From positions 1 through 38,115 of the forward strand of contig OMXQ01000016.1 of assembly GCA_900315065.1 (NCBI GenBank): 38,115 bases of DNA, in the 5' to 3' direction. The notes beneath the pieces were generated by a model. It did no database searches, had not been told where the DNA came from, and was given only the letters and a program-made list of their open reading frames with translations. The first letter of the stretch is position 1. Every line of letters begins with the position of its first letter. Shown here one piece after another: positions 1-38,115 of the stretch. Made by a program: the position numbers and the translations under genes. The DNA comes from an uncultured Erysipelotrichaceae bacterium (GTDB taxonomy: Bacteria > Bacillota_I > Bacilli_A > Erysipelotrichales > Erysipelotrichaceae).

Positions 1-61
1 CTTACCTCGCTTACATATGAGAGTATAGCTGAAGGTCAGAGAAGGGCTGTACGTTCCAAGG

Positions 62-100
62 TACAACGCCAACACTTAGCTAGAAAAGAGCGTTGTTTTA
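62..100 (+). terminator. Possible terminator or tail of a structured RNA entering from the left edge
   Basis: A 7-bp inverted repeat (ACAACGC at 63-69, GCGTTGT at 90-96) is followed by TTTTATAAC, so a plus-strand transcript from left of the window could end here. Just upstream TGTAC and GTACA flank an 8-nt loop, nested inside GGC/GCC. The 20-nt terminator loop is long, so this may instead be the 3' end of a structured RNA. No RNA family was recognised and no protein gene could be supported in positions 1-116. Confidence 0.35.
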
Positions 101-116
101 TAACAATTTCCTCTGA

Positions 117-163
117 TAAAAACACCCGCTGCAATCACTGATCTGTGATTCACAACCGGTGTC
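117..163 (-). terminator. Intrinsic terminator of the GGDEF gene
   Basis: On the minus strand a long hairpin (outer arms ACACC and GGTGT, inner arms AATCAC and GTGATT) is followed by TTTTTATC. It lies about 45 nt after the stop codon of the coiled-coil GGDEF gene and is the natural end of that transcript. Confidence 0.7.
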
Positions 164-209
164 TTTGATATTCAGAATCTTGTGATAAATTCCAATCTTC
201 AATCAGTCT

Positions 210-2945
210 TTACATCTGAAGCAGGAAGCAGAAACAGATACTCCCAAAGTGCTCATTTTCACTTAATCTGCCGGTGCAGAATACCTCTTTGGAAGATCCG
301 TCTTTGCATTGAATGTGAAGCTCTGGATACTGGAAAGAACTGTCATCCTGCAAATAAGAATCTATTGTGTTACAGCTTGCAGCATCCACAAATGCAGTAA
401 AACTTGCAGAAGTCTGAAGCATGTCATTGATGGAATCATAACCGAACAATTCTGCACACAGCTGATTCAGGAAAAGAATCTTCCTCTGAGCATCTGCTTT
501 GTATATAAGCATTGCAGCTGGTGAGGATTCAGAAAGATTCTTGGCGTTGAAACCAAGAGAATAACGGAAATCATAATCCATATCCGGAGCATATTTCCAG
601 AACTTTTCCTTGGCAATCATCTTTGCATGATACAAGGCTGTATCTGCCATCCTGGTAAGAGCTGAAAGATCCTTTGTCTGATCCGGATAAGATGAAAATC
701 CTGCGGAAAGCGTATAAGTATATAGTACATTTTCAAAATTAAAAGAATGCACACCATTGAAGAAATCATACGCTTTCTTCATCCATACCTTAGACGGGTT
801 GGCAATTATTAATGTAAATTCATCACTGCCGCTGCGGCAAAGCAGATCCCCTGCCGGCACGAATTGCCGAAAATCATCCGCAAGTGCAATTAATAACTGG
901 TCGCCGATGTGATGACCATAAATATCGTTGAATAATTTGAAATCATTTATATCAACGTCAATCAGAATCAGTGATGAATGGTTATCCAGAAAAACCTGAG
1001 CATCCTGATCAAATCCCCTTCTGTTCATCAGACGCGTCAGATTATCTTCACGGGAATCATGACGCAGAACATCATTATTTTTCAGAAGGTTGTCGTTATC
1101 TTTCTGCAGCCCCTGGCTATATTGCATAAGAGATGCATTGCTGGCACGTAAGGAATCATTGTTACGCTTCTGCTCATCATAGTCAGACTGAAGAGAATCT
1201 CTGGATTTCTGCAATTCATCATTTCGATTCTGCAGATTTGTATTGCTCGCTTTCAGAGAATCATTATCTGCCTGAAGTGAATCGTTGTGTTCCTTCAAAG
1301 ATGCATTATCCTTTTCAAGACCTGCATTATTCTCAGTCAATACAGCATTGTCAGCTCTCAAGCTGTCATTATTTGTACGCAGATTCGTATTGCTCAATTT
1401 CAGATTATCATTATCAGATTGCAATGAATCATTATGTTCTCTGAGGGATGCATTATCTTCAATCAGAAAAGTATTGCTGGCACGTAAAGTATCGTTGCTG
1501 CGTACCTGCTCATCATAATCAGACTGCAGAGAAGTATTGTGCTTTTCAAGTTCATCGTTTCTTGACTGCAGATTGGTATTCATTGACTTCAGAAAATTGT
1601 TATCTGCTTCCAGAAAATCGTTGTGTTCCTTCAAGGAAGCATTGTCTTTCTGCAGACCTTCGTTGCTTTCAATCAGGGAAGCATTGCTTGCACGAAGCGT
1701 ATCATTGCTGCGCTTCTGTTCATCATAATCAGACTGCAGTGCAGAGTTGCTCTTTTCAAGCTCATCATTTCTTGCCTGAAGGCCTGTGTTATTGGCTTTC
1801 AGAGAATCATTGTAAGTCTGCAGGAAATCGTTATGTTCTTTCAGAGATGCATTATCTTTCTGCAGACCTTCATTGCTTTCGATCAAGGATGCATTGCTTG
1901 CACGAAGCGTAACATTGCTGCGCTTCTGCTCATCGTAGTCAGATTGCAGTGTACTATTATTCTTTTCAAGTTCTGCATTTCTGCTCTGAAGACTGGAATT
2001 ACTTGCCTTCAGAGAGTCATTGAACGTCTGCAGGAAATCATTATTTTCTTTCAGAGAAGCATTATCTTTCTGCAATCCCTGATTACTTTCAAGCAGAGAT
2101 GCATTGCTTGCACGCAAAGTATCATTACTGCGCACCTGCTCATCATAGTCTGACTGAAGAGAGTTCTTCGATTTCTGCAATTCATCATTACTCTGCCGGA
2201 GCGCATCATTGTCAGACTGAAGACTTGTATTGTGTTCTTTTAAAGATGCGTTATCTTTCTGAAGTCCTGCATTGCTGGCTCTTAATGTATCATTATTACG
2301 TCTTCTCAGATCATTCTCTGCCTGAAGATCTGTATTATTCTTTTCAAGTTCTGCATTTCTGGTCTGAAGATTGGTGTTGCTGACTTTAAGCGCGTCATTA
2401 TCAGATTGCAGACTTGTATTGTGTTCTTTTAAAGAAGCATTATCTGCACGCAATGTATCGTTATTGCGCTTACGCAGATCATTTTCTGCCCGCAGTGAAT
2501 CATTATTTTCCTTTAAAGAAGTATTGTCCTTCTGTAATCCTTCATTACTTTCAAGCAGAGATGCATTGCTTGCACGAAGCGTATCGTTGCTGCGTCTTTG
2601 TTCATCATAATCCGTCTGCAGTGTATCCCTGGATTTCTGCAGCAGATCAAAATCTGATTGCAAAGAAGCATTATTCTTGCGAAGAGCGTCATTTTCTTTC
2701 TGCAGACCGTCTTTCATTGCATTGGCAATATTATGCAGGAATTCTGCATTGATCTGGGAAGGATGCCCGAAAACTACAGCATCTGCATCTTTCATCAGTT
2801 CGTCTGTATGTTGTAATAATTCCGATTGTTTACTGCCGTTCAGAGAAAGGATGTCTATGATATATCTGCCATTTTCAAAAACCCTTCTGCGTTCCTGCAG
2901 CTTACTGCCTGATCCTTCCGTATTTTCAATCATCAGGATTTTCAT
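210..2945 (-). CDS. Giant-coiled-coil GGDEF protein with C-terminal PAS-like domain
   Basis: The order is an N-terminal alpha/beta segment (about 80 residues, perhaps a degenerate receiver-like fold), a coiled coil of 78 perfect heptads (residues 88-633 counted from the upstream in-frame ATG at 2954), a GGDEF domain (about 634-790) and a PAS-like C-terminus (about 805-914). In the GGDEF domain the metal-binding region (DVDINDF) and GHHIGD are present, but the signature reads GSDEF (709-713). Diguanylate cyclase activity is therefore plausible, not certain. No signal peptide or membrane segment is visible, so a cytosolic protein is likely. In the coiled coil 67 of 78 heptads begin with Asn and 70 of 78 have Leu at position 4. 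The start is placed at 2945 because GAGAGG lies about 9 nt before that ATG but touches the ATG at 2954. It is a single-gene unit with its own terminator. Confidence 0.85.
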   Translation of the reverse strand: MKILMIENTEGSGSKLQERRRVFENGRYIIDILSLNGSKQSELLQHTDELMKDADAVVFGHPSQINAEFLHNIANAMKDGLQKENDALRKNNASLQSDFDLLQKSRDTLQTDYDEQRRSNDTLRASNASLLESNEGLQKDNTSLKENNDSLRAENDLRKRNNDTLRADNASLKEHNTSLQSDNDALKVSNTNLQTRNAELEKNNTDLQAENDLRRRNNDTLRASNAGLQKDNASLKEHNTSLQSDNDALRQSNDELQKSKNSLQSDYDEQVRSNDTLRASNASLLESNQGLQKDNASLKENNDFLQTFNDSLKASNSSLQSRNAELEKNNSTLQSDYDEQKRSNVTLRASNASLIESNEGLQKDNASLKEHNDFLQTYNDSLKANNTGLQARNDELEKSNSALQSDYDEQKRSNDTLRASNASLIESNEGLQKDNASLKEHNDFLEADNNFLKSMNTNLQSRNDELEKHNTSLQSDYDEQVRSNDTLRASNTFLIEDNASLREHNDSLQSDNDNLKLSNTNLRTNNDSLRADNAVLTENNAGLEKDNASLKEHNDSLQADNDSLKASNTNLQNRNDELQKSRDSLQSDYDEQKRNNDSLRASNASLMQYSQGLQKDNDNLLKNNDVLRHDSREDNLTRLMNRRGFDQDAQVFLDNHSSLILIDVDINDFKLFNDIYGHHIGDQLLIALADDFRQFVPAGDLLCRSGSDEFTLIIANPSKVWMKKAYDFFNGVHSFNFENVLYTYTLSAGFSSYPDQTKDLSALTRMADTALYHAKMIAKEKFWKYAPDMDYDFRYSLGFNAKNLSESSPAAMLIYKADAQRKILFLNQLCAELFGYDSINDMLQTSASFTAFVDAASCNTIDSYLQDDSSFQYPELHIQCKDGSSKEVFCTGRLSENEHFGSICFCFLLQM
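1056..2693 (-). repeat. 21-bp heptad repeat array with 210-bp higher-order units
   Basis: This is the stretch encoding the 78 heptads of the GGDEF protein. A marker heptad beginning Tyr-Asp-Glu-Gln recurs, with its conserved DNA motif at about 1171, 1507, 1717, 1927, 2137 and 2599. The spacings are 336, 210, 210, 210 and 462 bp, all exact multiples of 21. The three 210-bp units (about 1507-2136) are the most alike and look like recent tandem duplications. Confidence 0.9.
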
Positions 2946-3150
2946 TTTTATCATCCTCTCAGTTTATATGGTGCATGAAGTCAGTGGATCCGTAGTAGGA
3001 GTAATAACAGCCGAATCTATTGTTAGTTTAGCATAAATATAAAGTACTTACGCCTGTTCTGATCGGAATATCTGACATTTTTTCTGTTTTGGAATCCATG
3101 ATTTACATTTTATACATCATCTATGTATTTTTCCCTGATAATATGAATCC

Positions 3151-3159
3151 TGCTATACT
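3151..3159 (+). promoter_or_regulatory. Extended -10 promoter for the Lys-rich/zinc-ribbon operon
   Basis: TGCTATACT matches an extended -10 element (TGnTATACT), about 28 nt before the ATG of the Lys-rich gene. No convincing -35 is seen. It lies in the divergent gap between the GGDEF gene and the plus-strand operon. Confidence 0.45.
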
Positions 3160-3186
3160 GAAATATAGGAAATCAGGTATCAGAAT

Positions 3187-3459
3187 ATGGCAGAAACCAG
3201 AAAAGCAATAAGTAAAACAGCAAAAAAGAAAACTTCAGTGAAGAGAAAAACAACAACGAAGAAAAAGACAACTTCGAAGAAAACAACTTCAGCTTTCCGC
3301 ACCAGTGCTGCTGAAAAAGAACTCATCCGCAATTATCGTAAATGCAATCCGCTTATAAAAGAAATCATTTCTGCAGCGGCAGCCAAAGCTGCCAAAGGTG
3401 CAGAAAGTTTATCTGATATTAATCTCTCTGATCTATCTTCTTTATTGAAAGACAAATGA
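3187..3459 (+). CDS. Small Lys-rich basic protein, histone-tail-like N-terminus
   Basis: The product has 90 residues. The first ~36 are almost only Lys, Thr, Ser and Ala with some Arg, in KKT/KKK runs like bacterial histone-H1-like tails. The remainder is a compact helical segment (about 40-90) with an Ala-rich stretch and an acidic, Leu-rich end. The family was not recognised. A nucleic-acid-binding role is inferred only from the charge. It is first in a plus-strand run with the zinc-ribbon gene 20 nt downstream. The ribosome binding site is weak. Confidence 0.65.
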   Translation: MAETRKAISKTAKKKTSVKRKTTTKKKTTSKKTTSAFRTSAAEKELIRNYRKCNPLIKEIISAAAAKAAKGAESLSDINLSDLSSLLKDK

Positions 3460-3479
3460 TCTGAATAGGAGCTGATCAT

Positions 3480-3695
3480 ATGGGAATCTTTTTTCATAAC
3501 GAAAAAACCGGTTACTGGATTCAGCATACCCATCTTCTTCGATCTGATGAGTTTGAGTGTTCTGTCTGTCATCATACGTATGACAAGCCGCGTGCAAAGT
3601 GTCCGCATTGCGGTGCCCGCATGAAGAAATCAAAGTATGATCCTTCCTGGGTAGATGAAGCAGTCCTTCTGGATATTCTGGATGATGATTGGTAA
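3480..3695 (+). CDS. Small zinc-ribbon protein
   Basis: This 71-residue protein has two Cys pairs, C27-x2-C30 and C41-P-H-C44, forming a classic zinc ribbon. An Arg/Lys-rich stretch and an acidic C-terminus ending in DDDW follow. AGGAGC sits about 7 nt before the ATG. It is likely cotranscribed with the Lys-rich gene upstream and the DUF218 gene downstream. The function is unknown; similar small zinc ribbons often bind nucleic acid or act as metal-dependent adaptors. Confidence 0.75.
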   Translation: MGIFFHNEKTGYWIQHTHLLRSDEFECSVCHHTYDKPRAKCPHCGARMKKSKYDPSWVDEAVLLDILDDDW

Positions 3696-3721
3696 ATCAT
3701 ATTTTATTGAAAGGAACAGCA

Positions 3722-4309
3722 ATGAATATAGTACGCCTTTGCATAAAATGGATTCTGATTCTGATCATTGCAGTTTATGCAGTTATTTTATGTATGATTA
3801 TCTCTGCTTCCAATAGCAGAATCACAGAAAAACCAGACGTTATTCTGATTCCTGGTGCCGCTGTATGGAAAAATGGTCCCTCCCCTGTTCTGCAGAGCCG
3901 AATTGAACAAGGCTGCGCCTGTTATCAGACATATCCGGATGCTGTAATTCTGGTCAGCGGTGCACAGGGAAAGAATGAAAAAGTATCGGAAGCTCAGGCG
4001 ATGAAAGAAGTTCTTGTGAAACTCGGGGTTGAAGAGAATCAGATTCTGGTAGAAGATCAGAGCACCAATACGTTCCAGAATCTTGTCTATTCAAAAAAAG
4101 TCCTGACAGAGGACGGTTATCCGGAAGATGCACAGGTAGTGATTGTTTCTTCTTCCTTTCATCTCTTCCGTATAAAAATGCTCGCTAAGCGCGTTGGACT
4201 GAACGCACAGGTGATCGCATGTCCAAATGCAGATATTTCAAGTACGCTGAAAGGATATCTGCGCGAAGTTCCGGCAGTCATCAAATCCTGGTTATTCGAT
4301 CAGGTCTGA
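3722..4309 (+). CDS. DUF218 (YdcF/SanA/ElyC-type) membrane-anchored protein
   Basis: The product has 195 residues with one N-terminal membrane helix (about 5-27), then a DUF218 Rossmann-like domain. Family motifs are visible: LIPGAAVWKNGPSPVL near the start, SGAQGKNEKVSEAQAM in the middle and EDQSTNTFQNL, with a histidine in SSFHLFR. Relatives (SanA, ElyC, YdcF) are linked to envelope integrity and lipid-carrier metabolism, but the reaction is not settled. The start at 3722 is chosen because GAAAGGAACAGCA precedes it; an in-frame start at 3689 overlaps the upstream gene and lacks a good ribosome binding site. Confidence 0.85.
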   Translation: MNIVRLCIKWILILIIAVYAVILCMIISASNSRITEKPDVILIPGAAVWKNGPSPVLQSRIEQGCACYQTYPDAVILVSGAQGKNEKVSEAQAMKEVLVKLGVEENQILVEDQSTNTFQNLVYSKKVLTEDGYPEDAQVVIVSSSFHLFRIKMLAKRVGLNAQVIACPNADISSTLKGYLREVPAVIKSWLFDQV

Positions 4310-4352
4310 TCTTATTCCGAATTGATATTTCAATAAAATATGGAGGCATCTC

Positions 4353-5573
4353 ATGGACAGAATTGCACGATTTGAATCATTGCGCTTCGGCTTGTTTATT
4401 CACTTTGGACTGTATTCACAAGCATCACAAGGCGAATGGGCATTTCATTCCAACCCGGCAGTTCATGATACTTATGATGCCCTTTTTCATTCCTTCAATC
4501 CGGTAAATCTTGACTGGGATCAGATCTGCACCATGGCGGAAAAAGCAGGATGCCGTTACATTGTTCTGACTACCCGTCACCATGACGGTTTCTCTTTATA
4601 TGATACAAAAGGATTAAATGACTATGATGTCATGCATACGCCTTATGGAAAAGATATCATCAAAGACTATGTGTCAGCCTGCCGCAGACACAATCTGCTC
4701 CCCTTCTTTTATCACACGACTCTTGACTGGCAGAAGCCGGAATTCAGAACTGACTTTCCTGCTTATCAGAAATATCTGCGGGAATCAATCCGTTTATTGT
4801 GTACAAACTATGGAAAGATCGGCGGTTTCTGGTTTGACGGCAACTGGTCAGATTACAATGCAGACTGGGAAGAAGACGCCTTGTATTCTCTGATCCGTAA
4901 ATACCAGCCGGATGCGATTATTACAAACAATACTGGTCTCGAAGCGCGTGGTGTACGAGGCAATCAATACCTTGATACAGTAACTTTTGAACAGGGACAT
5001 CTGCAGGATGATGGTACCAGAAATAAAGGCAGACACTTAGCTATGGAAGCGTGCGAAACTATGAATCACCATTGGGGCAGTGCTGGCCAAGATCTGGATT
5101 ATCACCCGGTTTCCTTCTTTATTGAAGAATTGAACAGGTGCCGCCGCAATAATGCAAATTATCTTCTTAATATCGGACCGGATGGGGATGGTTCTGTTCC
5201 TTTGATGGCCCAGGCAATTCTCCATGAAATGGGAATCTGGACACAGCTTTATCAGGATACATTCTATGACGGAAAGCTGAGTCAGATCAGAACAGATGAA
5301 AATACCTATGTTCTTGATAAAGGCAGATACAGTGATGTGTATTGTTCCAAGGTTGGTCTGCAGGGGGTCGAACATGTTGTTGAAGAAGACACAGCGGAAG
5401 ACAACCTGCGCATCTTAACAAACGTATCAAAAAAGGCAAAGAAAATTTACTGGCTTGATAACCAGGAATCTCTGCCTTTTGAACAAAATGGGGATACAAT
5501 CCGTTTTCATGCAACAGGTTATCCATACGGCAGATATTTAGTCGTACGGGCTGCCAGAATTGAATGGGAATGA
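4353..5573 (+). CDS. GH29 family alpha-L-fucosidase-like enzyme
   Basis: This 406-residue enzyme would remove alpha-L-fucose from glycans. The N-terminus shows the GH29 motif FGLFIHFGLYSQ, then TTRHHDGFSLYD (73-84). FWFDGNW carries the probable nucleophile Asp162. A short C-terminal beta-rich part follows the barrel. No signal peptide is seen, so it probably acts on imported oligosaccharides. GGAGGC lies 7-8 nt before the ATG. It ends exactly where the convergent GH78-like gene ends. Fucose next to a rhamnosidase-like enzyme suggests processing of deoxysugar-rich glycans, an inference from context. Confidence 0.88.
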   Translation: MDRIARFESLRFGLFIHFGLYSQASQGEWAFHSNPAVHDTYDALFHSFNPVNLDWDQICTMAEKAGCRYIVLTTRHHDGFSLYDTKGLNDYDVMHTPYGKDIIKDYVSACRRHNLLPFFYHTTLDWQKPEFRTDFPAYQKYLRESIRLLCTNYGKIGGFWFDGNWSDYNADWEEDALYSLIRKYQPDAIITNNTGLEARGVRGNQYLDTVTFEQGHLQDDGTRNKGRHLAMEACETMNHHWGSAGQDLDYHPVSFFIEELNRCRRNNANYLLNIGPDGDGSVPLMAQAILHEMGIWTQLYQDTFYDGKLSQIRTDENTYVLDKGRYSDVYCSKVGLQGVEHVVEEDTAEDNLRILTNVSKKAKKIYWLDNQESLPFEQNGDTIRFHATGYPYGRYLVVRAARIEWE

Positions 5574-7151
5574 TTAAAGATACTTCTTCAGAAGATAAAC
5601 CGGCGTACATGCCCAGGCATGGCAGAAGCTGCTGACAATTGGTGAGCCATATGGAGAAAAATCCGGCTTTTCCGGCATAAATGCTTCATAGTATGTATCT
5701 GCACCAAGATCAATCATTTTACCCCAGTAGGATCTGATCAGATCTACTGCTTCTTCCTTCAATCCGGCAAGAAAGAGAGCTTCTGCAACATGGTGATACA
5801 TATATGGTGTTGCCACACCCCTGATCGGGAAAAAGCGTTTTATCGTTTTTTCCATCAGAGTTTTATTTTCTTTCTGAGACAGAATCCCTGCTAATACCAT
5901 CCATACCTGTGATGCCAGGTTGATTTCTTTCTTTTCCCCGGATACAAACATGCCTGATTCTGCATCCAGAAGAGAATCCCTGGCATACCTGATCATGGCA
6001 TCCAGACGGTTCTGATACTTCTGAAGTTCAGGATCCTCCATCTTTTCCGCCAGAGTTACAAACTGCTTCAGTACATAAATCATCACTGCCTGCCCGCATG
6101 TTGTCTTGTCATATTCGTTTGACCAGTCGATAAACAGCGGATACTTTTCATCCATCGTAAATCTGCCGTCTTCATTTACATAACGGAAAGAATATTCTGC
6201 CTGTTCTCTGCAGGCAGGATAAAGATCTTTCAGAAGTACTGCGTCTTCATGCGCTGCTTCCAGATCATACAGAACGGAAATAAAGAACATGCTGTAGTCA
6301 AACAGGAAAGTATCATCCGGTACATACTTCGGCTTTACAAAGACATTGGCAGGAATTCTGCCTGCTTCGCTGCGCATGCCGGCAAATAAATACAGACACC
6401 GCTTTACAAGATCAACCTGATCATAAGAGGCATAATCTGTTAATGCCTGCAGTCTCAGATCACCCAGCCAGAGACGCCTGTCTCTTTTCGGACCGTCTTC
6501 AAAAACATCCTGCATGCATTCAGACAAAGTCTTTAAAGAAACATCATAAATTTTCTGCAGCTGTTCATCTTCAAAATGCATCGGTTTGAAACCAGCCTGA
6601 TTACAGGAAGATTCACTGACTGCATATGCATTTCTTATGATCAGCTGCCACTTAGGAGAAGTATCCAGAACTGTAATTTCTACATAACGGAAGCTGTATC
6701 TTCTATCCGGATTCAATTCAGCGGGAAGCTCATCCAGATGAATGACATCTTCCTGAATCCAGGAAGATGACAGCCAGCCGTGGTAATCCTCAGTTTTAAA
6801 GACAAGTTCTGCCGGTACTTCCGCAAAGCGGAGCTTGAGATGAAGAGGTGCATCCATCGGACTGCCGACCGTATCAAGAGAAAGATGCAGATGTCCGACT
6901 ATATGGGTACCGAAATCAAGAATGATCTGATCTCCCTTCTGCATCGGATGTCTGGAAAGTTCATTTATGGAAAGAGATACTTTCTGTGTACCCCATCCCA
7001 TCAGTTTCATATGATCTTCCTGCAGATTGACAATTCCGGTTGGATTCACCACTGCATAGTGCAGCGCAGGTTTATACTGATCAGCTTTTTTCAGAAGATA
7101 CGAATCATGAAGAAATTTTTCGCTCTGGTTGTTCTGAAAGGTAAATGCCAT
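5574..7151 (-). CDS. GH78-like (alpha-L-rhamnosidase family) glycoside hydrolase
   Basis: The product has 525 residues. The N-terminal half is beta-rich. The segment at 218-233 (EDGPKRDRRLWLGDLR) matches the GH78 active-site region, normally DGPxRDRxGWxGD, and the C-terminus has SFCHAWACTPVYLL, typical of the (alpha/alpha)6 barrel end. The usual Gly in the signature is Leu-Trp-Leu here, so substrate specificity is uncertain. There is no signal peptide. AAGGAGG precedes the ATG, inside the 3' end of the SGNH gene 12 nt upstream. It is the last gene of the amr operon, and its stop codon abuts that of the GH29 gene. Confidence 0.75.
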   Translation of the reverse strand: MAFTFQNNQSEKFLHDSYLLKKADQYKPALHYAVVNPTGIVNLQEDHMKLMGWGTQKVSLSINELSRHPMQKGDQIILDFGTHIVGHLHLSLDTVGSPMDAPLHLKLRFAEVPAELVFKTEDYHGWLSSSWIQEDVIHLDELPAELNPDRRYSFRYVEITVLDTSPKWQLIIRNAYAVSESSCNQAGFKPMHFEDEQLQKIYDVSLKTLSECMQDVFEDGPKRDRRLWLGDLRLQALTDYASYDQVDLVKRCLYLFAGMRSEAGRIPANVFVKPKYVPDDTFLFDYSMFFISVLYDLEAAHEDAVLLKDLYPACREQAEYSFRYVNEDGRFTMDEKYPLFIDWSNEYDKTTCGQAVMIYVLKQFVTLAEKMEDPELQKYQNRLDAMIRYARDSLLDAESGMFVSGEKKEINLASQVWMVLAGILSQKENKTLMEKTIKRFFPIRGVATPYMYHHVAEALFLAGLKEEAVDLIRSYWGKMIDLGADTYYEAFMPEKPDFSPYGSPIVSSFCHAWACTPVYLLKKYL

Positions 7152-7163
7152 ATTGCCTCCTTG

Positions 7164-7739
7164 TTATAAATATAAGATTTTCTGGACAATGCTCTGCAGA
7201 TGTTCCGCAAATTCATGATGCCCTTGTTCGGTCATATGAACGCCGTCATACATCAGAGGAATGTTCCATCTGCCTGCGTTGGCATAATATACTTTTATCT
7301 TATCCGCAAGGTTTCTGTATAAGTTCTGCAGTCTTTGGGATTCTTTGATGAGCCGCTCTTCCTGCACCCATTCCCCTTTCTGCATCAGCGGCGGGGCTAC
7401 AAGCAGAATCTTTAATTCAGGCATCTGATTTCTGACATATGTCAGAAAAGCACTCATCTTCTTTGTAACATCTTCCGCTTTGAAATCTGCATGCATCAGA
7501 AGATCATTGGTTCCAAGAACCACAATCAGCAAATCCACCGGTTCATAAGACTGGAACATACGGACAGTATCTTTCATCATCGTATCCGGTATTTCTCTTC
7601 CGTTCATACCGCAGTTGATGGTTTCATACCCGTCCAGTAAATCCGGCCATGGCTTTTTATAAGGTTCACCACTTAAAGAAGCAGGGTTATAGCCCCAGGT
7701 ATTGGAATCTCCATAGCACAATATTCTCTTCTTTTTCAT
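7164..7739 (-). CDS. SGNH/GDSL-family hydrolase
   Basis: The product has 191 residues and all SGNH blocks are visible: GDS (Ser12) in block I, a Gly in NCGMNGREI, GTND (76-79, Asn78) and DGVH (Asp165, His168). This predicts a cytosolic esterase or acyl/acetyl hydrolase. In an operon with a glycosidase, deacetylation of sugars is reasonable but inferred. The gene starts 3 nt after amrS ends. Confidence 0.88.
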   Translation of the reverse strand: MKKKRILCYGDSNTWGYNPASLSGEPYKKPWPDLLDGYETINCGMNGREIPDTMMKDTVRMFQSYEPVDLLIVVLGTNDLLMHADFKAEDVTKKMSAFLTYVRNQMPELKILLVAPPLMQKGEWVQEERLIKESQRLQNLYRNLADKIKVYYANAGRWNIPLMYDGVHMTEQGHHEFAEHLQSIVQKILYL

Positions 7740-7742
7740 ATT

Positions 7743-8567
7743 TCACCACACATTTCCTATATAGACATATTTCAGATGCTTTTCTGCAGTTTCTTTCAAC
7801 GTCTTCAGGGTTTCTACCGGGGTCATTGGCTGCGTGTAGTGATACCTTGGGAAATAGCGGGAAAGATGCAGCGGAATTTTATCAGACAAAGATGCCAGCC
7901 ACTTCGCTTCCTGGTCCATGAAGGCAATACTGTCATTCTTTTCAGGGATAACAAGCGTCGTTACTTCCAGATGGCACTTGTCATAAACAAAGGAAATCGT
8001 ATCTTTGACAAACTGAATATCTCCCTGCAGTTCTTTCTGATAGAAAGCAGCGTCACCCTTGAGATCAATATTCATGGCATCTACATACGGAATCAGTTCT
8101 GCCATGACCCGATGATTGATACAGCCGTTAGTGACAAGCACGATCTTTTTATTCTGCGGTTTCAGGATCTTTGCACAATCACGGATAAATTCCCAGCTGA
8201 TCAAAGGCTCGTTGTAAGTAAAGGCAAGACCGATGCTTTCCGGATGAGAAATTACAATGTCACACAATTCTTCAGCCGTAAAAGTCCGGTAATTGACCGT
8301 ATGTTCATCCGTCATGGAAATCATAGAATTCTGACAAAAAGGACAGGCAAGATTGCACCCGTAGCTACCGGCAGAAAGAATCAGAGAACCTGGCATAAAT
8401 CTTGCAAAAGGCTTTTTTTCGATCGGATCCATAGCAAGCGAAGTCAATCTTCCGTAATTATCACAGGTATTGATGCCATTCACATTTCTTCTTGCCCGGC
8501 AGAAACCTGTCTGCCCTTCTTTGAGATGACATTGATGCATGCATAAATCACAGATGACCTCAGACAT
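7743..8567 (-). CDS. amrS: AmmeMemoRadiSam system radical SAM enzyme AmrS
   Basis: This 274-residue radical SAM protein has the CxxxCxxC motif at C71, C75 and C78 (GCNLACPFCQN), which binds the catalytic 4Fe-4S cluster. The family's extra N-terminal four-Cys segment (C6, C9, C13, C23) is also present, with FTYNEPLISWEF and LVTNG further on. The start is set at 8567, where GAGG lies about 10 nt upstream, overlapping the end of the AmrB-AmrA gene by 8 nt. A longer frame exists but lies entirely within the upstream gene. The product of the family is unknown. Confidence 0.9.
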   Translation of the reverse strand: MSEVICDLCMHQCHLKEGQTGFCRARRNVNGINTCDNYGRLTSLAMDPIEKKPFARFMPGSLILSAGSYGCNLACPFCQNSMISMTDEHTVNYRTFTAEELCDIVISHPESIGLAFTYNEPLISWEFIRDCAKILKPQNKKIVLVTNGCINHRVMAELIPYVDAMNIDLKGDAAFYQKELQGDIQFVKDTISFVYDKCHLEVTTLVIPEKNDSIAFMDQEAKWLASLSDKIPLHLSRYFPRYHYTQPMTPVETLKTLKETAEKHLKYVYIGNVW

Positions 8568-9921
8568 GACGGACAACCTCAAATCTTTCCAGAATGACCT
8601 GATCACTATCCGGATCAATACCGCCTTTGGAACAGGCAATTTCGATCTGCTGATCAATTGTATCCACACCATCCAGGTCCGGTAACAGCAGCCCTCTTCT
8701 GCCGTCTTTAGTTGAACAGATAACACCATACTTTTTTACATCAAGCATCCTCTTATCCTGGATGCGTTCTGGTTTCTTCAGCACATCAACAGAGATGGAA
8801 AGATACGGCAGCTCTTCTTTTTCAACCGGCTGGAAACGCGGATCTTTCGAACAGGCAGAGATCGCATTATGAATAATTTCAAGTGAGATATTATCCTGTA
8901 ACGGATTGATTGTCCCGATGCAGCCCCGCAGCATATGATCTTTATGCAATGAAACAAAGACACCAGCCTTTTCACTTCTTTCCTGATCCGGCTGAATCAT
9001 TTCTTTCTTTGTGACCCATGCTTCTACACTTTTTCTGGCAAGTTTTACCAGATCGTCTGCTTTTTCTTCTTCCTCTCTTACCTTTTCCTTTTCTTTCTCC
9101 TCATACTGAGTCAGGAAGTGACGATCCGGATCCTTGCCGGCATCCTTTACTTCTGCAAAGCCATAGCCTACCCCAAATGGTGCTTCATGAGACCATTTTT
9201 CACAAGTTACTTTTCTGCCGTCAAAGGCACCTGCCATAATGGTGAAAGACCTGTGGCCGCATTCCATCGCTTTTTCAAGGAAGAGAGGATCATAGTCAAG
9301 CAGTTCATTGAAACGGCCGGAGGACATGGTTTCCATGATTTTCTGATCATAAACTGTTCCTTCCGGCTTTTCTCCATAGGAGGACCCAGGCTGGCAATGA
9401 GAAAGATCACCGCTGGCTATATAGACAGCTTTCCTGTTCAGCATATTGCATACTTTCTGCAGATACATACCCAGCTGATAATGCATAGGTAATGAAAAAC
9501 CGGATAAGGATATACGGACAAGTTTGTAGTCTTTATATCTCTGGTTGATGTAATAAAGCGGCACAATGGTTGCGTGGTCCAGGAATTTGTCACGGTCATA
9601 CTGGCTGCCGCATGGGAATTCACCAACAGTCTTTTCAAGTGTCTTTACGAATTCTTCGTCATACTCCACTTCCATCGAAACATCTGCCCGGAATCTGGAG
9701 AGATCTCCATAGGCTTTCTTACCGCCGGAGATATTGAACCAGTCTCTGTACAGAACTGCATGCGGACTCGATAAAAGAATTAATTCCGGTCTGATTTCAG
9801 CGATTCTGTCAGCTAATTTCAAATAACTGTCAACCGTTGGCTGACACTTGTGTTCTTCTCCTTTGCCTACTTCAGGAACAGCAATCGGGGGATGCGGTAC
9901 CATAAACCCATTTGTAATCAT
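8560..9921 (-). CDS. Fused AmmeMemoRadiSam protein B (MEMO-like) and A (AMMECR1)
   Basis: This 453-residue two-domain protein has a MEMO/class III extradiol-dioxygenase-like N-terminal half with PHPP (9-12), SSPHAV, DHATIVPLYYI and SGDLSH, which carry putative metal ligands. A charged Lys/Glu linker (about 275-295) leads to a C-terminal AMMECR1 domain with the hallmark LRGCIGT. Together with AmrS next door this completes the three-family set found in many bacteria and archaea, whose role is not established. The ATG at 9921 has GAAGGTG 6-8 nt upstream; an upstream in-frame GTG at 9930 is rejected because it overlaps that site. Confidence 0.9.
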   Translation of the reverse strand: MITNGFMVPHPPIAVPEVGKGEEHKCQPTVDSYLKLADRIAEIRPELILLSSPHAVLYRDWFNISGGKKAYGDLSRFRADVSMEVEYDEEFVKTLEKTVGEFPCGSQYDRDKFLDHATIVPLYYINQRYKDYKLVRISLSGFSLPMHYQLGMYLQKVCNMLNRKAVYIASGDLSHCQPGSSYGEKPEGTVYDQKIMETMSSGRFNELLDYDPLFLEKAMECGHRSFTIMAGAFDGRKVTCEKWSHEAPFGVGYGFAEVKDAGKDPDRHFLTQYEEKEKEKVREEEEKADDLVKLARKSVEAWVTKKEMIQPDQERSEKAGVFVSLHKDHMLRGCIGTINPLQDNISLEIIHNAISACSKDPRFQPVEKEELPYLSISVDVLKKPERIQDKRMLDVKKYGVICSTKDGRRGLLLPDLDGVDTIDQQIEIACSKGGIDPDSDQVILERFEVVRHV

Positions 9922-9941
9922 ACAAGTCACCTTCTGTCTGT

Positions 9942-9969
9942 ATTATAGCGGACATTGATCTGATATGAA
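9942..9969 (-). promoter_or_regulatory. Promoter of the amr-SGNH-GH78 operon
   Basis: On the minus strand TTCATA (9969-9964) and a perfect TATAAT (9947-9942) are separated by 16 nt. The predicted start is near 9935, giving a leader of about 14 nt that just includes the GAAGGTG ribosome binding site. Confidence 0.6.
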
Positions 9970-10064
9970 TATATTTGTGATCATTTGTGCCATTTGATCA
10001 ATCTTTGTAAATTATTGTATATATAATATGAAAGTATGAATTCTGATATATTTAAAATTAATAA

Positions 10065-10092
10065 TTGATACCTTGTGAAAAAGTTGTATGAT
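10065..10092 (+). promoter_or_regulatory. Promoter placing the start of transcription at an ATG
   Basis: TTGATA (10065-10070), a 16-nt spacer and TATGAT (10087-10092) form a good sigma-A-type promoter. The ATG of the next gene is at 10099, six nt beyond the -10, just where transcription would begin. No Shine-Dalgarno sequence is present. Confidence 0.6.
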
Positions 10093-10098
10093 TAATGT

Positions 10099-10515
10099 AT
10101 GGATGAAATCAAGTCATTGCAGGCTGAAATTACATCATTGATCAGCCAGAGAAATCTTTACAAGCAGAAGTACGAAGAACTTCAGGCAAAACACGACGCA
10201 GAGATCAGAGTCCTGAAAAGAGAAAGAGACAAATACAAGAAGACCTGCATCAAGTTTGCGGAACAGCTCCAGGACCTTACCAAGCACAATGCGCGCAATG
10301 CCGGCCGCAAAAAGTTCGACAAGAAATGGTCCGAAAGATACATGAAATTCAGTATTCTGATGGATCAGAACAAGTCCATGGAAGCCATTATGGAAGAGCT
10401 GGATATTTCCCGTGCGACCTATTTCCGTTTCAAGAAGGTTTATAAGAACGATCTCAAGTTCGACAAGCCGCAGGAACCAAAGAGTGAAAACTTATCATTA
10501 TTTGATGAGCAATAA
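10099..10515 (+). CDS. Coiled-coil plus helix-turn-helix protein, probably from a leaderless mRNA
   Basis: The product has 138 residues. Residues 1-66 form a highly charged coiled coil. Residues about 68-112 contain a resolvase/invertase-type helix-turn-helix (SMEAIMEELDISRATYFRFKK) after a basic NARNAGRKK segment. The C-terminal tail is polar and ends in LSLFDEQ. A DNA-binding regulator or small accessory protein is likely; the family was not recognised. The gene is alone on the plus strand, with its own promoter and terminator, between divergent amr and convergent hup. Confidence 0.8.
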   Translation: MDEIKSLQAEITSLISQRNLYKQKYEELQAKHDAEIRVLKRERDKYKKTCIKFAEQLQDLTKHNARNAGRKKFDKKWSERYMKFSILMDQNKSMEAIMEELDISRATYFRFKKVYKNDLKFDKPQEPKSENLSLFDEQ

Positions 10516-10534
10516 GGGCAATCTGCCCTTTTTT
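10515..10534 (+). terminator. Intrinsic terminator of the coiled-coil/HTH gene
   Basis: AGGGCA and TGCCCT form a stem with a 3-nt loop, followed by a T-run. It starts at the last base of the stop codon. Confidence 0.8.
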
Positions 10535-10555
10535 CTTTTGTCTCACTTTTCCAAC

Positions 10556-10586
10556 AAAAAAAGCAGACACATTGCTATGCCTGCTT
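10556..10586 (-). terminator. Intrinsic terminator of hup
   Basis: On the minus strand AAGCAG and CTGCTT form a stem followed by a run of seven T, 12 nt after the HU stop codon. Confidence 0.75.
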
Positions 10587-10598
10587 ATCACTGGATTC

Positions 10599-10880
10599 TT
10601 ACTTAACGAGATCCTTGAGAACCTTGGAAGCCTTGAAGCCTGGAACCTTTGTTTCAGGGATTTCAATAGATTCCTTAGTCTGAGGGTTGATACCTGTACG
10701 AGCAGCTCTTGTCTTGACTTCGAACTTGCCGAAACCTGTAATATCAACTCTGCCGCCGTCCTTCAGTGTATCTGCGATTGTATCGAAGACGAGGTCAACG
10801 ATTTCAGCGGCTTCCTTCTTTGTCAGGTTGTGCTTGTCAGCTACAACTTCACTCAAAGTTTTCTTATTTGTTAAATCCAT
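10599..10880 (-). CDS. hup: DNA-binding protein HU
   Basis: This 93-residue HU/IHF-family nucleoid protein has the standard layout: N-terminal helices (about 1-45), then GFGKFEVKTRAARTGINPQT forming the DNA-embracing beta arm, and a C-terminal helix ending in LKDLVK. It bends and compacts DNA as a dimer. GGAGG lies 7 nt before the ATG. A hairpin terminator follows. On the minus strand TATAAA near 10926 could be its -10. No clear terminator separates it from the DHH gene upstream, so some readthrough is possible. Confidence 0.97.
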   Translation of the reverse strand: MDLTNKKTLSEVVADKHNLTKKEAAEIVDLVFDTIADTLKDGGRVDITGFGKFEVKTRAARTGINPQTKESIEIPETKVPGFKASKVLKDLVK

Positions 10881-10971
10881 TTTTATTCCTCCATTTTATT
10901 CACAATAAGCACTTGGCTTACCAATTTATACTACTACACGAAAAGTTGCTTATCAATACTTGACAATTACT

Positions 10972-11910
10972 TTATTCTGCCCTTGAAATAAGGCTTTTTA
11001 ACAATTCCTGTACATCTGAACCAGTCAGATTCTTCACGCCGCTGGCTTGCGGATGGCCGCCTCCGTGGTACTTTTCAGCCAGATCATTGACAATCATTGT
11101 CTTGGCTCTCAGACTGCCGTCATAAAGCTGCCGGCCTTCTGATTCTTTCTCAGTAAAGACAGCCCAGGCCTGGAAATCCTTTACATGTCCCATTTCCGTA
11201 ACGTACTCACGGCACTGGGAAGCAGTCATGTGGTATTTCTGCTGGTCCTGGTGGGAGAAGATTACATAAGCAACCTTATTGTCAAGAACCTGGATCTTTG
11301 ATCTTGTAAAAGAAGAGAAAGCAAATTCTTCTTTTGTGCGGTCAAAGAGATCCCGGTTGATCTGTGCCAAGTCAAGTCCGAATCCAGCCAGATAGGCCCC
11401 TGCTTTGAGGCTTTCTGCAGTTGTATTGGACGTAGAATAGTTCAGCGTATCTGTCAATAAGCCGCAATAAAGAAATGTTGCAGTTTCCTTTGTAACAAGT
11501 TTTCCTGCCTGCTGGAAATAACCGGCAAGAATCTGACAGGTAGCAGCTGCTTTTGTATTGACAAATCTGGGATCGCCGAATGGTTCCCGATCCGGGTGAT
11601 GATCAATCTTGATAATCTGCCTTGCACTTGCAAAGCGCTTGTCATCCACTCTGTCCTGATTGGCAGTATCCAGTACAATGGCAAGGGACTTTTTTATTGT
11701 TTCATCATCCACAATATCGCTTTTCGGGAAAGGATACTGTTTTGTGGTCTCCGCACCTAGTGCATAGATTTTCTTGTCAGGATAATTGTCCTTCAGCCAG
11801 GTAAACAGGCCGAATTGTGAGCCCAATGCATCACAATCCGGGTGTTCATGCCGATATAAAGTAATGATATCTGCCTGTTCAATGGCAGAAGTCAATGTCT
11901 CAAAGTCCAT
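10972..11910 (-). CDS. nrnA: DHH/DHHA1 phosphoesterase (NrnA-like nanoRNase/pAp phosphatase)
   Basis: The product has 312 residues. The DHH domain shows RHEHPDCDALGS, a VLDTAN-type block and IDHHPDR; the C-terminal DHHA1 domain ends with GGGHPQASG. Family members degrade 2-5 nt RNA or pGpG and dephosphorylate pAp. Which of these this enzyme prefers cannot be told from sequence. The ATG at 11910 starts one nt after the ackA stop codon; an upstream GTG at 11940 lies within ackA and is less likely. It is the last gene of the smc-ftsY-ylxM-ackA run. Confidence 0.85.
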   Translation of the reverse strand: MDFETLTSAIEQADIITLYRHEHPDCDALGSQFGLFTWLKDNYPDKKIYALGAETTKQYPFPKSDIVDDETIKKSLAIVLDTANQDRVDDKRFASARQIIKIDHHPDREPFGDPRFVNTKAAATCQILAGYFQQAGKLVTKETATFLYCGLLTDTLNYSTSNTTAESLKAGAYLAGFGLDLAQINRDLFDRTKEEFAFSSFTRSKIQVLDNKVAYVIFSHQDQQKYHMTASQCREYVTEMGHVKDFQAWAVFTEKESEGRQLYDGSLRAKTMIVNDLAEKYHGGGHPQASGVKNLTGSDVQELLKSLISRAE

Positions 11911-11911
11911 A

Positions 11912-13108
11912 TTACAGACCAAGGAGTCTGACTGTATCACGAGCGATCACGAGCTCTTCGTTTGTCGGGATGACATAGACAGCAACCTTGGAATCCGGCT
12001 TGGAGATCAATGCTTCTACGCCATGTGTAGCAGCGTTCTTTTCATAGTCGATGGAAAGACCCATGCCTTCTTCCAGGTGTTTCAGAACTCTTTCTCTTGT
12101 ATGTGCATCGTTTTCACCAAGACCTGCTGTGAAGACCATAGCGTCAACATGACCCAGCTGCATTGCATAGCCGCCGACAACATTGATGACACGGTTTGTA
12201 TAAAGCTTTGTTGTAAGGATGGCTCTTTCATCGCCCTTTTCAACGGCAGCCTGGATATCACGGGCATCGGAAGAGATACCGGAAACGCCCAGCATGCCGG
12301 AACGCTTGTTCAGAATTGTATCCATTTCCTTTGGTGAAAGATTCAGCTTGTCCATCATGTAGAAGACAACTGTAGGATCGATATCACCGCATCTTGTGCC
12401 CATCATGATGCCGCCCAGAGGTGTCAGCCCCATGGATGTGTTGATAACCTTGCCGCCCTTGATGGCTGTAATGGAAGCACCGTTTCCAAGGTGGCATGTG
12501 ATCATATTCAGATCTTCAACCGGCTTGCCCATCAGTTCAGCAGCCCGTCTGTTGACATACCAGTGGGATGTACCGTGAGCGCCGTATCTTCTGATCTTGT
12601 ACTGTGTGTACCAGTCATATGGAACCGGGAACAGATAGGATTCCGGACCCATTGTCTGATGGAAAGCTGTATCGAAGACGAATACATGGCCGATATTCGG
12701 AAGAGCTTCCTTGAATGCCTTGTAGCAGACTAAGTGAGCCGGATTGTGCAGAGGAGCCAGTTCGCCGAGCTCATCTACCTTGGCAACAACATCGTCATCG
12801 ACGACAACAGACTGATCAAAATATGGACCGCCCTGGACAATACGATGACCTGCACCCTTGATTTCATCGAGAGATGCAACAATCTTTTCGTCTACCAGTG
12901 CCTTCAGAAGCAGTTCTACTGCAACCTTGTGGTTAGGAATCGGGAGCTTCTGGACCTTCTTTTCACCATTTACCTTGATGGTGAACTGACCCATGTCCTG
13001 TCCGATTCTTTCTGCCTGACCGCTGGTGAGAACCTTCTCAGACGGCATGTCAAACAACTGGAACTTCAAAGAAGATGAACCTGAATTAACTGCGATAACC
13101 TTACTCAT
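11912..13108 (-). CDS. ackA: Acetate kinase
   Basis: This 398-residue enzyme interconverts acetate plus ATP with acetyl phosphate, giving substrate-level ATP in fermentation. Seen: NSGSSSLKFQLF at the N-terminus, FDTAFHQTM, GTSHWYV, HLGNGASI and the C-terminal FTAGLGEND. AGGAGG lies 6-7 nt before the ATG. No pta is adjacent. It sits 9 nt downstream of ylxM and one nt before the DHH phosphoesterase gene, so it seems to be transcribed with the SMC/SRP genes, an unusual setting for a fermentation enzyme. Confidence 0.98.
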   Translation of the reverse strand: MSKVIAVNSGSSSLKFQLFDMPSEKVLTSGQAERIGQDMGQFTIKVNGEKKVQKLPIPNHKVAVELLLKALVDEKIVASLDEIKGAGHRIVQGGPYFDQSVVVDDDVVAKVDELGELAPLHNPAHLVCYKAFKEALPNIGHVFVFDTAFHQTMGPESYLFPVPYDWYTQYKIRRYGAHGTSHWYVNRRAAELMGKPVEDLNMITCHLGNGASITAIKGGKVINTSMGLTPLGGIMMGTRCGDIDPTVVFYMMDKLNLSPKEMDTILNKRSGMLGVSGISSDARDIQAAVEKGDERAILTTKLYTNRVINVVGGYAMQLGHVDAMVFTAGLGENDAHTRERVLKHLEEGMGLSIDYEKNAATHGVEALISKPDSKVAVYVIPTNEELVIARDTVRLLGL

Positions 13109-13117
13109 TTTTTCCTC

Positions 13118-13435
13118 CTAATCGATTTCGCTGTCGATGCATTGATCAATCAGTTTTCCAACTTCCGCGTCAGAGAGCTTACGGATTTTTTCGTAAAGAC
13201 CGAGGCGTTTCTGCCAGGAAACATATAAATGAAGCTTTCCTTCGTACTCTTCGAGTTCGCTGCGGATCCGCTTTACCGTATCATATACGGCCGCCCGCGA
13301 GATTCCTTCAAGCTCGGCAATTTCCTGCAGGGAAAGATCATCACGATAATAATACGAGCTGATCCGCTGCTGTTTATCAGTCAGCAGACACCCGTAGAAA
13401 TCCAGCAGATTGTTGAGATAGATTTTATTCTCCAT
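13118..13435 (-). CDS. ylxM: YlxM family SRP-associated HTH protein
   Basis: This 105-residue protein of the YlxM/p13 family has a helix-turn-helix, LSLQEIAELEGISRAAVYDTVKRI (about 34-57), at its centre. In Firmicutes ylxM lies with ftsY/ffh and has been implicated in signal recognition particle function. The start overlaps the end of ftsY by 11 nt, which implies translational coupling. Confidence 0.92.
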   Translation of the reverse strand: MENKIYLNNLLDFYGCLLTDKQQRISSYYYRDDLSLQEIAELEGISRAAVYDTVKRIRSELEEYEGKLHLYVSWQKRLGLYEKIRKLSDAEVGKLIDQCIDSEID

Positions 13436-14399
13436 CTTTGTTCAATCCTTCGGAAATACTATACAGATAGGAATCGAGATCAAACGGACGCAGATCGCCC
13501 GGCTGCTCGCCAAGACCTATGTAATAAACCGGCAAATGCAGCTTGTGCTTGATGGCAAGGACAATGCCGCCTTTGGCGGTGCCGTCCATCTTGGTCAGAA
13601 TAATTCCTGTCAGGGTTGTGCTTTCATTGAATACCTGTGCCTGGGAAAGACCGTTCTGTCCCGTTGTAGCATCCAGTACAAGCCATGTGTTATGCGGTGC
13701 ATTTTCAATTTCTCTGGCTGTGACTCTGTTCATCTTTGCCAGCTCATTCATCAGATTTGTCTTGTTCTGCAGTCTGCCTGCAGTATCACAAATTAATATA
13801 TCAGTCTGATGCTCTTTTGCATACCGGCACCCGTCTACAATTGCTGCACTCGGGTCACCGTTTTCTCTGCCTTTGACAGTAGGAATCTGCAGTCTCTCGC
13901 CCCATTCAGCCAGCTGCTCAATCGCACCAGCTCTGAAGGTGTCTGCTGCTGTAAAAGCAACGCTCTTCCCTTCCTGCTGGTACATACTTGCAAGCTTTGC
14001 GGCAGTCGTTGTCTTGCCGGAACCATTCACACCTTCTAAGAAGATGACAGTAGGTCCGTTTTCATTGAAGACAATCGGCGCATCCGGATATTCTTCATAG
14101 ATTTCCTTCATGATTTCGATCAGCAGGTTCATGGCCCACTTGAAAGAAATCGTCGGATAGTCCTTTCCTCTTTCTTTCAGCTTGTCACAGATCAGATCAG
14201 CAGTTTCAATACCGACATCGCTTTCCAGAAGAATTATTGTCAGCTCTTCCAGAAAATGATCGGAAATACCGTCAAAATCTTTTTCTAATGTACTCAGACG
14301 TTGGCCGAACTGCTGTCTGCTTTTTGCAAAACCGGACAGATACTGGGCCTTGTCTTTTTTACCGGAAAAAGCTTCTTTCAATTTATCAAGAAAACTCAT
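13425..14399 (-). CDS. ftsY: Signal recognition particle receptor FtsY
   Basis: This 324-residue SRP receptor GTPase docks SRP-ribosome complexes at the membrane. The NG domain is complete, with GVNGSGKT (P-loop, 123-130), DTAGR and TKMDGTAKGG. The acidic A domain is very short (the first ~25 residues, largely basic), as in many Firmicutes. The ATG overlaps the smc stop codon by 4 nt. Confidence 0.97.
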   Translation of the reverse strand: MSFLDKLKEAFSGKKDKAQYLSGFAKSRQQFGQRLSTLEKDFDGISDHFLEELTIILLESDVGIETADLICDKLKERGKDYPTISFKWAMNLLIEIMKEIYEEYPDAPIVFNENGPTVIFLEGVNGSGKTTTAAKLASMYQQEGKSVAFTAADTFRAGAIEQLAEWGERLQIPTVKGRENGDPSAAIVDGCRYAKEHQTDILICDTAGRLQNKTNLMNELAKMNRVTAREIENAPHNTWLVLDATTGQNGLSQAQVFNESTTLTGIILTKMDGTAKGGIVLAIKHKLHLPVYYIGLGEQPGDLRPFDLDSYLYSISEGLNKDGE

Positions 14400-17350
14400 G
14401 CGCTTACCTCCGCTCCTGTTTTCTCAGCCATCTGCACAGCATCGCTCAATTCAACCTTGAGCATCTGGGAAACACCCTGATGCTGCATAGTAACGCCATA
14501 TAAGACATCTGCCTTTTCCATGGTTCCCTGACGATGGGTAACGACAAGGAACTGGGTTCTGTCTGTATAGCGGTGCAGATACTCCGCAAAACGCTCAACA
14601 TTGCCCGGATCCAGAGCAGCTTCCACTTCATCAAGAATGACTAACGGAACCGGCTTGACTTTCAGAATAGCAAACAATACACACAAGGCAATCAATGATT
14701 TCTCACCGCCGGAAAACAACATGTTGTTCTGCACTGCTTTCCCCGGAGGCTGGGCATCGATATCAATACCTGTGTTCAACAGGTCAGAAGGATCCTGCAG
14801 AATAAGGCGAGCCTTGCCGCCGCCATATAAAGAACGGAAGATTTCATCAAATTCATGATTGATCTTATCAAACATTTCCTTGAACTGCTTCTTCATGATC
14901 GTATCCATCTCATCGATGGCAGCTAAGATCTTGTCTCTGCTCAAAGTCAGTTCTTCAATCTGCTTCTTCAGCTTTTCATAGCGTTCATTGACAGCGGAAT
15001 ATTCTTCCGGTGCATTCATATTGATATTGCCTAAGTGTTCGATATCAGCCCGCAGCTGGGCAACTTCTTCTTTGGCATTATCCACCGGCTGACTGGCTGC
15101 TTTGGTTTTTGCAAATTCAAAGGTCAGCTGATACTCAGACGCAAGTCTGGATAAATCTGCTTCCATCTTTGTTTCCAGCTTTGTCTTGTCAATCTGGATA
15201 GCCTGGGCACTTGCTTCTGCAGTTCTCAGATCCTTGCGGACCTGACGCAGCTGGGCATCTTTGCGGTCAGCATCTGCCGAAAGGCTTTGTCTTTCTTCCC
15301 GCTTGTTTTTAATCTGATTGGTGATTTCATCACGCTGGGAATAGGCTGTATTCAATCTGATGACAAGATCATCACTATGTGCCTGGGAAGAGGTTCCATC
15401 TTCTTCCCGGCTCCCCTCAGGGTGCAGCAAAGCCAGATCATTTTTCAGTTTGTCATACTTTGCTTTCTTGGCATCAACAACCGGCTCCAGGGAAGCTCTT
15501 GCGACTCTTGTATCCTGAGCGCCTCTGGAAGCTTCATCTTTTTCTGCATAAGCCTTGTTTTTTGCCTTCTGAGCAATTTCAAGAGAAGCCTTTGCAGAAT
15601 CCAGCTGGCCGAGAATTTCATCGTATTCTTTCTTCATTGTCACCAGATTGGTATTGTGCTTTGTTTTGCCGCCGGTCATGGAACCGCCGCGATGAATCAC
15701 TTCACCATCCAATGTAACAATCTTATACATGCGCTTAGTCAAAGCAGAAAGCTGGTTGCCGGCTTCCATATTTTCCGCCACCATGACATTATTCAGCAAT
15801 GACATGACAACCGGATCAAACCTGCGGTCATTGGACACAAAAGAACTGGCAACGCCAAGATATCCTTTTGTATTCTGGGCAATGATTTCATTTTCTTTGG
15901 AAATATAATGAGGCTGGCACACATTCAGCGGCAGGAAAGTAGCTCTGCCGCCTAAGTTTCTGTTCAGAAAACGGATAGCATCCCGGGCTGCCTGTTCATC
16001 AACGGTGACAATATTATTCATAGCTCCGCCCAAAGCAGTGGATATAGCTTCTTCATAGCCGCTTTCAACGGTCAATACCTGGCCGATTACACCAAGAACC
16101 CCGTGCAGATCCCGCTGATGATCCATAATGGAACGGACGCCCTGCTGGTTATTAAATGGATTCTTCATCAAAGACTCAATAACATTTTTACGATTTTCTA
16201 GTCTTCTTACCAGATTGTCTGCCTGATCATAAGAAGAAGAGGCATCGACAATGTGCTGGGCAGCCAGATTCAGCTTTTCCGTATACAGATTCAGAGAGGT
16301 CTGCAGATCATCAAGACGCTTCTTACGATCCTCATATTCGATCTTTGCGGCATCCAGAAGCTCGCTGAGTTCTTTGATTCTTTCTTCATCTGAACCGGTT
16401 TCTACAATATACTTGCGCTTTTCATCCAGCTCGGTTTTTCTCTGTTCAAGTGCCTGGACATCTGCATAATTGCGCATCAGTCTGTCCTGCAGATCATTAA
16501 TCTCACGATCCAGCTGGGAAACCTGTTTCTTTTCTTCTGTGATCTTTGTATCAAGGACCTGGATATTGGTATTGTACATTGTTGTCTTTGTTTCAATATC
16601 AAAAAGAGTCTTTTTCGCAGATTCAATATCTGCATCAATGGACTCAATATCCTGGACCAGAACTGTAATTTCAATTTCTTCCAGTCTCTTTTTCTTTTCC
16701 CGATAGATTTCAGCCTTATGTGCCTGTCTCTTCAAAGGGGAAACCTGCTTTTCCAGCTCATTGAGAATATCCGTGGAACGATCCAGATTTTCCTTTGTTC
16801 TTTCAAGCCTGGACAAAGACTCGATCTTTCTCTTTTTATACTTGGCAACCCCGGCTGCTTCCTCAAAGATGCCTCTTCTTTCCAGCGGCTTGGCTTCTGC
16901 AAAGGAAACAACATTGCCCTGGGAGATAATACTCAGCGAATCTTTGCCAAGACCCGTATCCAGAAAAAGATCAACGACATCACGCAGACGCACCTGGCGG
17001 CGGTTGATCAGATATTCCGCATCTCCCCCCTCACGATAAAGACGTCTGGTTACTTCGATTTCTTCCTGGTCAGAATTCAGAACATGACTGGTATTATCAA
17101 AAACCAGTGTCACTTCTGCCATATTGACTTTGCGTCTGTCGGCAGAACCGGCAAAGATGACATCGTCCATTCTCTGCCCGCGCATACTCTTGGCACTCTG
17201 TTCGCCAAGCACCCATCTGACTGCATCTGATATATTGGATTTCCCGCATCCGTTCGGTCCGACAATGCCGGTAATCGGATGATCAAAGGAAATAATTGTT
17301 TTGTCTGCGAAGGACTTGAACCCCTGCATTTCAATTCGTTTTAAGAACAT
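14396..17350 (-). CDS. smc: Chromosome segregation protein SMC (short-armed)
   Basis: This 984-residue SMC condensin ATPase has Walker A GPNGCGKSN (31-39), a Q-loop region near ISQGNV, an N-arm coiled coil (about 165-400), a hinge (about 405-560) ending in GGSMTGG, a C-arm (about 565-800), the ABC signature LFSGGEKS and Walker B VILDEVEAALD. All catalytic elements are intact. The protein is roughly 200 residues shorter than the ~1186-residue Bacillus homologue, with the loss in the coiled arms, similar to Mollicutes proteins. GAGG precedes the ATG. It heads smc-ftsY-ylxM-ackA. ScpA and ScpB are not in the window. Confidence 0.97.
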   Translation of the reverse strand: MFLKRIEMQGFKSFADKTIISFDHPITGIVGPNGCGKSNISDAVRWVLGEQSAKSMRGQRMDDVIFAGSADRRKVNMAEVTLVFDNTSHVLNSDQEEIEVTRRLYREGGDAEYLINRRQVRLRDVVDLFLDTGLGKDSLSIISQGNVVSFAEAKPLERRGIFEEAAGVAKYKKRKIESLSRLERTKENLDRSTDILNELEKQVSPLKRQAHKAEIYREKKKRLEEIEITVLVQDIESIDADIESAKKTLFDIETKTTMYNTNIQVLDTKITEEKKQVSQLDREINDLQDRLMRNYADVQALEQRKTELDEKRKYIVETGSDEERIKELSELLDAAKIEYEDRKKRLDDLQTSLNLYTEKLNLAAQHIVDASSSYDQADNLVRRLENRKNVIESLMKNPFNNQQGVRSIMDHQRDLHGVLGVIGQVLTVESGYEEAISTALGGAMNNIVTVDEQAARDAIRFLNRNLGGRATFLPLNVCQPHYISKENEIIAQNTKGYLGVASSFVSNDRRFDPVVMSLLNNVMVAENMEAGNQLSALTKRMYKIVTLDGEVIHRGGSMTGGKTKHNTNLVTMKKEYDEILGQLDSAKASLEIAQKAKNKAYAEKDEASRGAQDTRVARASLEPVVDAKKAKYDKLKNDLALLHPEGSREEDGTSSQAHSDDLVIRLNTAYSQRDEITNQIKNKREERQSLSADADRKDAQLRQVRKDLRTAEASAQAIQIDKTKLETKMEADLSRLASEYQLTFEFAKTKAASQPVDNAKEEVAQLRADIEHLGNINMNAPEEYSAVNERYEKLKKQIEELTLSRDKILAAIDEMDTIMKKQFKEMFDKINHEFDEIFRSLYGGGKARLILQDPSDLLNTGIDIDAQPPGKAVQNNMLFSGGEKSLIALCVLFAILKVKPVPLVILDEVEAALDPGNVERFAEYLHRYTDRTQFLVVTHRQGTMEKADVLYGVTMQHQGVSQMLKVELSDAVQMAEKTGAEVSA

Positions 17351-17374
17351 TCATATTCCTCGAAATACTGATAA

Positions 17375-17383
17375 ATTATATCA
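17375..17383 (-). promoter_or_regulatory. Extended -10 promoter of smc, fused to the mscL terminator
   Basis: On the minus strand TGATATAAT is a perfect extended -10, 25 nt before the smc ATG. The position of the -35 (TTTAAG, 17403-17398) falls inside the loop of the mscL terminator hairpin. Confidence 0.6.
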
Positions 17384-17419
17384 AAAAAACCAGCTTTCTT
17401 AAAGAATGAAAGCTGGTTT
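17383..17419 (-). terminator. Intrinsic terminator of mscL
   Basis: On the minus strand a 12-bp stem (AAACCAGCTTTC with GAAAGCTGGTTT) has a 9-nt loop and is followed by a run of seven T. Confidence 0.85.
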
Positions 17420-17428
17420 ACCAGGAGT

Positions 17429-17821
17429 TTAGTTCTTCTTTTCCTTTAACAGATCACGAATTTCTTCAAGCGCAACCAATTCATCGCTCTTGGCTGGAGC
17501 AGCAGGTTCTTCCGGCTTCTTGCCGAAGCTTTCAGCCTTGTTTACAGCCTTTACCATTAAGAACAGAACGAAGGCCATGATGATGAAATTCAGTACCGTA
17601 GAAATGAAGGTACCGATATTCAATGTGGCTTCCCCTGTTAACGGAATGACAACGTTGGAAAAATCTGTCTTGAACATGATGCCGATCAGCGGGTTGATGA
17701 TGTCGTTGACAAAGGAATCAACGATTCCCTTGAAAGCAGCACCTATAATAACGCCGACTGCCATATCCATGACGTTGCCTTTTAAAGCAAATTCCTTAAA
17801 TTCTTTCAAAAAGTTCTTCAT
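17429..17821 (-). CDS. mscL: Large-conductance mechanosensitive channel
   Basis: This 130-residue channel opens under membrane tension and releases solutes in osmotic downshock. Residues 1-15 form the amphipathic N-helix. The first membrane helix carries MDMAVGVIIGAAFKGIVDS, the second helix spans about 70-92, and a charged cytosolic helix ends the protein. The ATG at 17821 is preferred because GGAGG lies 7 nt upstream; this places the start 26 nt inside the end of the U32 gene. A longer frame to 17860 lacks the family's N-terminus. Confidence 0.96.
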   Translation of the reverse strand: MKNFLKEFKEFALKGNVMDMAVGVIIGAAFKGIVDSFVNDIINPLIGIMFKTDFSNVVIPLTGEATLNIGTFISTVLNFIIMAFVLFLMVKAVNKAESFGKKPEEPAAPAKSDELVALEEIRDLLKEKKN

Positions 17822-19970
17822 TCGCTTCCTCCAATATTCTCTCAACGCCTTCTTCACCATGCAGAATCACATAAGAGCCATAACAATACGGGTTATCTGA
17901 ACGATAAAGATCAGGCTCAAGAATTCTTGTAACACTACCATTATAGTCAATTGGATAAACATTGCCATGAATATCCTTCATTATCCGCTTATCGTATCGT
18001 TTCATGAAGGAATCCTTGATCAGCATGGCATCTCTTTTGCCGTATACCAGTCTGTAAAGACAAGGCTCAAAACCGTATCTTTCCTTGAAAGCATCCATGC
18101 TTTGTCTGATCTGGGCATTGTTCATTTCACTTGAAACAATGACGCCAATGATGCCTGGATGAGAAAGAACATATGCCATTGCATAGGAATTGGCAATGTT
18201 GAAGCTCATACCAATGACGCACTGATCGTGCTGCCCGGCAAGATCACAATACGAAGAAAGAATTTCCTTTTCTCCCTGAATCACCTGGCTGTAGTTTTCA
18301 TCGACAATCGGCCGGACATGTTCCGGACCATAGCCTTTGGTAAATACTGCATATCCGGGAATTGAAGCATCACTTTCTATCAGGAGCCTTGTTTCAGGTC
18401 TTACCTGCTCTTTCAGCTCAAAATGATACGGAACAAAACCGGCTCTTTCATGCCGCTTTGCGCGGGCATCATCCATCAATTCCAGGGCTTTTCGTCTGGT
18501 TTCATTGATTTCCTTTACCGGCAGAAAAATATTGCCGCTTTCTCCATGAATGTCAGAAATCACATAGGCAGTATCCCCGCACTTGTTCAAAGAAGCTTCG
18601 ATCTTTTCTTTGGATAAAGGTGCATTCTTTGCGACCTGTACTTCCATGCTAGACAAAGCAGTGACCTGCCGCCCTTCTGCATCTGTAACGGTTACAGCAA
18701 GCGGTGCACCGGCTGCAGCATGATATTCCATTGTCAGCAGGACTTTTCTTCCTTTTTCAATTTCTTCATCAATCGCAGAAATCAATCTGGTATCACTGGT
18801 CTTCTGCAAAGGCTGTCCTTTTTTCGGTACCGGCTTGGAATGACAATCCAGCCAGACGACATCCCCTGCCCTGGCACTTGAAACAAGATTATCCCTGTTA
18901 TCGTAAATTCTGACTGCAGTCAGACCTGTATCAGACGGCTGATTCAGAATACGGAGACCATCATGCTGGTAAAGCGGTGCTTCCAGCTTTACCTGAACCC
19001 GGCCGTTACGGTATTGAAGAACAGTACCGATCCTGACACCCTGGTGATTAGGTCTGTGCTGGCTCATTCTTGCCGTGACATCATCATGGAAAGGATGGCC
19101 ATGTGAGAAACCGCGGTTGAACATCAGCAGCAGATCGCGTTTCTTTTCTTCAGAAAGAACAAACTTCTTGCCTGCATAATAAGCATCAACAGCAGCCCGG
19201 AAGACGCTTGTTACAAGCCATACATACTCAGGCCGCTTCATTCTGCCTTCAATTTTCAACGAAGAAACACCGGCATCCAGCAAAGCCGGAATTTCATCAA
19301 TCAGATTCAGATCTTTCGGTGAAAGGATATAATCCCCTTCCTTGAAATGTGAACCATCTTCATTCACATATTTTAATCTGCAGCATTGCGCACACATGCC
19401 CCGGTTGGCACTTCTGTTCTTGGTCGCTGCTGACATCAGACACTGACCGGAATAGGAGATGCAGATGGCCCCGTAGACAAATACTTCAATTTCTATATTT
19501 CTCTTACATGCTTCGCGGATAATTTCAATCGGGGTTTCTCTGGCTAAGACAACTCTCTTTGCGCCATGATCCCGCATATAATCAACGCCAGCCAGATTAT
19601 GAATATGCATCTGGGTGCTGCAATGAACATCAAAATCAGGATAGCAGGTACGGATATAATGAAACAAACCCAGATCCTGCACCAGAATGCCGTCGCAGTC
19701 ATTGTTATATAAGAAATCAACTTCCTTCTTTGCATTCTCAATTTCGGTTTCAAACAACATCGTATTGATCGTGACATAGATCCTGATGTTGCGGATATGA
19801 CAATAGCGGATGGCTTCCTGGAATTCTTCATGTGAAAAATTTCCTGCAAAGGCACGGGCCGAGAAACTCCTGAGACCCAGATAAATCGCATCCGCACCGC
19901 CGGCTGCAGCAGCTTTCAAGGCATCCATATTGCCTGCCGGTGCCAGTAATTCAACTTTCTTTGTATTCAT
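17796..19970 (-). CDS. Peptidase U32 family protein with DUF3656-type extension (RlhA-like)
   Basis: The product has 724 residues. The N-terminal U32 domain starts ELLAPAGNMDALKAAAAGGADAIYLG. A Cys set (YGAICISYSGQC and GMCAQCCRLKY) suits an Fe-S cluster, as in the long U32 proteins. The long C-terminal part resembles DUF3656-containing RlhA, which hydroxylates 23S rRNA C2501 in E. coli; tRNA-hydroxylating relatives also exist. The rRNA target here is inferred from domain layout. The ATG overlaps the glycosylase stop codon (ATGA) and has AAGGAG 5 nt upstream. Confidence 0.85.
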   Translation of the reverse strand: MNTKKVELLAPAGNMDALKAAAAGGADAIYLGLRSFSARAFAGNFSHEEFQEAIRYCHIRNIRIYVTINTMLFETEIENAKKEVDFLYNNDCDGILVQDLGLFHYIRTCYPDFDVHCSTQMHIHNLAGVDYMRDHGAKRVVLARETPIEIIREACKRNIEIEVFVYGAICISYSGQCLMSAATKNRSANRGMCAQCCRLKYVNEDGSHFKEGDYILSPKDLNLIDEIPALLDAGVSSLKIEGRMKRPEYVWLVTSVFRAAVDAYYAGKKFVLSEEKKRDLLLMFNRGFSHGHPFHDDVTARMSQHRPNHQGVRIGTVLQYRNGRVQVKLEAPLYQHDGLRILNQPSDTGLTAVRIYDNRDNLVSSARAGDVVWLDCHSKPVPKKGQPLQKTSDTRLISAIDEEIEKGRKVLLTMEYHAAAGAPLAVTVTDAEGRQVTALSSMEVQVAKNAPLSKEKIEASLNKCGDTAYVISDIHGESGNIFLPVKEINETRRKALELMDDARAKRHERAGFVPYHFELKEQVRPETRLLIESDASIPGYAVFTKGYGPEHVRPIVDENYSQVIQGEKEILSSYCDLAGQHDQCVIGMSFNIANSYAMAYVLSHPGIIGVIVSSEMNNAQIRQSMDAFKERYGFEPCLYRLVYGKRDAMLIKDSFMKRYDKRIMKDIHGNVYPIDYNGSVTRILEPDLYRSDNPYCYGSYVILHGEEGVERILEEANEELFERI

Positions 19971-20452
19971 ACATACTCCTTGATAATGCTGTATGCTTCT
20001 TTCAGATCAGGCAGACGCATACGGGCATTGGCACTGCTGGTTGAAGGCAATGCAATCTTTGGAAGAGGAACATTGATATATTGATCATACAGATCAGAAG
20101 CTTTCTTCCCGGTCGTAAAGATGATGGAAATCTTTGTCTTTTTCAGAAGAGAAGCTATATCATTGGCTTCTGCATCGGTAATGGAAGCATCTGAAGATCC
20201 TTTGATCGAGCAGGCATGGATGACATCCCACAAGGCAATGTGATGGGCCAGGCAGAATCTTTTTCTATCTTCATTGGCTGCCGGGATTTCTTCTTCAAAC
20301 AAAGATGAAAGCACTGGCCAGAAGCGGTTATTCTTATTGGCATAGTAGAAACTCTGCTGCCGCGATATGACGGAAGGAAAAGAACCCAGAATCAGAACTC
20401 TGCTGGAAGCATCATAAACCGGATCAAAAGGATGTACCAGACGCTCAGTCAC
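19967..20452 (-). CDS. DNA-deoxyinosine (hypoxanthine) glycosylase, UDG superfamily
   Basis: The product has 161 residues. ILGSFPSVISRQQSFYYANKNNRFW and the C-terminal LPSTSSANAR are the signatures of hypoxanthine-DNA glycosylases, which remove deaminated adenine from DNA. The start is a GTG at 20452, giving MTERLVHPFDPVYD. AAGGAG lies about 10 nt upstream, inside the end of sdaA, so the genes overlap by 8 nt. A longer ATG frame runs 75 nt further into sdaA and is not needed. Confidence 0.85.
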   Translation of the reverse strand: MTERLVHPFDPVYDASSRVLILGSFPSVISRQQSFYYANKNNRFWPVLSSLFEEEIPAANEDRKRFCLAHHIALWDVIHACSIKGSSDASITDAEANDIASLLKKTKISIIFTTGKKASDLYDQYINVPLPKIALPSTSSANARMRLPDLKEAYSIIKEYV

Positions 20453-21647
20453 AATCAAAATACTCCTTGGCAAGTCCGCCTTCACTGGTCTCACGTAAAG
20501 AACGCGGGATCTGTCTGCCGGTTTCATTCATGGTCCTGATGACCATATCAAAAGAAATCAGATGCTTTCTGATATGAGACATATACTTGCTTAATTCAGC
20601 GCTTTCCACTGCTCTTAATATGCCCATGGCATTGCGCTCAATGCATGGAATCATGACATAGCCCATAACCGGATCACAAGTAAGCCCAAGATTATGTTCC
20701 ATGGCAATTTCAGCCGCATATTCTATCTGGCTGGCAGTCATATCCATCAGATAAGCACAGCTGGCTGCCGTCATGGAAACAGCCGCACCAACTTCCGCCT
20801 GACAGCCGCCCACTGCTCCGGAAATAGTTGCGTTGGTCTTGATCAGATTGCCAAACAAGCCGCCGATTGCTAACGCGTCAATCAACTTGTTTTCCGGCAG
20901 CTTTGCGACTTCATGACAATAATACATATAAGATGCCATCACCCCGCAGGCTCCCAAAGTCGGTGCCGTAACACAGGTATTGCCGGCCGCATTTTCTTCA
21001 CTAGCTGCATAAGCAAAAGCCATCAATTTCAGGTTGGTCTGTTCACGTACATCAGCCTTCAAAGCAGAAGCATACAGATCCGCTGCACAGCGCGACATAT
21101 TCAGCTTTCCCGGCAATCTGCCGTTGGTATGAAGACCATTGTCGACGCACTGGATCATTGCATCAAGGATCGTCTTCAGATAATCTCTCAGAGCTGGTTC
21201 ATACCCATAGATATAATCCAGCAGCGTGATCTTTCTTTCTTCGCACAAAGCCAGGATTTCCTTCAGAGAAGATTCCTGATATACTTCATCATTCCAGTTG
21301 AGTTCGTGTTCTTTGATTTTGATCGAACCGCCGCCGATGGAAAAGACGGTCCACTTATGCTGCAGTTCATGCCTGTCATTATAGGCTCTGATATAAAAGC
21401 CGTTTGGAAATTCCTCATCCCAATCCAGTGAGAAAATCACCTTTGTTTCACCCGGCAAAGTATCGGCAATGACAGCATCGGTATGATGTCCTTTGCCAGT
21501 CAATGATAAAGAACCGAATAATTCTGCTTCATAATAAGGATAAACGCCGAATTCTTTGGTAAAAAGCCGGCATGCTCGTTCTGGTGCCAATGTATGGGAA
21601 GAAGATGGTCCTCTTCCGATTTTATAAAGTTCCTGTATAGCCTGCAT
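20445..21647 (-). CDS. sdaA: L-serine dehydratase, iron-sulfur dependent, single chain
   Basis: This 400-residue enzyme deaminates L-serine to pyruvate and ammonia with a 4Fe-4S cluster instead of PLP. The beta domain is N-terminal with GPSSSHT (13-19); the alpha domain follows with GNTCVTAPTLGACGVM, AVGGCQAEVG and IPCIERN, which supply the cluster Cys. It is about 50 residues shorter than typical single-chain SdaA. The ATG follows the holA stop codon by one nt. Pyruvate from serine could feed the acetate kinase encoded nearby. Confidence 0.93.
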   Translation of the reverse strand: MQAIQELYKIGRGPSSSHTLAPERACRLFTKEFGVYPYYEAELFGSLSLTGKGHHTDAVIADTLPGETKVIFSLDWDEEFPNGFYIRAYNDRHELQHKWTVFSIGGGSIKIKEHELNWNDEVYQESSLKEILALCEERKITLLDYIYGYEPALRDYLKTILDAMIQCVDNGLHTNGRLPGKLNMSRCAADLYASALKADVREQTNLKLMAFAYAASEENAAGNTCVTAPTLGACGVMASYMYYCHEVAKLPENKLIDALAIGGLFGNLIKTNATISGAVGGCQAEVGAAVSMTAASCAYLMDMTASQIEYAAEIAMEHNLGLTCDPVMGYVMIPCIERNAMGILRAVESAELSKYMSHIRKHLISFDMVIRTMNETGRQIPRSLRETSEGGLAKEYFDCD

Positions 21648-21648
21648 A

Positions 21649-22692
21649 TTAATTTCTTTTCCCGTTTTTCAATAAATACGCATCGAAGCCGTCTTTCGGC
21701 TGGATGGTGCCTGCCTTGATTCCCTGATCCAGATCTGCCAGTTCCTTTAATAATTTCAGCATCTGATCAGAATTGAGCGACCTGCAATCCTGCAGACCGA
21801 AATGAACTGCCCATTTGTTGGCATGAAGACGGATGGCAATGTCTTCTTCCCGCATGCCTCTTTCTTCAAGCTTCTTCATGTTATAAAGTGCTTTGAGACG
21901 CGAAGCAATCATGGCAATCAGAGCCATGTAATCATAATTGGCATTCAGCATTTCATCTCTGGCGGCGATTGCCCCTGCCATGTCGCCTTTGATAAAACAG
22001 GATGCCAGCGCAAAGACATTGATTTCCGGATTCAGAGAAACCAGGTGCCTGATATCATTCAGACAAAGATTCTTTTCTCCATACAGCTTCATTTTTTCCA
22101 ATGCATTATGCAGCTGCAGGGTGTCCATGGATACTCTTGCCAGCAATTCCCTTCTCGCATCCGGATCCAGCCTGAAACCTGCTTTGCGGATTTCCTGATC
22201 TGCGTAAGCATTGAATTCCTTTTCCCGCATGACATTGAAAGAAAGGAAAACGGCCCTGTATTCTTCCAGCAGCTTGTAATCTTTCTTTCTGGAATCAGCG
22301 TCAAAACCATGGCAATAGAAAATCAGCTGGGTATTCTTATCAGGCTGCTTCAGATATTGTTCCAGCAATGACAACCGCGCTTCCTTTAAGGCAAGTTCTT
22401 TCTTTTTCCTTTTCTGTACGGAAGCAGAATCACTCTTCAGAATTTTTCCTGCTTCTTTGGCTGATGCATTGAGAAAGAAAGGATTTTTCACAATCACAGC
22501 TTTCTTTGCGTCTTCCTCGAATAAAGACAAAGTATCACACTCCATCAGAACCGACTCCATCCGGAAATTCTTCACATCCGAGCCGTCAATCCAATGAACG
22601 TTGTCCTTGCTGATTTCATGATCCTTCAGAAAAGAATGCAGATTGCTTTCCATTCTGTACAGATCTTTTCCACTATAAACATACACATTCAT
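21649..22692 (-). CDS. holA: DNA polymerase III subunit delta
   Basis: This 347-residue clamp-loader subunit opens the beta sliding clamp. The N-terminus (MNVYVYSGKDLYRMESNL) and the DTLSLFEEDAKKAVIVKNPFFL block are typical, and the C-terminal helical collar is present. It lies directly after comEC, the usual Firmicutes order, but with its own promoter. Confidence 0.93.
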   Translation of the reverse strand: MNVYVYSGKDLYRMESNLHSFLKDHEISKDNVHWIDGSDVKNFRMESVLMECDTLSLFEEDAKKAVIVKNPFFLNASAKEAGKILKSDSASVQKRKKKELALKEARLSLLEQYLKQPDKNTQLIFYCHGFDADSRKKDYKLLEEYRAVFLSFNVMREKEFNAYADQEIRKAGFRLDPDARRELLARVSMDTLQLHNALEKMKLYGEKNLCLNDIRHLVSLNPEINVFALASCFIKGDMAGAIAARDEMLNANYDYMALIAMIASRLKALYNMKKLEERGMREEDIAIRLHANKWAVHFGLQDCRSLNSDQMLKLLKELADLDQGIKAGTIQPKDGFDAYLLKNGKRN

Positions 22693-22702
22693 AACCTGCC
22701 CT

Positions 22703-22711
22703 ATTATACCA
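22703..22711 (-). promoter_or_regulatory. Extended -10 promoter very close to the holA start
   Basis: On the minus strand TGGTATAAT is a perfect extended -10. It ends 10 nt before the ATG, so the mRNA leader would be only about 4-5 nt. Confidence 0.55.
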
Positions 22712-22732
22712 AGTTATTGGTCCTTACGGAGA

Positions 22733-22782
22733 AAAAAGCAGAGGATGCCTCATTCCGAAAGAAAGGAGATGGTACCTCTGCT
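22733..22782 (-). terminator. Terminator overlapping the 3' end of comEC
   Basis: On the minus strand GCAGAGG (inside the comEC coding end) pairs with CCTCTGC just after the stop codon, followed by a run of six T. One arm being within the gene is unusual, and the loop is long (about 30 nt). Confidence 0.6.
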
Positions 22783-24660
22783 GGTAATCAGAAGATTGAG
22801 ATGAAACGGAAGACACAGAATTGTGATATCCCCTTCTACCTTGGTATCAAGATAAGGAATATGCCTTTTCAAAAGACGCTGAATCGTATCCGGGGAAGGA
22901 TGATGATATATAGAATACGGACCGGAAGAAATGATGCCAAGCCGCGGCTGCACCTGATCAAGAAAATCATCACAGGAACCGGTATCAGAACCATGATGAG
23001 AAAGCTTGAGAACATCACAATGCAGATTCGTATAATTGCGGATCATTGTTTCTTCTGCTTTTCGATCGCAATCTCCCATGCATAGATAGGTCAATCCGTT
23101 CAGCTTTACGATATAGGCAAGAGATCCCTGGTTTTCATTTTCAGGATTCAGAATTTCATTCAGATCATAGAAGATCATCTTGTCCGCATCAATTTCTTTC
23201 TCATATGTCATAACGCTTTTTGCCGGTTTGTATTTTGTCATCACTCTTTCCATATTGCCGGAATGATCGTTATCCGCATGCGTAATAATCATCGTATCCA
23301 GTTTCCGGATTCCTTTAGAAGTCAGAAAAGTATCAACGCTTTTCCATTGGGAAGGCTTGCCGGTATCAATCAATACATTGGCCCGATTGAAGTTTTCCCG
23401 GAATAAAAGGCAATCTCCCTGGGAAACATTAATGGCACTGAATTCCGCAAAAGGATGAAACAAGCCGCCGCATTGAAAAACAAAAAAGAGAATGGTCCAT
23501 AATTCTACTTTGTATTTTCTTTTGTACAGGGAAAGACAAAGCAGAAAGTAGAAAACAAGACCTGCCCCAAGCATGGAGCCGCTGATTGCGGGCAGATCCG
23601 TAAATGATAATGCTTTATTATAAATAGAAACAAAACCTGTCAATGCCTTCTGCAAAGGCTTTATGGCAAGAGAAAGCATGCCGAATACCCACAAGCCTCC
23701 GTTCATCGTCAACATGCCTCTGTACAGGAAATTCTGAACAGGATTGATTTTTCCCATAAACAGACTTTGCAGAAACAAAGTACATAAATACGTAACTCTC
23801 TTCTTTTTCTTTCCAAATAAGAAACTGATCCGATACAAAGCCGGTAAAAGAAATGAAAATGAAATCAGTGAGTCAGGATACAGAAACATGACGATTGACA
23901 AAGCAAAGGCTGTTTTCTGCCGGCTGTCGAGTTTTGTATATGCCAGCAGCCTGAAGACCAATGACTGGACAAGCAGAAGCGGTGCATGATACAGCAGCAC
24001 CAGAAAAATATTGATGATCAATAAGAAACGGTTCCTGTCTTTGGGAGTGAGGAGATATTGAAGAATCAGATACGCAAGCGAAAGGATGCCGGCATAGGAA
24101 AAGCCGTATTGATCAAAGAAGGATTCCGATCCCTTCTTTGAAATGTTCAGCAGCAGTTTATTGAGAACTTCCGGATTATCGCTTTCTTCAATTCTGCGCT
24201 GCAGTTTTGCCCTGACAGTGTGTCCTTCTTTCTGCAGAACCGCAGCATTGACAGAATAATATACATGATTGGATTCATAGAAATTTTCAGAAGACAGACG
24301 GAAAAAGCCTTTTGAAGGCATGAGCTTTTCAAAAGAAGAAGGAATTTCATAAATTGCATCAAAATGCAGAGGTTCTATCCCGTAATAGATTACTCTTGTC
24401 CTGCCGCTTTGCAGAATGGCATAGGATCCTTTTACCTGCACTGCTCTGGCCGTCGTAATTTCAGGCTTTGCAGTATTATAACGAGGCACAAAGAAAGAAC
24501 ACAGTAGAATTGCGACCAGAACAACGCTGAAATTTCTGGTCCGATTCAGCCACAAAGCAAGCACCAGCAGTAAAGCAGCCAGCGGAAAACGCTTATAGGA
24601 AAGCAGAAAAAGAAACAGACACAAAACAAACAGCAGAGGATTTTCCCGGATGGTTTTCAT
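22750..24660 (-). CDS. comEC: Competence DNA channel protein ComEC/Rec2
   Basis: The product has 636 residues. Several N-terminal hydrophobic helices and an OB-like segment (about 70-150) precede the multi-helix competence domain (about 190-400). A C-terminal metallo-beta-lactamase-like domain carries ITHADNDHSGN and LSHHGSDTG. ComEC forms the inner-membrane channel for single-stranded DNA in natural transformation. At 636 residues it is on the short side for the family, but no domain is obviously missing. The ATG overlaps the comEA stop codon by 4 nt. Confidence 0.93.
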   Translation of the reverse strand: MKTIRENPLLFVLCLFLFLLSYKRFPLAALLLVLALWLNRTRNFSVVLVAILLCSFFVPRYNTAKPEITTARAVQVKGSYAILQSGRTRVIYYGIEPLHFDAIYEIPSSFEKLMPSKGFFRLSSENFYESNHVYYSVNAAVLQKEGHTVRAKLQRRIEESDNPEVLNKLLLNISKKGSESFFDQYGFSYAGILSLAYLILQYLLTPKDRNRFLLIINIFLVLLYHAPLLLVQSLVFRLLAYTKLDSRQKTAFALSIVMFLYPDSLISFSFLLPALYRISFLFGKKKKRVTYLCTLFLQSLFMGKINPVQNFLYRGMLTMNGGLWVFGMLSLAIKPLQKALTGFVSIYNKALSFTDLPAISGSMLGAGLVFYFLLCLSLYKRKYKVELWTILFFVFQCGGLFHPFAEFSAINVSQGDCLLFRENFNRANVLIDTGKPSQWKSVDTFLTSKGIRKLDTMIITHADNDHSGNMERVMTKYKPAKSVMTYEKEIDADKMIFYDLNEILNPENENQGSLAYIVKLNGLTYLCMGDCDRKAEETMIRNYTNLHCDVLKLSHHGSDTGSCDDFLDQVQPRLGIISSGPYSIYHHPSPDTIQRLLKRHIPYLDTKVEGDITILCLPFHLNLLITSRGTISFLSE

Positions 24661-25133
24661 AAAGAAATCTGGTCTTTCAGCTTGTCGTATTTGGACTGAC
24701 CGATGCCTTTGACTTTCATCAGATCTTCCAATGACTGGAAACGCCCGTTTTCATTCCGATAAGCAACGATCTTCTCGGCAGTTCCCTGGCCGATCCCTGG
24801 CAGCTGTGTCAGTTCTTCCACACTTGCCGCATTAATTGAAATCCGCTGTTTTTCTTCAACTTTCTTTTTTTCAGGCACATAGATTACATCTTTGTCCCTG
24901 AGAATTTTCATTTCATTGATCGTTGAAAGATCTGCGTTATCAGCCGGCACTGCTTTTTCAATTGCTTCCTGGGTATCCGCATACAGAGGCACTTCATAAG
25001 TACCTGGTTTTTCCACGGCGCCTTTTACTTCAACTTCAATCGTATTCTTCTGCAGATTATTCAGAACGACCGGTCTGAAGTCAATAAACAAGGCAAGGCA
25101 CAGCAGAGATATAAAAAGCAGGATCTGTTTCAT
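24657..25133 (-). CDS. comEA: Competence DNA receptor ComEA
   Basis: The product has 158 residues. A membrane anchor (about 3-20) is followed by an SLBB domain (about 33-90), a Lys/Glu linker and a helix-hairpin-helix DNA-binding domain (about 97-158, SINAASVEELTQLPGIGQGTAEKIVAYR). It binds incoming double-stranded DNA outside the membrane and passes it to ComEC. AGGAGGAAGCT precedes the ATG. Confidence 0.95.
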   Translation of the reverse strand: MKQILLFISLLCLALFIDFRPVVLNNLQKNTIEVEVKGAVEKPGTYEVPLYADTQEAIEKAVPADNADLSTINEMKILRDKDVIYVPEKKKVEEKQRISINAASVEELTQLPGIGQGTAEKIVAYRNENGRFQSLEDLMKVKGIGQSKYDKLKDQISL

Positions 25134-25176
25134 AGCTTCCTCCTGCTTATATATTCACGCCGAAAGTGAAGAATCG

Positions 25177-25205
25177 AAAAAAAGGAAGACCGCCATGGAT
25201 CTTCC
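25177..25205 (-). terminator. Intrinsic terminator of greA
   Basis: On the minus strand GGAAGA and TCTTCC form a stem with a GC-rich loop, then seven T. It separates greA from comEA. Confidence 0.8.
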
Positions 25206-25213
25206 CCTGTTGA

Positions 25214-25690
25214 TTACTTGATGTTAACGATCAGAACCTTGTAAGGCTTCTTGACTTCAACTTCACATTCCTGACCAACCTTGGCATCAAGAATTGCCTG
25301 AGCAACAGGCGTTTCATTGGAAAGCTTGCCGTTCAGAGGATCAGCTTCGGTTGAACCAACGATTGTGTAAGTTGCTTTTTCATTTGTATCCAGGAATTCT
25401 AATTCTACCGTAGAGCCGATATGAACTGTTTTCTTGCCGGACTTCTTTGTAGAAATGATCTCATAGTGACCCGGCTGCAGCATATTTTCGAGTTCAACAA
25501 TTCTGCTTTCAACTTCAGACTGCTTTTCACGAGCTGCATCATAGTCGGCGTTTTCGCTCAAGTCACCCTGAGAACGAGCTTCCGCAAGTTCAGCCTTTAC
25601 TTCTTCTCTGACGACATGAACCAGGTTATCATATTCATCCTGTAACTTTTTAAGACCTTCTTCGGTTACATAAATAATGTTATCAGCCAT
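25214..25690 (-). CDS. greA: Transcription elongation factor GreA
   Basis: This 158-residue factor rescues backtracked RNA polymerase by stimulating transcript cleavage. The N-terminal coiled coil carries ARSQGDLSENADYDAAREKQ, with the acidic tip that enters the secondary channel; the C-terminal FKBP-like domain ends in YKVLIVNIK. AAGGAG precedes the ATG. Confidence 0.98.
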   Translation of the reverse strand: MADNIIYVTEEGLKKLQDEYDNLVHVVREEVKAELAEARSQGDLSENADYDAAREKQSEVESRIVELENMLQPGHYEIISTKKSGKKTVHIGSTVELEFLDTNEKATYTIVGSTEADPLNGKLSNETPVAQAILDAKVGQECEVEVKKPYKVLIVNIK

Positions 25691-25725
25691 TTTTATTACT
25701 CCTTTTTTTCAAGTACCGTGTGAAA

Positions 25726-26358
25726 TTATATCATTTCATGATGAATGATGCTACTGATTTTTGTCGTCAGAAGATCGATGGCAACCTTGTTTTCGCCGCC
25801 TTCAGGAATGATGATATCCGCATAGCGCTTGGAAGGTTCAATAAACGATTCATGCATCGGACGAACCGTATTTGTATACTGGGAAATGACCGATTCCATC
25901 GTTCTGCCGCGCTCCTGTACGTCTCTTAACAATCTGCGGATAAAGCGGATATCAGCAGCCGTATCAACAAAGACCTTGATATCGAGAATATCTCTGATCC
26001 GCGGATCTTCCAGTACAAACAGACCTTCGAGAATCAGGACATCACACGGATAGCATGTCTCGGTAATTTCACTTCTGGTATGATGAACGAAATCATAGGT
26101 AGGCTTTTCAATTGCCTTGCCGTTGACCAGGTCATGGATCTGGGAAAGAAGAAGATCATTGTCGAAAGCATTCGGATGGTCGTAGTTGGTCTTGACTCTT
26201 TCCTCCATCGGCTTGTCCGACTGATCCTTGTAGTAATCATCCTGACGGATAATCAGTACAGAAGTAACATCCGCATACATTTCCTTGATATGACGGGAGA
26301 TGGAGGTTTTGCCGGAAGCAGAACCTCCGGCGATACCGATAATCAATGTTTTACTCAT
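25726..26358 (-). CDS. udk: Uridine kinase
   Basis: This 210-residue enzyme phosphorylates uridine and cytidine in pyrimidine salvage. The P-loop is GGSASGKT (11-18), followed by DDYYKDQS, the NYDHPNAFD substrate motif and [14 protein letters not shown]-like residues. GAGG lies about 6 nt before the ATG, within the end of the Nudix gene, and the two genes overlap by 8 nt. Confidence 0.97.
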
Positions 26359-26818
26359 ACTTTTCCTCTTTTACTTTTCGCAATACATCATGTTCATCAT
26401 ATTCAAAAATGAAGTGAAATTTTTCGGGGTTATGATTCAGCATCCGCTTTAAGAATATCCTGTCTCCTTCCCATAAGGAAAGATCCGGTATTTTATTTTT
26501 GTCAATCCATGCCAGGGTGCCTTCATTGCATTCTGTAATGTCTCCATGGAAATCAGAAGAAGTATAGATCGTAATCTTTTCTGCTTCTTTGTGCGGATAG
26601 ATGAAATCAATAATTCCTTCTTCTTTCAGCTTTCCGACGACAAGTCCTGTTTCTTCTCTGATCTCACGGCGCATGCAGGTTTCCATGTCTTCGCCCTGTT
26701 CTTTCTTGCCGCCGACGCCGATCCATTTGCCGGCATTGACATCGTTTTTCTTTTTATTGCGGTAAAGCATCAGGACTTTGCCCTCTTTGACAAGATAACC
26801 GCAGCTTGAATAAATCAT
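26351..26818 (-). CDS. Nudix hydrolase, MutT/8-oxo-dGTPase-like
   Basis: The product has 155 residues. The full Nudix box is present at 37-59 ([24 protein letters not shown]). The substrate cannot be read from sequence; the early WIGVGGK segment resembles 8-oxo-dGTP diphosphatases. The ATG overlaps the mltG stop codon (ATGA). Confidence 0.88.
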
Positions 26819-27885
26819 GTGTTCGGATGATCGGCAATATTCTGTTCATGTTCAGCTAATGTCTCAGCAAAGTATACCTGCTTTGTTTTGATATCAGCCA
26901 TGAAGTAATAATAATCTGTATCATTCGGGTGCAATACAGCATCTAATGCTTCGCCAGAAGGATTATTGATTGGTCCTGGCGGCAGACCAGTATGTGCATA
27001 AGTATTATAAGGAGAATCAAAGTCAGGATTATATTCACAAGCCTGCCAGTTGCCGGATTGTCTGTCGAAGTCCAATGCATAGCATACAGTAACTGAAGAC
27101 TGCAGAGCCATATCAGAGTTCAGTCTGTTATAAAATACACTGGCAATGTTTTTGGAAACTTCAGCATTGCCGGAACTTTCATACTGTACGATTGAAGCAA
27201 GCGTATAAATTTCATGGACACTGAGTGAAGAGTTCTTCATGTCAGCTGCATACTTGTTATAAACAACCAGGCTCTGGTCCAGCAGCATCTTTGTGATTTC
27301 TTCAGCACTGATATCAGCCGGTACTTTATAGGTCTGTGGTGCCAGGAAACCTTCCAGTTTGATACGGATATCAGAATTGAAAATATCTTCCGTCAGAAAC
27401 GGATAGGTACTCATCTGGCTTCTAATCCAGTTTTCATCATTCCATAAAGCCAGCAAATCATCTGCTTTGACATTGGTAACTTCAGCAAACCTGGCAGCGA
27501 TATCCTTTGCCCAGTCGCCTTCAATAATCGTGACATTGCTGAGATTTGCGCTGGATGCAGAAGCATCATTCAATGTTGTAAAAATCTGATCCAGACTCCA
27601 GCTCTTATCCAGCAGGAAGGTACCAGCAACAAGGTTTGTCAGATGCTTGTATTTTGCATAATAGTAAGCAACATCCCCGTCTAATACAAAGCCTTCCTCT
27701 GCCAGCTTGTCACATACGGAATCCAGCGTGGAAGAAGCATCAATCGTAAACATGCCTTCTTCGCTTGTCGCAGAAACCGGCTTCAGAGCATCACTGATAT
27801 GCCAGCCGACCAGTCCCGTCACACCGATCAGAATCACGAGAATGACTGCCAGCAGTCTCGTAAACCAGGACTTACGCTTTTTCAT
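26815..27885 (-). CDS. mltG: Endolytic peptidoglycan transglycosylase MltG
   Basis: The product has 356 residues. One N-terminal membrane helix (about 8-28) precedes an outside YceG domain that cuts nascent glycan strands. The active-site block is LASIVQYESSGNAE, with the conserved Glu kept and the preceding Glu of many homologues replaced by Gln. SVFYNRLN and the GLPPGPINNPS substrate loop are intact. The start at 27885 has GAGGAAG upstream and overlaps the end of yrzB by 14 nt; nearby in-frame ATGs at 27900 and 27912 remain possible. Confidence 0.92.
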   Translation of the reverse strand: MKKRKSWFTRLLAVILVILIGVTGLVGWHISDALKPVSATSEEGMFTIDASSTLDSVCDKLAEEGFVLDGDVAYYYAKYKHLTNLVAGTFLLDKSWSLDQIFTTLNDASASSANLSNVTIIEGDWAKDIAARFAEVTNVKADDLLALWNDENWIRSQMSTYPFLTEDIFNSDIRIKLEGFLAPQTYKVPADISAEEITKMLLDQSLVVYNKYAADMKNSSLSVHEIYTLASIVQYESSGNAEVSKNIASVFYNRLNSDMALQSSVTVCYALDFDRQSGNWQACEYNPDFDSPYNTYAHTGLPPGPINNPSGEALDAVLHPNDTDYYYFMADIKTKQVYFAETLAEHEQNIADHPNT

Positions 27886-28132
27886 CGTCTTCTTCCTCAT
27901 CCATAAAAGCACCCAGAACTTCTTCGCACATTTCCAGTGCTTCCGGATCGGTTACGACATTCATTTCGCCGCTTTCCTCATCATATTGATAAGGATATAC
28001 AGAGCCTTCCGGATCCTGCGGGTCACGGAAAAGAACATAGTGGTTGTTATCTGTGCCGTCAAAAGTCAGAATAATTTCAACTTCCCGTTCTACTCCGTCA
28101 TCATCAATAATTGTCATTTTATTTTCCTGCAT
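27872..28132 (-). CDS. yrzB: DUF1292 family protein YrzB
   Basis: This 86-residue acidic protein matches the DUF1292/YrzB family (MTIIDDDGVEREVEIILTF, YPYQYDE, an acidic tail). Its function is unknown, but it is almost always next to ruvX and ireB in Firmicutes, as here. AAGGAGGAAAAC precedes the ATG. Confidence 0.93.
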   Translation of the reverse strand: MQENKMTIIDDDGVEREVEIILTFDGTDNNHYVLFRDPQDPEGSVYPYQYDEESGEMNVVTDPEALEMCEEVLGAFMDEEEDDEKA

Positions 28133-28143
28133 GTTTTCCTCCT

Positions 28144-28170
28144 TAAGAAAAGGCGTTGTAAAAGCGCCTT
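28144..28170 (-). terminator. Weak terminator or attenuator between ruvX and yrzB
   Basis: On the minus strand AAGGCG and CGCCTT form a short stem with a 9-nt loop, followed by TTTTC. The short T-run suggests partial termination. Confidence 0.45.
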
Positions 28171-28171
28171 G

Positions 28172-28588
28172 TTAATTCAGATGATCCAGATATCTCTGCA
28201 GAATCGCAACTGCAGCCAGCTGGTCAATCTTCTTTTTGCGGTGCTTGCGCGAAATATCCATGCTCAGCATGATATTTTCAGATTCCTGTGTTGTGTTCCG
28301 CTCATCCTGCATGTAAACCGGAATGCCGCTTTCTTTTTCAAGCTGTTTTCCGAATTCCATACAGATCTGAGCTCGTTCCGCCGCATCTCCGTTTTCCAGC
28401 AACGGCAGACCCAGAACAATCTGATCCGGTTTTCTTTCTCTGCAAAGATCCAGTATCTGATCTAATGCAGAGTCATAGTCATCAGGCTTGAAGCGGATCG
28501 TTTTGACGGTGCCGGCAATAAAGCCGGTATCGGACCAGCTGACTCCGCAAGTCACACTGCCCAGATCCAGTCCCAGGTATTTTGTCAT
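28172..28588 (-). CDS. ruvX: RuvX/YqgF RNase H-fold nuclease
   Basis: This 138-residue protein begins LGLDLGSVTCGVSWSD, the RNase H-fold motif with the first catalytic Asp, and has IVLGLPL and YMQDERNTT further on. It is annotated as a putative Holliday junction resolvase; homologues also act in 16S rRNA maturation. It lies 2 nt after ireB. Confidence 0.95.
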   Translation of the reverse strand: MTKYLGLDLGSVTCGVSWSDTGFIAGTVKTIRFKPDDYDSALDQILDLCRERKPDQIVLGLPLLENGDAAERAQICMEFGKQLEKESGIPVYMQDERNTTQESENIMLSMDISRKHRKKKIDQLAAVAILQRYLDHLN

Positions 28589-28590
28589 TC

Positions 28591-28860
28591 TTATTTGTTT
28601 TCCTCTAAGTAAAAACGGACAAGCTCCTCAATGATCTCATGACGTTCCACAGACTGAATGACACTGCGGGCATTGTTATGAGAAGAAATATAAGCCGGAT
28701 CATTGGAGATCAGGTAGCCTGCCAGCTGATTGATGGCATTATAGCCTCTTTCATTCAGGGCTGCTTCAACGTGCTTCAATACTTCTCTGATATTTTCACG
28801 TCTGATCTCATCAGCATTGAAGCTGACAGTTTCGGTTGCATCATTTCTGATTCCATTCAT
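28591..28860 (-). CDS. ireB: IreB family regulatory phosphoprotein
   Basis: This 89-residue protein of the DUF965 family ([25 protein letters not shown]) resembles IreB of Enterococcus, which is phosphorylated by a PASTA kinase and tunes cephalosporin tolerance. An N-terminal Thr-rich stretch (DATETVSF) fits the phosphorylation site of that homologue. AAGGAGG precedes the ATG. The order alaS-ireB-ruvX-yrzB is the standard Firmicutes one. Confidence 0.95.
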
Positions 28861-28939
28861 AATACAAACCTCCTTGTTCTATCTTTTTATTTTATGCTTT
28901 TTTTTCACAAAAGTATAGGATAGAAACCTGCAAAGACAC

Positions 28940-28967
28940 GAAAAAAAGGAGCTCACACGAACTCCTT
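28940..28967 (-). terminator. Intrinsic terminator of alaS
   Basis: On the minus strand AAGGAG and CTCCTT form a stem followed by a run of seven T, about 15 nt after the alaS stop codon. Confidence 0.8.
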
Positions 28968-28982
28968 CTTTGTCAGAATTTA

Positions 28983-31619
28983 TTACCTGGCAAGCAGGTC
29001 TTTTACTGCATCCATTGCTTCGGCAAGCTTGGAAACATCTCTGCCGCCTGCCTGGGCCATATCCGGACGGCCGCCGCCGTTGCCGCCGCAGACAACTGCT
29101 GCTGCCTTGACAAGTGCACCAGCCTTCTTGTCTTTTGCGATTGCTTCTTTGGAACATGCAGCAACGAAAGTAACTTTGCCATTGGCTTCATTGGAAACCA
29201 CAACAACACCGTTTGTCATCTTGTTGCGAAGTGTTTCAGCATAGGACTTCAGGCCGCCGTTATCAGCATCCTTGAGATTGAGAATCAGAACATTGAGACC
29301 ATTGATCTCAACTGCTTTGGAAACAAGAGAATCAGCTTCAGCTGCCATAGCCTTCTGCTTGGCATCATTGACTTCCTTGCGCAAAGCTGCATTTTCTTCC
29401 ATCAGCTTTGCCAGCTTGTCCTGCAGACCTTCCCAGTTCTTCAGCTTCAGCATTGCAGCTGTATCATTCAGGTAATTTTCTTCCTTCTTGAAAGAATCAT
29501 ATGCCTTCATCTTTGTTTCACAGGTAATTCTTCTGATACCGGAACCAACGGATTCTTCCGAAACAATACGGAAGGAACCAAGTTCAGATGTATTGGAAAC
29601 ATGGGTGCCGCCGCAGAATTCCTTGGAGAAATCTCCCATGGAAACGACTCTGACGAAGTCACCGTACTTTTCATCAAACAAGGCAGTAGCGCCTGTCTTT
29701 CTTGCTTCTGCAATCGGCAGAACTTCTGTATCTACCGGCAAAGCTGCACAGATTTCTTCATTGACGATTCTTTCTACTTCCTTGAGCTGTTCATCACTCG
29801 GCTTTTCAAAATGCGTGAAGTCAAAGCGGCCGTATTCAGGACAGTTGTAAGAACCAGCCTGGGCAATATGATCACCAAGCACCTTCTTCAAAGCTGCCTG
29901 CAGAAGATGCAAAGAAGAGTGGTTGGCTCTGGTAGCCTGTCTCTTTTCATAGTCATAAGCGCCTTCCAGTACATCGCCTGTATGCAGTGTACCTTCAACG
30001 TTTTCAATATGGTGCATGAACTGCTTGTGCGGTGCCTTCTGAACATCCGTAACGTCAGCCTTGAAAGTTTCATTCCAAAGCTTGCCGGTATCAGCACACT
30101 GGCCGCCGCTTTCAGCATAGAAGCATGTTTCCGCCAGAATGACATCGCCTTCATCTTCGAGATAGTCAACCTTGACGCCGTCTTTGAACAAACCGATTAC
30201 CTTGGATTTGCAAGTTCTGTCGGTATAGCCTGTGAATGTGGATTCTTCTGTGAAGTCCATCAGATCCTTGGACTGACCATGCATGGACTGTCTGTTGCCT
30301 CTTGCAGCACGAGCTCTTTCCTTCTGTGCCTTCATTTCCTTCTCAAAGCCGGCTTCATCAATAGTATAGCCGGCATCCTGGGCAATTTCTTCTGTCAGCT
30401 CACGCGGGTATCCATATGTATCGTAAAGCTTGAAGACAACTTCACCAGGCAGCTTCCTGGTATCAGCGTGATCTTTCAGGGCTTCATTTAATAACTCTTC
30501 GCCATTTGCCAGCGTCTTGTGGAAGGATTCTTCTTCATTCTTTACCAGCTTGGAAATCAGGGCAACCTTGCCTTCCAGATAAGGATAATAATCCTTCATG
30601 TTATCAGCGACGACCTGAACCAGGTTGTACATGAAGCTTCCTTCAATGCCAAGCTTCTTTCCATAGCGGACAGCTCTTCTCAGAACTCTTCTCAGGACAT
30701 AGCCTCTGCCTTCATTGGAGAACATAGCACCGTCAGCGATTGCAAATGTAACCGTTCTGATGTGGTCGGCAATAACTCTGTATGCCATCTTGTATTCCGG
30801 TTCATCATATGTATGCTTTGCATACTTTTCAGCTGCGTGGATGATCGGTAAGAACAGGTCGGTATCGAAGTTTGTATCGCCGTCCTGAATCATGCATACC
30901 AGTCTTTCCAGACCCATGCCGGTATCGATATTCTTCTGCGGCAGTTCCTTATACTGGGAACGAGGCATTTCACCAGGTCTGCAGTCATACTGGGAGAAGA
31001 CGATGTTCCAGAGTTCTACGTAACGATCATTTTCCATATCATCGAAGAAAAGCTTTTCGCCGATGTGGTCAGGATCATACTTCTCGCCTCTGTCGTAGTA
31101 AAGTTCTGTATCTGGTCCGCCAGGTCCTCTGCCGATTTCCCAGAAGTTGTCAAGAGACTTGCGGATGTGCTTCGGGTTCATGCCGTTCTTGACCCAGAGA
31201 TTGTAAGCTTCGGTATCATCCGGATAAACAGTGACATAGAGCCTTTCCGGATCAAAGCCGATCCACTCCGGACTGGTCAGAAATTCCCATGCCCAGGCAA
31301 TAGCTTCCTTCTTGAAGAAGTCGCCGATGGAGAAATCACCCAGCATTTCAAAGAATGTATGGTGGCGGGCTGTCCTGCCGACATTTTCAATATCGTTTGT
31401 ACGAATGGATTTCTGAGCATTGCAGATACGGTTTGACTTTGGTTTTTCCGTACCGTCAAAGTACTTCTTCAATGCGGATACACCAGCATTGATCCATAAA
31501 AGCGTCGGGTCATCATGCGGGATCAGGCTTGCGCCTGGTTCAACCATGAAGTCCTTGGACTTGAAGAAGTCCAGGAACATCTGTCTGACCTGGTTCCCTG
31601 TTAATTGTTTCTGTGCCAT
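28983..31619 (-). CDS. alaS: Alanyl-tRNA synthetase
   Basis: This 878-residue enzyme charges tRNA-Ala. The catalytic domain begins QVRQMFLDFFKSKDF, with RTNDIENVGRTARHHTFFEMLGDFSIGDFF; the editing domain has ANHSSLHLLQAALK and EFCGGTHVSNTSELG; the C-terminal part contains the DHHA1-like oligomerisation segment (GGNGGGRPDMAQAGG). AGGAGG precedes the ATG at 31619; an upstream in-frame ATG lies in the leader terminator. Expression is controlled by the T-box upstream. Confidence 0.98.
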   Translation of the reverse strand: MAQKQLTGNQVRQMFLDFFKSKDFMVEPGASLIPHDDPTLLWINAGVSALKKYFDGTEKPKSNRICNAQKSIRTNDIENVGRTARHHTFFEMLGDFSIGDFFKKEAIAWAWEFLTSPEWIGFDPERLYVTVYPDDTEAYNLWVKNGMNPKHIRKSLDNFWEIGRGPGGPDTELYYDRGEKYDPDHIGEKLFFDDMENDRYVELWNIVFSQYDCRPGEMPRSQYKELPQKNIDTGMGLERLVCMIQDGDTNFDTDLFLPIIHAAEKYAKHTYDEPEYKMAYRVIADHIRTVTFAIADGAMFSNEGRGYVLRRVLRRAVRYGKKLGIEGSFMYNLVQVVADNMKDYYPYLEGKVALISKLVKNEEESFHKTLANGEELLNEALKDHADTRKLPGEVVFKLYDTYGYPRELTEEIAQDAGYTIDEAGFEKEMKAQKERARAARGNRQSMHGQSKDLMDFTEESTFTGYTDRTCKSKVIGLFKDGVKVDYLEDEGDVILAETCFYAESGGQCADTGKLWNETFKADVTDVQKAPHKQFMHHIENVEGTLHTGDVLEGAYDYEKRQATRANHSSLHLLQAALKKVLGDHIAQAGSYNCPEYGRFDFTHFEKPSDEQLKEVERIVNEEICAALPVDTEVLPIAEARKTGATALFDEKYGDFVRVVSMGDFSKEFCGGTHVSNTSELGSFRIVSEESVGSGIRRITCETKMKAYDSFKKEENYLNDTAAMLKLKNWEGLQDKLAKLMEENAALRKEVNDAKQKAMAAEADSLVSKAVEINGLNVLILNLKDADNGGLKSYAETLRNKMTNGVVVVSNEANGKVTFVAACSKEAIAKDKKAGALVKAAAVVCGGNGGGRPDMAQAGGRDVSKLAEAMDAVKDLLAR

Positions 31620-31634
31620 ATAGCCTCCTCGATC

Positions 31635-31817
31635 AAAATAAAAACGTTCCATAACAGGAACGTAATAAACGCGGTACCATCCTGATTCATATCTATATAG
31701 ATATGCACCTTAATTCATATCCTTAACGCGGACTACGTCACTTTTTCAAGTGCTCACGGAAAGCAGCTTCAATCTTTCTTCAGCAGCATTCTCACCAGCC
31801 ATGCTGTCTCTGATTCT
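31635..31817 (-). ncRNA. T-box riboswitch in the alaS leader
   Basis: On the minus strand the highly conserved AGGATGGTACCGCG (31683-31670) is the T-box bulge that pairs with the uncharged tRNA acceptor end. A terminator stem follows (ACGTTCC and GGAACGT, 31644-31663) with a T-rich tail. Upstream are a CATATC/GATATG hairpin (31688-31705), a CACTT/AAGTG hairpin and a stem I-like part with GGTGAGAA. A GCT triplet in AAGCTGC is a plausible Ala specifier, but the specifier loop was not modelled. Low alanyl-tRNA would switch alaS on. Confidence 0.88.
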
Positions 31818-31896
31818 GAAATAAAAAATCTACTTGCCTTTCTGTATTGATTTCGTCATTTATATTACTACAAATTTGGAAAATGAGAAATATAAA

Positions 31897-31925
31897 TTGC
31901 AGTTTATAAAGTTTTGAAATAAAAT
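31897..31925 (+). promoter_or_regulatory. Promoter of the ABC importer operon
   Basis: TTGCAG, a 17-nt spacer and TAAAAT give a good sigma-A-type promoter. The start would be near 31932, directly before an inverted repeat. Confidence 0.55.
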
Positions 31926-31934
31926 GTAAAGTAA

Positions 31935-31950
31935 TTGAAAGATATTTCAA
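31935..31950 (+). promoter_or_regulatory. Inverted repeat between promoter and RBS of the ABC operon
   Basis: TTGAAA and TTTCAA flank a 4-nt centre, just downstream of the predicted start and touching GGAGGG. It is a candidate operator for a repressor, possibly the MarR protein encoded at the end of this region. Confidence 0.4.
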
Positions 31951-31965
31951 GGAGGGATGAAAATT

Positions 31966-32961
31966 ATGAAACATTTATTTCAAAAGGCAGTTGCGATTGC
32001 TGCATTGGTAAGTATGGCCGGCTGTACAGTCGGCGGTTCTCAGGGAGCAGCCAAAAAGGAAAGTTCCGTCAAGGATACGAAGGATTTCATGATCGGTGTT
32101 GAGCAATACACGCCGCATCCTGCTCTGGATGCTGCTACCCAGGGCTTCGTCGACGAGCTGAAGGATGAACTTGATCTCACCGACAAGAACTTCGACATTC
32201 AGAACGCTGCCGGTCAGGCTGAAAACTGCTCTACGATTGCAAACTCTCTGGTCCAGGAAAAGTGTGATCTGATTCTCGGCAATGCCACCCCTGCTCTGCA
32301 GGCTCTGGCTAGTGCTACTTCTGATATTCCGGTTCTTGGCACAGCCATTACTGAATATGGTACAGCGCTTGGTCTGAGTGACTTCAAGGGTACCGTAGGA
32401 ACCAACGTTTCCGGTACTTCTGATCTGGCACCGCTGGACAAGCAGGCTGCGATGTTTGATGAATTGCTGCCGGATGCCAAGAAGATCGGCATTCTGTATT
32501 GTGCAGCTGAACCTAACTCCAAGTATCAGGCTGATGTCGTTGAAGAAGCATTGACGAAAGCCGGCAAGGAAGTTACCCGTTACACATTCACAGATACAAA
32601 CGATGTAGCTCAGGTTACCCAATCTGCATGTGCCGGCAGTGATGCTATTTATATTCCTACAGATAACGCTGCTGCTTCTTCTGCTGAAGCAATCAACAAC
32701 GTTGCTCTCAATGCAAAGACACCGATCATTGCAGGCGAAGAAGGCATCTGCAAGGGCTGCGGCATTGCTACATTGTCAATCGACTATTATGAATTAGGCA
32801 AGACAACCGGCAAGATGGCTGCCAAGATCCTCAAGGGCGAAAGCAAAGTTTCTGAAATGCCGATTGAATATTATCAGAATCCTGTCAAGGAATATGACAA
32901 GGAAAGATGCGAAGCTTTGGGAATTCAGATTCCATCTGATTACAAGGCAATTGAAGACTAA
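31966..32961 (+). CDS. ABC transporter substrate-binding lipoprotein (TrpX/ABC_sub_bind family)
   Basis: The product has 331 residues. A lipoprotein signal peptide ends in LVSMAGC (Cys20). Two lobes follow in the pattern of the ABC substrate-binding family that includes TrpX: GVEQYTPHPALDAATQGFVDEL, LILGNATPALQALA, KIGILYCAAEPNSKYQ, AIYIPTDNAAASSAEA. Ligands of the family include tryptophan and other small molecules; this one is unknown. The ATG at 31966 is preferred because the ATG at 31957 lies inside the GGAGGG ribosome binding site. Confidence 0.88.
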   Translation: MKHLFQKAVAIAALVSMAGCTVGGSQGAAKKESSVKDTKDFMIGVEQYTPHPALDAATQGFVDELKDELDLTDKNFDIQNAAGQAENCSTIANSLVQEKCDLILGNATPALQALASATSDIPVLGTAITEYGTALGLSDFKGTVGTNVSGTSDLAPLDKQAAMFDELLPDAKKIGILYCAAEPNSKYQADVVEEALTKAGKEVTRYTFTDTNDVAQVTQSACAGSDAIYIPTDNAAASSAEAINNVALNAKTPIIAGEEGICKGCGIATLSIDYYELGKTTGKMAAKILKGESKVSEMPIEYYQNPVKEYDKERCEALGIQIPSDYKAIED

Positions 32962-32973
32962 GGAGGACACTCA

Positions 32974-33939
32974 ATGTTAGCAGCAAGAGGTGTTCTTCAA
33001 ATCGGTGATCTGTTCGCCTCATTTCCAGGCGGCATAGCCCAGGGCATTATCTGGGGCATTATGGCACTTGGGGTTTACATCACATTCAGAATGCTGGATA
33101 TCGCTGATATGACGGTCGACGGAACCTTTACGACCGGCGGCGTCATTACCGTTATGTTAATCATCGGCGGCAAAAGCCCGTGGGTGGCAATGCTTATTGC
33201 TTCTGCAGCAGGCTTGTGTGCAGGTCTGGTTACCGGTATTCTGCATACAAAACTCGGCATCCCGGCAATTCTTGCCGGCATTCTGACCCAGTTTGCTTTG
33301 TATTCCATCAATCTTGCGATTATGGGTTTCTCTGCAAACAAGGCAATCAACGTTTCCCAATATCCATTGGCAATTTCTTCCCGTTTCATTGCCCCTGCAA
33401 TTCTCTGCGGCATTGTCATGGCTCTGCTCTTTATTACCCTTCTCTACTGGTATTTCGGAACTGAACACGGCAGTGCAATGAGAGCGACTGGAAACAATCC
33501 TGAAATGGCAAAAGCCCAGGGCATCAACATCAATGCGATGAAGATCATCGGCCTTGCCCTTTCCAATGCAGTCGTTGCTTTCTCAGGCGGACTGATGGCC
33601 CAGTATCAGGGTTTTGCTGATATTAATATGGGCAGAGGTTCGATTGTCATTGGTTTGGCAGCAGTAATTATCGGTGAAGTAATCGGTGATGCTCTTATGG
33701 GTAAATACAAGAATTTTGCCGGCAGATTGTCCTTTGTCGTCATCGGCGGCATTCTGTATTATCTGGTTGTCTGTATCGTTCTGTGGCTCCATCTGAATTC
33801 CAATATGCTGAAGTTGTTTACCGCAGTAATTGTTGCTATCTTCTTAGCTGTTCCTTATCTGCAGTCACAGCAGAAAGCTTCATTCAAGAAAGCGATGAAG
33901 CAGTCACTGAAGGAGGAAAAACCGCATGGCAATGCTTGA
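32974..33939 (+). CDS. ABC transporter permease (TrpY-like/branched-chain type fold)
   Basis: This 321-residue integral membrane protein has about eight hydrophobic helices, with the family block RMLDIADMTVDGTFTTGG early and RATGNNPEMAKAQGIN in the cytosolic coupling loop. It would form the channel for the lipoprotein-delivered substrate. AAGGAGG lies 6-7 nt before the ATG. The last 14 nt overlap the ATPase gene. Confidence 0.9.
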   Translation: MLAARGVLQIGDLFASFPGGIAQGIIWGIMALGVYITFRMLDIADMTVDGTFTTGGVITVMLIIGGKSPWVAMLIASAAGLCAGLVTGILHTKLGIPAILAGILTQFALYSINLAIMGFSANKAINVSQYPLAISSRFIAPAILCGIVMALLFITLLYWYFGTEHGSAMRATGNNPEMAKAQGININAMKIIGLALSNAVVAFSGGLMAQYQGFADINMGRGSIVIGLAAVIIGEVIGDALMGKYKNFAGRLSFVVIGGILYYLVVCIVLWLHLNSNMLKLFTAVIVAIFLAVPYLQSQQKASFKKAMKQSLKEEKPHGNA

Positions 33940-34729
33940 GCTGCGCAATATTTCCAAAACATTCAACATTGGCACAATTAATGAGAAAAAAGCCCTGCAG
34001 GGTGTTTCCTTAAGTATGGAAGAAGGTGACTTTGTTACCGTCATCGGCGGCAACGGGGCCGGCAAAAGCACCATGCTCAATGCCATTGCAGGTGTCTGGC
34101 CGATCGACAGCGGTGCCATCTATATTGACGGCATCAATGTAACAGGTCTTCCTGATTTCAAACGGGCAAGCTACATCGGCCGTGTCTTCCAGGACCCGAT
34201 GCTTGGAACTGCACCTGATATGCAGATCATAGAAAATATGGCACTTGCTGCCAGACGCGGCAAGTCCCGTACCTTGAAATGGGGCGTTTCCAAGAAAGAG
34301 AAAGAACACTATCTCGAACAGCTTGCAACCTTGCATCTGGATCTGGAAAACAGGAGTACACAGAAAGTAGGTCTTCTTTCCGGTGGTCAGAGACAGGCAC
34401 TTACCCTGCTGATGGCTTCCCTGCAGAAGCCAAAGCTTCTGCTGTTAGATGAACACACAGCTGCTCTGGATCCTAAGACAGCAGCCAATGTTCTGGCTAC
34501 TACCAAAGATATTGTTTCCAGAAATCATCTGACAGCTTTGATGGTCACCCACAACATGCGTGATGCAATTGCAACCGGCAATCGTCTGATCATGATGTAC
34601 GGCGGCAGAATCATCTTTGAAGTCAGCGGTGAAGAGAAACAGAAACTGACAGTTGATGATCTGATGGAACGCTTCCAGAAAGCTTCCGGTGAAGAGTTTG
34701 CAGACGATCAGTCTCTTCTCAGCGAGTAA
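33926..34729 (+). CDS. ABC transporter ATP-binding protein
   Basis: This 267-residue importer ATPase has Walker A GGNGAGKST (41-49), Q-loop VFQDP, signature LSGGQRQAL, Walker B LLLLDEHTAALD and the switch His in VTHNM. It drives the permease encoded immediately upstream. AAGGAGG precedes the ATG within the permease gene end. The stop codon lies within the overlap with the convergent MarR gene. Confidence 0.93.
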   Translation: MAMLELRNISKTFNIGTINEKKALQGVSLSMEEGDFVTVIGGNGAGKSTMLNAIAGVWPIDSGAIYIDGINVTGLPDFKRASYIGRVFQDPMLGTAPDMQIIENMALAARRGKSRTLKWGVSKKEKEHYLEQLATLHLDLENRSTQKVGLLSGGQRQALTLLMASLQKPKLLLLDEHTAALDPKTAANVLATTKDIVSRNHLTALMVTHNMRDAIATGNRLIMMYGGRIIFEVSGEEKQKLTVDDLMERFQKASGEEFADDQSLLSE

Positions 34730-35270
34730 ATTCATAAAGCCTTATGCCTGATGCATAAGGTTTTTTTGCAAAAAAAAGTACCTGCCTGCAGGTACCTGTA
34801 TCTTTATGATCAGTCTTCTGATCATCTGTCTGCGTTTTTTCCATCTTTGTCAGAGTCTTCAGGAAAATCTTCTTATCCGCAGAAGAAACATCCTTAAAAA
34901 CCAGATCAATCCATTCATCCAATGCGGCATAAAGTTTTTCTATAATCTGTGAACCTTCTTCTCTGAGATAAAGCTGATATTCTCTTCTGTCTTCCGGATT
35001 AACCTTGCGGTCAATGTATTTCATGCGGATCGCTTTGGCAACCATCTTGGCTGTAAAGCTCTTGTCCATCTGCAGTGCAGCAGACACCCCGTCCTGGGAT
35101 ATGCCTTCATTCAGATTCACTACAACAAGTACATTATAGAGAATTCTGGAAACCTCAGGTTGATTCATCTTTCTGCATGCATACTCCCATCCTGCCGCGG
35201 AAGTATTTTTCATTTTCTGAATAAAGGAAAGCGTAATCTGCTTTTCTTTTTTACGTTCTCTGCCTGCCAT
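34719..35270 (-). CDS. MarR-type winged-helix transcriptional regulator
   Basis: The product has 183 residues. The winged-helix core (about 45-135) is typical of MarR: ISQDGVSAALQMDKSFTAKMVAKAIRMKYIDRKVNPEDRREYQLYLREEG. Helices at both ends would form the dimer. The last ~30 residues are unlike the family and are encoded across the terminator hairpin of the convergent ABC operon, ending 11 nt inside the ATPase gene. GGGGAG lies about 7 nt before the ATG. Likely cotranscribed with cyuA 41 nt upstream. Confidence 0.85.
   Translation of the reverse strand: MAGRERKKEKQITLSFIQKMKNTSAAGWEYACRKMNQPEVSRILYNVLVVVNLNEGISQDGVSAALQMDKSFTAKMVAKAIRMKYIDRKVNPEDRREYQLYLREEGSQIIEKLYAALDEWIDLVFKDVSSADKKIFLKTLTKMEKTQTDDQKTDHKDTGTCRQVLFFAKKPYASGIRLYEFTR
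34740..34767 (+). terminator. Intrinsic terminator of the ABC operon
   Basis: CCTTATGC and GCATAAGG form an 8-bp stem followed by seven T, 10 nt after the ATPase stop codon. It lies inside the 3' end of the MarR coding frame on the other strand. Confidence 0.85.
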
Positions 35271-35289
35271 AAAATATCTCCCCTGTCAT

Positions 35290-35307
35290 TGAATTAATCG
35301 TAATTCA
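35290..35307 (-). promoter_or_regulatory. Inverted repeat before the marR gene
   Basis: TGAATTA and TAATTCA flank a 4-nt centre, in the 41-nt gap between cyuA and the MarR gene. It is a candidate autoregulatory operator. It could also form an mRNA hairpin, but no T-run follows. Confidence 0.4.
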
Positions 35308-35311
35308 CCAA

Positions 35312-36598
35312 TTATTCTTCAAGCATGATCCGGACAATTTCCTTGTCCGTCTGAGCCATGCCGTCTCTGCCAAGACGGGCGACATTGCGGATAGTGGATT
35401 CGACATTATTATTGACGATGCCATCGCCGTATTTGAATTCCTGCCCGTTCTTCCACATCTCATAGCCGAAGATGCCTGCCTGCACGCTTGATGCAATTTT
35501 GGCTGCACAGCTTGGCTTGGCACCGTCACAGATAATACCTGATACAATCACAAGTGAATTCACCAGTGTATGATTGATTGCAATTTCCCCGTCCCCATTC
35601 AGGTAAGCAATCGCTGCACCGGCAGCGCATCCTGCACTGACTGCTCCGCAATAAGCAGATAATCTGCCAATCCCGGATTTTTCATGAATCGCAATCAGAT
35701 TGGAAACACACAAAGCCCTGTATAACTGCTCTTCAGATACTTTCAGTTCATGTGCATATTCGATCACCGGAAGTGAAACCGTAATACCCTGGTTGCCTGA
35801 ACCTGAATTGATGATTACAGGAAGTTCACACCCGCTCATTCTGGCATCGCTTCCAGCTGCAGCTTTGGCAATCGCCCTGTATTTCACATCTTCGCCATTC
35901 ATTTTCAAAGTAACGGAACCGATATTGGCACCCCAGCTGCCCTTCAGCCCTTCTTCTGAAATTCTGGTATTAAAAGCAATCTGCCTGTCCAGCACTTCTT
36001 TTACATCTTCTATATCGACAGTATCCGCAAAATCAATAATGTCATGTACATTCAGAAGCGTCTTGTCAGCTAATCCTGCTTCCGTATTGCCGGCACTGCT
36101 TCCCTTTTCTGTATCAAAAATAGTCCTGCCGTCATGATCGATTCTCACGATATTGGTATGATATTGCGTAATCCGGACCATGGAAGAATGCGTATCTTTG
36201 AAAAGACGGATTATGATATCAAAAACAAGACCATTCTCAGCCGGCTCAATCTGAATATCAGTCACATCCAGAAATCTGCGTATCTCTGCTTTCTCTTCTT
36301 CACTAATATCAGAAATCACTTCGAGCATCTTTTCGGAATGACCGCCGATAATACCAGCTGCTGCTGCACTGGCGATTCCTTTCATGCCGCCTGTATCCGG
36401 AACGACAACGCTCTTGACGTTCTTGATAATATTCGGACTGACTTCAATTTTCACTTTGTCAGGAACTGCTCCGAGTACTTCGGCCGCTTTGGCAGCTGCA
36501 TAGGCAATCGCAATTGGTTCCGTACAGCCCATAGCCGGGATTAATTCTTCTTTCAGAATTCTTACATAAGTCTGATAGCGGATATCATCTTTTTTCAT
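35312..36598 (-). CDS. cyuA: L-cysteine desulfidase CyuA (UPF0597, serine dehydratase alpha-like)
   Basis: The product has 428 residues. MGCTEPIAIAYA (Cys25) near the start and the later Cys in CGAVSAGCAAGAA and CDGAKPSCA are the conserved cluster ligands of this Fe-S family, related to the alpha domain of serine dehydratase. Homologues break L-cysteine into pyruvate, ammonia and sulfide. The start at 36598 has GGAGG about 8 nt upstream. It is preceded by a 90-nt leader with a hairpin and followed by the MarR gene. Confidence 0.9.
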   Translation of the reverse strand: MKKDDIRYQTYVRILKEELIPAMGCTEPIAIAYAAAKAAEVLGAVPDKVKIEVSPNIIKNVKSVVVPDTGGMKGIASAAAAGIIGGHSEKMLEVISDISEEEKAEIRRFLDVTDIQIEPAENGLVFDIIIRLFKDTHSSMVRITQYHTNIVRIDHDGRTIFDTEKGSSAGNTEAGLADKTLLNVHDIIDFADTVDIEDVKEVLDRQIAFNTRISEEGLKGSWGANIGSVTLKMNGEDVKYRAIAKAAAGSDARMSGCELPVIINSGSGNQGITVSLPVIEYAHELKVSEEQLYRALCVSNLIAIHEKSGIGRLSAYCGAVSAGCAAGAAIAYLNGDGEIAINHTLVNSLVIVSGIICDGAKPSCAAKIASSVQAGIFGYEMWKNGQEFKYGDGIVNNNVESTIRNVARLGRDGMAQTDKEIVRIMLEE

Positions 36599-36658
36599 AA
36601 GCATTTCCTCCATAGAATGGTTTACCGTCAGATCCAGCCGGCATGGCACTTAAGTAAT

Positions 36659-36682
36659 AAAAGCCTTTAGCAGCGGGCTTTT
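36659..36682 (-). promoter_or_regulatory. Attenuator-like hairpin in the cyuA leader
   Basis: On the minus strand AAAAGCC and GGCTTTT form a stem with a 10-nt loop; the 3' arm ends in TTTT and continues ATTAC. It lies between the cyuA promoter and gene, where partial termination could control cyuA. Confidence 0.45.
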
Positions 36683-36694
36683 CAAGTTATTCTG

Positions 36695-36723
36695 AATATA
36701 CTTTTTTGTTTACCTGAAGTCAA
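36695..36723 (-). promoter_or_regulatory. Promoter of cyuA-marR
   Basis: On the minus strand TTGACT (36723-36718), a 17-nt spacer and TATATT (36700-36695). The predicted leader is about 90 nt. Confidence 0.65.
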
Positions 36724-36771
36724 TGATTTTTCAGTGCAATTTGTTTCAATTTTGCAAACATCCTGAAACAG

Positions 36772-36809
36772 AAAAAAGCTGATCAGAAACACTCTGTTTC
36801 CGAATCAGC
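36772..36809 (-). terminator. Intrinsic terminator of the DUF4342 gene
   Basis: On the minus strand a long, slightly imperfect stem (GCTGATTCGGAAACA with TGTTTCTGATCAGC) is followed by six T. Confidence 0.85.
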
Positions 36810-36825
36810 CCTGGAAAAATGATGC

Positions 36826-37263
36826 TTATTTTCCAAAGATTGTTTTGACTTCACCATCAGAATTGACAACGTCAATACTGATGCCTGCCCCATAGCTGAT
36901 GATTGCTGCTGCTACCATAGAAACCGGCGCAGCTGCAACACCGATCAGTCCGCCGACAATACCGGCATTGACAGGGAATGTCACCAGTTCATGTTCATCC
37001 CTGCGGATAACGATCTTATTCACATTGCCTTTTTTGATGAGATTTTTCAGCTTTTCAACTGTTTCGTTGATATCAACGTCATATTTGATCTCATCGTCTT
37101 CCTCTTCTTCAGCAGTATCTTCTCCAGCACTCAGCTTGCGCTCTACATAGATCACCGCATCAATCACACTGTCAGAGTTTTCCAAAGCTTCCTTGGCTTC
37201 TTCATATGTAGCACCAGTACGATTCTTTACTTCATCCATCATTTCCAATGTAATGTTTTCCAT
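36826..37263 (-). CDS. UBA-like plus DUF4342 protein
   Basis: The product has 145 residues. Residues about 1-45 form a UBA/EF-Ts-N-like three-helix domain (TLEMMDEVKNRTGATYEEAKEAL). A strongly acidic stretch follows, and then the DUF4342 domain (about 70-145, LIKKGNVNKIVIRRDEHELVTFPVNAG) with a Gly/Ala-rich hydrophobic segment. The function is unknown. The start at 37263 has AAGGAG 6 nt upstream; a longer frame to 37284 lacks one. Two copies of a TTGACC-N3-GGTCAA operator bracket its promoter. Confidence 0.85.
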   Translation of the reverse strand: MENITLEMMDEVKNRTGATYEEAKEALENSDSVIDAVIYVERKLSAGEDTAEEEEDDEIKYDVDINETVEKLKNLIKKGNVNKIVIRRDEHELVTFPVNAGIVGGLIGVAAAPVSMVAAAIISYGAGISIDVVNSDGEVKTIFGK

Positions 37264-37276
37264 AATGTTCTCCTTC

Positions 37277-37291
37277 TTGACCACTGGTTAA
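37277..37291 (-). promoter_or_regulatory. Operator O1 at the start of the DUF4342 transcript
   Basis: TTGACC-ACT-GGTTAA is a one-mismatch version of the perfect repeat at 37309-37323. It covers the predicted start and lies just before the ribosome binding site. The centres of the two copies are 32 bp apart, about three helical turns. Confidence 0.65.
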
Positions 37292-37295
37292 CTTT

Positions 37296-37323
37296 AATAT
37301 AGCACCATTTGACCGCTGGTCAA
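37296..37323 (-). promoter_or_regulatory. Promoter of the DUF4342 gene
   Basis: On the minus strand TTGACC (37323-37318), a 16-nt spacer and TATATT (37301-37296). The -35 is one arm of operator O2. Confidence 0.65.
37309..37323 (-). promoter_or_regulatory. Operator O2, perfect inverted repeat over the -35
   Basis: TTGACC-GCT-GGTCAA is a perfect 6-bp inverted repeat with a 3-nt centre. A dimeric repressor bound here would block RNA polymerase. The form resembles TetR-family operators, but no TetR gene is in the window. Confidence 0.7.
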
Positions 37324-37342
37324 TAGATAATATGAAAAACAC

Positions 37343-37372
37343 AAAAAAATATCCGGTTTTCAGACACCGGAT
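37343..37372 (-). terminator. Intrinsic terminator of the thioredoxin gene
   Basis: On the minus strand ATCCGG and CCGGAT form a stem with a 10-nt loop, followed by ATTTTTTT. Confidence 0.8.
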
Positions 37373-37414
37373 ACAGCTGTCACAAATAAATGCAGAAGCT
37401 GAAAACATTTGATG

Positions 37415-37735
37415 CTAAGAGGCAGAAATATCCTCTAAGACCTTCTGCAGCTGTTCCTCAGGCCAGAAACCTCTATGAGAATATAACACCTTGCCATGAT
37501 GAAATAAGATGGTTGTCGGCAGCGTTGATACATGCAGAAGCGTATTCAGCATTGTCTCCTGATCCGCATTCACTTCCAGAAATGCAACTCTGTCAGAGAA
37601 CTCTCCTTCCAGTTCATTCAGAACAATTGCCATTTGTACACATCCCGGACAGAAAGCCCCCGTAAATTCAAGCAGAACAGGTCTGCTGCTGTCTAACACC
37701 AATGATTTAAAATCGTTCAAAGTAATTTTCTGCAT
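37415..37735 (-). CDS. Thioredoxin-family protein with a CPGC active site
   Basis: This 106-residue single-domain thioredoxin fold has the active site C29-P-G-C32 (FTGAFCPGCVQM) and the cis-Pro loop STLPTTI. CPGC differs from the usual CGPC, so the redox potential may differ. No signal peptide is visible, so it is probably cytosolic. No thioredoxin reductase is nearby. No Shine-Dalgarno precedes the ATG, and the -10 lies 6 nt before it. Confidence 0.9.
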   Translation of the reverse strand: MQKITLNDFKSLVLDSSRPVLLEFTGAFCPGCVQMAIVLNELEGEFSDRVAFLEVNADQETMLNTLLHVSTLPTTILFHHGKVLYSHRGFWPEEQLQKVLEDISAS

Positions 37736-37741
37736 GGTTTC

Positions 37742-37750
37742 TTTATATCA
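37742..37750 (-). promoter_or_regulatory. Extended -10 placed at the thioredoxin start codon
   Basis: On the minus strand TGATATAAA matches an extended -10 (TGnTATAAA) and ends 6 nt before the ATG, giving a leaderless mRNA. TTCACT, 18 nt upstream, is a weak -35. Confidence 0.5.
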
Positions 37751-37808
37751 CAGAAATTGCTGTAAAGTGAAATTTCTGCTCAGATATAGAATGAGTCTCA
37801 AGTTTTAA

Positions 37809-38115
37809 AATTCTATATTACAGGCCGGATGTATTGAATTTTCTTCTTTACTTTCAGTGCTAACTGTATCTGTCCGGAATCTTCTCCTCATTGAGCGGGT
37901 GATCTTGTCCATAAATATATGTCTCTGCCTTTCTTGTCCAGAAAATCCCTGGAGTTTCCGGAGTAACTATGGCAGAGTCACTGAAATTTTAATAGGTACA
38001 GATTATTGTGCGCTTACGCCAGTCCGCGTCCGATCTCGATTGCAGGCGCAAAAACAAATAAAAAAGGCACAGGATAAACTGTACCTTTTAAGTAAACCTG
38101 GCAGCGAGCTTGATT
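37809..38115 (+). other. Gene-poor right edge with a stop-free frame of 102 codons
   Basis: No recognised gene lies in 37751-38115. One plus-strand frame stays open from 37809 to the window end (102 codons), including ENPWSFRSNYGRVTEIL and ALTPVRVRSRLQAQKQ, but it has no good start and its first half is Leu/Ser-rich. On the minus strand the same DNA holds nested hairpins, CTCTGCC/GGCAGAG (37923-37976) around TCCAG/CTGGA. It may be a partial gene, a decayed element or a structured RNA. Confidence 0.3.
38058..38088 (-). terminator. Terminator of a minus-strand transcript from beyond the right edge
   Basis: On the minus strand GGTACAG and CTGTGCC pair fully with one G-U pair, followed by TTTTTTATTTG. 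On the plus strand the same stem has a C-A mismatch and only four T, so the minus direction is favoured. Confidence 0.6.

Follow-up and report, generated by a model that had tools for sequence, protein, structure and literature searches.

What kind of protein carries 78 heptads with asparagine and leucine in their core positions ahead of a GGDEF domain? The question is raised by a gene close to one end of the window, the stretch of 38,115 nucleotides analysed here, which is a contig from an uncultured Erysipelotrichaceae bacterium and part of a 2.5-Mb genome assembly. The preliminary description of this DNA had reported 78 heptads without a skip over 546 residues, with Asn in one core position of 67 and Leu in the other of 70. 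Recounting residues 88-633 gave exactly these figures, the Asn standing first and the Leu fourth in the heptad. Heptads that depart from the pattern themselves recur, either as YDEQxxS or with K or R at position a. When the 546 residues were shuffled (2000 trials), a single register held at most 25 Asn (mean 17); the Asn register of the array is not due to chance. The dominant hydropathy period is 7.0 residues, and the array contains no Pro, Cys or Trp, only eight Gly, and 16% Asn. An SMC-like protein encoded in the same window (14399-17350, minus strand), which served as a control from the same genome, has a long coil without the Asn/Leu register, and a search of the genome for a paralogous Asn/Leu coil found none.

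The array is one of several parts of the protein (Table 1), and the preliminary description had omitted two of them, the C-terminal PAS domain, whose profile score lies barely above the cut-off, and the N-terminal domain of about 80 residues. As read from the sequence, a second ATG at 2943-2945 is probably the better start of the open reading frame, with a GAGAGG at 2955-2960, 9 nt upstream. The N-terminal 80 residues matched nothing in Pfam (including recognisable input domains such as Rec, PHY or LOV) or among PDB sequences; their single-sequence AlphaFold model (pLDDT 67, low confidence) gave no Foldseek match at E 0.001, and nothing convincing was found for this domain in the family genomes and in the genome of the closest relative, G045. 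No operon partner is known for the gene, because its neighbours are unrelated (DUF218, fucosidase, rhamnosidase) and it adjoins the contig edge.

Table 1. Parts of the coil protein gene in the window, and loci of the CheB/CheR-PAS type discussed in the text.
Feature	Position	Strand	Basis
Whole ORF, 914 aa	210..2954	minus	
N-terminal domain, ~80 aa, alpha/beta-looking	2706..2945	minus	low-confidence AlphaFold model
78 Asn/Leu heptads, residues 88-633, predicted parallel coiled coil, ~81 nm	1056..2693	minus	
210-bp tandem super-repeat (70 residues, 10 heptads), clearest part, 3.3 copies, 79% match	1458..2156	minus	Tandem Repeats Finder, 70-aa autocorrelation
DxLT motif (DNLT, residues 637-640), start of GGDEF domain	1035..1046	minus	
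GGDEF domain, PF00990	618..1046	minus	98.3 bits vs curated cut-off 23.8
Signature loop GSDEF in place of GGDEF, residues 709-713	816..830	minus	
PAS domain at the C-terminus, PAS_8 match over residues 807-847, distal boundary approximate	240..536	minus	profile
CheB/CheR-PAS-type loci	L021, L025, L026, L027, L041, L042, L049, L081, L083, L107		

The cyclase that had been placed at the end of the rod stands as a GGDEF domain (PF00990, 98 bits) but not as a clear cyclase, its signature being GSDEF. The metal-site Asp is kept, as are the motifs FKxxND and GHxxGD, and DVDINDFKLFNDIYGHHIGDQLL aligns with solved GGDEF domains. The GG[D/E]EF signature is present in the relative from G045 (RYGGDEF), and neither copy has the RxxD of an I-site five residues ahead of the signature; PAGD stands there in the window copy and PEGD in G045. 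The GSDEF change may leave the window copy inactive; judged by these motifs, its diguanylate cyclase activity is uncertain and that of the G045 relative likelier. The same signature (RYGSDEF) occurs in a second GGDEF protein of the window genome (G000:C117:6459-6923, locus L005). It is the only GSDEF protein in a sample of 60 further GGDEF proteins of the order. The closest paralogues, which come from the window genome, from G045 and from a further genus (G000:C26, G045:C402 and G168:C39), consist of a CHASE-type sensor, a membrane helix, GGDEF and PAS. Their GGDEF-PAS half is 30-40% identical to that of the coil protein, whereas they have an extracytoplasmic sensor and a transmembrane helix where the latter has the coil; their NGGDEF signature is intact, unlike the GSDEF of the window copy.

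The array runs into the GGDEF domain in a defined phase. Counted from Asp 637 of DxLT, Leu stands at -7 and -14, Asn at -10 and -17 and Ser at -3, and the G045 relative has the identical frame, with Leu at -7 and -14. Both species have the hydrophobic residue at -7 by which stalks of the DgcR/PadC type are recognised, a phase match that alone has a 1-in-7 probability of arising by chance, the two species not being independent. As to a second usable register of the slippery axxdexx kind, the alternative core position across the 78 heptads is S in 25, D in 23, N in 12 and H in 7, and the penultimate heptad has a double Asn (626, 627). In DgcR, WspR and PadC, the frame made up of -3 and every seventh residue upstream, plus -7, is that of the activated register, and cyclase linkers vary in length by sevens, forming length groups 1-6 (PMC8041772). 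Phytochrome cyclases have a few conserved Asn in this register; those at a positions of the stimulating register of PadC (N512/N519) are highly conserved, and a PadC variant that also has two such Asn replaced by Val is constitutively active and light-insensitive (PMC6005682), while LadC requires a stabilised stimulating register for activity (PMC12805367). Like the stalks of these four proteins, the array would be a parallel heptad stalk in phase with DxLT and with Leu at -7, and, as in PadC, it has conserved Asn at the a positions of the stimulating register. It differs from them in that their stalks are short and vary by a few heptads, whereas the coil protein has 78, nearly all with Asn; its PAS domain follows the GGDEF domain instead of preceding it, and its signature is GSDEF. 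In the sample of 60 GGDEF proteins from the order, the residue at -7 is hydrophobic in 49 and Asn occurs at -10 in six, each time with Leu at -7, and a run of such stalk Asn is absent. An Asn at -10 as a general rule of GGDEF stalks was rejected for the order on this count (6/60). Since the N-10/L-7 combination is found in a minority of these proteins, the array would be the stalk heptad of that minority, multiplied.

One close relative was identified among 70 genomes of the genus. It belongs to another species (G045:C34) and is about 60% identical across GGDEF-PAS. Its contig starts inside the coil and the N-terminus is missing, so that its count of at least 73 heptads in register is a lower bound; 60 of these have Asn and 73/73 have Leu, and there is no Pro. 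A homologue without conserved register, which the preliminary description had named as evidence against its reading, was looked for here and did not turn up, the relative having kept the register. Between the two species, codons at the Asn position differ by about 17-18 synonymous and 6-7 amino-acid changes and those at the Leu position by 38 and 7, against 74 and 153 at the other five heptad positions together (Fisher p versus the other positions 0.0003 for a and 1e-10 for d). Swaps between AAT and AAC are frequent, with Asn itself retained. The codon comparison indicates that the Asn/Leu core is under purifying selection, which, together with the register kept in G045, rules out the reading of the region as low complexity without register. 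In its contig (locus L010:2442-3900) the relative is followed by an ORF that by eye resembles uracil-DNA glycosylase, and this by a PAS-GGDEF-like protein; these neighbours differ from those in the window.

The long array is rare, being found in 2/70 genus members examined and in 2/272 family genomes. A pattern of six perfect heptads matched two further genomes of the 272 in the family, in short and apparently unrelated stretches, and one of seven perfect heptads gave scattered short cases only in a phylum sample of 392 genomes. Searches with the whole protein retrieved no relative from the genome_contigs collection, and from phage records only matches confined to the GGDEF end. A scan of genome_contigs for eight perfect Asn/Leu heptads returned at least 118 stretches; those listed are mostly minisatellites or frames with stops, the remainder being short coils, and a scan of viral contigs gave the same kinds of match. 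Minisatellites with a 21-bp period translate as Asn/Leu heptads (NYELRIT, NCQLPTT), often with stops (L039, L080, L029, L018, L097 and others); Nostoc and Bacteroidota are rich in them, and they confound scans for heptad patterns. Among the listed coding matches, those with recognisable domains are CheB/CheR-PAS proteins and a DUF3084 protein, and the few others are coils without a known family. The earlier view of near-constant core Asn as very unusual thus holds in general, but these precedents show that it is not unique.

In the CheB/CheR-PAS proteins, as in the coil protein, an Asn/Leu core extends through nearly every heptad between signalling domains. Among the matches listed, however, their NEELQSTNEELETT coils comprise 8-11 heptads, mostly 10-11, with two of 14-15, and none of the matches listed has an array near 67 Asn heptads. 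They also differ in their acidic N-E-E-L surface and in having a CheR methyltransferase and PAS; GGDEF is absent from the three examples scanned, and a profile search found no CheR or CheB domain in the coil protein. The NEELQSTNEELETT heptads are near-identical across phyla (Sulfurimonas, cyanobacteria, Acidobacteria, Nonomuraea), and a literature search for the string NEELQSTNEELETT found no paper. Profile similarity links the coil region to ZapB, bZIP and homeobox leucine-zipper coils, which are short and belong to division proteins or transcription factors, a likeness that is compositional and comes with no shared domain. Identity with ZapB (PF06005 match) was rejected, since only the coil matches and a protein of 914 residues with GGDEF and PAS stands against a coil-only protein of about 80 residues. 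Long repetitive coils with polar core Asn are also known from trimeric autotransporter stalks; these have Asn at d, are trimeric and surface-anchored, while the coil protein has Asn at a, and a profile search found no anchor or autotransporter domain in it.

We consider it somewhat better than even (probability about 0.55) that the coil protein represents a hugely expanded, register-locked GGDEF dimerisation stalk which serves as a long spacer for the GGDEF-PAS pair. On this view, a soluble signalling protein of GGDEF-PAS type would have exchanged the membrane sensor half of the paralogues for a small N-terminal domain and a vastly expanded dimerisation stalk. Two chains are predicted to pair through the 78 heptads in parallel and in register, as a coiled coil whose core layers alternate between Asn and Leu; this core would be the stimulating register that joins two GGDEF domains, continuous in phase with DxLT. 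Acting as a spacer or tether, the rod would keep two GGDEF-PAS heads paired at a distance of about 80 nm from the N-terminal domain. The length of about 80 nm proposed earlier is arithmetically sound (546 x 0.1485 = 81 nm) if the array is one continuous coiled coil. Should the GSDEF copy be inactive, a stimulating register would have no enzymatic meaning there.

How the array arose bears on whether its length matters. Self-correlation of the protein peaks at 70 residues (51% identity), a typical unit being YDEQKRS NVTLRAS NASLIES NEGLQKD NASLKEH NDFLQTY NDSLKAN NTGLQAR NDELEKS NSALQSD. Part of the regularity is due to tandem duplication of this unit of ten heptads, and because of the 70-residue self-similarity and the 210-bp tandem repeat the 78 heptads are not independent events. 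The array might therefore have been amplified neutrally by slippage or unequal recombination from the heptad of a short stalk, its length beyond that being without function. We regard this as unlikely, even if the tandem repeat with its 70-residue periodicity and the restriction of the array to 2/70 genus members examined and 2/272 family genomes would agree with it, as neither species has a frame break or a proline and the copies have diverged widely at surface and synonymous sites with Asn and Leu retained: comparison of three neighbouring units gives 22-29 base differences in changed codons and 21-25 in synonymous ones. At the level of the codons, divergence of this kind shows selection on the fold; it is not evidence for a selected length. 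Under the preferred reading of an expanded stalk, the array would have grown by duplication of the 70-residue unit and been retained through selection on its core residues. The duplicated unit could alternatively set a stagger. A self-assembling scaffold, filament or ruler, in which staggered pairing yields a polymer displaying GGDEF heads, would be favoured by the near-uniform core (Asn-Asn layers match in 50-59 of 66-77 positions at shifts of 1-12 heptads), by the super-repeat of ten heptads as a natural stagger, and by the resemblance of the coil to ZapB, a protein consisting of a coil only that forms bundles. Yet this resemblance reflects composition, with coils of the homeobox leucine zipper and KASH types scoring alike, and charge clearly favours zero stagger in the window protein: of the g-e' pairs in an unstaggered parallel dimer, 46 are attractive and none repulsive, compared with 8-25 attractive and 3-15 repulsive ones after shifts of 1-30 heptads. 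The G045 array has no charge preference for zero stagger and disfavours none, so that the charge pattern of the window array is no more than supportive of an unstaggered dimer. A ruler would be expected to have a fixed length, and that of the G045 array is bounded only from below (at least 73 heptads). Taken together, we rate assembly of this kind as improbable.

The pairing itself may also be questioned, since helices are not readily formed by Asn, Asp, Ser and Thr. The region might instead be trimeric, partly disordered or a lone charged helix, which would be compatible with the 16% Asn of the array and with alternate registers that put S, D, N or H beside Leu. Single-sequence AlphaFold places helices at 70-492 and 502-628 with moderate to low confidence (mostly 40-73) and dips at 242-268, 347-365 and 485-505; such full-length models are unreliable for the globular ends and silent on the dimer. 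Against this, the mean helix propensity of 0.44 kcal/mol (Pace-Scholtz values) matches the 0.45 of the CheR-PAS coil, and Asn at a with Leu at d fits the classic parallel-dimer rule derived from GCN4; Asn at a and at d is the subject of a 2017 study by Fletcher and colleagues, cited in PMC6005682. Antiparallel pairing of the window array is repulsive by charge. We think it quite improbable that the array is anything other than two-stranded. Still more doubtful in our view is a cooperative long-range switch, in which a register shift starting at the N-terminal domain would travel about 80 nm along the Asn/Leu array and flip the GGDEF pair, making the rod a signal cable instead of a passive spacer.

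Read as an expanded stalk, the coil protein looks like a familiar part much enlarged and not like machinery of a new kind. The stalks of cyclases serve as a model of signal transmission by coiled coils, and what their core Asn residues do is being investigated. With its 67 Asn layers in the stimulating register, this natural stalk would be an extreme test of how far a register can be held or moved, and the array may provide a long parallel rod of regular sequence for protein design. If its length is functional, the question for the biology of this bacterium becomes why a GGDEF pair and another domain should be kept 80 nm apart.
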